From contig JABDCE010000006.1 in the NCBI GenBank assembly GCA_013288285.1, positions 1 through 55,147 on the forward strand: a DNA stretch of 55,147 nt. The letters run 5' to 3'. The notes beneath the pieces are model-generated. The model saw only the letters and a program-made list of their open reading frames with translations. It ran no database searches and was not told the DNA's origin. How positions within the stretch are numbered: position 1 is the stretch's first letter; each line of letters opens with the position of its first letter. This document shows positions 1 to 55,147 of the stretch, piece after piece. This DNA is from Bacteroidota bacterium. GTDB lineage: Bacteria; Bacteroidota; Bacteroidia; Chitinophagales; Chitinophagaceae. A program made the translations under genes and the position numbers.

Positions 1-806
1 TTAAATACGGTAGTGTCTGCCCATCCATGCTCGTCATCGCCTATCAGCGCGCGATCAGGATCTGCGCTCAAGGTTGTTTTACCGGTACCACTAAGGCCGA
101 AGAAAAGGGCTACATCGCCGTTCTTACCCTCATTGGCAGAGCAGTGCATGCTCAGTACCTTATGGTCATGCGGCAATACAAAATTCAGCACCCCGAAGAT
201 GCCTTTCTTCATTTCGCCCGTATATGCCGATCCACCTATCAGGATCACCTTGCGGGTAAAGTTAACTATCGTGAAATTCGCCTGGCGGGTACCGTCAGTG
301 GCTGGGTCGGCAATAAAGCCGGGAGCCTGCAGTATCAGCCAGTCATGCTTTTGATTTGTTATTTCGCTCGTTGTAGGGCGCAGGAACAGGTCGTTGCAAA
401 ACAGGTTGGCCCACGGAGTTTCATTTACTACCAGCACATTCAGACGGTAAGCCGGGTCAGCACACGCATAGGCATCGCGCACCCATACTTCTTTGCCGCC
501 TAAGTAAGCACATACCTTATTGTACAGCTTGTCAAACGCCTCAGGCGCTATCGGAATGTTCACATCACCCCAGTCCACACTATGCTCTGTTATAGCATCC
601 TTTACCGTAAACTTATCCTTAGGCGACCTGCCGGTGAATTTACCGGTGCTCACGCACAATGCGCCGGTGTCATTAAGCACGCCCTGCCCCAATTCTAAGG
701 TCTTTTTCACCAGTTCTTCAGGGGAGAGATTCCAATGCGCTACAGATACATCAATACCCAGTCCAGGTAAGCTGGCAGCGGGATTTTTTTTGCCGAATTC
801 TTGCAT
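1..806 (-). CDS. pckA: Phosphoenolpyruvate carboxykinase (ATP), N-terminal part, cut by window edge
   Basis: The frame starts at an ATG (complement 804-806) and stays open for 268 codons to the left edge, so only the N-terminal half of a family that is usually about 530 residues is visible. It carries the substrate-site segment TGRSPKDK, the P-loop GLSGTGKTTLS and the following metal-binding stretch GDDEHGW, which together are diagnostic of ATP-dependent PEP carboxykinase. The enzyme converts oxaloacetate and ATP to phosphoenolpyruvate, ADP and CO2 in the cytoplasm, at the gluconeogenic step. A -7 box lies 35 bases upstream of the start. The gene is divergent from the short ORF at 1068. The identity is secure; the C-terminal part was not seen. 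Confidence 0.96.
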   Translation of the reverse strand, partial: MQEFGKKNPAASLPGLGIDVSVAHWNLSPEELVKKTLELGQGVLNDTGALCVSTGKFTGRSPKDKFTVKDAITEHSVDWGDVNIPIAPEAFDKLYNKVCAYLGGKEVWVRDAYACADPAYRLNVLVVNETPWANLFCNDLFLRPTTSEITNQKHDWLILQAPGFIADPATDGTRQANFTIVNFTRKVILIGGSAYTGEMKKGIFGVLNFVLPHDHKVLSMHCSANEGKNGDVALFFGLSGTGKTTLSADPDRALIGDDEHGWADTTVF

Positions 807-840
807 ATGTTATCTTTTTATGAAATAATAATACAGGCGG

Positions 841-848
841 CAAAAATA
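841..848 (-). promoter_or_regulatory. -7 promoter box of pckA
   Basis: On the minus strand this reads TATTTTTG, a match to the Bacteroidota -7 consensus TAnnTTTG. It is 35 bases upstream of the pckA start codon. The -33 element is weak, so the call rests on the -7 box and its position. Confidence 0.5.
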
Positions 849-1067
849 ATACTAAATGCTGTAAATAGGATATTATTTTTCCACAGAAACACCCTCAAAT
901 CCGCTGCAAAAATTTATCATTTATTCGACCCTGCATTACGATTTTGTTATTTAGTTGTTATTGCCATATAACATCAGCTAAAATTCATCGAAAGTCTCCA
1001 CTTTTGTTGCCCCCTGTTGGAAATATTTTCCGTCCCCCTTTCAACTGTTTAACAAAAATCATTAAGC

Positions 1068-1466
1068 ATGCCCAGGATCGTACTACTTATACTGTCCTTT
1101 CTGCTCACAGTCCATTTGGCCGCGCAAACCGAGGTCATCTATAACTATGAAGGCATCGCATACACCAGCAAAGGACAACTTGTGGCAAACGCCGAGATAA
1201 ACATGCGCATCCGCATCAGGAATGCAAAAGCTGCCAACGCCGTTGTTTACGAGGAAACGCAGTTTATCTCCACAGATGAAAAGGGGCTGTTCTTTCTGCA
1301 CATAGGCAATATGGCTATATGCGGCACTGGTAATAACGACCGGTTCATGAAAATAGAATTAGCAGCCACCGGTGAATCCCTTCCGGGTCGTGTCATGTTC
1401 AGGTGCATCAAATGCCGCTTGTGCAACCTCCGCTACATGCCGCACCGTATAGCACAAAAGAGTTAA
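1068..1466 (+). pseudogene. Short secreted protein resembling the N-terminus of large Bacteroidota exported proteins; probably decayed
   Basis: The ORF has 132 codons and begins with a clear signal peptide ending near AAQ at residue 20. Residues 20-105 resemble the conserved N-terminal domain of many Bacteroidota exported proteins: a YNYEG start, a central VVYEET, then TDEKGLFFLHIGN and FMKIEL. In that family the domain normally continues through a VPYALYA-like strand into a much longer protein. Here the last 25 residues are rich in Cys and Arg and unlike the family. Another frame over the same bases gives a stretch ending APYSTKELS, which looks more like the expected continuation, so a frameshift is likely. 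The ORF ends 4 bases before the convergent cyclase gene. The family resemblance is from memory, and a true short protein remains possible. Confidence 0.5.
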
Positions 1467-1469
1467 GCC

Positions 1470-3461
1470 CTACTCTACCCCATGCGTCAGCCGCTCCACA
1501 AAATACATATCTAACTCACCCTTATTTTTTGCTTTTACTTTGCCCCGATGAATGCAGTTGAACTTATTTTTCACCATCTGGTAAGTGCTGCCTGATATGT
1601 TTATCTTACCTACCTCGCCGCTGCTCTCCATTCTTGCCGCCTGGTTCACGGTATCGCCCCAAATATCGTACGCAAATTTCTTGATGCCAACTATCCCAGC
1701 CACTACAGACCCCGAATGTATACCCACTCTCGCTTCAAACGCTATCTCACCCACTGCCTCCTTCTCTTTTTTGCGTCTTGCTATATAATCCTGTATCTCA
1801 AAGGCTGCATTCACCATATCCGCAGCATGAGTGTAAGTGATCACCGGCAGCCCCGACACACACATATAAGAGTCGCCTATGGTCTTTATCTTTTCTACGT
1901 TGTATTTCTCTATGATGTTGTCAAACTCACTGAAATAGCGGTCTATCTCGGCTACCAGCAGTTCTGCGCTCACCTGCTCGCTGATAAGCGTAAAGCTTTT
2001 AAAATCTACGAACATCACCGTTACCATGGCATAACTGCGCGCTGCGGTATGCCCTTTCTCTTTCAGCTCCTCGGCCACTTCCGCTGGCAATATATTCAGC
2101 AGCAGCATATCCGATTTCTTCAGCAGGTCTTCCGTTTGATGTAACAGTTTGTCGGTTTTCCTTTTTTCTATATTCAGCTCCTGGGTACGCTCCTCTACCT
2201 TCTGTTCCAGCAGCAGGTTCTGCTCTACCACTAATCGCTCGTTATCCTTTTGCTGTTTCTGCCGTTTCTTTCTCAGCACCCGCACATAATCTACCATACC
2301 ATAAAACAGCACCAGTATAGACACCAGCGCACCCACCGGCCCCACCATCCTCAGGCTCGCCGGCAATAGCTCCACGGTCACCAGCGCAAAAATGCAGTAC
2401 CCATAATCCAGCCATACATAAGATATCATCGCAAACGCCGCAGACCGGTCATTCTTTTTCAGCCATAGATACATGAGTATGCCGGTCATCACAAAAATGA
2501 TCAGCTCTGGCAGCAGCAAGCTCAGCATATTAGCGGTCTTCCATGGCAGGAAGAACGAAGAAACTACTGGAAACAGACCGGTTGATAGTACTACACCCCA
2601 GTACAGCTTGTGCAATGACCGGTGAGTACGCAGGTCGGCAACCATAGTCGCCGTAGAGGCCGTACCGAAAATAAAGAACGGGAACAGGAAAAAATTAGGA
2701 TACCTGCTCAGGAAATACCACGGATAGTCGCCCCAGAACAACGACGCCATCACCCCGAAATTATCCAGGTAGTAGAGTACGTGGCACAATGTGGCTAACA
2801 TCAGTATCAGGTAGTTTTTGTTCACGGAATAGATGAACGTGATGAGCCAGTAAAAGATGGCCAGCAGGCAGATCCCCCCATAAAACATAAAGAAATCATG
2901 CACTTTGCGCTCACGGGTATACCACGTATCTGCCGGTACTATCGCACACTTAATATTGTTCACCTCCGACCATCGCAGGCTCGTATGCACTTGCAGGTAC
3001 ACCACCACGCTCTGCTGTGCCGCCAGCGACAGGCTAAAGATCACATCAGGTCCCGGCACGCTGCGTTTGGCGGGAGCTACCGCCCACCCGCTGTTCTGTA
3101 TCACCACCTTCCCGTCGGGATAAACAATATAACAATTGACATCCGAATACAGTTTTTCGGTCTCTAATATCCACGAGGTGATCTTACCCGTATCCGAGGT
3201 GATCTTTATTTTCGCCCAGTAATAAATGTCGTTCGTCCCTTTGCCGGGGGCTATCGTATTTTCTTTAAACAGCGAATCAAAATGACCCGATGCCACCTGC
3301 GCAAACGAATACTGTCCTTCCAGTATCCGCATATCAGGCGTTATATCCGTTTGTTCTGCCGCATCTGGCTTTACCAGGTATGGAGGTGGACTTATTTTTG
3401 CTGCCGGTACAGCAAGGGGAATAAAAAAGTATATAAAGAATAGTAGAAAAGATCTCTTCAC
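1470..3461 (-). CDS. Membrane adenylate cyclase with 7TMR-DISM sensor and class III catalytic domain
   Basis: A 663-residue protein with a signal peptide, an extracytoplasmic beta-rich sensor (about residues 25-180, of the 7TMR-DISMED2 type), roughly seven membrane helices (about 190-395), a charged coiled coil (about 400-470) and a class III nucleotide cyclase domain (about 478-655). The catalytic domain has both metal aspartates (in FVDF near 484 and GDSYM near 528). The adenine-selecting Lys is in EKIKTIGD and the Asp in YDIWGD, and the transition-state Asn and Arg are in VNQAAR. These residues predict conversion of ATP to cAMP rather than GTP to cGMP. The coiled coil probably transmits a periplasmic signal to the cyclase dimer. 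The gene converges with the ORF ending at 1466. No cAMP effector is visible nearby, and the ligand is unknown. Confidence 0.9.
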   Translation of the reverse strand: MKRSFLLFFIYFFIPLAVPAAKISPPPYLVKPDAAEQTDITPDMRILEGQYSFAQVASGHFDSLFKENTIAPGKGTNDIYYWAKIKITSDTGKITSWILETEKLYSDVNCYIVYPDGKVVIQNSGWAVAPAKRSVPGPDVIFSLSLAAQQSVVVYLQVHTSLRWSEVNNIKCAIVPADTWYTRERKVHDFFMFYGGICLLAIFYWLITFIYSVNKNYLILMLATLCHVLYYLDNFGVMASLFWGDYPWYFLSRYPNFFLFPFFIFGTASTATMVADLRTHRSLHKLYWGVVLSTGLFPVVSSFFLPWKTANMLSLLLPELIIFVMTGILMYLWLKKNDRSAAFAMISYVWLDYGYCIFALVTVELLPASLRMVGPVGALVSILVLFYGMVDYVRVLRKKRQKQQKDNERLVVEQNLLLEQKVEERTQELNIEKRKTDKLLHQTEDLLKKSDMLLLNILPAEVAEELKEKGHTAARSYAMVTVMFVDFKSFTLISEQVSAELLVAEIDRYFSEFDNIIEKYNVEKIKTIGDSYMCVSGLPVITYTHAADMVNAAFEIQDYIARRKKEKEAVGEIAFEARVGIHSGSVVAGIVGIKKFAYDIWGDTVNQAARMESSGEVGKINISGSTYQMVKNKFNCIHRGKVKAKNKGELDMYFVERLTHGVE

Positions 3462-3551
3462 CCGGATTATTTATTAAACAAAGATAACAATAATTACCGC
3501 CTGTCTATGGCTTAGTTAGCTGCTGATCCTACAGTTATCCCGTCAATTTGT

Positions 3552-4130
3552 TCACTTGTCGTTCAATATCCTCGCCACATTGCTGGTCAGCACGGGTATC
3601 ACGTCCTGCTCAAACCACGGGTTCTTCTTTTGCCATATCCGGTTTCTCGGCGATGGATGAACCAGCGGCAGGTATTGAGGCAAAAACTCATGATAGTGTT
3701 TTACGTTCTCTGTAATACTTGTTTTAAAGGCATCTCCTAAATATCTTTTCTGGGCATATTGTCCTATCAGCAAAGTGAGTTTTATTTGTTTCATGCTTGA
3801 CAGCAGCCTGTCATGCCACAGTGGCGCGCATTCCGGCCTTGGCGGCAGGTCACCCGATATCCCCTTTCCCGGATAACAGAAACCCATCGGCACCAATGCA
3901 AACAAAGCCGGGTCATAGAACTGTTGTTCACTTACGCCCAGCCAGCGGCGCAGTTCTTTACCACTTGCGTCGTCCCAGGGCACACCGCTTGCATTTACTT
4001 TTACGCCCGGCGCCTGCCCTACTATCAATATCCTCGACCGCCCACTCGCTTGTATTACCGGCCGGGGTTCATAAGGCAGATAGCGCTTGCACACCACACA
4101 TGCCCTTATTTCATCAAGAAGCTTTTTCAT
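3552..4130 (-). CDS. Uracil-DNA glycosylase superfamily protein
   Basis: A 192-residue soluble protein. Motif A of the UDG fold is seen as VGQAPG (about residues 37-42), followed by SGVPWDDASG, and motif B as HPSPRN (about residues 158-163). Cysteines near residues 12 and 15 (CVVC) could be part of an Fe-S site as in some UDG families, but the full four-cysteine set is not obvious. The expected role is removal of uracil or another damaged base from DNA in base-excision repair. The gene is on its own between the cyclase and the divergent peptidase gene. The superfamily is clear; the exact substrate is not. Confidence 0.8.
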   Translation of the reverse strand: MKKLLDEIRACVVCKRYLPYEPRPVIQASGRSRILIVGQAPGVKVNASGVPWDDASGKELRRWLGVSEQQFYDPALFALVPMGFCYPGKGISGDLPPRPECAPLWHDRLLSSMKQIKLTLLIGQYAQKRYLGDAFKTSITENVKHYHEFLPQYLPLVHPSPRNRIWQKKNPWFEQDVIPVLTSNVARILNDK

Positions 4131-4271
4131 ACAGCAAAATAACTAAACCATCAGGATTCTACCTTATCTGTTACATAAATGTGCCCCTGACCCTAACTCA
4201 CCACCTATTCTAAAAACAACATTACCCACCTTTTCAACATAAAAATTTTACTTTTATCCCAAATCACAAAC

Positions 4272-7200
4272 ATGCGTTTCAGTATCGTCATAATTTTTAT
4301 TCTGCTGTGTCTCGCTTCCGGCGCTTCCGCCCAGTTGCACGACAACGACTACCGCAATTCCGCCAACGAATATTACTGGGCAAACCGCATGCCTGACAAA
4401 GACTACTGGCAGCAGGATGTGCAATACAAGATACGCGCTACCATGCACGAAGAAGACAACCGCATCGATGGCACTGAAGAACTCACCTACTGGAACAACT
4501 CCCCCGACACCCTCCGTTATGTATACTTCCACCTCTACCAGAACGCCTTCGTAAAAGGCTCCCACCTACATGAACTGGAACACGCCAATAAAGTAAAAAC
4601 CGTAATGGGCAAAAAAGAAGCGGCAGGCCTCGGCATCGTATCGGAAGACATCCGTGTCGATGGACAAACCGCAAAGACAGAGCTGGACAATACCATCATA
4701 AAAGTGTTTCTCCCCACCCCGTTAAAGCCGGGCGGTAAGATCGTTATCAAAATGAACTTCAGCACCTGGTACGACAATGGCCTCACCCGCCGCCGTATGC
4801 AGATGTATGATGCCTGGGGCTTTAAGCACTACAACGGCACACAGTGGTTTCCCAAGCTCAGCGTGTACGACCGCATGCACGGCTGGGATACCTACCAGCA
4901 CCTCAACAAAGAATTTTATGGCGACTACGGTATCTACGACGTTACGCTCGACTTCCCCTCCAACTACATACTCGAAGCTACCGGCATACTGCAAAACAAA
5001 ACCGAGATGCTGCCCGATACCCTTCGCGCAAAACTGGACATTAAGAACTTCGCCGCCAAAAAATGGAACGAACCACCCTCTACCATCATTCCTTATGTAA
5101 AGGGCGAACGCAAGGCATGGCACTACATAGGCAATAACGTACACGACTTCGCTTTCACCGCCGATCCCTCTTTCCGTATCGGTACCGCTTACTGGAATGG
5201 TAATGAATGCGTAGCTATAGTGCAGGAACCACATGCCGCAGGGTGGCAGAATGCCACCGACTATATGACCAAAATTATCAAGACCTTCTCCGAAGACATC
5301 GGCATGTACCGCTACCCCAAGATAGTAGCCGCCGATGCGCAGGATGGTATGGAATACCCCATGATCACCCTCGATGGCGGCTCTGAGCCCGGCTATCGCG
5401 GCCTGTTCACACACGAGATAGGTCATAACTGGTTCTACGGCCAGGTAGGCAGTAACGAGACCTACCGTGCTGCTATGGACGAAGGGTTCACACAGTTCCT
5501 CACCTCATGGGGCCTGCGTCGCATAGATGGCGACAACATGGTAGTCGGCAAACCCAAATCTAAATACAGGCGGCATTTCGCAGAGCCGCAAAATGTACTC
5601 GACCGCAACGTCCTCAACCGCTACACTTTTGATGCCCTCAACCAGAACGAGATCGCCATCAACACACATTCCGATGATTTCAACAATGCCCTGAATCACG
5701 GCGGCGGCTATGGCCTCGTTTATTACAAGACCGCATCTATGCTCTACAACCTCCAGTACACCCTTGGCGACTCCCTCTTCCAGGCTGCCCTGCACCATTA
5801 TTTCGAGCAGTGGAAATTCGCTCATCCTTATTTCGAGGACTTCAGGGCTTCGGTCATCCAGTTCACGCACGTAGACCTGTCCTGGTTCTTTGATGAGTGG
5901 TTCGAGACCGTAAAGACACTCGATTACAGCATTGGTGGCATTCACCACATCAGCGGGGCAGATAGCTTTGCCATTAAGTTCCGCAGGCCCGGCGCTATGC
6001 AGATGCCGCTCGACTTTACCATCAAAGCAAAAGACGGCAGCACATACAGCTACTACATACCGAATACCTGGTTCCAGAAACAGACCACTGCTACTACCCT
6101 CCCCAAATGGTACGGCTGGGGCAAGCTCCACTCCGACTATACCGCGCACGTAAAGGTTCCCTCGGGCATAAGGAGTGTGCAGATAGACACCACCTACCGG
6201 CTTGCAGATGTAGACATGGTAGACAACTACAAAACCAAGTGCATGCCGGTAAGCATGAATGCCATAAAAACCATGCTCGATGGGGGCCTCACCCCGCAGT
6301 GGGACCGCCGCCAATACCGCCTCTATATCCGCCCTGACGTCTGGTGGAACCCCATAGATGGTATCAAGGCAGGTGTGCACTTCGAGGGCGACTACTTATT
6401 CAGCCTCTACAAGATCGACGCTACCGTATGGTGGAACACTCATGCCCTGCAGGAGACCGCCTATGAGTCCTTCGCAGGCCAAAGCACCTACGCGCACTAC
6501 CAGCCGGTCAATTATTCCATCAACTACAATTCCCCCATTGTGCGCAGCATGCCTAAGTTGCAGCTACAGCTCAACAGCCGCTACATAGATGGTGGCTGGT
6601 ATCAGCGTGGCGGGTTCAACTGGCTGCTCAGTGACCACAATACCGCGCAGGTATACGCGCAAAGCATGTGGCGCAAGAACAGCTATGCCGAAAGCTACCT
6701 CGCAGATCCCGGTGACTGGAACAGCACCTGGGCACGGCCAAACACATCGCTCAACTTCGCATGGGCACACACGTACAACTATATGCAGGGCACAGGCAAG
6801 TACACCTTCAGTTTCCGCGCACCATTCCTCGAAGGCAATACTGCGCCCGACAATTATTCTTATGCCCAGCTCGAATCTATCAACTCCACTACCGTGGGCA
6901 AGCTGGAAGTGCGCACACGTCTCTTTGGCCGCTATGGCACGGGCACACGGCTGCCTTACGAGAGCCTCCTCTACATGGCCGGCGCCAGCCCCGAGGAAGA
7001 AATGGAAAATAAATACACCCGAAGCATAGGCACCACTCCTACCGATTGGGATGGTATCTCGTCATACAACACCAACCATTTTCAGCAGGGCGGCGGCCTC
7101 GATCTCCGTGGCTATGCCGGTTACTTTGCACCAGATGACCACAACGGCCAGCAGATGGAGGGCTACAAGGGCCGCAGCGGTGCAGCGGCCAATGCCGAGA

Positions 7201-7532
7201 TCGGTTTCGAGAACTACATGCCATGGCATCCACGCTTTTTCAATAAGTGGCTCCATGCCGCCGTATATGGCTTTGGCGATGCAGGCGTTATGCAGCTCAG
7301 CTATTTTGCCACCAACAATATTTCCACCATTGTCCCATCCAATGTATGGAGTACCCTGCATGCCGATGCCGGCTTAGGCTTTGCCTTTACCATCAAGAAC
7401 TGGGGCGTGTTCGAAAAAGCCAAGCCGCTCACCATTCGTCTCGATTTACCGGTCTTCCTCAACCGCCCGCCGTATAGCAATGACCAGTACGCTACACTCC
7501 GGTATGTGGTAGGGATCAACCGTGCGTTTTGA
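4272..7532 (+). CDS. M1-family zinc metallopeptidase fused to a C-terminal Omp85-like outer-membrane beta-barrel
   Basis: A 1086-residue protein with a signal peptide ending at SASAQ (about residue 23). Residues 30-560 form an M1 gluzincin peptidase: GMEYP at 359-363, the zinc motif HEIGH at 381-385, and the third ligand Glu at 404 in DEGF. A beta-sandwich region follows to about 640. From about 645 to the end the sequence alternates aromatic and polar residues as in amphipathic strands. It contains LRGY (Arg946-Gly-Tyr) in the context GGGLDLRGYAGY, like the L6 RGY/RGF signature of Omp85/D15 barrels, and ends in NRAF with a terminal Phe as outer-membrane barrels do. The reading is a peptidase tethered to, or exported through, its own barrel, comparable in plan to patatin-like type Vd proteins. 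No POTRA domain is evident. The peptidase part is certain; the barrel is a strong inference. Confidence 0.88.
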   Translation: MRFSIVIIFILLCLASGASAQLHDNDYRNSANEYYWANRMPDKDYWQQDVQYKIRATMHEEDNRIDGTEELTYWNNSPDTLRYVYFHLYQNAFVKGSHLHELEHANKVKTVMGKKEAAGLGIVSEDIRVDGQTAKTELDNTIIKVFLPTPLKPGGKIVIKMNFSTWYDNGLTRRRMQMYDAWGFKHYNGTQWFPKLSVYDRMHGWDTYQHLNKEFYGDYGIYDVTLDFPSNYILEATGILQNKTEMLPDTLRAKLDIKNFAAKKWNEPPSTIIPYVKGERKAWHYIGNNVHDFAFTADPSFRIGTAYWNGNECVAIVQEPHAAGWQNATDYMTKIIKTFSEDIGMYRYPKIVAADAQDGMEYPMITLDGGSEPGYRGLFTHEIGHNWFYGQVGSNETYRAAMDEGFTQFLTSWGLRRIDGDNMVVGKPKSKYRRHFAEPQNVLDRNVLNRYTFDALNQNEIAINTHSDDFNNALNHGGGYGLVYYKTASMLYNLQYTLGDSLFQAALHHYFEQWKFAHPYFEDFRASVIQFTHVDLSWFFDEWFETVKTLDYSIGGIHHISGADSFAIKFRRPGAMQMPLDFTIKAKDGSTYSYYIPNTWFQKQTTATTLPKWYGWGKLHSDYTAHVKVPSGIRSVQIDTTYRLADVDMVDNYKTKCMPVSMNAIKTMLDGGLTPQWDRRQYRLYIRPDVWWNPIDGIKAGVHFEGDYLFSLYKIDATVWWNTHALQETAYESFAGQSTYAHYQPVNYSINYNSPIVRSMPKLQLQLNSRYIDGGWYQRGGFNWLLSDHNTAQVYAQSMWRKNSYAESYLADPGDWNSTWARPNTSLNFAWAHTYNYMQGTGKYTFSFRAPFLEGNTAPDNYSYAQLESINSTTVGKLEVRTRLFGRYGTGTRLPYESLLYMAGASPEEEMENKYTRSIGTTPTDWDGISSYNTNHFQQGGGLDLRGYAGYFAPDDHNGQQMEGYKGRSGAAANAEIGFENYMPWHPRFFNKWLHAAVYGFGDAGVMQLSYFATNNISTIVPSNVWSTLHADAGLGFAFTIKNWGVFEKAKPLTIRLDLPVFLNRPPYSNDQYATLRYVVGINRAF

Positions 7533-7580
7533 TAGTTCGGTAGTGCCCTTAAAATGTTGGTATAAACGATATAAACAAAC

Positions 7581-9482
7581 ATGCAAAAGTTGTTCCGGTT
7601 ATATGATCGATACAGCCAGGCGGTAGTTGCCTTTATCCTTGCATTGTACTGCCTGCCCCTGTACTTCACCCTTCCGCTCGTCCGCACGCTCGATGGCGCC
7701 TGGGACCGTGCGTTGAATTACTGCGTTTCAAAAGACTTCGTTTTCGGCACCGACATTATTTTCGCCTATGGTCCGCTGGGCTACCTAAGCACACGGTATG
7801 GCGAGTTCATCAGCCCCTTGCAGTTCGTCACCTATGATGTGTTTGTGTTTACAGGCTTTTACTATTTTTTCTACAGGTACCTGCCGCCCCGCAAAGGTTG
7901 GCTCTACATCTTGTTTTTTGGCTTGTTGCTCATGCGCGCCGGCAATTGCTCCCAGGTACTGTTCTTCCTGTTTACAATATATACCACTTTGTTTTTTTTA
8001 AAGGATAAGATCAGTTATTTCGAGCTCATCTATTGTAGCCTTTCGGGTATATTGTTGTTCTTTATTAAGCTCAATTATGGCATCATATCTCTCGCACTCC
8101 TGTTACTGGTAGCCGCTTTTTTATTTGTTAAAGACCGCAAGGCGTGTATCATCTACCTTACTGTATCAGCCATTTTTTTCACGGTTATTCTGTTCCGTGT
8201 CCACATAGATGTGATCCACTACATAAAATATGGCTTGTTGTTGATCACCAATTACGAAGAGGCCCTCAGCCTGCCCGTAGCCGCCTTTCAGTTCCCGCAT
8301 ATCATCGCTATAGCGCTCATCCTGCTGCTGTTATCAGTACTTATTGCTTCGGCCATCAAACTACGTCATGCAAAGACCTTTGGCCTGCATAGTGTCTTAT
8401 CCATTCTGCTGTTTTGCCTCTCCTGCTTCCTGTTTTATAAAAATGGTTTCACACGTGCCGATTTCTGGCATTGGTGCGACTTTTTTTGCATCTTCCCGGC
8501 CTTCCTCGTCGCAGCAGTGGTTATATCCGGGTTTGCGGCTTCAGTTACCGGCCGTCTGGTGGCCATTATCGGCATTGCACTGTCCAGCTACGCTATCGCT
8601 TACCGGGACAATAGCAGCGAGCTCACCTGGTTTGGCGACGACGACATTGTTTTTTATGAATCTAGCATTTCGCCTATAGGTTACTTTTCCTCTATGTTCA
8701 CTCCGCCCGATGCGTCCATCAATCCCAACTTTGTTTTTCCTCCTGCAAAGGCCACATTGATCGGGCAGCAAACAATGGATATCCTTCCGTTCGATAATCT
8801 CCAGCTTATCTACAACAATCAGCTGAATTATTTACCTCGCCCATCCATTCAGTCTGCTTATTGCACCACCATCGATTCATTAAATGGTAGCTGGTTAGCA
8901 TCAGCCCGGCGCCCACAAGTGCTCATGCTCCGCAACATCGATATCGACAATCGGTATTCCTTCTGGGACGAGTCCATCACCAAAGCTTCTATTCACCTCA
9001 ATTATAACTATCTCGATTTCATGGGTCGTCCCGAAGATACTTTGGCGCCTATGTCCTACCTCATCCTCAGCTCCATACCCGGCAGTTCCCGCCGTCCCGA
9101 ATTTAAACCGGTAAAAGAGATCACCACAGCCATGAACGAGATGGTGCGCATCAGTTTCGCCGAAACCGAAGCCATATACATGCAAGCCGATATCGGCTAT
9201 ACCACAGCCACCAGTCTCAGCAGGTTCCTATCTCAGGCGCCCGCTTTAAATATCACCCTCTATTACGATGATGGCTCCTCCGGCACGTTCAGGGCTATCG
9301 TCCCTATCCTACGCGGACCTGTGCTCATCAACAAAGCAGTTACCAACAGCATGGAACTTAAGAATTTCGTTTCAGGCAACCTCAGGAAGAACAGAAATAT
9401 TGTCGGTTTCTCTTTTAATCCAATAGCTACCGGCTTCCGCCCCACCGTCAACGTCACCTTCCTGAAATTTACCAATTATTAG
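7581..9482 (+). CDS. Polytopic membrane protein with GT-C-like layout, function unknown
   Basis: A 633-residue protein. About ten hydrophobic segments lie within residues 15-350, followed by a mostly soluble region (about 380-633) that begins with a Pro-rich stretch. A loop after the first helix holds LDGAWDRALNY and later FAYGPLGYL, which recall the acidic first loop and GPLGY segment of polyprenyl-linked GT-C glycosyltransferase-like proteins. No definite catalytic motif was recognised. It starts 48 bases after the peptidase-barrel gene on the same strand, so co-transcription is possible. Its last dozen bases lie in a segment that is repeated about 0.9 kb downstream ahead of the second lipoprotein gene. 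The function is not known. Confidence 0.7.
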   Translation: MQKLFRLYDRYSQAVVAFILALYCLPLYFTLPLVRTLDGAWDRALNYCVSKDFVFGTDIIFAYGPLGYLSTRYGEFISPLQFVTYDVFVFTGFYYFFYRYLPPRKGWLYILFFGLLLMRAGNCSQVLFFLFTIYTTLFFLKDKISYFELIYCSLSGILLFFIKLNYGIISLALLLLVAAFLFVKDRKACIIYLTVSAIFFTVILFRVHIDVIHYIKYGLLLITNYEEALSLPVAAFQFPHIIAIALILLLLSVLIASAIKLRHAKTFGLHSVLSILLFCLSCFLFYKNGFTRADFWHWCDFFCIFPAFLVAAVVISGFAASVTGRLVAIIGIALSSYAIAYRDNSSELTWFGDDDIVFYESSISPIGYFSSMFTPPDASINPNFVFPPAKATLIGQQTMDILPFDNLQLIYNNQLNYLPRPSIQSAYCTTIDSLNGSWLASARRPQVLMLRNIDIDNRYSFWDESITKASIHLNYNYLDFMGRPEDTLAPMSYLILSSIPGSSRRPEFKPVKEITTAMNEMVRISFAETEAIYMQADIGYTTATSLSRFLSQAPALNITLYYDDGSSGTFRAIVPILRGPVLINKAVTNSMELKNFVSGNLRKNRNIVGFSFNPIATGFRPTVNVTFLKFTNY

Positions 9483-9526
9483 TAAATTTGAAAATGTAGC
9501 ACGATTTTTGATGTATCTCTGTTATG
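9471..9526 (+). repeat. Direct repeat, copy 1 (5' flank of lipoprotein 1)
   Basis: This segment, covering the last bases of the membrane-protein gene, its stop codon and the leader of the first lipoprotein, recurs almost base for base at 10383-10439. It marks the 5' border of the tandem gene duplication. Confidence 0.85.
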
Positions 9527-10333
9527 CCCAGAAAACTACTCCTATATACCTTCCTCATACTTCTTGTCTGCATAGCAAGTTGTAAGAAAAAGAGTACCCC
9601 GGCACCAACCACCACCATTACCCATCACACATCCTCCAAAATGAACGGCAACTGGATGTGGCAGGGAACATATGACTACTATGCCAACACATTTAAGGAT
9701 GTCTTTATTCAATTCCCCGTGGTTGTTATCAATGACACTACTGTAGTTGCTAACTACGATACACTGATTTGGAATCAAAGCCGAGGTTGCTTCTACCGCT
9801 CGCTTGGCTATGGTTACAATGGCCTAGAGGATAATGAACACCTTTATTATAACATCAACAACGATTCGATGAGTTATGGGCTGCAGATGTATAGCTATAA
9901 GAGTCAATTACTATCTGTATATGCAGGCTGGTACATACCCAATCCTTCTCTTAAAAATTATCTGCCGGGTATTGTGGGCACACAGGTATTATCCGGTAAG
10001 GATTCCGTCGTTTTAGACGGTAACAGTACAAATGCTTTTGACAGCACTTATACGACCACTACCCTTATCAACTTTTGGACAGCTAACGATTCTACCATCA
10101 TATTCGACAAAACTTTCTTAGCCACTCCCGACAGTGCATTACACTACAGGTGTACCGATTTAGTTGCCAGGACGATAATTTTTCAGAGCTTTCACCAGGA
10201 GGATCCGGAAGCTTCTTTTTGTTTATCAACACTCATATATCACTATGATACAAAACAAATATTTTTCAGTCAACAAGGTCATTTTGTTGATAGTAACATA
10301 TTGCACACGTTCAAGGTAACCTATACTAATTAA
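9524..10333 (+). CDS. Lipoprotein of unknown function, tandem paralogue 1
   Basis: A 269-residue protein with a lipoprotein signal: a hydrophobic leader, lipobox CIASC with the acylated Cys at about residue 20, then KKKS. The mature part is rich in Asn, Asp, Thr and Tyr and looks like a beta-structured envelope protein. Segments shared with the next gene include NGNWMW, YAGWYIPNP, LKNYL, and NDST near the C-terminal third. The paralogue lies 103 bases downstream with the same leader, showing a recent tandem duplication. No known domain was recognised. The flavour of the sequence (short domain around NGNWMW after a lipobox) recalls lipocalin-like or META-like envelope lipoproteins of Bacteroidota, but this is only an impression. 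Confidence 0.75.
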   Translation: MPRKLLLYTFLILLVCIASCKKKSTPAPTTTITHHTSSKMNGNWMWQGTYDYYANTFKDVFIQFPVVVINDTTVVANYDTLIWNQSRGCFYRSLGYGYNGLEDNEHLYYNINNDSMSYGLQMYSYKSQLLSVYAGWYIPNPSLKNYLPGIVGTQVLSGKDSVVLDGNSTNAFDSTYTTTTLINFWTANDSTIIFDKTFLATPDSALHYRCTDLVARTIIFQSFHQEDPEASFCLSTLIYHYDTKQIFFSQQGHFVDSNILHTFKVTYTN

Positions 10334-10382
10334 TTTGCTTCCGGGTTCAATTTTTGCTATCAGAATCACTTTTCCACCGTTC

Positions 10383-10439
10383 ACCAAATTATTAGTGAAT
10401 TTGAAAATGTAGCACGATTTTTGATGTATCTCTGTTATG
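10383..10439 (+). repeat. Direct repeat, copy 2 (5' flank of lipoprotein 2)
   Basis: Near-identical to 9471-9526: one inserted base and one A-to-G change near its start, then a long identical run through the leader to the ATG. It includes a copy of the 3' end of the upstream membrane-protein gene, so the duplication carried the gene together with its leader. Confidence 0.85.
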
Positions 10440-11201
10440 CAAAGAAAACTACTCCTATACACCCTCCTCATTCTGCTTGCCTGCACAGCTGCTTGTAAGA
10501 AAAAGAGCAATGCCGTCTCACATACATCTCCCAAAATAAATGGCAACTGGATGTGGCTGGGAAAATCTTACTATTTCGATGTTCCATCGCCTCCCGATGT
10601 TTTCATGCAGTTTTCTGTGGCCGGTATAAGCAACAACACTGTAATCGTCTTCGGGAATGATACGCTAACCTGGTCGTCGCAAGAAAATGCTTTCTACCGT
10701 AATCTTGATCCAACTAGCACCAGTATCAATGAGGAGTTATTGTCTTACAACACTACCAACGACTCTATGACTTATTTTGCTCAGGGAAACTCATCCTCTG
10801 GCGGTGCTAAATTATCTTTATATGCAGGCTGGTACATACCCAATCCTATGCTGAAGAACTATCTCTCAGATATTGTCGGCACCAAGGTATTTACTGGCAC
10901 AGGCGATAATTGGTTTGTAATTCGCCAGCCACAGGATAGCACCTATACCGTCACCGCCACCTTTACTTTTTCGGCAGTTAACGACTCTACCATTACATTC
11001 GACAATGACTTTCTAAACATTGGGGACGGCACGTTACATTACAAGTCCACCGATGCCGTGGCGAAGACGGTTACCTTCCAAAATTTTCATACTTATTATT
11101 ACCGGCTATCAACACTTACCTACAACTACGAAACAAAACAGTTAATTTTCGATCAGCACTATGTAGATATAGGTATACACAACGAGGTAGTTTTCAAATA
11201 G
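10437..11201 (+). CDS. Lipoprotein of unknown function, tandem paralogue 2
   Basis: A 254-residue protein, paralogous to the preceding gene. The first 20 residues are almost the same (RKLLLYT at the N-terminus, lipobox ACTAAC, then KKKS), NGNWMW follows at about residue 39, and YAGWYIPNP and LKNYLSDIVGTKV align in the middle. The rest has diverged, with most change around residues 55-110 and in the C-terminal quarter. The conserved leader and diverged body suggest duplication followed by change of the surface-facing part. It is the last gene before the repeat-rich AT-rich islet. No enzymatic motif was seen. Confidence 0.75.
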   Translation: MQRKLLLYTLLILLACTAACKKKSNAVSHTSPKINGNWMWLGKSYYFDVPSPPDVFMQFSVAGISNNTVIVFGNDTLTWSSQENAFYRNLDPTSTSINEELLSYNTTNDSMTYFAQGNSSSGGAKLSLYAGWYIPNPMLKNYLSDIVGTKVFTGTGDNWFVIRQPQDSTYTVTATFTFSAVNDSTITFDNDFLNIGDGTLHYKSTDAVAKTVTFQNFHTYYYRLSTLTYNYETKQLIFDQHYVDIGIHNEVVFK

Positions 11202-11360
11202 GTCATCCAAAGGGTGTATCTCAATTTTCCGCTTTATTTTACGTAAATTCCCAGTATGCTCCAGCGGAGCTACCGCTTAGTAGCGCAACAATATTCTGAA
11301 GCTCTTTTATGCCCCATCGCGGGCTACCCAATTCGCGAATATTTGAATTACACCTCCGCT

Positions 11361-11410
11361 GTGCAGGATTTTTAATCCTGTACTACATGGAGTGAGATTT
11401 GCAATCCCAC
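11361..11410. repeat. Pair of REP-like hairpins
   Basis: Two adjacent imperfect palindromes: AGGATT-TTT-AATCCT within 11361-11383, and GTGAGATT-TGC-AATCCCAC at 11392-11410. Such GGATTxxxAATCC hairpin pairs are typical of degenerate REP-type intergenic elements, but the element family was not identified. Confidence 0.6.
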
Positions 11411-11449
11411 TTAGTTCGAGAACGAGATATTATTTCGATTATTATAGGT

Positions 11450-11486
11450 AATAAATATATCTTCCATTAACTCCTTTTCACAATCC
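11450..11486 (+). repeat. Direct repeat A bracketing AT-rich islet
   Basis: 37 bases matching 12394-12430 at 34 positions, in the same orientation and 944 bases away. The two copies bracket the AT-rich ORFs. Confidence 0.75.
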
Positions 11487-11587
11487 ACTTGGCGAGTCAT
11501 TGTTATTTTTCTTGCAAGAAAATAACAATACACCGAAAGCAAATAGAAATATTTTCAAAAATACATAATTATTAATTAACTATTTAT

Positions 11588-12070
11588 TCATAATTGAAAA
11601 AATAAAAATTGCATACTGTTTCCCTTTTTATCATATTTCAATTCCAATCTATCTAAAAACATTTTTTCAAATTTTATCTTTATTTGTTTATTCTCATAAG
11701 AGCTGAAATCTTTATTTATATTCTTCCAACTTATATTTTCCAACTTATAATTAGCTGAAACCAAACCAAGTGTTGTTTTTTTATTTTCATTTCCTCTGAC
11801 CCAAAAACTTATGTAATAGTCATCTGTAGGCAACTTAATATACATACAATACCAATAATCGCTACTGTCTCTTCTACCATCTTTAAAAGATTGGGGAGGT
11901 ATATATTGCGGATTATTTTTCTTAAACTCTTCAATTTTATTTATGAGTTCTGTTTCACTAACTGCAAACTCATAATTTTCCGCATAACAATAGCTACCTG
12001 CCGGAGCTATATATTTCAATCCAAAATATAATGTGAATATACATGCTGCAATGATGATAATATATTTCAT
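11588..12070 (-). CDS. Small membrane-anchored or exported protein, unknown, AT-rich
   Basis: A 160-residue ORF starting with one hydrophobic segment (residues 2-23) that could be a signal peptide or an anchor, followed by a charged, Lys/Asn/Tyr-rich domain of alternating strands and short helices. No family was recognised. Codon use and composition are much more AT-rich than in neighbouring genes, which suggests recent acquisition. It begins 6 bases after the end of the small ORF at 12077-12307 on the same strand. That tight layout, with a short orphan C-terminal-like piece followed by a small protein, recalls displaced toxin-tip/immunity cassettes, but there is no sequence proof. The ORF itself is probably real given its length in AT-rich DNA. 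Confidence 0.6.
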   Translation of the reverse strand: MKYIIIIAACIFTLYFGLKYIAPAGSYCYAENYEFAVSETELINKIEEFKKNNPQYIPPQSFKDGRRDSSDYWYCMYIKLPTDDYYISFWVRGNENKKTTLGLVSANYKLENISWKNINKDFSSYENKQIKIKFEKMFLDRLELKYDKKGNSMQFLFFQL

Positions 12071-12076
12071 TAAATT

Positions 12077-12307
12077 TTATTTAATTTTATTTGTATAATC
12101 ATTCCACATCATTGTTTCAAAGATACCAATTGGATAACTAAATTGATATAAAGTTTTAGGTAGTGCACAAAAACCAACAAATAAACCAGAAGTCAAAGCA
12201 GTCGTACTTGACCAACCGTCAGATGCAAATACCATAACGTTCATTCCACTCGTCCGCGAATGCTTCGCGGATGCTGCGGTTCGGCGTTTCCGAACGCCTG
12301 TTTCCAC
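12077..12307 (-). CDS. Short orphan ORF, possibly a gene fragment
   Basis: A 76-codon ORF. Its first 20 codons run through the hairpin element at 12247-12316 and are probably not native coding sequence. The part from an internal Met (about residue 22) to the end is AT-rich and contains two mildly hydrophobic stretches and a C-terminal MMWNDYTNKIK. It looks like the displaced C-terminal end of a larger protein that has lost its body. The stop codon is 6 bases before the start of the 160-residue ORF. No domain was recognised. It may not be expressed. Confidence 0.35.
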   Translation of the reverse strand: METGVRKRRTAASAKHSRTSGMNVMVFASDGWSSTTALTSGLFVGFCALPKTLYQFSYPIGIFETMMWNDYTNKIK

Positions 12308-12316
12308 TTGTCCGCC
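12247..12316. repeat. Double-hairpin element flanked by short direct repeats
   Basis: Two GC-rich hairpins, TCCGCGAA-TGC-TTCGCGGA at 12254-12272 and GTTCGG-CGTTT-CCGAAC at 12280-12296, lie between two copies of CCACTYGTCCGC (12247-12258 and 12305-12316). The block is sharply GC-rich within AT-rich surroundings, as expected of an inserted REP/MITE-like element. Confidence 0.65.
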
Positions 12317-12393
12317 ATGACCAGTATACTACAGATCGATTGGAACGCTATTAATAAGCCCCCCGCCGTTTGCACCTGTAATCACTTGCACCC

Positions 12394-12430
12394 AATAAAT
12401 ATGTTTTCCATTAACTCCATTTCACAATCC
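12394..12430 (+). repeat. Direct repeat B bracketing AT-rich islet
   Basis: Partner of 11450-11486, with three mismatches in 37 bases. Confidence 0.75.
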
Positions 12431-12594
12431 CCTGCCCGATCTTTGCATCACCGTAGAGAGGTTGTACCTTCTTACACCACATCTTGCCTGCCGGTAGGTC
12501 TGCCGATCAGTAACTCATCGAAAATTTTTGGTGAAAGTCACTCAAGCTAAATATTTATATTTTTCTTAACTTGTTGTGCAAAGAAAGTGTACAC

Positions 12595-12627
12595 TTTTTG
12601 TTCAGTTTTTGTACAGTTTTTGTTCAC
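12595..12627 (+). repeat. Three tandem 11-base units, helically phased
   Basis: Three consecutive units of the form TTTTTGTWCAS (12595-12605, 12606-12616, 12617-12627), preceded by the palindrome GTGTACAC. The 11-base period puts each unit on the same face of the helix, as in arrays of regulator sites. Confidence 0.6.
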
Positions 12628-12667
12628 TTTTCCATCTGTCAAAACGGGAAATTGCACACAAAATGAT

Positions 12668-12696
12668 TGATTATCAACAATAATCTGAGCAATAAT
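12668..12696 (+). repeat. Dispersed 31-base repeat, diverged copy 1
   Basis: Shares the start TGATTATCAA and the end GAGCAATAA with the copies at 12826 and 12960, but differs in the middle. Confidence 0.55.
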
Positions 12697-12825
12697 CAGA
12701 AATTGGACGCTGAAAAAAGAATTTGTACAATTGGCGTTCAGTTATAAAATAAATTTAATTTGAATAGATTGCCTGGTTTTTCCGAAAAGTGTGCAAGTTT
12801 GTGCAATAAAAATAGGTTAAAAGGT

Positions 12826-12856
12826 TGATTATCAATTGCAATGTGAGCAATAAATA
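12826..12856 (+). repeat. Dispersed 31-base repeat, copy 2
   Basis: Matches 12960-12990 at 30 of 31 positions. The core holds the inverted repeat ATTGC-N7-GCAAT and the palindrome CAATTG. Confidence 0.75.
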
Positions 12857-12959
12857 CCTTGCAGTAACCGCAACAACCGAAGTAAACCCGCAATTTTACG
12901 CAAGGCAAAAAACTCAATCGATTTCGCAAATTTTAGTTTAGACAAGCAATATAACACAC

Positions 12960-12990
12960 TGACTATCAATTGCAATGTGAGCAATAAATA
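12960..12990 (+). repeat. Dispersed 31-base repeat, copy 3
   Basis: Second near-perfect copy, 134 bases after copy 2 and about 90 bases before the rluD start codon. Confidence 0.75.
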
Positions 12991-13024
12991 GTTGCGCAAT
13001 GTCGCCTATCGGAGCGTAAAGGGA

Positions 13025-13056
13025 CTCGCTCTCCTCGGAGAGGGCCGGGGAGAGGC
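13025..13056. repeat. GC-rich inverted element (CTCTCC/GGAGAG type)
   Basis: Contains CTCTCCTCGGAGAG followed by GGGCCGGGGAGAGGC, resembling the dispersed intergenic CTCTCC...GGAGAG hairpins found in many bacterial genomes. It sits just ahead of the rluD promoter. Confidence 0.45.
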
Positions 13057-13066
13057 TCTTTTCTCT

Positions 13067-13074
13067 TATCTTTG
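13067..13074 (+). promoter_or_regulatory. -7 promoter box of rluD
   Basis: TATCTTTG, a full match to TAnnTTTG, only 4 bases before the ATG at 13079. A start site 5-7 bases downstream would give an mRNA with almost no leader. It also supports choosing this ATG over the upstream in-frame TTG at 12992. Confidence 0.7.
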
Positions 13075-13078
13075 CACC

Positions 13079-14179
13079 ATGGCCAATGAGCAGGACATAG
13101 AAGATGTTTGGGACGATGAGGAACCGGAAGCCGAAGTGTCGGAAGCTGACGATGTGCCGGTCGAGCGCCTGCGCTTAGTTACCAGTAAGACCCAGGAAGC
13201 GCTGCGTATAGATAAATTTCTGATGCACCGCCTCGAGGGCGCCACACGCAATAAAGTGCAGCAGGCTATCGAGGATGGGTTCATACTCGTCAATAATGAG
13301 ATCGTCAAGCCCAACTATCGCGTTCGGCCAAACGACACCATCGTAGTTTTCGAAACCCGCAGGTCAGAGTCTGCAGAAGTGATTCCGGAAGACATGCCGC
13401 TGAACATCGTTTTTGAAGACGATGCACTCATGATCATCAACAAACCTGCGGGCATGGTTGTTCATCCCGGCTGCGGGAATTATACAGGTACGCTCGTTAA
13501 TGGCCTGGCATACTACCTGCAGCAGTTGCACGTAGATATGGAGAACCTGATGCGTGTAGGGCTGGTGCACCGCATAGATAAAGATACTACCGGGCTGCTG
13601 GTCGTCACCAAGCGGCAGGAACTGATGAATATAATGGCCGCTCAGTTCAAAAAACATACAGTATACCGCCGCTACATAGCCCTCGTTTGGGGCGACTTTG
13701 ATGAGGACGAAGGCACCGTACAAGTCAACATTGGCCGCAATCATCGCTTCCGGAAGATCATGGACGCCTTCCCTGATGGTGACTATGGCAAGGACGCCAT
13801 CACGCACTACAAAGTGCTGGAGCGCTTCAACTATGTTACATTGGTCGAGCTGCGACTGGAGACTGGCCGCACCCACCAGATACGCGTGCACATGAAGTAT
13901 ATAGGCCACCCGCTTTTTGGTGATGTTACCTATGGCGGCGATCGTATCGTTAAAGGTACAGTCTTTAACCGCTACAAGCAGTTTATCGACAACTGTTTTG
14001 GTATCCTTACACGGCAGGCGCTGCACGCCAAGGAGATCGGTTTCAGCCATCCCGTTACCGGCGAGTGGGTACAGTTCACTTCAGATCTCCCCGCCGATAT
14101 GCAGGAAGTAATTGAGAAGTGGCGCAGCTACACCTCCGGCATGACCCGTCAGCTCCGCGAAAAGCTGGATAATGGTTGA
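13079..14179 (+). CDS. rluD: RluA/RluD-family 23S rRNA pseudouridine synthase
   Basis: The frame is open from 12992, but the ATG at 13079 (MANEQDIEDVW) is preferred because a -7 box ends 4 bases before it. This gives 366 residues. An acidic N-terminal tail (1-30) is followed by an S4 RNA-binding domain (about 40-100) and the RluA-type catalytic domain (about 110-345) with HRIDKDTTGLL at 164-174, where Asp167 is the expected catalytic nucleophile. GRTHQIRVH near residue 264 is also typical. The enzyme isomerises uridines in 23S rRNA, most likely those of helix 69, during large-subunit maturation. The RluD-type assignment rests on the S4 domain and general similarity; exact target sites are inferred. 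Confidence 0.9.
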   Translation: MANEQDIEDVWDDEEPEAEVSEADDVPVERLRLVTSKTQEALRIDKFLMHRLEGATRNKVQQAIEDGFILVNNEIVKPNYRVRPNDTIVVFETRRSESAEVIPEDMPLNIVFEDDALMIINKPAGMVVHPGCGNYTGTLVNGLAYYLQQLHVDMENLMRVGLVHRIDKDTTGLLVVTKRQELMNIMAAQFKKHTVYRRYIALVWGDFDEDEGTVQVNIGRNHRFRKIMDAFPDGDYGKDAITHYKVLERFNYVTLVELRLETGRTHQIRVHMKYIGHPLFGDVTYGGDRIVKGTVFNRYKQFIDNCFGILTRQALHAKEIGFSHPVTGEWVQFTSDLPADMQEVIEKWRSYTSGMTRQLREKLDNG

Positions 14180-14253
14180 GTAGAATTTTTATCACCCGTT
14201 TGTTAAATTTCGCCCGCTCGTTTTAAAATATATGCCCTGTTAGCCAAAAACGT

Positions 14254-14261
14254 TATCTTTG
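14254..14261 (+). promoter_or_regulatory. -7 promoter box of tatA
   Basis: TATCTTTG, 47 bases upstream of the tatA start codon at 14309. Confidence 0.6.
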
Positions 14262-14308
14262 CTTCAACCCTATTGATAATTTTTCTTAATTTTTAAAACT
14301 TTTCTGAT

Positions 14309-14557
14309 ATGTCAGTATTAAATCTCCACCCACAATTACTAATGGGTATGCCAAACGCAGGTGAATTAGTAATTACATTATTGATCATTGTCGTGTTGTT
14401 CGGGGGTAAGAAGATACCTGAGTTAGCCAAGGGCCTGGGCAAGGGCATCCGTGAGTTCAATGAGGCTAAAGACGGTATTAAAAGCGAGATCGAATCCGGA
14501 ATGAAAGAAAAGGAGAAAATCCCATCTTCTAATGCCAATACAACCAACAACGCATAA
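14309..14557 (+). CDS. tatA: Sec-independent protein translocase subunit TatA/TatE
   Basis: An 82-residue protein with the family layout: a short N-terminal segment, one membrane helix (about residues 17-32), the hinge FGGKKIPELAKGLGKGIREF forming the amphipathic helix, and a charged tail ending in a Ser/Asn/Thr-rich stretch. TatA oligomers form the pore element through which folded twin-arginine proteins cross the inner membrane, together with TatC. No tatC is in the window. It has its own -7 box and lies 92 bases before the lytic transglycosylase gene. Confidence 0.93.
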   Translation: MSVLNLHPQLLMGMPNAGELVITLLIIVVLFGGKKIPELAKGLGKGIREFNEAKDGIKSEIESGMKEKEKIPSSNANTTNNA

Positions 14558-14649
14558 TTACCTCGCGTTGAATTCCCTGGTCTCTGTTACCTGATTTTTT
14601 ATTTGCAGCCCTTACAAGCTGCTTCCTGTACTGCTAACAACGATAAAAC

Positions 14650-15903
14650 ATGCAATTCAGATTCATGTCTGTATTCCTTTTTATAATTGCTGCGTCGCCT
14701 TTGGTGGCGCAGGAGCCCGTCAGGCATTTCATTAAGGCGTCTTCACCCGTGCCGCCGCCTTCGTCAGAGCCGGTTTACAATGCCCCGGCGACGCCTAAGA
14801 AGGAGCCGGTTGTAGCCGTAAAGAAGGAAGTTAAGGATAGCATCCCCGCACTTCCGGCCCAGGCTGCACCAAAGCCAGAACCGCAGAAGAGCTTACTGCT
14901 CACCGCCAATATAGACCCTGATGGTAAGAAAGGTTATAACCATGTGCCTTTGGCTGGCGAGAAAGCCTATTTTGGCGATAAGAATGACTACGTAAATGAC
15001 TTTGTGCGCAAGTACCTTGAGTTGCATAATAAGACACTTGGCAGTGTGCAGAGCAATAGTCCCAAGCCTTTTTCGGTGATAGATAATGTGCTGGAGAAGA
15101 AGAACCTGCCCAAGGAGCTCAAGTATCTCGCTGTTATCGAATCGGCGCTTAATCATAATGCAGTATCTCATGCAGGCGCGGTAGGCCCGTGGCAGCTCAT
15201 GTCTACTACGGCACGCATGATGGGCCTGTCTGTAAACCGGAAGCAGGATGACCGCCGCGACTGGGATAAGTCTACCATAGCCGCCACCAAGTACCTGGAA
15301 TTGCTCTACAGCCAGCTCAATGACTGGTTGCTGGTAATTGCCGCGTACAACAGTGGTCCTACGCCCGTGCAGCGGGCCATAGCGCTCACCGGCAGCCACA
15401 ACTTCTGGGATATCAAAGAATACCTGCCCCGTGAGACCCAGGGCCATGTGCTGGCCTTCATTGCAACAGCCAGTATCTTCGAGAACCTCAGCAAATTCAT
15501 CGACCTCGGCAGCATCCCGGTCGACTATAAATTTGGCAAGGAAGAAGATCCATTGCCAGTGCTTGCCGCCCCTCCACCCGTTAAAGAAGTTGACGGGAAG
15601 CCTGTTGCCGGGGCCACTGCACCTGCCACCATGGTTAAGAAGTCACCGTTTACAGACGAGGAGTTGAAAAGCATGGCCATGTTGCGTATCACAGAGCCTA
15701 TCAGCCTGGAGCTGGCTGCCACCGAGATAGGCGTGGATAAGAAACTACTCATCCGCTGGAATGTCGATTACGATATGTTTACCTACGGCACCTACCCTAC
15801 TCCTTTTTACAACCTGCGCCTGCCAAAGGATAAAGTAGACATATTCCTTAAGAAGAAAGACTTCCTCATTAAGAAGTCGAAACTCATATTCGCAAACAGG
15901 TAA
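14650..15903 (+). CDS. Lytic murein transglycosylase, MltD-like
   Basis: A 417-residue exported protein. The signal peptide ends near VAQ (residue 21), and a Pro/Lys-rich linker (25-90) follows. The SLT-type catalytic domain spans about 125-280, with the catalytic Glu164 in VIESALN, then GAVGPWQLM and the family motif AAYNSGP near 234. The C-terminal region (about 335-417) contains a segment typical of the MltD C-terminus (ITEPISLELAATEIG, RWNVDY) and is less like a canonical LysM. The enzyme cleaves the MurNAc-GlcNAc bond of peptidoglycan with 1,6-anhydro product formation in the periplasm. The family is certain; the role (remodelling or recycling) is inferred. Confidence 0.9.
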   Translation: MQFRFMSVFLFIIAASPLVAQEPVRHFIKASSPVPPPSSEPVYNAPATPKKEPVVAVKKEVKDSIPALPAQAAPKPEPQKSLLLTANIDPDGKKGYNHVPLAGEKAYFGDKNDYVNDFVRKYLELHNKTLGSVQSNSPKPFSVIDNVLEKKNLPKELKYLAVIESALNHNAVSHAGAVGPWQLMSTTARMMGLSVNRKQDDRRDWDKSTIAATKYLELLYSQLNDWLLVIAAYNSGPTPVQRAIALTGSHNFWDIKEYLPRETQGHVLAFIATASIFENLSKFIDLGSIPVDYKFGKEEDPLPVLAAPPPVKEVDGKPVAGATAPATMVKKSPFTDEELKSMAMLRITEPISLELAATEIGVDKKLLIRWNVDYDMFTYGTYPTPFYNLRLPKDKVDIFLKKKDFLIKKSKLIFANR

Positions 15904-15957
15904 TTTGAGTGACCTCCAATATTAATAGATAGATTTTGCATTTTCAATATTTTAAAT

Positions 15958-15965
15958 TACCTTTG
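15958..15965 (+). promoter_or_regulatory. -7 promoter box of rpsT
   Basis: TACCTTTG, 23 bases upstream of the rpsT start codon. Confidence 0.65.
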
Positions 15966-15988
15966 CAGTCCTTAAAAAATAGAATTTA

Positions 15989-16243
15989 ATGGCAAACCAT
16001 AAAGCAACCAAAAAAGATATTCGCCAGAGTGAAAAGCGTCGTGAGCTTAACCGTTATTACGGCAAAACTACGCGTAATGCTATCCGTACCCTGTTGGCAA
16101 CAACTGATAAAGCGGCAGCAACAGAGCATATGAGCAAGGTGATATCTATGATAGATAAGCTCGCTAAGCGCAATATCATTCACAAGAATAAGGCAAGCAA
16201 CATCAAGTCCGGTATCGTGAAAAGGGTGAGTGCTTTAGCTTAA
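15989..16243 (+). CDS. rpsT: 30S ribosomal protein S20
   Basis: An 84-residue basic protein with the usual S20 features: N-terminal ANHKATKKDIRQSEKRRE, the middle helix pair, and the C-terminal IHKNKASNIKSGIVKR. It binds 16S rRNA early in small-subunit assembly. It has its own promoter and a strong terminator directly downstream, so it is a single-gene unit. Confidence 0.97.
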   Translation: MANHKATKKDIRQSEKRRELNRYYGKTTRNAIRTLLATTDKAAATEHMSKVISMIDKLAKRNIIHKNKASNIKSGIVKRVSALA

Positions 16244-16266
16244 TTTGAACGACTGTTTTACTATTA

Positions 16267-16298
16267 AAAAACAGCCCCGCTATTCTGGGGCTGTTTTT
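16267..16298 (+). terminator. Rho-independent terminator of rpsT
   Basis: A 12-base perfect stem (AAAAACAGCCCC paired with GGGGCTGTTTTT) around an 8-base loop, ending in a T run, 23 bases after the rpsT stop codon. Confidence 0.9.
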
Positions 16299-16353
16299 AT
16301 GTTCCACTCCTGTCCTCGCGCACTCTCGCCGCAGTAATTGAAGACGCATTTAT

Positions 16354-17217
16354 ATGTCAGTCCCCGCTCCCAGGTATATCATTCTGTCGCTCTTGCTGTT
16401 GGCAACTGCCATCGTTCAGGCTAAGGAGAAAGACCATACGCTCAATGGCAAATTGAAGGTTAAAGGCGGAGACACTTATCCATACCAGTTAGTATTCGGC
16501 GTTACTCATTCCTCTGTCATCAAAGGGTACTCCATTACTAAGCTGTCAGACGGCACGGACAATAAAACGGAGATCAGGGGGGTGATCAATAAGGAGAAGC
16601 ATATCATCATATTCGCCGAGACAAAGCTACTGAGCGCCCCGCTGCCCGATGCTACTGCCTGCATGGTGAACGCGGTGCTTACCTACAAGCTGAAAGGCGG
16701 CAATTATGCACTCTCCGGCTTCTTTAAAGGCAAAGACAGCGACCATAAAGATTGCGGCGAGGGTAGCCTCGAGTTTACCATACCCGCCACCGCTGATGAC
16801 CTCTTTGCAGATGATACTGCTACAGTAGCAAAGCCGGAAAAGATGGAGTCTGCTGCTGTACTTAATGAGGCTATGACAGGCGACGATAAGATCACGGCGG
16901 GTGTAGGCAAAGAATTTCAGTGGCACTCAGATACCTGCGTGGTAGCCATATGGGATGGCGGCGTTATAGATGGTGATGTAGTATCCCTCTCCATCAACGA
17001 CCGTAAAGTGCTGGATAACTATACCCTTGTTAAAGAGCGAAAGCTGGTAAAGTTGCCGCTCACCGGGAAGGTGAACACCATCACTATCCTCGCCGAAGAT
17101 GAGGGCCTCAACCCGCCCAATACCGCCGAGATGATACTCTACGATGGAGAGACATCTTACAAGGTTACGGCATTCAACAAGAAGGGTGAAAAAGCTATTA
17201 TCGTGCTACGCCGTTAA
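16354..17217 (+). CDS. Exported protein of unknown function
   Basis: A 287-residue protein with a signal peptide ending near VQA (about residue 23). Two beta-rich parts are visible. Residues 25-150 contain a repeated strand pattern and two cysteines (in ATACMVNA and KDCGEG) that may pair. Residues 195-287 (WHSDTCVVAIWDGGVIDGDVV through to the end) look like a small carbohydrate-binding-like or Ig-like sandwich. The C-terminal part (DGDVVSLSIND, then NTITILAEDEG) is a pattern seen in many Bacteroidota exported proteins, but no named family is claimed. It converges with the spermidine-synthase-like gene on the other strand. Confidence 0.7.
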   Translation: MSVPAPRYIILSLLLLATAIVQAKEKDHTLNGKLKVKGGDTYPYQLVFGVTHSSVIKGYSITKLSDGTDNKTEIRGVINKEKHIIIFAETKLLSAPLPDATACMVNAVLTYKLKGGNYALSGFFKGKDSDHKDCGEGSLEFTIPATADDLFADDTATVAKPEKMESAAVLNEAMTGDDKITAGVGKEFQWHSDTCVVAIWDGGVIDGDVVSLSINDRKVLDNYTLVKERKLVKLPLTGKVNTITILAEDEGLNPPNTAEMILYDGETSYKVTAFNKKGEKAIIVLRR

Positions 17218-17231
17218 TGTAGCCTATGGCG

Positions 17232-17858
17232 CTATGCAGTGATAAAGACGCGGTTGATACGATAATCAACTATTTCATGCCGGGGGAAGGTTTCTGAAAA
17301 TATCTGTTTTGTAGATTCCCATTTATCGTTGTCATTAATGATGTAGTTAAACGCCAGGCGGCCACCCGGAGACAGGCTATCCCGGCAGCTTTTCAGGAAG
17401 CCCGGAGACGTTACAAAATCGGGCACTACCCTGCCCATAAATACATCAACGAATATGAGATCGTACTTTGTGGTATTTATTTCCATATAGGCCATAGCAT
17501 CTGCACATACTGGTTCTACCTTAGCATCAGGGCTGCCATACCTGAAGAAATCCATGGCCCACTGTAGTATGGTGCTATTCTTCTCCACCAGCGTGAAATG
17601 AGGATCGTAGCCTCTTTTGTGCAATACCCGTACTATGCTGCCGAGGCCGGTGCCCAGCACTAATACATTGTTCACCGAGGGTAGGAAATCCTTTAACCTC
17701 TTCGCGGCTGTAACGGCGGGAATATAGCGGTCGCCATCTGAGTAGAGGATGTCTTTGTTGCCTAACTGTAGCTGGTTACGGTACAGGAATATTTCAAGTA
17801 CAACGTTATTATGTTCTTCCTTACGCCTGAGCCTTACGGGATAAATGAAGCTGAGCAG
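17232..17858 (-). CDS. Spermidine-synthase-like methyltransferase-fold protein, start uncertain
   Basis: The frame contains a Rossmann SAM/dcSAM-binding core: LVLGTGLGS (motif I), TLVEKN (motif II acidic residue) and YDLIFVDVF. This matches the spermidine synthase-like group common in Bacteroidota. The first conventional start is a GTG at 17675, but that falls inside the first strand of the fold. The same frame stays open and protein-like upstream (ILLLSFIYPVRL, then KDILYSDGDRYIP) as far as a stop at 17895-17897, with no ATG, GTG or TTG. The start given here is a CTG at 17858 and is only a suggestion. The gene lies just downstream of plsY on the same strand. It may use a rare start codon or may have lost its true start. 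Confidence 0.7.
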   Translation of the reverse strand: MLSFIYPVRLRRKEEHNNVVLEIFLYRNQLQLGNKDILYSDGDRYIPAVTAAKRLKDFLPSVNNVLVLGTGLGSIVRVLHKRGYDPHFTLVEKNSTILQWAMDFFRYGSPDAKVEPVCADAMAYMEINTTKYDLIFVDVFMGRVVPDFVTSPGFLKSCRDSLSPGGRLAFNYIINDNDKWESTKQIFSETFPRHEIVDYRINRVFITA

Positions 17859-17906
17859 TAGTATGTAAATTGGTATACGGATATAATAAGTATTTTATCT
17901 ACTGAC

Positions 17907-18554
17907 CTAATCCCTGCCATCACGCATCCTTCTCTTTCTAAAGAAGGGCACTTTATTCTCATTGCCGTTGAGCAATCTACTGATGTTCTTATGATGGGTG
18001 AGCACCACCAGGAATGCAGTAGCTATGGCAAAGAGCCGGTAACTAAGTTCCTGAGCATGCGCATTAAATATAAACAATATCAGTAAAGGGAAAGCGATGC
18101 TTGCGGTAATAGAGCTAAGCGACACATAACGGGTAAGAAACAGCATAAGCATGAATACCACAACCAGGCTAATGGCTACTATAGGCTGTATAGACAGTAT
18201 CATCCCGAACAAAGTGGCGATTCCCTTTCCGCCACGAAATTCGGCCCAAATAGGAAAGATATGGCCTACAACAGCGGCAAGGCCAAGGAATATCTGGAGA
18301 TTTACAAAAGGCTCACTGGCAATGGTGTAAGACGATAACATGGACAATTTCACCGCAAGGAACCCTTTCAGCATGTCCCCCACCATAACTCCGGAACCTG
18401 CTTTGGTGCCCAATATCCTGAAAGCGTTGGTTGCGCCCGCATTGCCGCTACCATGCTCGCGAATATCTATGCCATAAACCCACTTACTTACCCAAACAGC
18501 CGTTGGAATTGACCCTATCAAATATGCTAAAACTAAAAGAAATGCTATTGCCAT
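17907..18554 (-). CDS. plsY: Glycerol-3-phosphate acyltransferase PlsY
   Basis: A 215-residue membrane protein with about five helices and all three PlsY signatures: GSIPTAVWVSK near the N-terminus, the GSGNAGATNAFR segment (about 37-48), and FRGGKGIAT (about 107-115). It transfers an acyl group from acyl phosphate to glycerol 3-phosphate to make lysophosphatidic acid at the inner membrane, the first committed step of phospholipid synthesis. PlsX, its partner, is not in the window. It precedes the spermidine-synthase-like gene with a gap of about a dozen bases. Confidence 0.96.
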   Translation of the reverse strand: MAIAFLLVLAYLIGSIPTAVWVSKWVYGIDIREHGSGNAGATNAFRILGTKAGSGVMVGDMLKGFLAVKLSMLSSYTIASEPFVNLQIFLGLAAVVGHIFPIWAEFRGGKGIATLFGMILSIQPIVAISLVVVFMLMLFLTRYVSLSSITASIAFPLLILFIFNAHAQELSYRLFAIATAFLVVLTHHKNISRLLNGNENKVPFFRKRRMRDGRD

Positions 18555-18671
18555 TACAGTTTTATATTCTTGAAGAAAACAAATTTAAACGTTCTCCATC
18601 AAATATCCTAATGGGATATTAGACAATATTTATACAATTAACCGAATAATAATCACGCGAAAATAAGAAAT

Positions 18672-19490
18672 TTATTCTTTCCTGAAAAGTAGTGCTATCC
18701 AACCGTTCTGTTCCTGCCCTTTTATAAAACTAAAACCTGCTTTCAACGCAGCTTCAATAACTACCGGCTCATCTTCTGTCAGCAAGCCGCTCATCAGTAT
18801 CATACCAGTGCTTTTCAGACGTTCATACAGTCCCGCCATATAGTGAAGCAAAATATGACGGTTGATATTTGCCAGGATGACATCTTCTCTATGAGGTGGT
18901 GCGTCTTCCAGCGAACCTATCTGCACTGTGATATTTTTGCATTTGTTCCTTTCCGCGTTCTCTATCGAATTTTCTATACACCATGGGTCATTATCTATGG
19001 CCAATACCTTCGCAGCGCCCAGCATTTCGGCCAGTATGGCCAGTACGCCTGTGCCGGTACCAAAATCCAATACTTCGCTCCCTTTCAGCGGCATATCTTT
19101 CATCATCGCCATCATCAGCTGTGTAGTGGCATGATGCCCTGTGCCAAAAGACATTTTAGGGGTAATGATGATGTCGTAAGGGGTGGTGACTGTAATATCA
19201 TGAAAGTGCGCCCTTATAGTACAAAACCCATCTACTATTACGGGTTGAAAATTGGACTCCCATAAGGCATTCCAATTCTGCTCCGGGATTATTTCTGTGA
19301 CATATTCAACTTGCGAATTATCTGCCACAGTCTTTAATTCATTTTCATTAAAATCAGCCTCTGATATATACGCCAGTAACTCTGTTTCGGTTTCCTCGAA
19401 ACCATCGTAACCAATATCGGCCAGCCGGGCAACAAGTATATCGCTGTCCGTGCCTGGTTGTATCTTAAACGTAATTTTTACGTGCTTCAT
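18672..19490 (-). CDS. prmA: Ribosomal protein L11 methyltransferase
   Basis: A 272-residue protein with the PrmA layout: an N-terminal alpha/beta L11-recognition domain (about 1-65), then a class I SAM methyltransferase with FGTGHHATT (about 117-125), DFGTGTGVLAI (motif I), AIDNDP (motif II) and the catalytic-loop LANINRHIL (motif IV). It trimethylates lysines and the N-terminus of ribosomal protein L11. It lies between plsY and the small GlsB/YeaQ gene on the same strand. Confidence 0.95.
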   Translation of the reverse strand: MKHVKITFKIQPGTDSDILVARLADIGYDGFEETETELLAYISEADFNENELKTVADNSQVEYVTEIIPEQNWNALWESNFQPVIVDGFCTIRAHFHDITVTTPYDIIITPKMSFGTGHHATTQLMMAMMKDMPLKGSEVLDFGTGTGVLAILAEMLGAAKVLAIDNDPWCIENSIENAERNKCKNITVQIGSLEDAPPHREDVILANINRHILLHYMAGLYERLKSTGMILMSGLLTEDEPVVIEAALKAGFSFIKGQEQNGWIALLFRKE

Positions 19491-19511
19491 GTTCAGGAAG
19501 GATGGCAGTAC

Positions 19512-19763
19512 TTAAAGCCTTCTCCTCAGCAACTTTATGATTAAAGCGAGAATTACGGCACCTGCGGTCGCGGTAAGAATTTTGTTGATCCAGATATTGC
19601 CGGTTATATCCAGTTTTGTACCAAATAATTTATACCCGATAAATCCACCAACGATACCAATGACGATATCTAACAGCAAGCTATTGCTGTCTGAGTTTAC
19701 AATGGCTCCGGCTATCCAACCGGCAATCGCGCCTATCAGGCAAATAATAAGTATCTCCGTCAT
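19512..19763 (-). CDS. GlsB/YeaQ/YmgE-family small membrane protein
   Basis: An 83-residue hydrophobic protein with three membrane segments and the family pattern GAIAGWIAG at the start and GIVGGFIGYKLFG in the middle. Members are annotated as transglycosylase-associated or stress-response membrane proteins; the biochemical role is not established. It lies 21 bases upstream of prmA on the same strand and is separated from the ompA gene by a terminator. Confidence 0.85.
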   Translation of the reverse strand: MTEILIICLIGAIAGWIAGAIVNSDSNSLLLDIVIGIVGGFIGYKLFGTKLDITGNIWINKILTATAGAVILALIIKLLRRRL

Positions 19764-19780
19764 AAAAGTTTTTTATAAAA

Positions 19781-19815
19781 ATGATAAAGGTTGCAGTATC
19801 CGCAACCTTTATCAT
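19781..19815 (-). terminator. Terminator after the ompA-family gene
   Basis: A perfect 14-base stem (ATGATAAAGGTTGC and its complement) around a 7-base loop, followed on the minus strand by a T-rich stretch. It is 24 bases past the end of the ompA-family gene. Confidence 0.85.
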
Positions 19816-19838
19816 CAATTAAATATCATGCCACAATA

Positions 19839-22085
19839 TTATTCATCATCTTTTGTATTAGCAGGCTTCTTGCCTCCAGGAGCCGGCTGATCGTCATCAT
19901 TTACTTCAGGATCAACACGCAAATTCTTTTCCTGCTGGTCCATTGTGCCCGGCATAGCGCTGTTGTAGAGTACACGGCGGGTAGGCAGATCAGTAATAAT
20001 ACGGAACTCAGTACGACGATTTAACTGGCGGCCTTCAGGATTATCTTTACCATTTACATCGTTAGGCGCTGCAGCATTCTTTGAACCAAATCCTTTCGCT
20101 GTTAAACGGCCCCTGTCTACACCATTCTTTTCAAGGTAGTCAAGCACAGATTGCGCACGACGCTGAGACAGTGGGAGATTGTACTCGTCACGGCCTTTAG
20201 CATCTGTATAAGAATATATCTCTACAGTGATGGATGGGTTATCTGAAAGGAAATGAACTACAGAATCAAGAGAAGCAACTGATTCGGCACGAAGAGTAGC
20301 CTTATCATAATCATAATAAATGTTGCTTACGCTAAAGCTGTTCCTGATACTATCGAGGTATATAGTAACAAACACGGTATCATCCGGATCAGAACGCTTA
20401 ATTTCCATTGTGCTTACAGAAGCCCTTGTAGAAGTATAACCAGGCTTGTCGCCAGTGATCACGTAAGAATGGCCACGTGCCATGTTGAACATGAAGTTAC
20501 CATCTTCTGAATTGAAGGTATTCATTTCGCCCTTCTGGTCAGCCATCTTTATTACTGTCTGCGGCATCAGTTCCTGTGTCCTTTTGCTTACAGCCTTACC
20601 TATAACTACCAGTTTAGGTTCGCCCTGTATACGCCAGATATCATTACAGCAGGTTGGGTTTTTCAATGCATAAGAACCGATACGGTTTGAAACCACATAA
20701 GCATCTGGTTTGCCTGAAGGATCCTTGATATAATACAACTCATCAGCAGAAGTATTGATAGGATAACCCATGTTATGCAGGTTGGTGTACCGAGATGGGC
20801 CACCGTCTGCAGAGTAGATATCAAATCCACCCATAGACTGCAATCCGTTAGTAGCGAAATACAATTTGTTCACACGAGAGTCATAGTAAGGAGTGATCTC
20901 ATCAGAAGTAGTATTGATCTGCTTGCCTGCATTCTGCGGACGGCGATAAGAACCATTACGTGGGTCGATAACTGTGTACCAGATATCGTATCCGCCACGG
21001 CTCTGTAACTTCCTGTTTGAAGAGAAGAACAATACTTCTTTCTTACCTACTTTGGCTATAAAAGGCATTGTGTTAGAAGAACCTGGTTCGTTCACGTTAC
21101 CGGGAACCAATTCTGAAGGACCCCAATGCTGCTCAGCAAAACGAGCAACATAGATAGCGCAGGTGATCATCATAGAATCACCTTCAGAGCACTTTGTAAA
21201 ATAGAAACGATCGCCGCCGGGGCTGAAACAACCATTGCCTGTGTGAACTGACGCATCATTAAAACCACCATCATTAAATGGTAAAGGCCACTGGAAAGAA
21301 TCTACTACAGGGCCAGGCTGTTTGTGCGAAGTAAGAAAGTGTTCTTTGTACTGTAATTTCTCGTAACCGTTTGATTCGATAACTGCGTTACGACCCATGG
21401 TAGAGAACAACAAAGAGCTATCTCCCAATGGATAAGGAGAAAGTTCGGTGTATGTGGTATTTACGTTAGGGCCTGCATTAATAACGGTAAATGGTTCAGG
21501 GTTCTTGATGGAGAGTATTGCCATATCGCAACCTTTAATTTCTACATCCGCTTTCTTTTTGTATTTCTTCATTTCCTTTGGCACCGGGTTTCTGTCCGGG
21601 TCATTGGCTATAGCCTGACTCACTACGTTCTGATTACCACCAGACGCCAGCTTTTTGTTATCAGCAAGAAACTGCTTAAAACAAGCTGTTGCTGCCTGAT
21701 ATTCGCCCTGCTGCTTGAGCATAAGGCCTGCATAGAAATTAGATAAAGGATAATCTTTTTTATCGAGGGCGTAAGCTTCAGCATAGTAATGTGCAGCGGG
21801 AACATAATCACGCACAAACCTGTAACACTCAGCGAGACGATAGGTATAAAACGGGTTGCGCTCATCATCTGCTTTTAACTGTTGGTAATAATCAACAGCA
21901 TTAAAGTAACTGCCCTGCCTATAGAGATCATCAGCCCAGCGCAATTTTCTTTGGTCGGAGAGTTTACCTACAGGGTCATTTGCCTTGTTTCTGTATTTCC
22001 TGTTATTATTCGTTTGGGCATTTGCATCATATTGAACAGTAACGATAATCGTTGCTAAAATAAGGAACAGCCAATTTTTTCTCAT
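19839..22085 (-). CDS. PorE-like OmpA-family protein (TPR, PD40 propeller, carboxypeptidase-regulatory-like, OmpA)
   Basis: A 748-residue exported protein (signal peptide ending near NAQ, residue 24). Domains in order: TPR-like helices (about 35-140), a WD40/PD40-type propeller (about 215-475, with repeated strands such as FFSSNR and YFATNG), a small carboxypeptidase-regulatory-like beta domain (about 490-590) and a C-terminal OmpA peptidoglycan-binding domain (about 605-715) with YYDYDKATLR, SYTDAKGRDEYNLPLSQRRA and LNRRTEFRI. This order is that of PorE from the type IX secretion system, which ties the translocon to peptidoglycan. It lies downstream of the PorP/SprF-like gene. The family is clear; whether it serves the core T9SS or one dedicated substrate is inferred. 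Confidence 0.9.
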   Translation of the reverse strand: MRKNWLFLILATIIVTVQYDANAQTNNNRKYRNKANDPVGKLSDQRKLRWADDLYRQGSYFNAVDYYQQLKADDERNPFYTYRLAECYRFVRDYVPAAHYYAEAYALDKKDYPLSNFYAGLMLKQQGEYQAATACFKQFLADNKKLASGGNQNVVSQAIANDPDRNPVPKEMKKYKKKADVEIKGCDMAILSIKNPEPFTVINAGPNVNTTYTELSPYPLGDSSLLFSTMGRNAVIESNGYEKLQYKEHFLTSHKQPGPVVDSFQWPLPFNDGGFNDASVHTGNGCFSPGGDRFYFTKCSEGDSMMITCAIYVARFAEQHWGPSELVPGNVNEPGSSNTMPFIAKVGKKEVLFFSSNRKLQSRGGYDIWYTVIDPRNGSYRRPQNAGKQINTTSDEITPYYDSRVNKLYFATNGLQSMGGFDIYSADGGPSRYTNLHNMGYPINTSADELYYIKDPSGKPDAYVVSNRIGSYALKNPTCCNDIWRIQGEPKLVVIGKAVSKRTQELMPQTVIKMADQKGEMNTFNSEDGNFMFNMARGHSYVITGDKPGYTSTRASVSTMEIKRSDPDDTVFVTIYLDSIRNSFSVSNIYYDYDKATLRAESVASLDSVVHFLSDNPSITVEIYSYTDAKGRDEYNLPLSQRRAQSVLDYLEKNGVDRGRLTAKGFGSKNAAAPNDVNGKDNPEGRQLNRRTEFRIITDLPTRRVLYNSAMPGTMDQQEKNLRVDPEVNDDDQPAPGGKKPANTKDDE

Positions 22086-22130
22086 GTGCGTGAGCGTTGT
22101 TAATGGATATAAAAGTATAAATTGGTTTTA

Positions 22131-22167
22131 AAAAAAAGAAGGGCTTTTAAAAAAACTTTAGCCCTTC
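22131..22167 (-). terminator. Terminator between porP/sprF-like and ompA-family genes
   Basis: On the minus strand the stem GAAGGGCT/AGCCCTTC is followed by eight or more T residues. It lies between two co-oriented T9SS-type genes, so it may act as an attenuator that lowers ompA expression relative to porP. Confidence 0.8.
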
Positions 22168-22188
22168 ACTTATATATTTATTATTATC

Positions 22189-23244
22189 TTAGAATCTAGA
22201 GCAAGGTATCGTCCTTTTATTGGCAAACTTAATTGGGTTTGGTGCAATGTACCTGATCGCAATTTCGAAGCCGCCATTACCATTGCTTGATACATTAAGA
22301 TCAGAAATATTGTAATCATATCCTACACCTATGCGGAAGCCTTTGAACTCAACACCTGCTGTGATCATTACCGCATCGCCAGTACGGAACCAACCGCCTA
22401 AAAATATAGCAGGGGAGAAATTCTGAAAACCGGGGTTATTACTTACTTCATAACGGAACTCGTTGCCCACGATTATTTCTGACGCACTAGCCTGGTTCTG
22501 ATACAAGACAGCCGGGCGTAAGCTCAGGCGCTCGCCTACTATCCAGTTAGCGCCCAACTCTGCAGTATAACGCATATCCAAACCTGTCTCAGCATTTTGT
22601 TTTTTCTCAATGGCATCATCGGGCTGGTTAAGATTATTTGCACCAATTCCGATCACATATCCGAACTTATCGCTGGTAGCCTGTGAAAACGAAATACCCG
22701 CATTTACGAGGTAATAATTAACTGAATTGCCGATACCGAGATGGTATTCCTGCGATATGCCGGGAACGAAGCTGCCATTCAGGTATTCATCGCCGAAATA
22801 CAACTTGGAAAGGTCGATGCTCTTCTGCGCATAACCGCCCTGCAAGCCCACTGCGAGATCTGACCCGCTGTGCTCCGTCTGTCCGAAGAACTTATGATAT
22901 GCAACGGAAACGAGCCCTGTAAAATTAGAGAGATTTGCATCGCCTGCCTGGTCTTTATACAACTGTAAACCTGCTGCCAGGTAATCGCCATTACGCTCAA
23001 TAAACAGAGGCAGATCAACGGCAGCACCGTAAGTAACATAGGGTACCGTAACACTGGCCCACTGATTCCTGTATATTGCGCTGGCACGAACCTGTCCGTC
23101 GAACATACCTGTAAACGCAGGATTGATCACCAACGGGGTCATATCAAATTGGGTAAAGTGAATGTCCTGGGCATTCACTACAGGTGCACTCAACGAGATC
23201 GCGATAGCAAGACTTAAACGGCTAAAAATATTTCTCCTGGTCAT
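22189..23244 (-). CDS. PorP/SprF family type IX secretion outer-membrane protein
   Basis: A 351-residue protein with a signal peptide ending near VNAQ (residue 25). It shows the family opening DIHFTQFDMTPLVINPAFTGMFDG and RASAIYRNQWASV, followed by amphipathic strands of an outer-membrane barrel. In the T9SS, SprF/PorP-type proteins help export or anchor large surface proteins. PorP/SprF paralogues are often paired with one specific substrate, or with a PorE-type OmpA protein as here. The C-terminus is slightly unusual, ending in KRTIPCSRF. The upstream region is AT-rich and no -7 box could be fixed with confidence. Confidence 0.92.
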   Translation of the reverse strand: MTRRNIFSRLSLAIAISLSAPVVNAQDIHFTQFDMTPLVINPAFTGMFDGQVRASAIYRNQWASVTVPYVTYGAAVDLPLFIERNGDYLAAGLQLYKDQAGDANLSNFTGLVSVAYHKFFGQTEHSGSDLAVGLQGGYAQKSIDLSKLYFGDEYLNGSFVPGISQEYHLGIGNSVNYYLVNAGISFSQATSDKFGYVIGIGANNLNQPDDAIEKKQNAETGLDMRYTAELGANWIVGERLSLRPAVLYQNQASASEIIVGNEFRYEVSNNPGFQNFSPAIFLGGWFRTGDAVMITAGVEFKGFRIGVGYDYNISDLNVSSNGNGGFEIAIRYIAPNPIKFANKRTIPCSRF

Positions 23245-23799
23245 TTGTATATAGTTGTCGTTGTAAAATTACTTATTAATATCGTTTTTTCATTTTTCGC
23301 AAATATTTTCCGGTATTTGCGCTTACAATTATGTTAAAAAACAACCCGTAAAAACGCCTTAAGTAGTAGCATTAAGCACTACATCAGCCTTTATTCAACG
23401 GTTATTGTTCCTGTATTGATTGCACTCCAACGGTTGAAAATACAGAAATATTTGAAACTAGCAATGTCTTTCTTTATAATTTTATTATTACCATTAAGTG
23501 CCAATGCCTCCATATACCTATGTAAACCGGCAAATGGCGCGCTGTGTTTTACATATTTACCGTGTTTAATATCCCCATTTACATTCGGCTTTTTATGATT
23601 CATTGAGCACCTTTTAGCTATGTTTTATTATGTAGACAGCAAAACAAACGAAAACGTTTGCCCTAACCATAAAAAAGCACCAAACAAAAATATGAATTTT
23701 ATAAAATGTTTCATAACGCTGTGAAAATAAATTTTCCACAAATACGGAATAAGTTTTTTTGCTTTTATAATATTGTATTTTTACATTCTGAACCACCCA
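23245..23799. other. Intergenic region between porP/sprF-like gene and ftsK
   Basis: About 555 AT-rich bases. Two short overlapping ORFs (23416-23598 plus, 23391-23603 minus) have no recognisable family or start signal, and neither is supported as a gene. A perfect inverted repeat CAAACG-AAAA-CGTTTG at 23645-23660 could be an operator. Divergent promoters for the two flanking genes must lie here. Confidence 0.5.
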
Positions 23800-26370
23800 A
23801 TGGCCACAACGCTCAAAAATAAAAAAACGCCGCCGCCGGAAGCTCCGCCCCCACCGGCAAGTGAACAAGGTCAGCCACTTATTGACAAAAAACGTCAGAT
23901 AAGGCTTGGCGTTGGCATATTTTTGCTTTTGGCCGGTGTTTTTACTTGTCTTTCTATTGTAAGTTATTGTTTTACATGGACTGCCGACCAAAGTTTCCTG
24001 ATCAGCAAAGAGGGATTGTCTGCTTTTCTTTTTCATGATCAGACGCCCGTAGCAAACATATGCGGACGATTAGGAGCGGCGCTGTCTCATGTATTAGTAT
24101 ATAAAGGAGCCGGCCTGGCGTCTCTTACCATTGGCATTGGCATCGCTGCGCTGGGCATTAATATCATTTATGGAAAGAAAGCATTGCCACTGCTCCGTTA
24201 CATGCGCTGGGTATCCATCCTGCTGTTGTTACTGGCACCATCGCTCACCTTTCTTTTTGGAGAAAGCACTTTTCCATTAGGGGGGGCACTGGGCAAAAAT
24301 GCTATTGATTACTTCAATGGCCTGCTGGGCCGCCTGGGGACCGGAATGGTATTGCTGTCTACCATACTATTTTTCATTTTTGTAATATTTGCATTAGACA
24401 TCAGCCCAATGCTGAACAGAATAAGAGCACGTGCAAAAAAAGTAAGGGACACATTTACCCCGGAACCCGTATTTAATACCCCGATACCAGAAGAAGAAAA
24501 CGGCAACCTTATCGACGACTCTGCTCCGTTTCCGGTAGACAGCGCAGCATCAAACTACCTGAACGACAACGACGAAGATGTGACACCGGTAATAAATGAT
24601 GCCCGCAAGAACAAGGAGTGGGACATGGCCCTGGTGGAACACAAGAAACCTGAAGAACCATTGACCGAAGAATACGAAGAAGAAGAGGAAGAACCCGAAG
24701 ACGAACGCTATGGAGAGTACACCGAATTCCTGGAAGGCCGCAATGCGGCGGCGGCGGTGCCTGTAAGCACTGTAGCCCATGATGACCTGGAACTATCATA
24801 CGTGGTAAAGCAAGTAGAAGAGCCACAGATAAAGCATGGCGCGCACATTTCGATAGCAGACAATGAACCCTTTGCACCTGAAGAAACACTCCGGAACTAT
24901 AAATTCCCTACCCTGGACCTGCTGGAGGAGCGGGTGCAGGAAGCCATATCGCTGAACAGGGAAGAGCTGGACCGGAATAAAGACCAGATACTGAATACGC
25001 TCCGCAGCTTCGGGATAGAAATAAAGACCATTACCGCTACCGTGGGCCCTACCGTGACGCTGTATGAGGTAGTACCTGCTGAAGGTGTACGCATATCTAA
25101 AATAAGAAACCTGGAAGATGATATAGCCCTGAACCTGGCGGCACTGGGAATACGTATCATAGCGCCTATACCGGGCAAAGGCACCATAGGTATTGAAGTA
25201 CCTAATGCCAACAAGCAGATAGTGAATATGCGGGCACTGCTGTCTACCGATAAGTTTGTAAACAATAAGATGAGCCTGCCTATAGCACTGGGCAAAAAAA
25301 TAGACAATGAGAACTATATAGTAGACCTGGCCACTATGCCTCACCTGCTGATGGCAGGTGCTACCGGGCAGGGCAAATCAGTGGGTATAAATGCTATACT
25401 TGTATCGCTGCTGTATAAAAAACATCCTTCACAACTGAAGTTTGTAATGGTAGACCCTAAGAAGGTGGAACTGTCCATTTACCGCACTATAGAAAAACAC
25501 TTCCTGGCGAAGCTCCCCAATGAAGACGAATCCATTATCACGGATATTAAGAAAGTCATCTACACACTTAAAGCACTATGCGATGAGATGGATGATCGTT
25601 ACGGGCTGCTTAAAGATGCCGGCGCAAGAAACATAAGGGAGTACAATGAAAAATTCATAGCACGCCGCCTTAATCCCGAGCATCATAAATACCTGCCTTT
25701 CATAGTGCTGGTGATCGACGAATTTGCAGACCTGATCATGACCGCAGGCAAGGAAGTGGAAATGCCGATAGCGCGCCTGGCGCAGCTGGCACGTGCAGTA
25801 GGTATACACCTGATCATTGCCACTCAGCGGCCATCTGTAAATGTGATCACAGGTACCATCAAAGCAAACTTCCCTGCGCGTATAGCGTTTAAGGTTTCTG
25901 CTAAGGTGGATTCACGTACCATACTGGATACCGGTGGCGCGGAACAACTTGTGGGCCGTGGTGACATGCTTATATCGCACGGTAGTGAATTGCTGCGCCT
26001 GCAGTGCGCATTTGTAGATACGCCTGAAGTAGAGAATGTGGTAGAATTCATAGGCCGGCAGCAAGGCTACCCTACTGCTCACCTGCTACCCGAACCCGAA
26101 ATGGACGATGAAGATGGCGGCAATAAAAGCTTTGACCCCAAGAACAGGGATAAACTGTTTGAAGAATGTGCACGGGTAGTAGTGCAGAAACAATCAGGCT
26201 CTACTTCTAATTTACAAAGGCAATTCAACCTGGGCTACAACAGGGCAGGCAGGATAATGGACCAACTGGAATCGGCCGGGATAGTAGGCCCTGCAATGGG
26301 CAGCAAGCCGCGGGATGTATATTTTAAAACAGACAGCGAATTAGACGAGTTTCTAAGTGGTTTAAGCTAA
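23800..26370 (+). CDS. ftsK: DNA translocase FtsK
   Basis: An 856-residue protein from the ATG at 23800 (MATTLKNKKTPPPE); an upstream TTG in frame is less likely. Four or five N-terminal membrane helices (about 30-205) anchor it at the division site. An acidic linker (about 220-370) is unusually rich in Glu. The alpha/beta motor domain carries GATGQGKS (Walker A, about residue 520) and LVIDEFADL (Walker B, about residue 637). A C-terminal gamma winged helix (about 790-856) shows LQRQFNLGYNRAGRIMDQLE, the DNA-reading module for polar KOPS-like sites. It pumps chromosomal DNA and helps dimer resolution during division. lolA follows after 54 bases, probably in the same transcript. Confidence 0.96.
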   Translation: MATTLKNKKTPPPEAPPPPASEQGQPLIDKKRQIRLGVGIFLLLAGVFTCLSIVSYCFTWTADQSFLISKEGLSAFLFHDQTPVANICGRLGAALSHVLVYKGAGLASLTIGIGIAALGINIIYGKKALPLLRYMRWVSILLLLLAPSLTFLFGESTFPLGGALGKNAIDYFNGLLGRLGTGMVLLSTILFFIFVIFALDISPMLNRIRARAKKVRDTFTPEPVFNTPIPEEENGNLIDDSAPFPVDSAASNYLNDNDEDVTPVINDARKNKEWDMALVEHKKPEEPLTEEYEEEEEEPEDERYGEYTEFLEGRNAAAAVPVSTVAHDDLELSYVVKQVEEPQIKHGAHISIADNEPFAPEETLRNYKFPTLDLLEERVQEAISLNREELDRNKDQILNTLRSFGIEIKTITATVGPTVTLYEVVPAEGVRISKIRNLEDDIALNLAALGIRIIAPIPGKGTIGIEVPNANKQIVNMRALLSTDKFVNNKMSLPIALGKKIDNENYIVDLATMPHLLMAGATGQGKSVGINAILVSLLYKKHPSQLKFVMVDPKKVELSIYRTIEKHFLAKLPNEDESIITDIKKVIYTLKALCDEMDDRYGLLKDAGARNIREYNEKFIARRLNPEHHKYLPFIVLVIDEFADLIMTAGKEVEMPIARLAQLARAVGIHLIIATQRPSVNVITGTIKANFPARIAFKVSAKVDSRTILDTGGAEQLVGRGDMLISHGSELLRLQCAFVDTPEVENVVEFIGRQQGYPTAHLLPEPEMDDEDGGNKSFDPKNRDKLFEECARVVVQKQSGSTSNLQRQFNLGYNRAGRIMDQLESAGIVGPAMGSKPRDVYFKTDSELDEFLSGLS

Positions 26371-26424
26371 CTTCGCGCCACGAAATTTTTCAGACCTAAT
26401 ATTTAAACAAGTCTTAGTACAAAA

Positions 26425-27075
26425 ATGAAGAAAGTATTATTAATAAGCTCCCTGGCTGTTTGCTGCGCGGTATATACGGCATCGGCTCAGAATGATCCTA
26501 AAGCGAAATCTGTATTAGAAGCTGTAACCAAAAAAGTGAATAGCCTCAAATCTTTAAAAGCAAATTTCAGCATCAATCTCACTGGAAAAGGGGGCAAGGT
26601 AAACGATGTAAAGAAAGGCACAATAGTGCTTAAAGGCCAGAAGTACCATGTAACCCTGGGCGGACAGGAAATCATCTGCGACAACAAAACTACCTGGACG
26701 TACACCAAGGATACCAAGGAGGTGCAGATAAACAACTTCAACCCATCGGAACAAACCATGTCTCCGGCAAAATTGCTGACCAATTTCTACGACAAAGAAT
26801 ATAAGTATAGCTATAAAGGAGAGAAAAAAGATAAAGCAAAAACTTACGACCTGATAGAGTTGCTGCCAATAGACGCTACTAAAAAATACACGAAAATAGA
26901 GTTGATGGTAGACAAGTCGAACTCAATGATAGCCGGTGGAAATATCACGGAGAAGAATGGCAACAATATCCAGTATACCGTGAGCAATATAACTCCTAAC
27001 CCGAATGTTTCGGACGCTGAATTCACGTGGGATCCCAAATCTCATCCAGGTGTAGAAACCGTAGATCTCCGATAA
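26425..27075 (+). CDS. lolA: Outer-membrane lipoprotein carrier protein LolA-like
   Basis: A 216-residue periplasmic protein with a signal peptide ending near ASAQ (residue 22). It has the LolA/LolB-fold pattern of an N-terminal helix (VLEAVTKKVNSLKSLKANF), then a curved sheet with GTIVLKGQKYHV and KTTWTYTKDTKEV. LolA shuttles lipoproteins from the LolCDE complex to the outer membrane. Several lipoproteins in this window would be clients. It is the second gene of the ftsK-lolA pair and ends at a strong palindromic terminator shared with fabD. Confidence 0.88.
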   Translation: MKKVLLISSLAVCCAVYTASAQNDPKAKSVLEAVTKKVNSLKSLKANFSINLTGKGGKVNDVKKGTIVLKGQKYHVTLGGQEIICDNKTTWTYTKDTKEVQINNFNPSEQTMSPAKLLTNFYDKEYKYSYKGEKKDKAKTYDLIELLPIDATKKYTKIELMVDKSNSMIAGGNITEKNGNNIQYTVSNITPNPNVSDAEFTWDPKSHPGVETVDLR

Positions 27076-27093
27076 CAGGACTACAAATTTTTA

Positions 27094-27135
27094 ATAAAGC
27101 GAAAGGCAGGCGATATCGCCTGCCTTTCGCTTTAT
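27094..27135. terminator. Bidirectional terminator between lolA and fabD
   Basis: A perfect 42-base palindrome with 21-base arms, between the convergent genes lolA and fabD. The outer AT pairs supply T runs for both strands. Confidence 0.92.
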
Positions 27136-27157
27136 ATGCTACTAAAAGCCGCGCTTT

Positions 27158-28039
27158 TTAACTGATGCCGTCAATAACTACATCCTTAACTATTTTCTTC
27201 ACCAACCCCTGCAATACACTGCCAGGGCCCACTTCTGTAAAATGCGTGGCGCCATTCTCCGTCATTCGCTGTACAGTTTGTGTCCAGCGCACAGGTGCTG
27301 TAAGCTGGTTGATCAGGTTTTGCTTTATCATTCCAGGGTCGATGTAAGGATGCGCATCTACATTCTGGTAAACGGGGCAAGTAGGGTTATTAAAATGTGT
27401 CTGGGCTATTGCCGCTTCGAGCTCTTCCAGCGCTGGCTGCATTAACGGAGAATGGAATGCACCACCTACCGGCAATACCAGCGCCCGCTTGGCTCCTGCG
27501 GCTTTCATCTTCTCACACGCCTGGGCTATACCTTCTATACTGCCGCTGATGACCAGTTGGCCGGGGCAGTTATAATTAGCCGCTACCACTACCTCATCTA
27601 CAAATGAAGCGCATATCTCTTCCACCTTTGCATCCTCCAGACCTAACACCGCAGCCATGGTTGAAGGGTTTATTTCGCAGGCATGCTGCATGGCCGCTGC
27701 ACGCTTAGCCACCAGGCGAAGGCCGTCTTCAAATGTTAGTACCTTATTAGCTACCAGCGCCGAAAATTCGCCAAGTGAATGGCCCGCAACCATATCGGGC
27801 AACAGGTCAGGAGTTGTTTGATAAAGTATTACGGAGTGCAGGAAAATAGCCGGCTGTGTTACGTTGGTCTGTTTGAGCTCCGCATCTGTTCCGCTGAACA
27901 TAATATCCGTGATACGGAATCCAAGTATCTCATTAGCTTGTTCAAAATACTCTTTCGCAAAGGCGCTTTGCTCATAAAGACTTTTTCCCATTCCGGAAAA
28001 CTGTGCACCCTGGCCTGGAAATATATATGCGTGTTTCAT
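27158..28039 (-). CDS. fabD: Malonyl-CoA:ACP transacylase
   Basis: A 293-residue protein with the FabD motifs: FPGQGAQFSGMG at the N-terminus, the nucleophile elbow GHSLGE (catalytic Ser near residue 87), the arginine-containing KRAAAMQ, and GGAFHSPLM with the catalytic His near residue 195. It moves malonyl from CoA to acyl carrier protein, feeding fatty-acid elongation in the cytoplasm. It is separated from the YciO-like gene by 69 bases and may share its transcript. No other fab gene is nearby. Confidence 0.96.
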   Translation of the reverse strand: MKHAYIFPGQGAQFSGMGKSLYEQSAFAKEYFEQANEILGFRITDIMFSGTDAELKQTNVTQPAIFLHSVILYQTTPDLLPDMVAGHSLGEFSALVANKVLTFEDGLRLVAKRAAAMQHACEINPSTMAAVLGLEDAKVEEICASFVDEVVVAANYNCPGQLVISGSIEGIAQACEKMKAAGAKRALVLPVGGAFHSPLMQPALEELEAAIAQTHFNNPTCPVYQNVDAHPYIDPGMIKQNLINQLTAPVRWTQTVQRMTENGATHFTEVGPGSVLQGLVKKIVKDVVIDGIS

Positions 28040-28108
28040 GTGTCGTATTTATGGCGCAAAATAAGCCCAATTGCTTCAATTCACAAACTCCGTTGGCCAT
28101 ATAACTAC

Positions 28109-28729
28109 TTAATGAATGAGGTGCGCCCACTCCCCCGCCCCTTCACGCAACAATACCGGGCTGCCTGATGTACAATCAATGACCGTAGACGAAAGAATAT
28201 TACCTATGCCACCATCAATGACGATGTCAACGACATTGCCAAACTGCTCCTCCATGAGCTCAGGGTCGGTGAAATACTCCACGTCTCCATCCATAGGCAG
28301 CGAGGTGCTCATTAACGGATGCGTGAGCTCTTTCACAATACAATGGCATATTTTATTGTCGGGAACACGGATGCCTACTGTGTCTTTTTTTGTCTTTAGC
28401 TGCTTGGGCACCTGCTTACCAGCCTCCAGGATAAAGGTATATGGCCCGGGCAGCGCAGCTTTCAGCAGACGGAATATAGGCGTATCAATGCTTTTGGCAA
28501 AATCAGTGATGTGGCTAAGGTCGCTGCATATAAAGGAGAACTGCGCCTTTTTGGCGTCCATATTTTTTATTCGGGCTATACGGGCGATGGCGTCTGCGTT
28601 GAAAATATTACAACCTATGCCATAAATGGTATCAGTGGGATATATGATGATCCCCCCGTCTAACAGGCACTCCACAACGGTTTTTATAAGTCTCGGTTGC
28701 GGGTCATCGGGATGGATACGAACTAGCAT
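28109..28729 (-). CDS. YciO/TsaC/Sua5-family protein (L-threonylcarbamoyladenylate synthase-like)
   Basis: A 206-residue protein covering the whole YrdC-like fold. It has GGIIIYPTDTIYGIGCN near the N-terminus, the basic RIKNMDAKKAQ, LPGPYTFIL, and TVGIRVPDN followed by STSLP. Its length and the PTDTIYGIGC form fit YciO better than TsaC. TsaC makes threonylcarbamoyl-AMP for the t6A modification of tRNA. The role of YciO is less certain, so a t6A role is possible but not shown. It lies upstream of fabD on the same strand. Confidence 0.85.
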   Translation of the reverse strand: MLVRIHPDDPQPRLIKTVVECLLDGGIIIYPTDTIYGIGCNIFNADAIARIARIKNMDAKKAQFSFICSDLSHITDFAKSIDTPIFRLLKAALPGPYTFILEAGKQVPKQLKTKKDTVGIRVPDNKICHCIVKELTHPLMSTSLPMDGDVEYFTDPELMEEQFGNVVDIVIDGGIGNILSSTVIDCTSGSPVLLREGAGEWAHLIH

Positions 28730-28865
28730 AACAGTATTACAAAGTTAGGCTGAAAATTAATCAGTAGTGGTCGTCCATTAACCTTCACCCATTATATTAC
28801 CGTAATCCCTAACGATATATTCCTTGATTTACAATAAAATAACTCATTGTAAGCAAAAAGTATTT

Positions 28866-28873
28866 TATTTTTG
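28866..28873 (+). promoter_or_regulatory. -7 promoter box of the PIG-L gene pair
   Basis: TATTTTTG, a full match to the consensus, 5 bases before the ATG at 28879. The expected transcript would be leaderless or nearly so. Confidence 0.65.
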
Positions 28874-28878
28874 CATGA

Positions 28879-30096
28879 ATGCGCTTACCAGGAAAACTTT
28901 TGCTGTCGATCCTTATCAGTGTACTTAGCGTGCCTGTTTCGTTTGCGCAGTATACTTCGGTTGCCTATTACATGGTTGCCCATCCCGACGACTGGCAGCT
29001 ATTTATGGGCGTCAATGCGTTTAACGACATTGCCAACGGCGCCAATAGCAACAACAGCAAAGTAGTGTTGATATACACCACTGCCGGAGAGGCCAACTGC
29101 AATGGCGGCCCTGTAAATGAACAGTATTACCTGGCCCGGCAAACAGGCGCTAACCGTTCAGTACAGTTCTGCGCTGACATCAACGGTAAAAATGAGCCGT
29201 GGAGTCCGTCAGTAGTCACCATAAAAGGGTTGTCTTACCACAACATACTCCGCTATAAATATAAGAACACGGTAAGCTACTTCCTGCGTTTACCTGATGG
29301 CTGCCTGGAAGCGACACATACTACCTTAACAAAATTCGCGCACGGAAAGATGCCAACGCTATATGCCGTGGATAGCAGCACTGCTTATTTTGGTTATGAA
29401 GACCTGGTTAAAACAGTGGAAAAAATAATCCAGGAAGAAGGAAAAGGAGCGGACGACATCACCATAAATTGCCCTGAATGGGACTGGACCTTAAATCCAT
29501 CAGACCATCCCGATCACATACAGACGGGTTTGCTCGCTACCCGGATCGCATCAAAGATGCCATGCGTAAACCTTAACCTATTTGAGGGCTACTATAGCAG
29601 CAACAACCCGCCCAACCTGGCCCCGGAAGACATTGCCAAAGAGTCTGCACTACTGGCACAGGTGTCCTATGGTTGCACGCATTACGGATATTCGCCGGAA
29701 TGGGATCCGACACATTCCGGAGGAAGCCATATAAACTGGACAAACAGGAATTATTTCAGAACAATAATCACCTGCGATTCGAACGTGCTGCAGAACGATC
29801 CGGGACCCGTTGCTTTCCAGGATTCTACAACCACTCTGAATAAATACACAGTAAACGTGTTCCCCAATCCTGCGCATGATATCATCAACATCACCTATGA
29901 AATAGAAGACAGCGGTATGGTGACGATGGCTGTGAACGATTACTATGGCAGATCTTACGGGCTGCTGCTCAATGAGACAAAAGAAAAAGGCAAGCATACA
30001 TTCAGTTATAATGCCGCGCAGTTAAGGCCCGGCAACTATAGCCTGTATGTGAAGATGCCACAAAATATACAGTTGGTAAAGTTTGTAAAAGAATAA
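28879..30096 (+). CDS. Secreted PIG-L family deacetylase with T9SS sorting domain
   Basis: A 405-residue protein with a signal peptide ending near SFAQ (residue 24). The PIG-L metal motif AHPDD (about residues 34-38) and a downstream His pair in SDHPDH (about residues 211-216) make up the expected zinc site of GlcNAc-type N-deacetylases. After about residue 320 comes a C-terminal sorting domain with VFPNPAHD and a final VKFVKE, predicting export by the T9SS and attachment to the cell surface. The reaction would be removal of an acetyl group from an N-acetylated sugar; the natural substrate is unknown. A paralogue that lacks the metal residues starts 4 bases downstream. Confidence 0.88.
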   Translation: MRLPGKLLLSILISVLSVPVSFAQYTSVAYYMVAHPDDWQLFMGVNAFNDIANGANSNNSKVVLIYTTAGEANCNGGPVNEQYYLARQTGANRSVQFCADINGKNEPWSPSVVTIKGLSYHNILRYKYKNTVSYFLRLPDGCLEATHTTLTKFAHGKMPTLYAVDSSTAYFGYEDLVKTVEKIIQEEGKGADDITINCPEWDWTLNPSDHPDHIQTGLLATRIASKMPCVNLNLFEGYYSSNNPPNLAPEDIAKESALLAQVSYGCTHYGYSPEWDPTHSGGSHINWTNRNYFRTIITCDSNVLQNDPGPVAFQDSTTTLNKYTVNVFPNPAHDIINITYEIEDSGMVTMAVNDYYGRSYGLLLNETKEKGKHTFSYNAAQLRPGNYSLYVKMPQNIQLVKFVKE

Positions 30097-30100
30097 AAAG

Positions 30101-30961
30101 GTGAAGAGAATTTGGTTGTTCATATTGCTGTTATTGTTGTCTACAGACATGTATAGCCAATATAATGCCGTGTGCTTCTATGTGGTGGCGCAGCAGGACG
30201 AATGGCAGCTTTTCATGGGCCTGAATGTGTTCAACGATATTGCACAGAATAACGCAAAGGAAAATAAGAAGGTGGTGATCATCTATACTACTGCGGGGCA
30301 TGAAAACAATAATGGCCAGCCGATGAACGCACAGTACTATACAGCAAGGCAGGCAGGCGCTGACCACTGTGTTGAATTTTGTGCAGACCAGCAAGGTAGC
30401 CATGGAGTATGGGATAGCACGGTAGATACCATCAACGGACATGCACTGCTGAGACGCCAATACAAAAACGTGACCAGCTATTGCCTTAGACTACCGGGCG
30501 CACCCGATGCTGCACAGGAGTGTGATATAAAACACCTGCACGATGGTACAGTATCCGGCATCACCGATATTGAAAGATCAACAAACTATACCAGTTGGAA
30601 AGACCTGGTGAACACGCTACGATCTATCATCAACGTCGAAGACAGTGCGATACCACAGGTGATATTGAATACTGCCGACACGGACGTGATCCTCAACAAA
30701 AACTGCCGCATTGACAATGTATACACCAGCCGGTTAGCGCTTGATGCGTTTGCACAAACCGGCCACATGGAGTTAAATTTATTCCGGGAGTTTTGCATAA
30801 CAGGGCTGCCGGCAAACCTTGAAGACAAAGACATATCTACCAAAGCAGCGCTGCTTAGCCTGATGGATTACGGGCTTACCGAAAACGGGCAGGCATCGGA
30901 GTGGACTGCAGATAACATTAACTTCCTGAGCCGGCATTATTTCAGAACGGTAAAAAAGTGA
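30101..30961 (+). CDS. PIG-L-like paralogue lacking metal-site residues (probable pseudoenzyme)
   Basis: A 286-residue exported protein starting with a GTG at 30101, 4 bases after the preceding stop, with a signal peptide ending near MYSQ. It aligns with the upstream gene over the whole enzyme domain (WQLFMG and NVFNDI, then VVIIYTTAG, NAQYYTARQAGADH, SYCLRLP). The metal motif AHPDD is replaced by AQQDE, and the His-containing SDHPDH region by NKNCRIDN, so at least two His ligands and one Asp are gone. It also lacks the T9SS sorting domain. Its close coupling suggests it partners or regulates the active paralogue, or binds the same glycan without cleaving it. It may also be on the way to loss, but the frame is intact. 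Confidence 0.82.
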   Translation: MKRIWLFILLLLLSTDMYSQYNAVCFYVVAQQDEWQLFMGLNVFNDIAQNNAKENKKVVIIYTTAGHENNNGQPMNAQYYTARQAGADHCVEFCADQQGSHGVWDSTVDTINGHALLRRQYKNVTSYCLRLPGAPDAAQECDIKHLHDGTVSGITDIERSTNYTSWKDLVNTLRSIINVEDSAIPQVILNTADTDVILNKNCRIDNVYTSRLALDAFAQTGHMELNLFREFCITGLPANLEDKDISTKAALLSLMDYGLTENGQASEWTADNINFLSRHYFRTVKK

Positions 30962-30963
30962 CC

Positions 30964-32838
30964 TTACATTTTAGCAGCCGGGTACCATTCGTAGTAGATC
31001 ACTTCATCCGAACTATCTATGGCCTGCAAATGATTCCGCGATGCGAATCGCAGTGAGTTGGAATATACGGCAGCTGCGTAGCCTTCATGCGGAATGTTTT
31101 TCCCACTGCTGTCTGTGAGCAGCCGCTTACACACTGCCACCAACACTGGTTTGTTCGTGAGTCGTTCTTTCAGCCTTACATCCATGCTATCAAAACCTAC
31201 GAAACCCATGAGTACCCGGCTATACACTGCTGGCGTACGGCTCATTTTACAGGCCATCAGCGGCAAGCCTGACTTTATCGATAACCGATAGGTAAGATTG
31301 CTCCACTTTTCGTCATCAATCATATCCAGGTCGTAATCTTCGGCGCCAAGCGAATAATAAGGAATGGGCAGGATGGCCTGGTAGCGGCCAAACTGGACAT
31401 TGGGTGGCGTTATACCCGAAAGAGCATCTGCACTAAAGATATTTTTGTGCGCGGTCTGTGCCTGCATTTCCCGCACAAAGTCACGTGTTTCGTAACCGCC
31501 AAAAAGAAGTATAGAAGCGATCACCAGCATCTTTATCTTATTGTTGTATTCCTTGTATACGGCGGTGATGGTGTACACGATCCAGATATTAAAAACGAAA
31601 AAGAAAGGCCATATAAACCGCTCCAAAGCCCGGAACTGCTCTACTCTTTTTGTAAAATAATGCAGGTAGAAGAATGGATTTAAAATATTCAGGAAAAGTA
31701 TCCCTTTAGTGTAAGGCTCCTCAGTATAGTAATGCTCCCCGAAAGAGATAAACAACAATACGAGGCCGCCAAGCAGTATAGTTGCCTTCAAAGGGTCTGC
31801 GAAAAAATCCTTCTGGGTACGTACCATAAACTCCCGGAATTTTTTGCTAACAACAACGGCTATACCAAACACAAGGAACGCATATAGTCCCACATTGCCC
31901 AGGTATCCGGCCAGTTCCGCTTCTGAAGAGATATAGCCTGCAGATATAGGAAAATAAACCCGTTGAAAAAGATAACGGCTGAACAATGCCGTGAACCGTA
32001 TTTTCAACTCCATCCAGTCGTAACCCGTGGCAGATACAGGCCTCAGTGGCAGATACCCATCTGTTATTCCCAGCAAGACCAACACGAGGCACAAGGAAAC
32101 CACAGCGACAACCGGCGCTGCAAGCATACTGAAAAGGCCTTGTTTTTCCTTACGGTAAAAGACGCCATAAAAGAAAAGCATAGCACATGAGAACATGGTG
32201 ATTATGGCCAGGTAGTAACCTTGGGCAAGGAACCCTAAAAACGACAACAGGCACATGCCAACGCCAACCATCACTTGCTTTTTCCGGTTGTCTTTGTGTT
32301 TATGCCACAGCATCATTAACCAGGTAGCCAGCAGTATCAGCGACGAGAAAGAGAACGCGGTGTGCCCCGCCCATATCCTCAGTATCTGCATATTGGCCCA
32401 GGGCAGTATGATGGCCATCAGGTAAGAGATAGTGTTCTCCCCTGTTAGTTTGCGGAGTATGTGATAAATAAGAAGGCCACTGGCAATAATATTGAGGATA
32501 ACAACACAATAAAGAACAATTACCGTGTATGCCGAAAGATCATAAACATGATGACATATCCAGCGGAACGGTATTGAAAACAAAGGCGTGTTGTCAGTAT
32601 AATAAACGTAGTCGCCAAAGGGATACTGAAAGAAGTCATACTTAAGTATACCACCCGCAGAGATTGGTTCCTTTACATAAGTAGTAAGCGTGAATAGATT
32701 TTTCAGTCCGTCCCCGATATCACAAAACAGCACACCTCCGGGATGCTGGCGAAAATGAACGAAGGCAATCGCAGCGATCAGCACATGAACACAAAAAAGA
32801 GATAAATACAGATAAAAACTGCTTTTCTTCATTATCAA
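30964..32838 (-). CDS. Polytopic membrane protein, GT-C-like, function unknown
   Basis: A 624-residue protein with about eleven hydrophobic segments over residues 7-465 and a soluble C-terminal part (about 470-624). The first extracytoplasmic loop has the acidic FCDIGDGLKN followed by YPFGDYVYYTDN, a layout common in GT-C polyprenyl-sugar transferases, where an Asp in this loop is catalytic. No named family was recognised. It is divergent from the GT2 glycosyltransferase and convergent with the PIG-L pair. A role in adding a sugar to a surface glycan is a context-based guess. Confidence 0.7.
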   Translation of the reverse strand: MIMKKSSFYLYLSLFCVHVLIAAIAFVHFRQHPGGVLFCDIGDGLKNLFTLTTYVKEPISAGGILKYDFFQYPFGDYVYYTDNTPLFSIPFRWICHHVYDLSAYTVIVLYCVVILNIIASGLLIYHILRKLTGENTISYLMAIILPWANMQILRIWAGHTAFSFSSLILLATWLMMLWHKHKDNRKKQVMVGVGMCLLSFLGFLAQGYYLAIITMFSCAMLFFYGVFYRKEKQGLFSMLAAPVVAVVSLCLVLVLLGITDGYLPLRPVSATGYDWMELKIRFTALFSRYLFQRVYFPISAGYISSEAELAGYLGNVGLYAFLVFGIAVVVSKKFREFMVRTQKDFFADPLKATILLGGLVLLFISFGEHYYTEEPYTKGILFLNILNPFFYLHYFTKRVEQFRALERFIWPFFFVFNIWIVYTITAVYKEYNNKIKMLVIASILLFGGYETRDFVREMQAQTAHKNIFSADALSGITPPNVQFGRYQAILPIPYYSLGAEDYDLDMIDDEKWSNLTYRLSIKSGLPLMACKMSRTPAVYSRVLMGFVGFDSMDVRLKERLTNKPVLVAVCKRLLTDSSGKNIPHEGYAAAVYSNSLRFASRNHLQAIDSSDEVIYYEWYPAAKM

Positions 32839-32918
32839 ACCGCTATTTGGTCTTAAAGATAATGCTTTGTAACAATTTTTAATTTTGAAGAAATCCGGCA
32901 GAACATTACTGATAATAT

Positions 32919-32926
32919 TAACTTTG
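32919..32926 (+). promoter_or_regulatory. -7 promoter box of the GT2 gene
   Basis: TAACTTTG, a match to the consensus, 11 bases before the ATG at 32938, implying a very short leader. Confidence 0.6.
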
Positions 32927-32937
32927 CCCGCGACTAT

Positions 32938-33771
32938 ATGTTCTCAATCATCATCCCCACATGGAATAACCTTGCTTTCGCAAAATTATGCGTGGAAAGT
33001 ATCCGCAAAAATTCCGCGTACAACCACCAGGTGATCCTGCATGTAAATGATGGCGGGGATGGCACACTGCAATGGGCCCGGAATGAAGGGCTTGACTTCA
33101 CACATACCCCGGACAATGCGGGTATCTGCATAGCGGTCAATGAGGCTGCCGGGCTGGCAAAGCATGACTACATCGTGTACATGAATGATGATATGTATGT
33201 ATGCCCAGGCTGGGACACCAACATAACTGATGAAATAAAAAAGCTGGGTACCGATTGCTTTATGTTTTCCAGCACCATGATAGAACCCATCAATTATAAC
33301 AACCCCTGTGTCATCAATAAAGACTACGGACAGTCTATAGAAACCTTTAACGAAACACATTTACTGAAAGAATGTAACACGTTCCCAAAGGCCGACTGGG
33401 CGGGATCTACATGGCCGCCTACTATAGTGCACCGCAAATATTGGCTCATCACGGGCGGTTATAGCATAGAGCTAAGTCCGGGGGTAAGCAGCGACGATGA
33501 TTTTGCGATGAAGATGTGGCAAGCTGGCTGCCGTATATTTAAAGGCATTGGTAAAAGTAGGGTGTACCACTTCCAGTCCAAATCAACTTTACGGGTAAAG
33601 AAAAACAACGGACGGAAACAATTCCTGATGAAGTGGGGCATCAACCAGTCTACCTTCAATAAATACTATATACAGCGCGGCACACCTTATACCGGCCCGC
33701 TCACCGAACCGACAGGAACGACCATGCAGTGGGAATCTTTCCGGGCCTGGGTGAAGAGAAAAATGATGTAA
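32938..33771 (+). CDS. Family 2 glycosyltransferase
   Basis: A 277-residue soluble protein with a GT-A fold: FSIIIPTWNNL at the N-terminus, VNDGGDGT as the nucleotide-binding segment, YMNDDMYVCPG as the DxD-type motif (about residues 82-92), and VSSDDDFAMKMWQAG near the C-terminus as the acceptor-side catalytic-base region (ED motif). It transfers a nucleotide-activated sugar at the cytoplasmic face of the membrane. The neighbours are a GT-C-like membrane protein and a PAP2 phosphatase, which fit a small glycan-assembly group. The sugar is unknown. Confidence 0.9.
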   Translation: MFSIIIPTWNNLAFAKLCVESIRKNSAYNHQVILHVNDGGDGTLQWARNEGLDFTHTPDNAGICIAVNEAAGLAKHDYIVYMNDDMYVCPGWDTNITDEIKKLGTDCFMFSSTMIEPINYNNPCVINKDYGQSIETFNETHLLKECNTFPKADWAGSTWPPTIVHRKYWLITGGYSIELSPGVSSDDDFAMKMWQAGCRIFKGIGKSRVYHFQSKSTLRVKKNNGRKQFLMKWGINQSTFNKYYIQRGTPYTGPLTEPTGTTMQWESFRAWVKRKMM

Positions 33772-33774
33772 CAA

Positions 33775-34410
33775 CTATTTGCCTGCCGGCTGCTTTTTAT
33801 GTTTCCGTTGTTGCAGCCATTTATTGCCTTTATATGCCAGCCATGCCGAGCCACAACCAATCACCGCCCCTGCAAGCACATCGGTAGGATAATGCTCCCC
33901 GAGATACAACCGTGAATAGCCAGCCAATGCCGCCCAGGTATATGCAGGAGCCATTACATACCACCGAGGAAAGCAAATACTCAAAGAGGTAGCCGTGCAA
34001 AAAGAATAGGACGTATGTCCTGATGGAAATGAAGGATCATTTTCCCGCAGGTACTCGTTAATATCCGGGTAAGTAATATAGGGCCGTGTACGGTTTACGG
34101 TATACTTCAAGCCCGTTGAAAAGATGGTATTAACAGCTAATGCGGCCACGGTTTGCCAGCCATACATGATCACTGTTTTATCATGGGCAGCGTACCCTGC
34201 CACCAGTTCTGCCACTGGCGCTGCAATGGTAAAAGGATATACCGAATTAGTAACACCCACCATCTCCTGTTTTATGGATTCATTCCTATGCAGATTAATA
34301 TCACGAAGCAGACCAATATCTGCATTTTGCGCATAACTGCTAGTACCAACAAGTGCTAACAAGAAAATTGCAGCTAAACTTTGTTTTATATATACTATAG
34401 CATCCTGCAT
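33775..34410 (-). CDS. PAP2-family membrane phosphatase
   Basis: A 211-residue protein with an N-terminal hydrophobic segment or signal and several membrane helices. The three-part phosphatase signature is complete: KYTVNRTRP (motif 1), PSGHTS (motif 2, with the His acid) and SRLYLGEHYPTD (motif 3, with the His nucleophile). Members remove phosphate from lipid phosphates such as phosphatidate or undecaprenyl diphosphate on the periplasmic side. Next to two glycosyltransferase-like genes, undecaprenyl carrier recycling is a sensible guess. It ends 4 bases from the convergent GT2 gene. Confidence 0.9.
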   Translation of the reverse strand: MQDAIVYIKQSLAAIFLLALVGTSSYAQNADIGLLRDINLHRNESIKQEMVGVTNSVYPFTIAAPVAELVAGYAAHDKTVIMYGWQTVAALAVNTIFSTGLKYTVNRTRPYITYPDINEYLRENDPSFPSGHTSYSFCTATSLSICFPRWYVMAPAYTWAALAGYSRLYLGEHYPTDVLAGAVIGCGSAWLAYKGNKWLQQRKHKKQPAGK

Positions 34411-34583
34411 GTGGCCATAAAAGTAATAGCTGCCAACTTGTAAATGAATGTTTTTAATTATTCTGTGTGCGCAATACCGCTTTGAGTGTGTACACTAAAG
34501 GTCTGTCAATACTGCGTTTCATGGTACATTGCGCGCAGATAAATCAACTTTTATTTTTCTCTTTGATTTTTAATTGGAAACCT

Positions 34584-34591
34584 TATCTTTG
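34584..34591 (+). promoter_or_regulatory. -7 promoter box of tRNA-Phe
   Basis: TATCTTTG, 15 bases upstream of the tRNA 5' end. Confidence 0.7.
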
Positions 34592-34605
34592 CAATCCCAA
34601 AAAGG

Positions 34606-34678
34606 GGTGCGGTAGCTCAGTTGGTAGAGCAAAGGACTGAAAATCCTTGTGTCGGGGGTTCAATTCCCTCCCGCACCA
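34606..34678 (+). tRNA. tRNA-Phe (anticodon GAA)
   Basis: 73 bases fold into a standard cloverleaf. The 7-base acceptor stem is GGTGCGG with CCGCACC, the D arm holds GCTCAGTTGGTAGAGC, the anticodon loop is CTGAAAA with anticodon GAA, and the T loop is TTCAATT. The discriminator is A, and the 3' CCA is not encoded. A terminator follows directly, so it is a single-gene unit. Confidence 0.97.
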
Positions 34679-34686
34679 CAACAAAA

Positions 34687-34720
34687 AAACCTTTCAAGTA
34701 TTTTGCTTGAAAGGTTTTTT
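34687..34720 (+). terminator. Terminator of tRNA-Phe
   Basis: A perfect 12-base stem (AAACCTTTCAAG and its complement) with a 7-base loop and a T run, 8 bases after the tRNA. Confidence 0.92.
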
Positions 34721-34781
34721 CTTTTCAGGTGGGCCTGCTTTGTCTCGGTGCAACATTACCTTCGTTATTCATTAAATGCCA

Positions 34782-34824
34782 CATAACAATAACGCCCGCT
34801 CTAGGAGGGGGCGTTATTGTTATG
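34782..34824 (-). terminator. Terminator of the DUF4402 gene
   Basis: A perfect 16-base stem (CATAACAATAACGCCC and its complement) with an 11-base loop, just past the end of the DUF4402 gene on the minus strand. The stem is unusually long for a simple terminator. Confidence 0.8.
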
Positions 34825-34837
34825 AAGTAAGTTTTGA

Positions 34838-35362
34838 TTAGTTGTAGTTAACTGTTACCGGTACTGCAGTAGAGCTGGTGTAAGTACCTGCTGCCTGTGC
34901 TGCTGATACACTCAATGTAGCACCTACTAACAGTGTCTGTGCACCGCCTGAGCTAAGTGTACCGGTAGATGATGGATTACTTGTGAAAGTACCTACGCTC
35001 ATAGTGTGTGAAGCACCGTCAGACAAAGTAGCTGATGTAGGCAATGTGATAGCGTATGTATAGCTGGCCTGGCCGGTAACATTGAATGATGCTGCTGCAA
35101 CTGTACCGGTAGTAGATGGAAGTGTTACACCACCAGAACCGCCTGTAGTACGACCGCTTGCTGTAGACAATACTACTGTACCGCTTGTAGAAGCAGATAC
35201 TGCTACATTACCGAAGTTCATATCTACTGTCTTGGAAATGGCTATTGGAGTGATGATAACCGCAGTGGCTGATGCTGTTGCTGATGCCTGTGCGAATGAT
35301 GCTGTTGTAGAACCTGCTACTAAGATTGCTGCTGCTACGAGTACTTTGCTGATGTTTTTCAT
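34838..35362 (-). CDS. DUF4402 domain-containing exported protein
   Basis: A 174-residue protein with a signal peptide ending near SFAQ (residue 25). The mature part starts with ASATA repeats and has the DUF4402 pattern: ITPIAISKTVDMNFGNVAVS, a Gly/Ser/Thr-rich middle, FNVTGQASYTYAITLP, and a C-terminal YTSSTAVPVTVNYN strand. The fold is thought to resemble pilin or spore-coat-U-like beta proteins that may assemble by strand exchange. The composition, low in Lys and rich in Ala/Ser/Thr, matches the two giant proteins downstream on the same strand. A role in the cell surface or appendages is likely but unproved. Confidence 0.88.
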   Translation of the reverse strand: MKNISKVLVAAAILVAGSTTASFAQASATASATAVIITPIAISKTVDMNFGNVAVSASTSGTVVLSTASGRTTGGSGGVTLPSTTGTVAAASFNVTGQASYTYAITLPTSATLSDGASHTMSVGTFTSNPSSTGTLSSGGAQTLLVGATLSVSAAQAAGTYTSSTAVPVTVNYN

Positions 35363-35590
35363 TTTGTTTTGTTTTTGAGTATGATTGTTTGTTGTTAGCG
35401 TTGTTTAATAGGTATATATCCATTCCTGTGCCAAACTCACAAAACATTGAAAATCAATCAGTTAATTTTATGGCATAGCCATAATTATTCCACCCGAAGG
35501 ATAAATTTTCCGAAAAATGGAAAATATTAGGCCAAAAAAGCGGTTATAAGGGCAAAATGAGTCCTGCCTGTACGAGTAGCAATAAAAAGA

Positions 35591-35623
35591 AAGCAGAGTT
35601 GGGATACGATACCAACTCTGCTT
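35591..35623 (-). terminator. Terminator of the 1641-residue repeat protein
   Basis: A stem of AAGCAGAGTTGG with CCAACTCTGCTT, followed on the minus strand by TTCTTTTTATT. It lies 24 bases past the stop codon. Confidence 0.88.
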
Positions 35624-35646
35624 CCATCGATTATTTATCACTCAGC

Positions 35647-38600
35647 TTACTTCTCGATCACTACCTGAAGGGTCTTGTAGATATTTTCAGAGCGGATGTG
35701 TAGTAAGTAATTACCCGCGGCGAAGTTATCTCCGAGTTCAACATGAGCCTCAATGTTTCCATTGTCGGTCTTAATTTTACTCGTATAAATTACCTGCCCT
35801 ACCATATCTGTAATTTCTATGGTTACTTCCTCATCAGTTGCAGTACCTGAATAACCGCTGATCATAAATCCTCCCTTACTTGGGTTAGGTGAAATAAGCA
35901 CCGAGGACAAGTTAGTTAGCGAACCTACGCCATCAGTAGTGACATTCATATATACCCTGTTCGTTGCGGACAGGCCACATAACCCACTGCCGGTGACCAT
36001 ACAACTTATAGAATCGAAATTAGCTATGCTGTTTGTTGTATACGTTGAAAAGGTCTCTCCGGCAACCGCAAGACCGTTTTTCATCCATTGATATGCCGGT
36101 GTGATGCCGCCATTGACAACCAAAGCTGTAAAAGTAACAGGCTGGCCTTTTTCTACCACGGTACCCGGATCAGCAGAAATCGTTACCAATGGAACGACCG
36201 GTGTAACGACCGACATGGTCACGTATGCATAAGCAGTCACGGGATCTGCACAGGTGGCATTGCTGGTCATCGCTGCTACAACCACATCCTCATCAAGCGG
36301 GGAATAGTTATAAGAAGTACCGGTGCTGCTGGCCGGTACACCATTTACCACCCACTCGTATTTAGGTAGTGTACCGCCGTTTACAGGGGCGACTGTGAAA
36401 GTAACAGGAGTACCTGCACAAACGGTATCGCCGGTCGGGGCCACCATAATTAATGATGGCGTGACGATCGGATTAGCGATCACTGGTACGAAAGAATACA
36501 TATTATTACTGCAACCGGTAACAGTATCCCTGGCAACAATGCCGTAAACACCAGGAACAGTAATTGGCCCATAGTCCAATAAACCACCAAAACCAGCAAT
36601 ACTATCAGCATAATAACTTCCGTTATAAAGCAAGTATTTAGTGCCTGTCACAGAACTGCTTAAGAAAATATGAACACCTGTATCGCCTGCACAATAACTG
36701 CCTCCGCCCGTGACACTATATACAGATGGAAGCGGCAGCACAGTGACCGTAGTATTTACCGAGCAGCTTGTGCCAATCGAATAAGTGATCATCGTAATTC
36801 CTGCTGCCACCCCCATAACACTTCCTGTAACCGGATCTATCGTTGCTGTGCCGGTATGTGCAGACGTCCAGAGGCCGCCGGATACAGCATCACTTAACGG
36901 CGTACTGCTCCCGGCGCAAATGTTTGTAATGCCTGTGATCGCAGATGGTATCGGGCGAACAGACATTGTATCTGTTGCGCTACAGCCTGTTGGTAAACTA
37001 TAGCTAACCACTGCTGTTCCTGTTGTGAGGCTGGTAACCAATCCTGTAAACGCGTCAACCGAAATTGACGGATCAATACTGTTCCACAGGCCACCCGATG
37101 TAGAGTCGCTGAGTGCACTAACCGATCCAATACACAGTATGTTCTGCCCTATGATCTTTGCAGGTACAGGATCCACTGTCAGTGATACGGTAGTGAAACA
37201 ACCGGTAGGAAGTGTATAGGTAATTATTCCCATGCCGGTCTTATATGCTGTTGCCAGCCCTACAGGTGTGATGGTAACCAATGTGCTTGTCCATATACCG
37301 CGTGGCGCATCTGCATCAGCCACCAGCATGGTTGCTCCGCCGCCGCACATATCTTTCGCGCCTGTAATTGGTGACACAGCAAGGTTCACTGTCACGGTCT
37401 CAGTGACCATACAGCCAGAGCCATGATCGTAAGTAATAATCGTAGACCCGACCAATAGGCCGGAAACCACACCTGTAACCGGATCTATGGTAGCAACAGC
37501 AGAATTGCTGCTGGCCCATGAACCACCGGCCGGCACATCGCTTAATCCGGTAGTGGAACCAGTGCAAAGAACCGGTGAACCAAATATTCCCGCAGGAAAC
37601 GGATCTATAGTAACTACAGCCGCAACCGTGCAGCCCGTAAGAGATGTATAGGTAATAGATGAAGTGCCTGCCGAAACACCGGTAAGAACGCCGGTGCCGG
37701 ACCCGATAGCGGCTACTCCGATATTGCTGCTGACCCAAGTGCCTCCACTGTAAACAGCGGACAAAAGAACAACCGAACCCGCACAGACATAGGGGATACC
37801 TGTTATAGGAGCAGTGGGATTAACAATTACCGGCGCGGTAATGATGCAACCGGTTGTGATTAATGTATAGGTGATATTAGCTACGCCGCCCGAGTTACCC
37901 GAAACTAATCCTGACCCCAGGCCAATAGCAGCTATAGCTGAGTTGGAAGACGACCAGGAACCGCTCAATGTAGCATCGCTTAAAATTGTTGATGCGCCCT
38001 GGCAAACTGTCATGGTACCGGTTATTGCCAGCGGAAGTGGATTCACTGTAACAGTACCAGTGCCGATACAACCGGTAACAAGTGTATAAGTGATCACGGC
38101 AGTACCCACGGTAACCCCTGTAACAACGCCTGCGCCACTCAATGTCACTGTGGCGACAGATGTATTGCTGCTGCTCCAGGTACCGCCTCCTGCATCGCTT
38201 AAAGTGGTCGTGAGGCCTGAGCAAACAGCCATAGTACCAGTCATGGACGATGGAAGCGAATTAACAGTTACTGTAGCAGTAATAGCACAACCCGTGGGTA
38301 TGGTATAAACTATAATAGCTGTACCGGGCGAAACTCCAGTAATAACAGCAGATACCGAACCAACAGTGGCTACTGAACTATTCAGGCTACTCCATGTTCC
38401 ACCGATTGTAGCATCACTCAAAGATGTGGTCAATCCGGCGCAAACATTCACCGTTCCAAGTATAGGCAACGGCAACGGATTTACAGTCACCGGGGTAGTA
38501 GCTATACAGCCTACCGCAGACGTATATGTTATCGTTGCGGTGCCTGACGAAACACCGGAATAAACTCCGGTACCAAGGCCAATAGTAGCATAGGATGTAT

Positions 38601-40572
38601 TGCTGCTGCTCCAGGTACCGCCAGCCACATCGCTCAGCACTGCCGTCGTTCCGGGACAAACGTTCATAGTCCCGGTTATGCCCGGTGGCAAAGGGTTTAC
38701 GGTGACATTAGCTGTGGTCGTACACCCTGTGCCTATGGTATAAGTAATGGTAGTGGTACCGGGTATTAAACCCGAAACCACCCCTGTGATGGGGTCAACT
38801 GTCGCAACCGATGTATTGCTACTGGTCCAGCCACCGCCACCGCCTTCTATCAATGATGTCTGTCCGCCCACGCAGGCATTCCAACTTCCGCCTATAACCG
38901 GTGGCAGGAGGTTTACCGTTACGGTAATGATCGTAGGGCAACCGGCGGCTGTAGTATATGTAATAACGGAAGTACCTGAAGAAACACCTAAATAAATACC
39001 TGAAGTAGAACCGATAGTGGCAACCGAGGTAGTATTACTGCTCCATGTTCCAGTAGGCGTTGCGTCACTTAACGCACCGGTCAATCCCACACAAACAGCG
39101 CTGCCGCCGGTAATACCTGCCGGCAAAGCGTTAACTGTCATCGCAAAGGTGCTTGTACAGCCTGTGGCAAGTGTATAGGTTATTGTCGTTGTACCTGCTA
39201 AAATACCGGTAACAATACTTGTACCGGAACTGAACGTTGCTACAGATGAATTCCCACTGGACCATGTACCTCCCAGTGTAGGATCACTCAACAATGTAGG
39301 AAAACCAGTGCATATATTTGCAGGAGCTACGATGCCCAAAGGCAAAGGGTATACCGTAACAACTGTGGTAGCAACACAGCCGGTTGTAAGCGCGTACGAG
39401 ATAGTAGAGGTGCCTGCAGAAACGCCGGTAACAATGCCTCCGGAAACAGTTGCAATTGTGGTAGATCCACTACTCCATGAGCCTCCTGTTGTCAGATCGC
39501 TCAGGTTTGTTGTAAGCCCGGTGCATACAGTCAGCGCTCCGGAGATGGTCGCCGGCGTAGGGTTTACAGTTACTATAGTTGAAATTGCACAACCTGTACC
39601 CAGAGTATAAGTAATAACAGCAGTACCTGTGGACACACTGGAAACTAATCCCGTACCGAGGCCAACTGTAGCAACCGATGAATTACTGCTAAGCCACGTA
39701 CCAGAGCCGGCATCGCTTAAAGTGCTTGTTAAGCCTAAGCAGATATTTGTGTTACCAGAAATCGAAGATGGTAAGGGATTGACTGTTACAATTGTAGTGG
39801 CAGTACACCCTGCCCCGGTAGAATAGGTGATCACCGATGTGCCTGCAGCAACACCCGCAACGGATCCCCCAACACCAACAGTGGCAACAGAAGTATTACT
39901 GCTGCTCCATGTGCCGCCCGTGGTAGCATCTGTTAAAGCTGTAGATGACCCTTTGCACAAACTGCCGGTTCCTGTGATCGCCAGCGGCGGCGTGCAGGAT
40001 ACGGTAACATTACCCAAAACGTTAAATGTGTTCACCTGGAAAGTACCCGAGCTGCTGCTGGGAATATATGGAAACAATGCAACGATGATACCATTCACGG
40101 TACTGGTGATACCTGTTGGCAATGTTCCGCCGCTCCAGTTAGACACTGCTGTTGTTCCGCAACCGGAATTAATAGGCGCATGGCATGCCAGGTCATCGAT
40201 CCAGGTAACTCCATTATCAAGACTATATGCAAACCTTACACAAGCAGGACCAGTACCTGACCTTCTCATCCCTGCATTGATTCCTGTAACGTTTAACTGG
40301 TACCCCGCGAGCGGCTTCATTTGAATGTACACACGTGGCCCGGCAGTACTATATGTAGACCACGTAGTGCTTACAGTAATACCACTTAACCCACCACTGG
40401 AACAGGGCGTATTGCTACCAAAACCAGAATTCAGTAACGAGGTAACTGTCTCATTTGCCACGCCTGTGACTGTAGTGCCACCACCACCGGCCCCGGCATA
40501 GGTAGCCAGTTGTCCGAAGCTGCTTACAGTAACAATAAATAATAGTGCTACCAGGGTAATTAGTTTTTTCAT
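35647..40572 (-). CDS. Giant secreted Ig-like repeat protein with T9SS sorting domain (1641 residues)
   Basis: The signal peptide ends near SFGQ (residue 21). An N-terminal beta domain (about 22-195) contains RRSGTGPA and YSLDNGVTW, also seen in the next gene. Residues 199-1284 are 15 tandem units of about 72 residues, each with the pattern ItG..vC.G.tt.LSD..gGtWsSsNtsvAtv...tGvvtGvs.GTa.ITYtl.tGC...VTVnplP. This is a BIG2-type Ig-like fold with one Cys near each end. Further PKD/Ig-like modules (about 1285-1560, with PxYQWxxNG) precede the sorting domain (SPNPSKGGF onward to VVIEK, 1565-1641). It is predicted to be exported by the T9SS and displayed as an adhesin or matrix protein. No catalytic domain was seen. 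Confidence 0.92.
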   Translation of the reverse strand: MKKLITLVALLFIVTVSSFGQLATYAGAGGGGTTVTGVANETVTSLLNSGFGSNTPCSSGGLSGITVSTTWSTYSTAGPRVYIQMKPLAGYQLNVTGINAGMRRSGTGPACVRFAYSLDNGVTWIDDLACHAPINSGCGTTAVSNWSGGTLPTGITSTVNGIIVALFPYIPSSSSGTFQVNTFNVLGNVTVSCTPPLAITGTGSLCKGSSTALTDATTGGTWSSSNTSVATVGVGGSVAGVAAGTSVITYSTGAGCTATTIVTVNPLPSSISGNTNICLGLTSTLSDAGSGTWLSSNSSVATVGLGTGLVSSVSTGTAVITYTLGTGCAISTIVTVNPTPATISGALTVCTGLTTNLSDLTTGGSWSSGSTTIATVSGGIVTGVSAGTSTISYALTTGCVATTVVTVYPLPLGIVAPANICTGFPTLLSDPTLGGTWSSGNSSVATFSSGTSIVTGILAGTTTITYTLATGCTSTFAMTVNALPAGITGGSAVCVGLTGALSDATPTGTWSSNTTSVATIGSTSGIYLGVSSGTSVITYTTAAGCPTIITVTVNLLPPVIGGSWNACVGGQTSLIEGGGGGWTSSNTSVATVDPITGVVSGLIPGTTTITYTIGTGCTTTANVTVNPLPPGITGTMNVCPGTTAVLSDVAGGTWSSSNTSYATIGLGTGVYSGVSSGTATITYTSAVGCIATTPVTVNPLPLPILGTVNVCAGLTTSLSDATIGGTWSSLNSSVATVGSVSAVITGVSPGTAIIVYTIPTGCAITATVTVNSLPSSMTGTMAVCSGLTTTLSDAGGGTWSSSNTSVATVTLSGAGVVTGVTVGTAVITYTLVTGCIGTGTVTVNPLPLAITGTMTVCQGASTILSDATLSGSWSSSNSAIAAIGLGSGLVSGNSGGVANITYTLITTGCIITAPVIVNPTAPITGIPYVCAGSVVLLSAVYSGGTWVSSNIGVAAIGSGTGVLTGVSAGTSSITYTSLTGCTVAAVVTIDPFPAGIFGSPVLCTGSTTGLSDVPAGGSWASSNSAVATIDPVTGVVSGLLVGSTIITYDHGSGCMVTETVTVNLAVSPITGAKDMCGGGATMLVADADAPRGIWTSTLVTITPVGLATAYKTGMGIITYTLPTGCFTTVSLTVDPVPAKIIGQNILCIGSVSALSDSTSGGLWNSIDPSISVDAFTGLVTSLTTGTAVVSYSLPTGCSATDTMSVRPIPSAITGITNICAGSSTPLSDAVSGGLWTSAHTGTATIDPVTGSVMGVAAGITMITYSIGTSCSVNTTVTVLPLPSVYSVTGGGSYCAGDTGVHIFLSSSVTGTKYLLYNGSYYADSIAGFGGLLDYGPITVPGVYGIVARDTVTGCSNNMYSFVPVIANPIVTPSLIMVAPTGDTVCAGTPVTFTVAPVNGGTLPKYEWVVNGVPASSTGTSYNYSPLDEDVVVAAMTSNATCADPVTAYAYVTMSVVTPVVPLVTISADPGTVVEKGQPVTFTALVVNGGITPAYQWMKNGLAVAGETFSTYTTNSIANFDSISCMVTGSGLCGLSATNRVYMNVTTDGVGSLTNLSSVLISPNPSKGGFMISGYSGTATDEEVTIEITDMVGQVIYTSKIKTDNGNIEAHVELGDNFAAGNYLLHIRSENIYKTLQVVIEK
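36721..39978 (-). repeat. 15 tandem coding repeats of about 216 bases (1641-residue protein)
   Basis: 3258 bases encode 1086 residues, or 15 units averaging 72.4 residues. The units are diverged at the DNA level, with short conserved islands such as those encoding TWSSSNTSVAT and ITYT. This also explains the long antisense open frames on the plus strand. Confidence 0.88.
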
Positions 40573-40808
40573 AAGATCAGATTGATTGGAGTATTGTAGA
40601 AGTAGATAGCAGACTTTTCAAAAAAAAACGCGCATGCCCACAATCATGCAATAACCATAATATAGCGGGAGTATCCATGTGGCAAATGTGACAAAGGAAT
40701 GTTACCCCAAACCATTTTTAATGTTACGGTTGTTTGAATAAATTATTACGCAGTAAGCAATAGCCGACCAAATGCAATATGTTACCAGTATGGAAGTGAG
40801 TTAAAAAA

Positions 40809-40843
40809 AACGTTCCCGGCAACCTGGGATTGCCGGGAACGTT
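40809..40843 (-). terminator. Terminator of the 2101-residue repeat protein
   Basis: A perfect 14-base stem (AACGTTCCCGGCAA and its complement) with a 7-base loop and a run of eight T residues on the minus strand, 13 bases past the stop codon. Confidence 0.93.
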
Positions 40844-40856
40844 GGGTGGCTATGTA

Positions 40857-43800
40857 CTACTGCTCAATGACAATATGAAATACTTTGCTTGCAACCCCGG
40901 AGCGGACGTTCAATATATACTGGCCGCTTGCTATTGTGTTACTCAATTTTACATGTTCATTAATTTGGCCACTAACTGCGACTATAACATTTTTGTATAC
41001 TGCCTGGCCGATCATGTCCGTAATTTCAATCGAAACCTGCTCATCATTGGTAATGCCAAGCGAGCCTTTCACGGTGAATGTACCTTTGCTTGGGTTAGGC
41101 GAAACTGCAATGTTATCAATAATGGCAACTGGCCGGATACCAACATTGCTGACACCTATGATTATTGAATTAGATGATGACAAACCGCAGACATCAGTAT
41201 TCGTCACAACACAGGTAACTGAATCATTATTGGAAAGTGTATCGCTTACAAAAGTAGCTGAAGTTGCTCCTGGCAATACTACGCCATTGATCAGCCATTG
41301 ATAGGTGTGCGCTACGGTGGTTGTTACGGCCGCAGTGAATGTATCGCTCTCACCGGTATAGGTGTGTATGCCTTGCAGTGAATTCATAGCGAATACCGGG
41401 GTTGTAGCCGGAACAACAACAACCGTAGTATCTGTGCTGAACACTGAATCTGCCAGGTTACACTGTATATTGCTCACCATCATACAATGAATGATATCTC
41501 CATTAGACGGTATATATGTATATGTAGGGCCTGTAGCAACATTGATACTGTTTTGTGTCCATCTGAAAGTAGGTGCTGTTCCGCCGAATACCGGGATAGC
41601 TGAAAACATGGCAGGTGATCCCTGGCATACAGGATCTCCTGGGGTGATCGAAAAGCTTACAGAAGGTGTTACATTCGGTAGCACTACTATTACGGCTGAA
41701 TCACTTGCGGTATCAGGTACGGCGCAAACAGCATTGCTGGTCAGCATTGCGCTTACTATATCTCCATTGGCTGGTGTATAGCTATAAAAATTGGCCGTAG
41801 TTCCGACAACACTACCATTTACTTCCCATTGATAGACAGGAACGGAACCACCGTTTACCGGAGTAGCAACAAACGTGAGGATCGTTCCGACACATATTGT
41901 ATCCGTCGTTCCGCTGGAAATACCAACTGAAGGAATAAGTACTGAATTCACAGTAGCAGTACTGGTAGTAAGGCATCCCGTCGGCAATGTATAAGTGATG
42001 CTAGATGTTCCCCCGGCAATACCTGTCACAATACCTGTACCTGACCCTACATTCGCCACCAATGTATTACTGCTGGTCCATACGCCACCACCTGCATCAC
42101 TCAATGTAGAAGTAAATCCGATACATACACCTGTAGTCCCAGTTATTGCTGATGGTAAAGGATTAACAGTCGCTGTTGTTATTGCCACACAATTCAATGG
42201 CGAGGTATAAGTAATAATGGGATTTCCGGTTGATATACCGGTAACAACACCACCGCCCGGCGTCACCGTTGCAAGTGTCGTATTACTGCTACTCCAGGTA
42301 CCGCCTGTAGTTAAGTCACTCAGGCTTGTTGTCAAACCTGCGCATACAGTACCCAGGCCTATGATAGATAATGGCAATGGATTAACTGTTACGGTTTGAG
42401 TCGTCTCACAGCCGGTAGCCAGTATGTACGTTATTGTAGCAGTGCTGGCCGTAATACCGTTTACTACACCGGTAACTAAGTCAACTGTCGCTACGCTGGT
42501 ATTACTGCTTGTCCATGTACCGCCGCCGCCGTCACTGAGTGTCGTTGCATCACTGATACAAACGCTGGTCGATCCCAGTATAGCTGTTGGCAGTGGGTTA
42601 ACGGTTACCGCTGTATTGGCAGTACAACCTGTGGAAAGTGTATAGGTTATAGACGCTGTACCAGCAGATACGCCCCCAACAGCACCCGTACCAGGGCTGG
42701 CAATAGCTACTGAAGTGTTGCTACTGGTCCATGTACCACCGCCAGCATCAGTTAATGTGGTTGTCAAACCTACACAAACTGTCGCGACACCCGTTATAGA
42801 CAATGGTAGTGGATTAACAGTCTCAGTTTTCGTGATCAGGCAACCAGTGCCTAAGGTATAAGTAATAACCGCAGTTCCCGAAGAAACACCAGTTGCGACA
42901 CCTGTACCTAACACGATAGTTGCAACAGATGTATTATTGCTGGTCCATGTACCGCCGCCTGCGTCCGAAAGTGTGATATTAGATGCAACGCAAATATTTG
43001 AACCACCTGAAATTCCTGATGGTAACGGGTTTACTGTTACGGCATCCGTAGTAATACAGCCAGTAGCTAATTTATAAGTTATAGTCGCCGTACCCTGGGT
43101 TACACCCGCCACAGTACCCGATGCAACTATCGCCACACCGGTATTGCTGCTGCTCCATGCACCACCGCCAACATCACTCAATGTAGTTGACAAACCAACG
43201 CATACAGAGGAGACCCCGGTAATTCCGGAAGGTAATGGATTCACTGTAACTGTTGTGGCCGCAGTACACCCTGTACCTAACGTATATGTAATGACCGAAG
43301 TACCAAATGATACACCCGAAACAACGCCTGTTCCGGTTACTACGGTTGCTGCCGTAGTAATACTGCTGCTCCATGTGCCGCCACCGGCGTCACTGAGATT
43401 TGTTGTTGCGCCAACACATACAGTAGCAATACCTGTTATTGAAGAAGGTAGTGTATTCACCGTAACCGGGGTAGTTGCAGTACAACCATTGGATAAAGTA
43501 TAAGTAATGACGGAGGTTCCCCCAAATATACCGGAAGTCACGCCTGTTCCCAAAACAACTGTGGCAACAGAAGTATTGCTGCTGCTCCATGTACCGCCTC
43601 CAGCATCGCTGAGGGCCGTTGTAGATCCAACACATACATGAAATGTACCTGTAACGTTTGAAGGAGATAAGTTAACTGTGACAGGAACACTTGTGGTACA
43701 ACCTGTGGCCAGGCTATAAGTAATAGTAGCTGTGCCCGGCAATACACCGGTAACGACTCCGGTAGAAGGATCAACAATAGCAACAGAGGTATTGCTACTA

Positions 43801-46800
43801 CTCCACGCACCACCACCTGCGTCACTCAACGCTGTAGTGGCGCCTGTACAAACTGTGGTCATACCGGTAATAGACAGCGGCAACAGGTCTACTGTTACTG
43901 TTGTTTCGGCTGAACATCCCGTAAGAAATGAGTAAGTAATTGAGGTTGTACCACCCGATAAGCCAGTTACCACACCAGTGATCGCATTAACTGCTCCAAC
44001 CGTTGTATTACTGCTCGACCAGTTACCACCGCCAGCATCACTCAGCGATGTGGTAGATCCCACACAAACATTCGTAATACCTGTAATTGCTACAGGTGAT
44101 GGATTAACCGTCACAGAAGTAGTTGCTGTACATCCGGTCGATAAAGAATAACTAACGGTGGCTGTCCCGCCAGATAGACCTGTAACAACACCGCTGCCCG
44201 AGCCAATGCTCAATGATGTGCTTGAACTACTCCATGTTCCTGATGAAGTGCCATCGGTCAATGAAATTGTAGAACCTGCGCAAACTGTAGACGCTCCGGT
44301 AATGCCTAATGGCGTAAGATTTACAGTAACTACCGCAGTTGCGTTACAACCGGTGGATAATGTATAAGATATTGTTGCTGTACCAGCAGACACGCCTGAA
44401 ACGATACCCGTAACTATGTCCACGGTGGCATTAGCTGTGCTGCTACTGCTCCATGATCCGCCGCCGGCATCACTTAATGCAGTAGTCAGACCACCGCACA
44501 CAGTCATTGTTCCGGAGATTGCCGATGGTGTTGTGTTCACGGTTACTGCGGCAAATGCGGTACAGCCTGCTGGCAACGTATAAGTTATTGTTGCGGTTCC
44601 CTGCAGAATACCGTTTACATCACCAGAAGCAGGCACAACGGTGACTGTAGGATCCAGACTGGTCCATGTACCACCGGATATTGCGTCACTGAGATTTATC
44701 GTTGACCCAACGCAAACATTACTCAGGCCCGCAATCGTCACAGGAGTTGGATTGACGGTAACCGGAGAACTTGCGCTGCAACCGGTTGATAAAACATAAG
44801 AGATAGTTGCCGTACCAGCCGTGACACCTGTGACAATTCCTGTAATTGGGTTCACCATAGCATTAGTAGTACTGCTGCTGCTCCATGCGCCGCCGCCACC
44901 ATCGCTCAATGCGGTCGTAAGCCCTTCACAAACTGAGGTGGTACCAGTAATACCCGGTGGCGTTGTATTTACCGTAATTGTGGTAAATGCTGTACAACCT
45001 GTAGACAAAGTATAAGTGATGGCCGAAGTGCCAGCTAAAATACCGGTTGCAATACCTGAACTGCTACCGATAGTGGCCACAGCAGTATTACTTGAAGTCC
45101 ATGTTCCCCCAGAAACTATGTCGCTCAGGCCTGTAGTGAGACCAACACATAAAGTAGGTACACCTGAGATAGCTGATACAGGATTAACAGTAGTTGTGAT
45201 GATTGCTGAACTTGAACAGGCTCCATTCGTTGCAGTAGCCGTATAAGTAACAACAGCTGCAGCAAGCGGGTTCAGATATACCGTGTCGGTAGCGGTGCTG
45301 GTGTAGCCTATCGTTCCTACTGAATTAGTATACAACTGGCTGGCTGGCGACCAGGTCACCGCTATAGGAGCCGAGTAATTTAACGCAATGCTGCCTGAAA
45401 TGAATGTCGAAACATCAGCAAATGTTGAGCTGTTATAGGCTATAATCGACCAGGTGCCATTAGGAACAGTAAATAATGCCGGCCATGATGTAGTATTAGA
45501 CAAGAAGCCTGCAGGGCCTACAGCACTTGCTGCATCTGCTGCAAAGGTTGCTGTGTATGGAGTAGTCCCTGTGGACAATGCAGTTGATGAAGACGAACTG
45601 ATAACTGTATTGGTAAAGCTACCTGCGCCTGAAGGCAGCGCCTGGTTGACAAGGTTAATGATCTTTCCGTTGGGGGCTACCAGGTTAAATATGTAATCAT
45701 GTACAAAACTGGAGGAGAAATTAAGAGTTACCGATGCACTTGTAATTGCTGCTCCTGAAGGGATGCCACTGATCACAAAACTATCGGGGACATTATCAAG
45801 AGGAGTATTTACCGGGAAATTAACTGTACCCGATGAGGCAAATGTAGGCCCTACAGCCCCACCAGCAGCGTAGATCATGCCTGGTGCAGAGCCCTGGCAG
45901 GTGGTTAAGGTAGTAGGCGTAATGGCTACAGATGCTGGAGACGGAGTGGCCGTAACTGTTGCAGTATTTGATGCAGAGCAGCCTGTTGAGGCCGTACCTG
46001 TAACAGTATAAGTAATATTGCTGCCGGGGTTTGCCGTAATGGTAGCACCTGTGGTAGCAGATAAGCCAGTTACCGGAGACCATATATACGTTGACGCACC
46101 AGATGCGGTCATGCTTAATCCCGTACCACCGGAACAAACATTGCCGCCTGACGGGGTAACACTGACGGTAGGAAGAGTATTATATGTAACTGTTCCCGTA
46201 GAAGATATATTAGATAAACTGGAGGCAGCACACGTAGTGGTGCACCAATAATAGGTAGTGGACGTAATAGGAGGAGTTGCATAGCTGGAGCTTGTAGCAC
46301 CGGAAATGCTCGTACCCGGCGGTGTTGGCGATGCAGAAGATGACCACTGATAACTAAGGCCGGTGCCTGTAGCGCCTCCGGTAAGTGTCAATGCGGAGGC
46401 TCCGCTTCCGCAAATTGTGGTTGGTATCGGCGAAACCGAGCCAGCCGTAGGGGTACCAGAACAAGGAGTAGAAACATTCACGGTCCCGGTTACTTGGAGA
46501 CCTGATGAACTAAAAATATACCAGGTACCTGAAGTAGACGTACCTCCCCAATTCACAATGCGAAAATAGACGGTAGTAGTCGCGGGTACATTCTGCAATG
46601 CAAGAACCCCAGTGAGGTCTACGCTGGGAGTGAGTAATGCGCCGGTACTTGTTGTATTGGTATATGCAAAGGCACCACCGGTTACATCGAAATAGGTAAT
46701 GCCATCAGTAGAATACTGGAGCTGTCCGTTTGATGGGCCTGTGCCGGACCTCCTGTAAAACAAAGACAATCCTGAGAAACTCGCCATATAACCGGAATTT

Positions 46801-47162
46801 GCTTTGGCTGTAAATGATGCATACTCATTGATCGAGATCGCATTAGCCTCACTCGTTCCCTGCCAGTTGGTGCCGCCCCAGGCACTACCAGCAGCGGTAC
46901 CCGTAGTGCTCACTCCGCTCCCTCTGGTCAAACCACCAATAGTAACATTCGCGGCTGCGGTAGTAGGTGTCCACGGCGATGGGCCGAAAGTGCTCAGTGC
47001 CGTGGGGCTACTTGGGTTCCATGCAGCGATGGTGATCTGTGCACTTGTCTTCACCGAACAAAAATGCAACGCAATAAACAGACAAACACTGGCAAATTGT
47101 TTGGCAATAACGACTCTTTTACTAACAAATGAATTGATCGTGTTTACAGATAAATTTTTCAT
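40857..47162 (-). CDS. Giant secreted Ig-like repeat protein with P-domain and T9SS sorting domain (2101 residues)
   Basis: The signal region ends near SAQ (residue 42). The N-terminal jelly-roll-like domain (about 43-225) contains YRRSGTGPS and YSTDGITYF. PKD/Ig-like modules follow (about 230-420). A region at about 424-600 resembles the proprotein-convertase P-domain (FVISGIPSGAAITSASVTL, DYIFNLVAPNG, then SIIAYNSS). Residues 665-1744 are 15 units of 72 residues of the same BIG2-like, two-Cys family as in the neighbouring gene. Further YQWxxNG modules lead to the sorting domain (SPNPSKGTF onward to HIVIEQ, about 2020-2101). The last 80 residues are close to those of the 1641-residue protein, so the two are paralogues. 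It is predicted to be surface-displayed by the T9SS. Confidence 0.92.
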   Translation of the reverse strand: MKNLSVNTINSFVSKRVVIAKQFASVCLFIALHFCSVKTSAQITIAAWNPSSPTALSTFGPSPWTPTTAAANVTIGGLTRGSGVSTTGTAAGSAWGGTNWQGTSEANAISINEYASFTAKANSGYMASFSGLSLFYRRSGTGPSNGQLQYSTDGITYFDVTGGAFAYTNTTSTGALLTPSVDLTGVLALQNVPATTTVYFRIVNWGGTSTSGTWYIFSSSGLQVTGTVNVSTPCSGTPTAGSVSPIPTTICGSGASALTLTGGATGTGLSYQWSSSASPTPPGTSISGATSSSYATPPITSTTYYWCTTTCAASSLSNISSTGTVTYNTLPTVSVTPSGGNVCSGGTGLSMTASGASTYIWSPVTGLSATTGATITANPGSNITYTVTGTASTGCSASNTATVTATPSPASVAITPTTLTTCQGSAPGMIYAAGGAVGPTFASSGTVNFPVNTPLDNVPDSFVISGIPSGAAITSASVTLNFSSSFVHDYIFNLVAPNGKIINLVNQALPSGAGSFTNTVISSSSSTALSTGTTPYTATFAADAASAVGPAGFLSNTTSWPALFTVPNGTWSIIAYNSSTFADVSTFISGSIALNYSAPIAVTWSPASQLYTNSVGTIGYTSTATDTVYLNPLAAAVVTYTATATNGACSSSAIITTTVNPVSAISGVPTLCVGLTTGLSDIVSGGTWTSSNTAVATIGSSSGIATGILAGTSAITYTLSTGCTAFTTITVNTTPPGITGTTSVCEGLTTALSDGGGGAWSSSSTTNAMVNPITGIVTGVTAGTATISYVLSTGCSASSPVTVNPTPVTIAGLSNVCVGSTINLSDAISGGTWTSLDPTVTVVPASGDVNGILQGTATITYTLPAGCTAFAAVTVNTTPSAISGTMTVCGGLTTALSDAGGGSWSSSSTANATVDIVTGIVSGVSAGTATISYTLSTGCNATAVVTVNLTPLGITGASTVCAGSTISLTDGTSSGTWSSSSTSLSIGSGSGVVTGLSGGTATVSYSLSTGCTATTSVTVNPSPVAITGITNVCVGSTTSLSDAGGGNWSSSNTTVGAVNAITGVVTGLSGGTTSITYSFLTGCSAETTVTVDLLPLSITGMTTVCTGATTALSDAGGGAWSSSNTSVAIVDPSTGVVTGVLPGTATITYSLATGCTTSVPVTVNLSPSNVTGTFHVCVGSTTALSDAGGGTWSSSNTSVATVVLGTGVTSGIFGGTSVITYTLSNGCTATTPVTVNTLPSSITGIATVCVGATTNLSDAGGGTWSSSITTAATVVTGTGVVSGVSFGTSVITYTLGTGCTAATTVTVNPLPSGITGVSSVCVGLSTTLSDVGGGAWSSSNTGVAIVASGTVAGVTQGTATITYKLATGCITTDAVTVNPLPSGISGGSNICVASNITLSDAGGGTWTSNNTSVATIVLGTGVATGVSSGTAVITYTLGTGCLITKTETVNPLPLSITGVATVCVGLTTTLTDAGGGTWTSSNTSVAIASPGTGAVGGVSAGTASITYTLSTGCTANTAVTVNPLPTAILGSTSVCISDATTLSDGGGGTWTSSNTSVATVDLVTGVVNGITASTATITYILATGCETTQTVTVNPLPLSIIGLGTVCAGLTTSLSDLTTGGTWSSSNTTLATVTPGGGVVTGISTGNPIITYTSPLNCVAITTATVNPLPSAITGTTGVCIGFTSTLSDAGGGVWTSSNTLVANVGSGTGIVTGIAGGTSSITYTLPTGCLTTSTATVNSVLIPSVGISSGTTDTICVGTILTFVATPVNGGSVPVYQWEVNGSVVGTTANFYSYTPANGDIVSAMLTSNAVCAVPDTASDSAVIVVLPNVTPSVSFSITPGDPVCQGSPAMFSAIPVFGGTAPTFRWTQNSINVATGPTYTYIPSNGDIIHCMMVSNIQCNLADSVFSTDTTVVVVPATTPVFAMNSLQGIHTYTGESDTFTAAVTTTVAHTYQWLINGVVLPGATSATFVSDTLSNNDSVTCVVTNTDVCGLSSSNSIIIGVSNVGIRPVAIIDNIAVSPNPSKGTFTVKGSLGITNDEQVSIEITDMIGQAVYKNVIVAVSGQINEHVKLSNTIASGQYILNVRSGVASKVFHIVIEQ
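41931..45170 (-). repeat. 15 tandem coding repeats of about 216 bases (2101-residue protein)
   Basis: 3240 bases encode 1080 residues, 15 units averaging exactly 72. Unit 10 is two residues shorter around the central loop. Most units keep both Cys positions. Confidence 0.88.
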
Positions 47163-47585
47163 GAAGTTTTTACTTTGGAGTGTAAGAATATATTACCTGC
47201 CAAAAGTAGAAGCGCACTATTACCAGCATGAAAAAATACTATTAAGAAAACATAAAGAAATCGTTACCACCTCCAACAAACCGAAAAACAAAAAACACAG
47301 CAATATTAATAACCAGCAACAGCGCACAAATTTCATTTACAGAAAAGCATAAGACACCTAAAAACCAATCCTGGTAAGCCATTTGAAGAAATAAAACAAT
47401 ACATACGCATCACAAATAAAACCAGAAAATTTTTCGCGCGATCATCATTGTGTTAAATAAAAATCAACTAATTATTATTTCACCATAAATTCTCCATGAA
47501 CTAATAATTACTTTTTCAATCAGCACTTCACGCACCATTCCGACAAGCTAATTTCGCCGAGTTATTCTACCAAACCAACAACATT
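47163..47585. other. Divergent intergenic region
   Basis: About 420 AT-rich bases between the 2101-residue gene (leftward) and the GEVED gene (rightward). No gene, tRNA or strong hairpin was seen. It must hold two promoters, but no full TAnnTTTG box could be placed with confidence. Confidence 0.5.
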
Positions 47586-49088
47586 ATGAGCACTATAATT
47601 ACCCTTGCAACAAGAAAAATAAAAATTGCATTACTCAGCATCCTGATCTTTCTAATAGCTGTTCAGAATACATTTGCCCAGTGTGCTACAGGTACAGCCC
47701 CGGCTTATACCAAGACCTGCTCGGTAGAATACTACCAATCTATAAATGCTACCGGCATTGGCGTAACGTCTACTATATCGGTGTCTGGCATTACCAGTTG
47801 CTCCAGCACCTATATCAATGATTTCGCCACACAGGGCATTATCACAATGGCCGGCAATACCGTAAACGTGAACATTACACGGGCAACGGGCTATACAGCT
47901 TACCTGAGCGTATATGCAGACTGGAACAATAACGGCATGTTCGACCTGTCAGAACTCTGCGGCACGCTCATGACCATCCCTTCTACAACCGGGGCAGTAA
48001 CTTATACCTTTACCGTCCCGCTCACGGGCATTGTGACGGGCATTCACCTGCCCATTCGCCTTTTCCTGTCTGAATCAGCTACCGGCTACCCATGCAGCGG
48101 TACATACGGACAGACCTACGACTTCTACATTATGGCCACATGCCCGCCTACAACACTTAGTATATCCCCAATAAAAGACAGCGTTTGCATTGGCGGAACT
48201 GGAGATACGCTCACAGCATCCGGAGCAGGAACAGGCGGAACCTATATCTGGGCTCCAACCGCCGGCTTATCGGCAACAACTGGCGCCATAGTAATTGCAA
48301 CACCTACAGTTGCAACAACTTACACAGTAACAGGAACTACCAGCATCGGATGTAGCGGCAAATCTACTGAAATGATAAAAATAAACCCATCTCCGCTCGT
48401 AGATACTGCCAGAGCAGAAGGTATTCTCAAATTTTGCTTCGGAGATAGTGTACTACTAACAGACACGGTGCGCATCGCAGGTTATACGTACAATTGGTAC
48501 AATGGCGCAACCCTCATTCCCGGGGCCACAGACACTTCCTATTATGCCAAAACAAGCGGAAGCTATACTATTGGAGTGACTAACTCATCAGGCTGCACTA
48601 CTTTATCCACATCTGTCGTGGTAACCGCTAATCCACTGCCCGCACCGGTAATTGTATTTGATGGTAAAATATTCCGCGTTGCCAAGTATTATAAGACCTA
48701 CCAATGGTACGAAAATAATGTAGCGATCTCAGGGGCCATCTACGACAGTGTTATTGCAAAAAGTAATGGCAGTTTCCAGGTAAAGGTCGTGGATACTAAT
48801 GGATGTGAAGATACCGCTGTAGTTTATGTTCTGAAGCGTCTTGGATTGGAAAATACGACCGGCAATTACAACATAAAAATGTATCCTAATCCAGCAAATA
48901 ATGTCCTCCATATTGATGCGCCTGTTCAGCTAAATGCAGTGATCAGCAGCGTTGATGGCAGAAAAATAAAAGAACAACAGAAAACAAACGAACTGAACAT
49001 TACATCACTGCCGACTGGAATGTATATCATCGAACTATTCGACGACTCCGGACAGAGATTAGCAATCCGAAAGTTCTTTAAAAACTAA
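47586..49088 (+). CDS. Secreted GEVED-domain protein with T9SS sorting domain
   Basis: A 500-residue protein with a signal peptide ending near TFAQ (residue 32). The GEVED-type domain (about 40-195) has the Ca-binding-like YADWNNNGMFDLSELCG and ends in GQTYDFYIM, where the usual GEVEDY is degenerate. A PKD-like module (about 200-275) with YIWAPTAGLSATTGAI is nearly the same as a module in the 2101-residue protein (IWSPVTGLSATTGATI). Ig-like modules follow. The sorting domain (MYPNPANNVLHI to FFKN, about 425-500) predicts T9SS export. The function is probably adhesion or ligand binding. It is divergent from the giant repeat gene and upstream of the nuclease gene. Confidence 0.88.
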   Translation: MSTIITLATRKIKIALLSILIFLIAVQNTFAQCATGTAPAYTKTCSVEYYQSINATGIGVTSTISVSGITSCSSTYINDFATQGIITMAGNTVNVNITRATGYTAYLSVYADWNNNGMFDLSELCGTLMTIPSTTGAVTYTFTVPLTGIVTGIHLPIRLFLSESATGYPCSGTYGQTYDFYIMATCPPTTLSISPIKDSVCIGGTGDTLTASGAGTGGTYIWAPTAGLSATTGAIVIATPTVATTYTVTGTTSIGCSGKSTEMIKINPSPLVDTARAEGILKFCFGDSVLLTDTVRIAGYTYNWYNGATLIPGATDTSYYAKTSGSYTIGVTNSSGCTTLSTSVVVTANPLPAPVIVFDGKIFRVAKYYKTYQWYENNVAISGAIYDSVIAKSNGSFQVKVVDTNGCEDTAVVYVLKRLGLENTTGNYNIKMYPNPANNVLHIDAPVQLNAVISSVDGRKIKEQQKTNELNITSLPTGMYIIELFDDSGQRLAIRKFFKN

Positions 49089-49142
49089 ATACCGTTCTTT
49101 GCAACATCCTTATTAAAAAACATTCAGGACTAAGTCTCTACA

Positions 49143-49916
49143 ATGAAGAAAATCACATCATTACTTTGGGTATTATTAATTTGTATTTCTATTCCTAATA
49201 ATCTCTATGCCTGGGGCAAAAAAGGCCACGCACTTGTTGCAGAAATAGGTTATACCCTCCTTGACAGCAATACAAAACTACAGGTAGTAAAGTATCTTGA
49301 TGGTATGTCACTGAGTGAAGCAGGCAACTGGATGGACAATATGCGCAGCGATCCCAGGTACGAATACATGAAACAGTGGCACTACGTAAATATTGAAAAA
49401 GGCAATCAATATGAAGAAACAAAAGAAGACAATATCATTAATGCATTAAACGCCGCTATCGGGAAACTTAAAAACCGGCAATCACTGAGTGACGAAGAAG
49501 TCAAAAAAAATCTATTGGTCGTTTTTCACCTGGTAGGCGATCTACATCAGCCATTACACGTTGGTTATGGCAGCGATAAAGGGGGAAACGCTATACAGGT
49601 CAAATATCTGGACAACTCATCGAACCTGCACCGGGTATGGGATACGGATATAATAGAAGGCGAGAAAATAACAATAAACGATTGCCTGCTGCTGTACAAA
49701 AATTTTGACAGCGCAGAGATTGCTCAATTAAAAGCAATAAACGTTGAAAGATGGATCCGTGAACCGAGGTCTTTACTGCAAAATGTTTATGCGATCCAGG
49801 ATAATAACGTGATTGATCAGGCGTATGTGGACAAGAATAAGAAAATAATAGAACAACAATTGCTGATAGCTGGCCTTCGCCTGTCGGCAGTGTTAGAGTA
49901 TGTTTTCAAATCGTAG
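49143..49916 (+). CDS. Secreted S1/P1-family nuclease
   Basis: A 257-residue protein with a signal peptide ending at LYA, so that the mature protein begins with Trp24, as required in this family because the N-terminal Trp binds zinc. The other trinuclear-zinc ligands are visible: His in WGKKGHALVAE, Asp in NWMDNMR, His in QWHYVN, His/Asp/His in FHLVGDLHQPLHVGYG, and His/Asp in LHRVWDTDI. S1/P1 enzymes cut single-stranded DNA and RNA and can remove 3' phosphates. Being exported, it probably digests external nucleic acid. It lies 54 bases after the GEVED gene and converges with the EEP nuclease gene. Confidence 0.95.
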   Translation: MKKITSLLWVLLICISIPNNLYAWGKKGHALVAEIGYTLLDSNTKLQVVKYLDGMSLSEAGNWMDNMRSDPRYEYMKQWHYVNIEKGNQYEETKEDNIINALNAAIGKLKNRQSLSDEEVKKNLLVVFHLVGDLHQPLHVGYGSDKGGNAIQVKYLDNSSNLHRVWDTDIIEGEKITINDCLLLYKNFDSAEIAQLKAINVERWIREPRSLLQNVYAIQDNNVIDQAYVDKNKKIIEQQLLIAGLRLSAVLEYVFKS

Positions 49917-49929
49917 TAGTGCCGCGTTA

Positions 49930-50964
49930 CTATTTCTTTTTTATCAGGTATATCAACACAGGGAAGTGGTCACTGTAACCATCATCCCATACGTGTGTCG
50001 CAGTAAATGACTTATGTGGCATGCCGTTGTAACGGCCACTACTATATACCAGGAAATCGCGGTTGTATATCTCGGAATTATAGTACTTCCATTTGTGATT
50101 GTCATTTTTCAAAAATGAACCAGACACCATGATCTGGTCAGGTAGATTCCACTCGCCCATGTAGTTCTCCGTACCCAGTCCTTTTTTATATTCGCTGACC
50201 CATGGATTATAGATATCCGTTAAGTCCGTCTGGTTTGCCGAAGCCTTCGCCTCAAGTACACCTGAGATACTTTCGCCAGTAGGGTTATCACTAAAATCGC
50301 CAATTATAAGTATCTTTCTTGCAGGATTTACTTTTAGCAGAGAATCTACTATCCGTTTGTCTACTGTTGCAGCCACGTTTCGGGCTGCGGCACTCATTGT
50401 TTCCCCCCATTGCCTCGATGGCCAATAGTTTACAAGAATATCCACCGTATCTCCAGCCGTTACACCAGTCACATGTAGCACGTCCCTTGCAGCTTTTTTC
50501 AGTCTTATAGTCTCTAATGGCACATGCAGCGGCTCCGCATGCAGCACCTCCAGGTACTTTGGGTTATATAACAACGCCGTACCCATACCACGCTCATCAG
50601 GCGTGTAAAACCATATGTACTTATAATTCCTGTTACTTATTCCTGGCTGATTTACAAGGTCATTCAGTACCTTTTCATTTTCTACTCCGGCAAGACCCAG
50701 TATCGCAGGGCCATCCGGTGTTATATCCATTCCCATCTTCTCAATTACAGTAGCAATGTTGTGGAGCTTGCGCGTGTATACTTGTTCAGTATAGTGATAC
50801 AAGCCATCTGGTGTGAAATCCATGTCATTCTTGTTCGGGTCATGTGTCGGATCAAATAAATTTTCACAATTATAGAACCCTATACCCATCACTTTATACT
50901 GACTCTGCCCACTTCCTCTATTAACGACCAATAACAACAACAACACAAAAGCTACATCTTTCAT
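49930..50964 (-). CDS. Secreted endonuclease/exonuclease/phosphatase (EEP) family protein
   Basis: The ATG at 50964 (MKDVAFVLLLLLVV) is chosen because it gives a proper signal peptide ending near GSGQ; the frame is open to 51021. This yields 344 residues. EEP motifs are complete: FYNCENLFD (Asn and Glu metal ligands), LAGVENEKVL, LVNYWPSRQWG, GDFSDNP (usually GDFND), and YSDHFPVLIYL with the catalytic Asp-His. The fold hydrolyses phosphodiesters in DNA, RNA or other substrates. It is divergent from the TonB receptor and faces the S1/P1 nuclease gene, forming a secreted phosphodiesterase pair. Confidence 0.9.
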   Translation of the reverse strand: MKDVAFVLLLLLVVNRGSGQSQYKVMGIGFYNCENLFDPTHDPNKNDMDFTPDGLYHYTEQVYTRKLHNIATVIEKMGMDITPDGPAILGLAGVENEKVLNDLVNQPGISNRNYKYIWFYTPDERGMGTALLYNPKYLEVLHAEPLHVPLETIRLKKAARDVLHVTGVTAGDTVDILVNYWPSRQWGETMSAAARNVAATVDKRIVDSLLKVNPARKILIIGDFSDNPTGESISGVLEAKASANQTDLTDIYNPWVSEYKKGLGTENYMGEWNLPDQIMVSGSFLKNDNHKWKYYNSEIYNRDFLVYSSGRYNGMPHKSFTATHVWDDGYSDHFPVLIYLIKKK

Positions 50965-51095
50965 CAGGACAATTTTTTTGCAAAGAAATCGAAATGCTTG
51001 CGTAACAGACTCCAGTAACAATTATGTAACTCAAATTTTATTCAACCTTAATGATAACGTAATCGCTAATAATGCTGTTGAGGTAGATTGCTTCA

Positions 51096-51103
51096 TAGTT
51101 TTG
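51096..51103 (+). promoter_or_regulatory. -7 promoter box of the TonB-receptor operon
   Basis: TAGTTTTG, a match to the consensus, 37 bases before the chosen ATG at 51140. It supports that start over the frame opening at 50978, which would run through the promoter. Confidence 0.65.
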
Positions 51104-51139
51104 CAAACTCACTATTATCAGTATAAATCACCTTCACGT

Positions 51140-53995
51140 ATGATGCAAAAGCCGCTGCTGTTCATTGTTTTCGCATGCACAATCCCACTATTAAGTTTTG
51201 GACAGGGTAAGAAAACCGCCATTGTAAAAGGTAAACTTATAAACCAGGCGACTAAAAAACCTTTCAACGACCTCAAGGTGACTATGCCCGAATTAAGTGC
51301 CTTCACCACTTCAGATGGGGAAGGTAATTTCACTATCAGTGAAGTTCCGTTTGGGCGCCAGGTCATAATAATAAATGCCTATAATGCCAAAAGCGACACA
51401 TTGCGCATTGACGTTGAAAGTGAAGTTGTTGACCTTAATGATATCAGCATTACCCCAAATGAGAAAGGCGTATCCTCTTCACAGGAAAACGGAGAGATAC
51501 CCACTATTGTCATTTCAGACGTTGACCCGTCATCAGGTTCTGATTTCGGCGGAGGCTCCAATGCTGCTGGCGGCGACGAACTGTTGATAGCCAGCAAAGA
51601 TCCGTTTGTTAATGTGGCACGTAGCCTGAGCGCTTATTACTTCAGGCCCAGGGGTATACGCGGCACAGATGCTGAGATAAATGGCATAGGAATCATTCCG
51701 GCAATAAGTGGTTCTATCACGTGGGTTCAGGAATTTGGAGACCAGACAGATATCTTCCGCGGTACCGAGTCACGCTATGGATTGGAGCCTTCTGCTTATG
51801 AGTTTGGTGCTGTCAACGGCTCCTCTTATTTCTCTGCAACCGCCGCTGATTTTTCACAGGGAACCAAAGTAACCTACGCAGCCAGCGACCATACGTGGAA
51901 AAATAAGGTCATGTATACAACGAGCACAGGTGTGTCAAAAAAAGGATGGGCATTCGCTGCATCTGCCAACAAACGCTGGGCGGAGCAAGGCTACAGGCCA
52001 GGCACCTCATTTGATGGGTATGCCTATTACGCAGGGGTCAGCAAAGTATTCAAAAAAGGCAGCCTGAACCTGACCACCTTCGGTTCACCGCTAAAACAGG
52101 CAAGATATCTCGACAACTCAACCACACAGGAAGATTTTAATCTCGCCAAAAACAACTATTACAATCCTACCTGGGGCTATCAAACAGTAGATGGAAAACA
52201 GGTTGTCCGCAATTCAGACATACAGAATGTGTTTCAACCAACTACAATCCTCAACTATGACTACAAACCTTCCGAAAAGACCAGGTGGAATACAGCGGTA
52301 GGCTACCAATTTGGTACAGACAGAGCATCATCTCTTGACTACTACAATGCAGCGAGCCCGTTTGGCAACTATTACAGGAACATGCCAAGCTACTATTATA
52401 CCTCGGTACCTCCCAGTATCCAAACGGGAAATGCACTAACGCAGCAAATACTCAACAATCCCAATTTGTTACAGGTCAACTGGGACGAGCTTTACGCGGC
52501 TAATGCCATCAATACACAGACCATATATAATGTCAATGGCGTTGCCGGAAACAATGTTACCGGTAAAGAATCATCTTATGTCATGGCTGACAAGGTGAAT
52601 GACTTGAAAAAATTGACATTCAATAGCAATGTGGAACATACGGTAAACGAACACCTTACCATTTATGGTGGACTGTCGGCTTACACCCAGACTGATCACG
52701 TTTACAAACAGGTAACAGACCTGATGGGCGGCGATTTCTTCGTCAACTACAACCAGTTTGCTACCCAGCAAACTATTCCCAACCCAAACTATATTCAAAA
52801 CAATCTTAACGCCCCGAACGCTGTCATCCGGAATGGAGATATATACGGGTACGACCTTGCAATCCGCCTGAACGAGATCAAGGGATGGGGACAAGCTATC
52901 TATACTTTCGACAAATTCGACTTCTTTGCGGCAGTAAGCACAGGAAATAGTTCTTTCAGTCGTGATGGCTATTACAAAAACGGCCTCTTTCCGAACAACT
53001 CTTACGGAGTCAGTCCCACACAGAACTTCTTTACTTACTCCGCCAAAGCAGGCGTCACTTATAAAATATCGCCCAAGAACTTTCTTTTTGTGAATGCAGC
53101 TTATCTGACAGCACCTCCTACAGTGTCAAATACATACATTTCAGTAGCCACGCGCGACATGACTGTACCTGATCCAACAGTACAACGGACTCAGAGCATA
53201 GAAGGTGGTTATTTGCTCAAATCCTCAAAAATAAACGCAAGGGTTGTAGGCTATATCAATAACGTATTGGATGCAACGGAAATCAAAAGATTTTACAACG
53301 ATGACCCGGCCTATAATACGTTTGTCAACTACATCATGCAGCATGAGAATACCCGGTCTATCGGCACGGAGTTAATGCTCGACTACAGGCTCACACATGC
53401 GTTCAACATTACAGGCGTGGCCGCAATTGGCGAGTCGTATTATGCCAATCGCCCGGATGTAAGCCAGGTACTGGACAATGACCCTAACCAGCAGCTGGTT
53501 GCCAGCAAGGCCTATATTCAAAACTACTATCTTGGTAATGGTCCTCAGTCAGCATATTCTGCAAAACTCAATTATCGTGGAAAAAATTACTGGGATGCAA
53601 ATATCAGCTTCAATTACCTCACCAGGAACTATGTAGAAATTAATCCTAACCGCCGCACGGAGGCTGCTGCAGGCCTTGTTCCTCAGGGTTCTGCACAGTG
53701 GCACGCGATATTCGACCAGGAAGAACTTCCTTCATTTTTTACAGTAGACCTTCATGCCGGAAAAACTTTCCAGCTATCAAGATTGTCTGACTTTGTAAAA
53801 AAAGCTTCGGGTACCAATACCACGTTGTATATCAGCATGGGCATTAGCAACCTGCTTAACAATACAAATATTATACTCAGGGGAAGAGAGCAACTCCGAT
53901 ACGACTTCACATACGAAAATCCGGCAAAATTTCCTAATACCTACTTATATGGCTTCGGCATCAACTATTTCCTGTCAATGACTTTGTCTTTCTGA
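51140..53995 (+). CDS. TonB-dependent receptor with carboxypeptidase-regulatory-like N-terminal domain
   Basis: 951 residues from the ATG at 51140. The signal peptide ends near SFGQ. A carboxypeptidase-regulatory-like domain (about 25-105, with GKLINQATKKPFNDLKVTM and FTTSDGEGNFTI) is followed by a Ser/Gly-rich acidic linker and a plug domain (about 150-260, with YYFRPRGIRGTDAEINGIGI). The rest is a 22-strand-type barrel ending in LSMTLSF with the C-terminal Phe. It resembles the non-SusC receptors that import one ligand by TonB energy. The next gene encodes a DUF5689 lipoprotein 38 bases downstream, and a secreted EEP nuclease is divergent. The ligand is inferred to be a nucleic-acid breakdown product or phosphoester. 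Confidence 0.93.
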   Translation: MMQKPLLFIVFACTIPLLSFGQGKKTAIVKGKLINQATKKPFNDLKVTMPELSAFTTSDGEGNFTISEVPFGRQVIIINAYNAKSDTLRIDVESEVVDLNDISITPNEKGVSSSQENGEIPTIVISDVDPSSGSDFGGGSNAAGGDELLIASKDPFVNVARSLSAYYFRPRGIRGTDAEINGIGIIPAISGSITWVQEFGDQTDIFRGTESRYGLEPSAYEFGAVNGSSYFSATAADFSQGTKVTYAASDHTWKNKVMYTTSTGVSKKGWAFAASANKRWAEQGYRPGTSFDGYAYYAGVSKVFKKGSLNLTTFGSPLKQARYLDNSTTQEDFNLAKNNYYNPTWGYQTVDGKQVVRNSDIQNVFQPTTILNYDYKPSEKTRWNTAVGYQFGTDRASSLDYYNAASPFGNYYRNMPSYYYTSVPPSIQTGNALTQQILNNPNLLQVNWDELYAANAINTQTIYNVNGVAGNNVTGKESSYVMADKVNDLKKLTFNSNVEHTVNEHLTIYGGLSAYTQTDHVYKQVTDLMGGDFFVNYNQFATQQTIPNPNYIQNNLNAPNAVIRNGDIYGYDLAIRLNEIKGWGQAIYTFDKFDFFAAVSTGNSSFSRDGYYKNGLFPNNSYGVSPTQNFFTYSAKAGVTYKISPKNFLFVNAAYLTAPPTVSNTYISVATRDMTVPDPTVQRTQSIEGGYLLKSSKINARVVGYINNVLDATEIKRFYNDDPAYNTFVNYIMQHENTRSIGTELMLDYRLTHAFNITGVAAIGESYYANRPDVSQVLDNDPNQQLVASKAYIQNYYLGNGPQSAYSAKLNYRGKNYWDANISFNYLTRNYVEINPNRRTEAAAGLVPQGSAQWHAIFDQEELPSFFTVDLHAGKTFQLSRLSDFVKKASGTNTTLYISMGISNLLNNTNIILRGREQLRYDFTYENPAKFPNTYLYGFGINYFLSMTLSF

Positions 53996-54033
53996 TCGTA
54001 AAACAATTAATCTAACTTCTAAAAAATAAAGTA

Positions 54034-54864
54034 ATGAAAACAATTCGCCCTTTACTTGGAGTATTAATGGTAAGCGCCCTGCTTACTTCCTGCTTAAAAC
54101 AGCAGTTTGACGCCCCGCCAGACAGTTCGCATTATGATCCGAACCTTCCTGTGAATGTTACCATAGCTCAGCTGTCAAGCAGGGCCATCTCAATGGGTGC
54201 AGGACAGTATGCCGTTTTGGGAGACAGTACCCTATACGGAATTGTAACTGCAGACGATCGCAGCGGAAATTTCTACAAGCAGATAGTCATACAGGATTCT
54301 ACCGGCGGAATAACCATAAGCATAGCACAGACCGACCTATATAACGACTACCCGATAGGCCGTAAAATATATATAAAACTAAATGGCCTCACTCTTATCA
54401 ACTATAAAGGATTGCCGGAAATAGGCATGAATACCTCTGTTGTTAACGGAAGTAACACCCTGAATGGAATACCTACTCCGCTCCTCTCAAACTATATTGT
54501 CAAGGCTTCGTTCCCAAATGTAGTTACACCGGTAAAGGTGAGGATCATTGATGTTTTTTCAAACCCTACTCTTTACATCAACCGACTGGTAGAACTGGAG
54601 AACATGGAATTCGCCACCACATCAGCAAATCAGCAGTATGCAGCATCAAGCACGCTGAGCATTGCCACATCACGTACGATACAAGATTGCCCGCTTACAG
54701 GATCGCTGGTCATGTACAACAGCGGATACGCTACCTTCCAGCCGGCCACAACGCCAAACGGGAAAGGCACCATTACAGGTATATTCTCCATGTATACTAC
54801 TCCCCAATTCCTTATCCGTGATACAACTGATATACAACTAACAGGTAACAGGGATTGTCCTTAA
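54034..54864 (+). CDS. DUF5689 domain-containing lipoprotein
   Basis: A 276-residue lipoprotein with lipobox LLTSC (Cys near residue 20). The mature domain (about 40-270) has the DUF5689 pattern: VTIAQLSSRA, LYGIVTADDRSGNFYKQIVI, QDSTGGITISI, then GRKIYIKLNGLTL, as in OB-fold-like nucleic-acid- or ligand-binding sandwiches. It is probably exposed on the outer membrane, where it could present ligand to the TonB receptor encoded just upstream, much as SusD-like proteins do for SusC. Co-transcription with the receptor is likely (38-base gap). The ligand is not known. Confidence 0.88.
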   Translation: MKTIRPLLGVLMVSALLTSCLKQQFDAPPDSSHYDPNLPVNVTIAQLSSRAISMGAGQYAVLGDSTLYGIVTADDRSGNFYKQIVIQDSTGGITISIAQTDLYNDYPIGRKIYIKLNGLTLINYKGLPEIGMNTSVVNGSNTLNGIPTPLLSNYIVKASFPNVVTPVKVRIIDVFSNPTLYINRLVELENMEFATTSANQQYAASSTLSIATSRTIQDCPLTGSLVMYNSGYATFQPATTPNGKGTITGIFSMYTTPQFLIRDTTDIQLTGNRDCP

Positions 54865-54944
54865 TACTGAGGTAACTATTTTTTAAGACTCGCAACACAA
54901 TAAGGAAACATTGCCCCCTGAACTTTGGTGTCAAATTGAAAAAC

Positions 54945-55147
54945 ATGAAAAAAATAAGTTTACTTCTATCTTTCGCTGTGTGCGCATTTGGGGCAAATGC
55001 CCAGTTATCGCTTTCGGGCGCCTCTCCCTACACACAAAACTTTGACGGTATAGGCGCATCTCTGCCCACAGGCTGGATCTGCTATACAGGCGCTACTTCT
55101 ACAGCACTTGGAACGTTGTTCTCCTGGTCTGGTGACGTGAAATTCGG
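54945..55147 (+). CDS. Secreted protein, start only, cut by window edge
   Basis: An ATG at 54945 opens a frame that runs 67 codons to the right edge. It encodes a signal peptide (MKKISLLLSFAVCAFGANAQ) and the start of a mature domain with YTQNFDGIGASLPTGWICYTG. That NFDGIG...LPTGW pattern begins many Bacteroidota and cyanobacterial exported proteins, some of which carry nuclease or lamin-tail domains. Nothing more can be said about its function. It is 80 bases after the DUF5689 gene on the same strand and probably belongs to the same locus. Confidence 0.8.
   Translation, partial: MKKISLLLSFAVCAFGANAQLSLSGASPYTQNFDGIGASLPTGWICYTGATSTALGTLFSWSGDVKF

Follow-up and report, generated by a model that had tools for sequence, protein, structure and literature searches.

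What becomes of an enzyme that is built directly in front of an outer-membrane barrel, in one and the same polypeptide? This question is raised by a gene found in the window, that is, the whole stretch of 55,147 nucleotides analysed here, which comes from a Bacteroidota bacterium of the Chitinophagaceae (contig JABDCE010000006.1). An earlier note had read its product, hereafter the query protein, as an M1 metallopeptidase carried on an Omp85-like barrel without POTRA domains, and had proposed that the peptidase is placed or secreted by its own barrel.

The fused gene and its peptidase module

The fusion is real and conserved (Table 1), and it is not an assembly artefact, since an ortholog is found in 33 of the 34 same-genus genomes, at 67-81% identity and over near-full length in 28 cases. 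The landmarks that had first drawn attention to the gene (HEIGH, the Glu at 404, the RGY motif with R946 and the C-terminal F1086) are all in place. As read by eye, the N-terminal segment (residues 1-20) ends in GASA and is followed by Q, and comparable N-termini are seen in most homologs; no lipobox Cys is present in these 20 residues.

Table 1. Position of the fused gene and of its parts in the window
Feature	Residues	Coordinates	Strand	Basis
Whole gene, M1 peptidase-barrel fusion	1-1086	4272..7532	+	ATG start, intact ORF, 1086 aa
Signal-like hydrophobic N-terminus	1-20	4272..4331	+	Read from sequence
M1 peptidase module, including third beta-domain	~44-652	4401..6227	+	Pfam M1 and barrel-less matches
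DGMEY	358-362	5343..5357	+	Motif; invariant in 37/37 and 23/23
HEIGH, zinc ligands and catalytic Glu	381-385	5412..5426	+	Motif, alignments
E404, third zinc ligand	404	5481..5483	+	Alignments
Y484, likely catalytic Tyr	484	5721..5723	+	Invariant in 37/37 and 23/23
Linker (~28 residues), inferred	653-680	6228..6311	+	Domain limits
Putative Omp85-related barrel domain (~405 residues)	681-1086	6312..7529	+	Profile-profile comparison, strand reading
GGGLDLRGY, L6 motif, with R946	940-948	7089..7115	+	Motif, alignments
FGDAG, counterpart of VFxDxG in BamA/TamL-type proteins	1001-1005	7272..7286	+	Alignment
C-terminal Phe	1086	7527..7529	+	Sequence, alignment

The peptidase module is recognized by Pfam (Peptidase_M1, E=7.5e-12, residues 379-543), and its residues were followed in two alignments that both include the query protein. 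Alignment A1 holds 37 sequences, five of 41 loci having been omitted where the gene is cut, and alignment A2 holds 23 sequences from the genus, the family and the order, 20 of which were chosen among near-full-length matches; all 23 match Peptidase_M1. The HEXXH(18)E zinc site of M1 peptidases is complete in the query protein and in the alignments. H381, E382, H385, E404, D358 to Y362, Y484, K486, R946 and G947 are invariant in A1, where the RG of the L6 motif is followed by Y or F in all 37 sequences. In A2, the zinc, DGMEY, Y484, K486 and R946 positions are likewise invariant (23/23), and G947 and Y948 are kept in 22 sequences. We take DGMEY, from its motif, to be the counterpart of the GxMEN exopeptidase motif, with the Glu retained and a Tyr in place of the Asn throughout both alignments, and Y484, which lies in a VYYK motif, is presumably the catalytic Tyr. 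The M1 aminopeptidases LTA4H, ColAP and PepN, which were recovered as weak PDB profile matches, share the HEXXH-E zinc site, the Glu of GxMEN and the Tyr, but they have GxMEN where the query protein has DGMEY, and a helical C-terminal domain where it has a barrel.

The limit between the two parts of the protein can be drawn from relatives that carry no barrel. Among the matches listed, 23 are barrel-less (open frames of 613-698 aa, 31-35% identity), and they cover the query protein from residues 35-45 to residues 649-656; the 12 that were fetched end at this same boundary. The residues up to ~652 are thus common to the query protein and to these barrel-less M1s, which assigns the third beta-domain to the peptidase. 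The strand-rich region that had been proposed to start after about residue 645 does exist as a domain, but the M1 module runs to ~652 and the relevant part begins at ~681. This leaves about 28 residues before the first barrel strand, hence no space for a POTRA domain, and Pfam finds no POTRA in the query protein at E<=10. In the available text of one source, at least one POTRA is required of the Omp85 superfamily in the abstract, and POTRAs are "usually" present in the introduction (PMC11116518); the query protein lacks the one that the stricter wording calls for.

Relation of the barrel domain to Omp85

By direct searches, the barrel is hard to place. That of the query protein has no significant sequence match in Pfam, NCBIfam or the PDB, and the Pfam Omp85 family (PF01103) is matched neither by the query protein at E<=10 nor by any of the 23 fusions at E<=1. 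Among 12 stand-alone barrels, Pfam gives no barrel family in the eight scanned and NCBIfam none in five, and the window's genome (a 57.7%-complete assembly) has no PF01103 match at E<=0.01. Against PDB sequences, barrel profile A3 gives no match at E<=10 and profile A4 a single, chance-like one (E=0.24), and the C-terminal part of the query protein alone matches only an antibody chain (E=0.078).

The relation emerges when profiles are compared with profiles, which was done with hhalign (the set names BamA, TamL, short430, long1150, RGFDE, A, B, P and S are our own, given by motif, length or tree). The 23-row profile of the fusions reaches E=6.8e-5 and 2.5e-4 against two PF01103-positive sets from relatives (8 and 9 sequences), 0.27, 0.022, 0.2 and 0.2 against four others (6, 2, 2 and 1 sequences), and 0.14 (TonB-receptor), 0.044 (PorP) and 0.12-0.43 (DUF5686) against the controls. 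Recognized Omp85 sets score 9.9e-6 to 7.8e-4 against each other, and 2.2e-96 for the BamA/TamL pair. Nine distant fusions, taken alone, give E=1e-7 and 1.1e-7 with the same two PF01103-positive sets and 0.044-0.38 with controls. The 44-row profile, which combines the 23 fusions, the nine distant fusions and the 12 stand-alone barrels, reaches 1.9e-9 and 6.6e-8 against the BamA/TamL-type sets, 1.6e-4 to 0.13 against other Omp85 sets, and 0.63 (TonB-receptor), 0.036 (PorP) and 0.036 and 0.11 (DUF5686) against the controls. DUF5686 barrels, considered as nearer kin, were rejected on these control-level scores. For four profiles and two targets, the real score was higher than that of the reversed target and of each of the 20 block-shuffled versions in 8 cases out of 8, the narrowest margin being that of a second fusion family, described below, against one set (25.3 vs 23.7). 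As the best shuffled targets reach E=6.1e-4 and 9.2e-4, the values of the 23-row profile are marginal if taken alone. The earlier note had looked to a lack of profile matches to Omp85 families as evidence against its reading: Pfam and NCBIfam indeed offer none, whereas the profile-profile comparison does find Omp85.

The similarity spans the C-terminal half of the barrel. There, VYGFGDAG is found opposite VFVDAG and FFLDIG, and GGGLDLRGY opposite GGTNSLRAF in the alignment with the TamL set, while the RGY loop is gapped in the other. Both the RGY/RGF motif of Omp85 L6 and the FxD motif after L6, which we take to be the partner of the RGF Arg, are present in the query barrel. R946, F1001 and D1003 are invariant in the 23 fusions and in the 12 stand-alone barrels; of the nine distant fusions, four retain the RGY Arg and five retain D1003. 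The C-terminal barrel half, the L6 motif of the RGY/F/W type, FxDxG and the C-terminal Phe are shared with BamA and TamL of Bacteroidota, which carry POTRAs where the query protein has its M1 domain. In the accessible text on Flavobacterium johnsoniae, the motif of BamA is given as LRGY (PMC12611786); a link to the BAM subunit BamM of this species was rejected, since that text describes it as a calcium-binding surface lipoprotein (PMC12611786).

Read by eye from the alignment, with the topology in mind when strands were assigned, the barrel has 16 strands, and the RGY loop falls between strands 11 and 12, as it does in BamA. With this assignment, the mean length in the 23 fusions is 20.6 residues for outer loops (mean sd 1.93) and 6.5 for periplasmic turns (0.34), against 19.4 (4.01) and 6.9 (1.54) in the 44 rows, although L6 alone, with its 78 residues, lifts the outer-loop value, and L1 and L3 resemble turns in being short and of constant length. 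Automatic counting gives 15-18 segments, compared with 14-19 in a PF01103-positive Omp85 set, but does not set the soluble M1 domain apart. It is very unlikely that the domain is not of the Omp85 kind but some other barrel of the outer membrane, or a soluble domain built of beta strands. The missing direct Pfam or PDB match might suggest this, as might the E=1.3e-4 of the stand-alone set against the non-Omp85 control PorP (better than its 0.0056-0.0071 against the two Omp85 sets, and not repeated with the 44-row profile). Against it stand the scores above shuffled controls, the conserved RGY Arg and FxD, and the strand pattern, in which outer loops are longer and vary more than turns. The barrel is most likely Omp85-related and placed in the outer membrane; we say related, rather than Omp85 outright, because it has neither the Pfam match nor the POTRA by which membership is judged.

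Distribution and history of the fusion

The survey for the same fusion that had been suggested extends it well beyond the same-genus orthologs, to the wider phylum and to a second family. Most of the closest named records are from uncultured Bacteroidetes, and the named ones include Flavipsychrobacter, Taibaiella and Chitinophagaceae. An ortholog is present in a cultured relative, Flavipsychrobacter stenotrophus RB1R16. In a sample of 392 genomes from the phylum, to which the window's own genome belongs, the barrel was found in 69. Judged by frame length, a fused copy (at least 990 aa) is present in 21 of them and only frames of ~400-500 aa in the remaining 48; six of the 21 have both kinds. 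The M1 part was confirmed in all nine fused loci that were fetched. The stand-alone barrel genes (12 ORFs at 11 loci) all carry the RGY motif, and no M1 was found in the 11 kb around them at any of the 11 fetched loci; their existence means that the barrel domain is autonomous. The genes next to the fusion are not conserved: a single ORF from the window's first 20 kb has a relative near one of 22 orthologs, and the neighbor that recurs most often among relatives is seen at 6 of 22, so that no operon is evident.

A second M1 protein, whose barrel differs from the first, also occurs in the genus, the family and the order; it is represented by 17 proteins (frames of 966-1098 aa), three of them from the window's genus. 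The profile of this second barrel scores 8.3e-5 against the first family, 7.6e-4 against the TamL-type set, 0.029 against the BamA-type set, 0.18-0.59 against controls and 1.8e-14 against the 44-row profile. This second fusion occurs in 68 of the 392 genomes, 50 of which belong to f24 and f25, two families of one class. In these two families, HEXXH and GxMEY are absent from all 25 second-family proteins examined; the three of these zinc-less proteins that were aligned match the family profile over its M1 part as well as its barrel, and they score below the cut-off for Pfam M1. Outside f24 and f25, HEXXH is kept in 31 of 32 second-family proteins (the exception is L304), and the barrel-less relatives have HEXXH in 14 of 14 and GGMEY in 12 of 12.

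In a tree built from 45 M1 domains that we selected out of 98, all 14 barrel-less M1s group in a single clade within the fused family, and monophyly of the 21 fused rows is rejected (AU p 0.00094). A quick tree of all 98 rows agrees with this nesting, with long-branch warnings. If the root, which is assumed, lies between the two fusion families, the barrel would have been present first and lost once. The M1-barrel architecture thus looks old in Bacteroidota.

Orientation of the peptidase and its possible role

Since the 16-strand reading puts the RGY motif in the sixth outer loop, the N-terminus and the M1 domain with it would probably lie on the periplasmic side. We estimate at about 0.62 the probability that the query protein is an outer-membrane-anchored, periplasm-facing M1 aminopeptidase, which occupies the position usually taken by POTRAs. 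The protein would be exported by Sec, and its C-terminal domain would then fold into an Omp85-type outer-membrane barrel of ~16 strands, presumably closed, with the RGY loop of L6 packed in its lumen as in its homologs. Standing directly before the first strand, the M1 domain would hang into the periplasm and act as a membrane-anchored zinc aminopeptidase, an activity predicted from its intact catalytic set, and it would most likely trim peptides that come in or are generated at the inner side of the outer membrane.

A bolder scenario, which we consider rather unlikely, is that of an ancient outer-membrane machine of Bacteroidota in which the M1 domain replaced the POTRAs and substrates were passed between the barrel and the peptidase-fold domain, the two families with a pseudo-peptidase having kept only the binding. 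If true, this machine would count as a new subfamily of Omp85, acting without proteolysis in envelope biogenesis or peptide uptake. It is also unlikely, to a somewhat greater degree, that the M1 domain of the query protein itself is mainly a POTRA-like module that binds substrates in the service of the barrel, which would handle outer-membrane proteins, lipids or peptides, and that catalysis is secondary or can be dispensed with. Its place at the POTRA position would fit, as would the sister-family proteins of f24 and f25 that have lost HEXXH and, where tested, still align over M1 and barrel; but in the query protein's own family all the catalytic residues are invariant, and even the relatives without a barrel retain HEXXH and GGMEY.

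It seems to us decidedly improbable that the protein secretes itself, its barrel moving the M1 domain through the outer membrane for display or release, as first proposed for type Vd secretion. The order of the parts is indeed that of PlpD, enzyme then barrel, and FhaC, a relative of Omp85, is described as a protein translocator in the available part of PMC4104836. However, strand parity, by homology with Omp85, would set the N-terminus in the periplasm, and a zinc enzyme of ~610 residues would have to traverse the barrel. Moreover, the patatin domain of PlpD was itself found in 2024 to stay periplasmic, which challenges the type Vd secretion model, according to the accessible text of PMC11116518; PlpD thus shows that an enzyme before an Omp85 barrel can be periplasmic. 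It is on this point that the earlier note has to be revised: the M1 domain on an Omp85-related barrel without POTRA stands, whereas self-export is unlikely in view of the probable topology and of PlpD.

The patatin-like Omp85 proteins such as PlpD, once called type Vd, and the query protein both have an N-terminal enzyme, probably periplasmic, and a C-terminal barrel of the Omp85 type. The query protein differs in that its enzyme belongs to the M1 metallopeptidases, that no POTRA was found, and that its barrel lies beyond recognition by the Pfam Omp85 family. By Pfam, the hallmark of type Vd, a patatin domain plus a POTRA, is absent from the query protein and the fusions. Ten Omp85 subfamilies were described by Heinz & Lithgow in 2014, and one of them, named "Metallo", carries PF00149, which is called a metalloprotease in the available part of that paper (PMC4104836). 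PF00149 is, by its Pfam name, a calcineurin-like phosphoesterase, and it is found together with PF01103 on one protein in a same-genus genome (L317). A metal-dependent hydrolase thus precedes an Omp85 barrel in both cases, but theirs is PF00149 and not M1. Searches of the open-licence PMC literature listed no description of an M1 domain fused to an Omp85 or other outer-membrane barrel, and no counterpart was found in the accessible part of PMC4104836, in agreement with the earlier note's view that M1 passengers on Omp85 barrels are not a described secretion type.

The case also averts a likely misreading: an enzyme placed before an Omp85 barrel does not in itself make a secretion system. A conserved peptidase-barrel protein without POTRA, whose barrel goes unrecognized by Pfam and NCBIfam, would add an enzyme-bearing kind to those known, and relatives that have lost the zinc site offer an opening to probe a non-cleaving role of the M1 domain.

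Neighbouring genes in the window

Besides the gene under study, the window carries several further features, the coordinates of which are collected below. The two giant repeat-rich products are probably surface proteins. For the first of the two lipoprotein-like genes, Pfam gave no hit at E<=0.001.

Other features of the window
Feature	Position	Strand	Remarks
7TMR-DISM protein with adenylate/guanylate cyclase domain	1470-3461	-	
Lipoprotein-like gene, first of tandem	9524-10333	+	similar to the next (by eye)
Lipoprotein-like gene, second of tandem	10437-11201	+	similar to the preceding one (by eye)
Giant repeat-rich protein, 1641 aa	35647-40572	-	adjacent to the next; C-termini alike by eye
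Giant repeat-rich protein, 2101 aa	40857-47162	-	adjacent to the preceding one

Other Omp85-type proteins and stand-alone barrels in relatives

In a genome of the same genus, an Omp85 barrel is fused to a calcineurin-like phosphoesterase (locus L317, 1490-5158); the label "metalloprotease" that PMC4104836 gives this domain looks wrong. Among the proteins matched by the Omp85 profile PF01103 in the genome search are those of loci L315 and L316 (1187 and 1135 aa), which nevertheless gave no hmmscan match at E<=0.01.

Barrels of the window gene's family are also found as separate proteins of 407-455 aa (loci L242-L252), and no M1 peptidase was found near them. Among the four such loci with genes listed, an acetate-kinase-like gene, recognized by eye, adjoins the barrel in three.

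Zinc-less and barrel-less members

The pseudo-M1 fusions (loci L262, L263, L266, L280-L299, L310 and L312) belong to two families; HEXXH and GxMEY are absent from all 25 proteins examined, and both the M1 part and the barrel can still be aligned in all three of these proteins that were tested. Some M1 proteins have no barrel (loci L210, L211 and L268-L279); these fall within the fused M1-barrel family, and this nesting suggests that they are the product of barrel loss.
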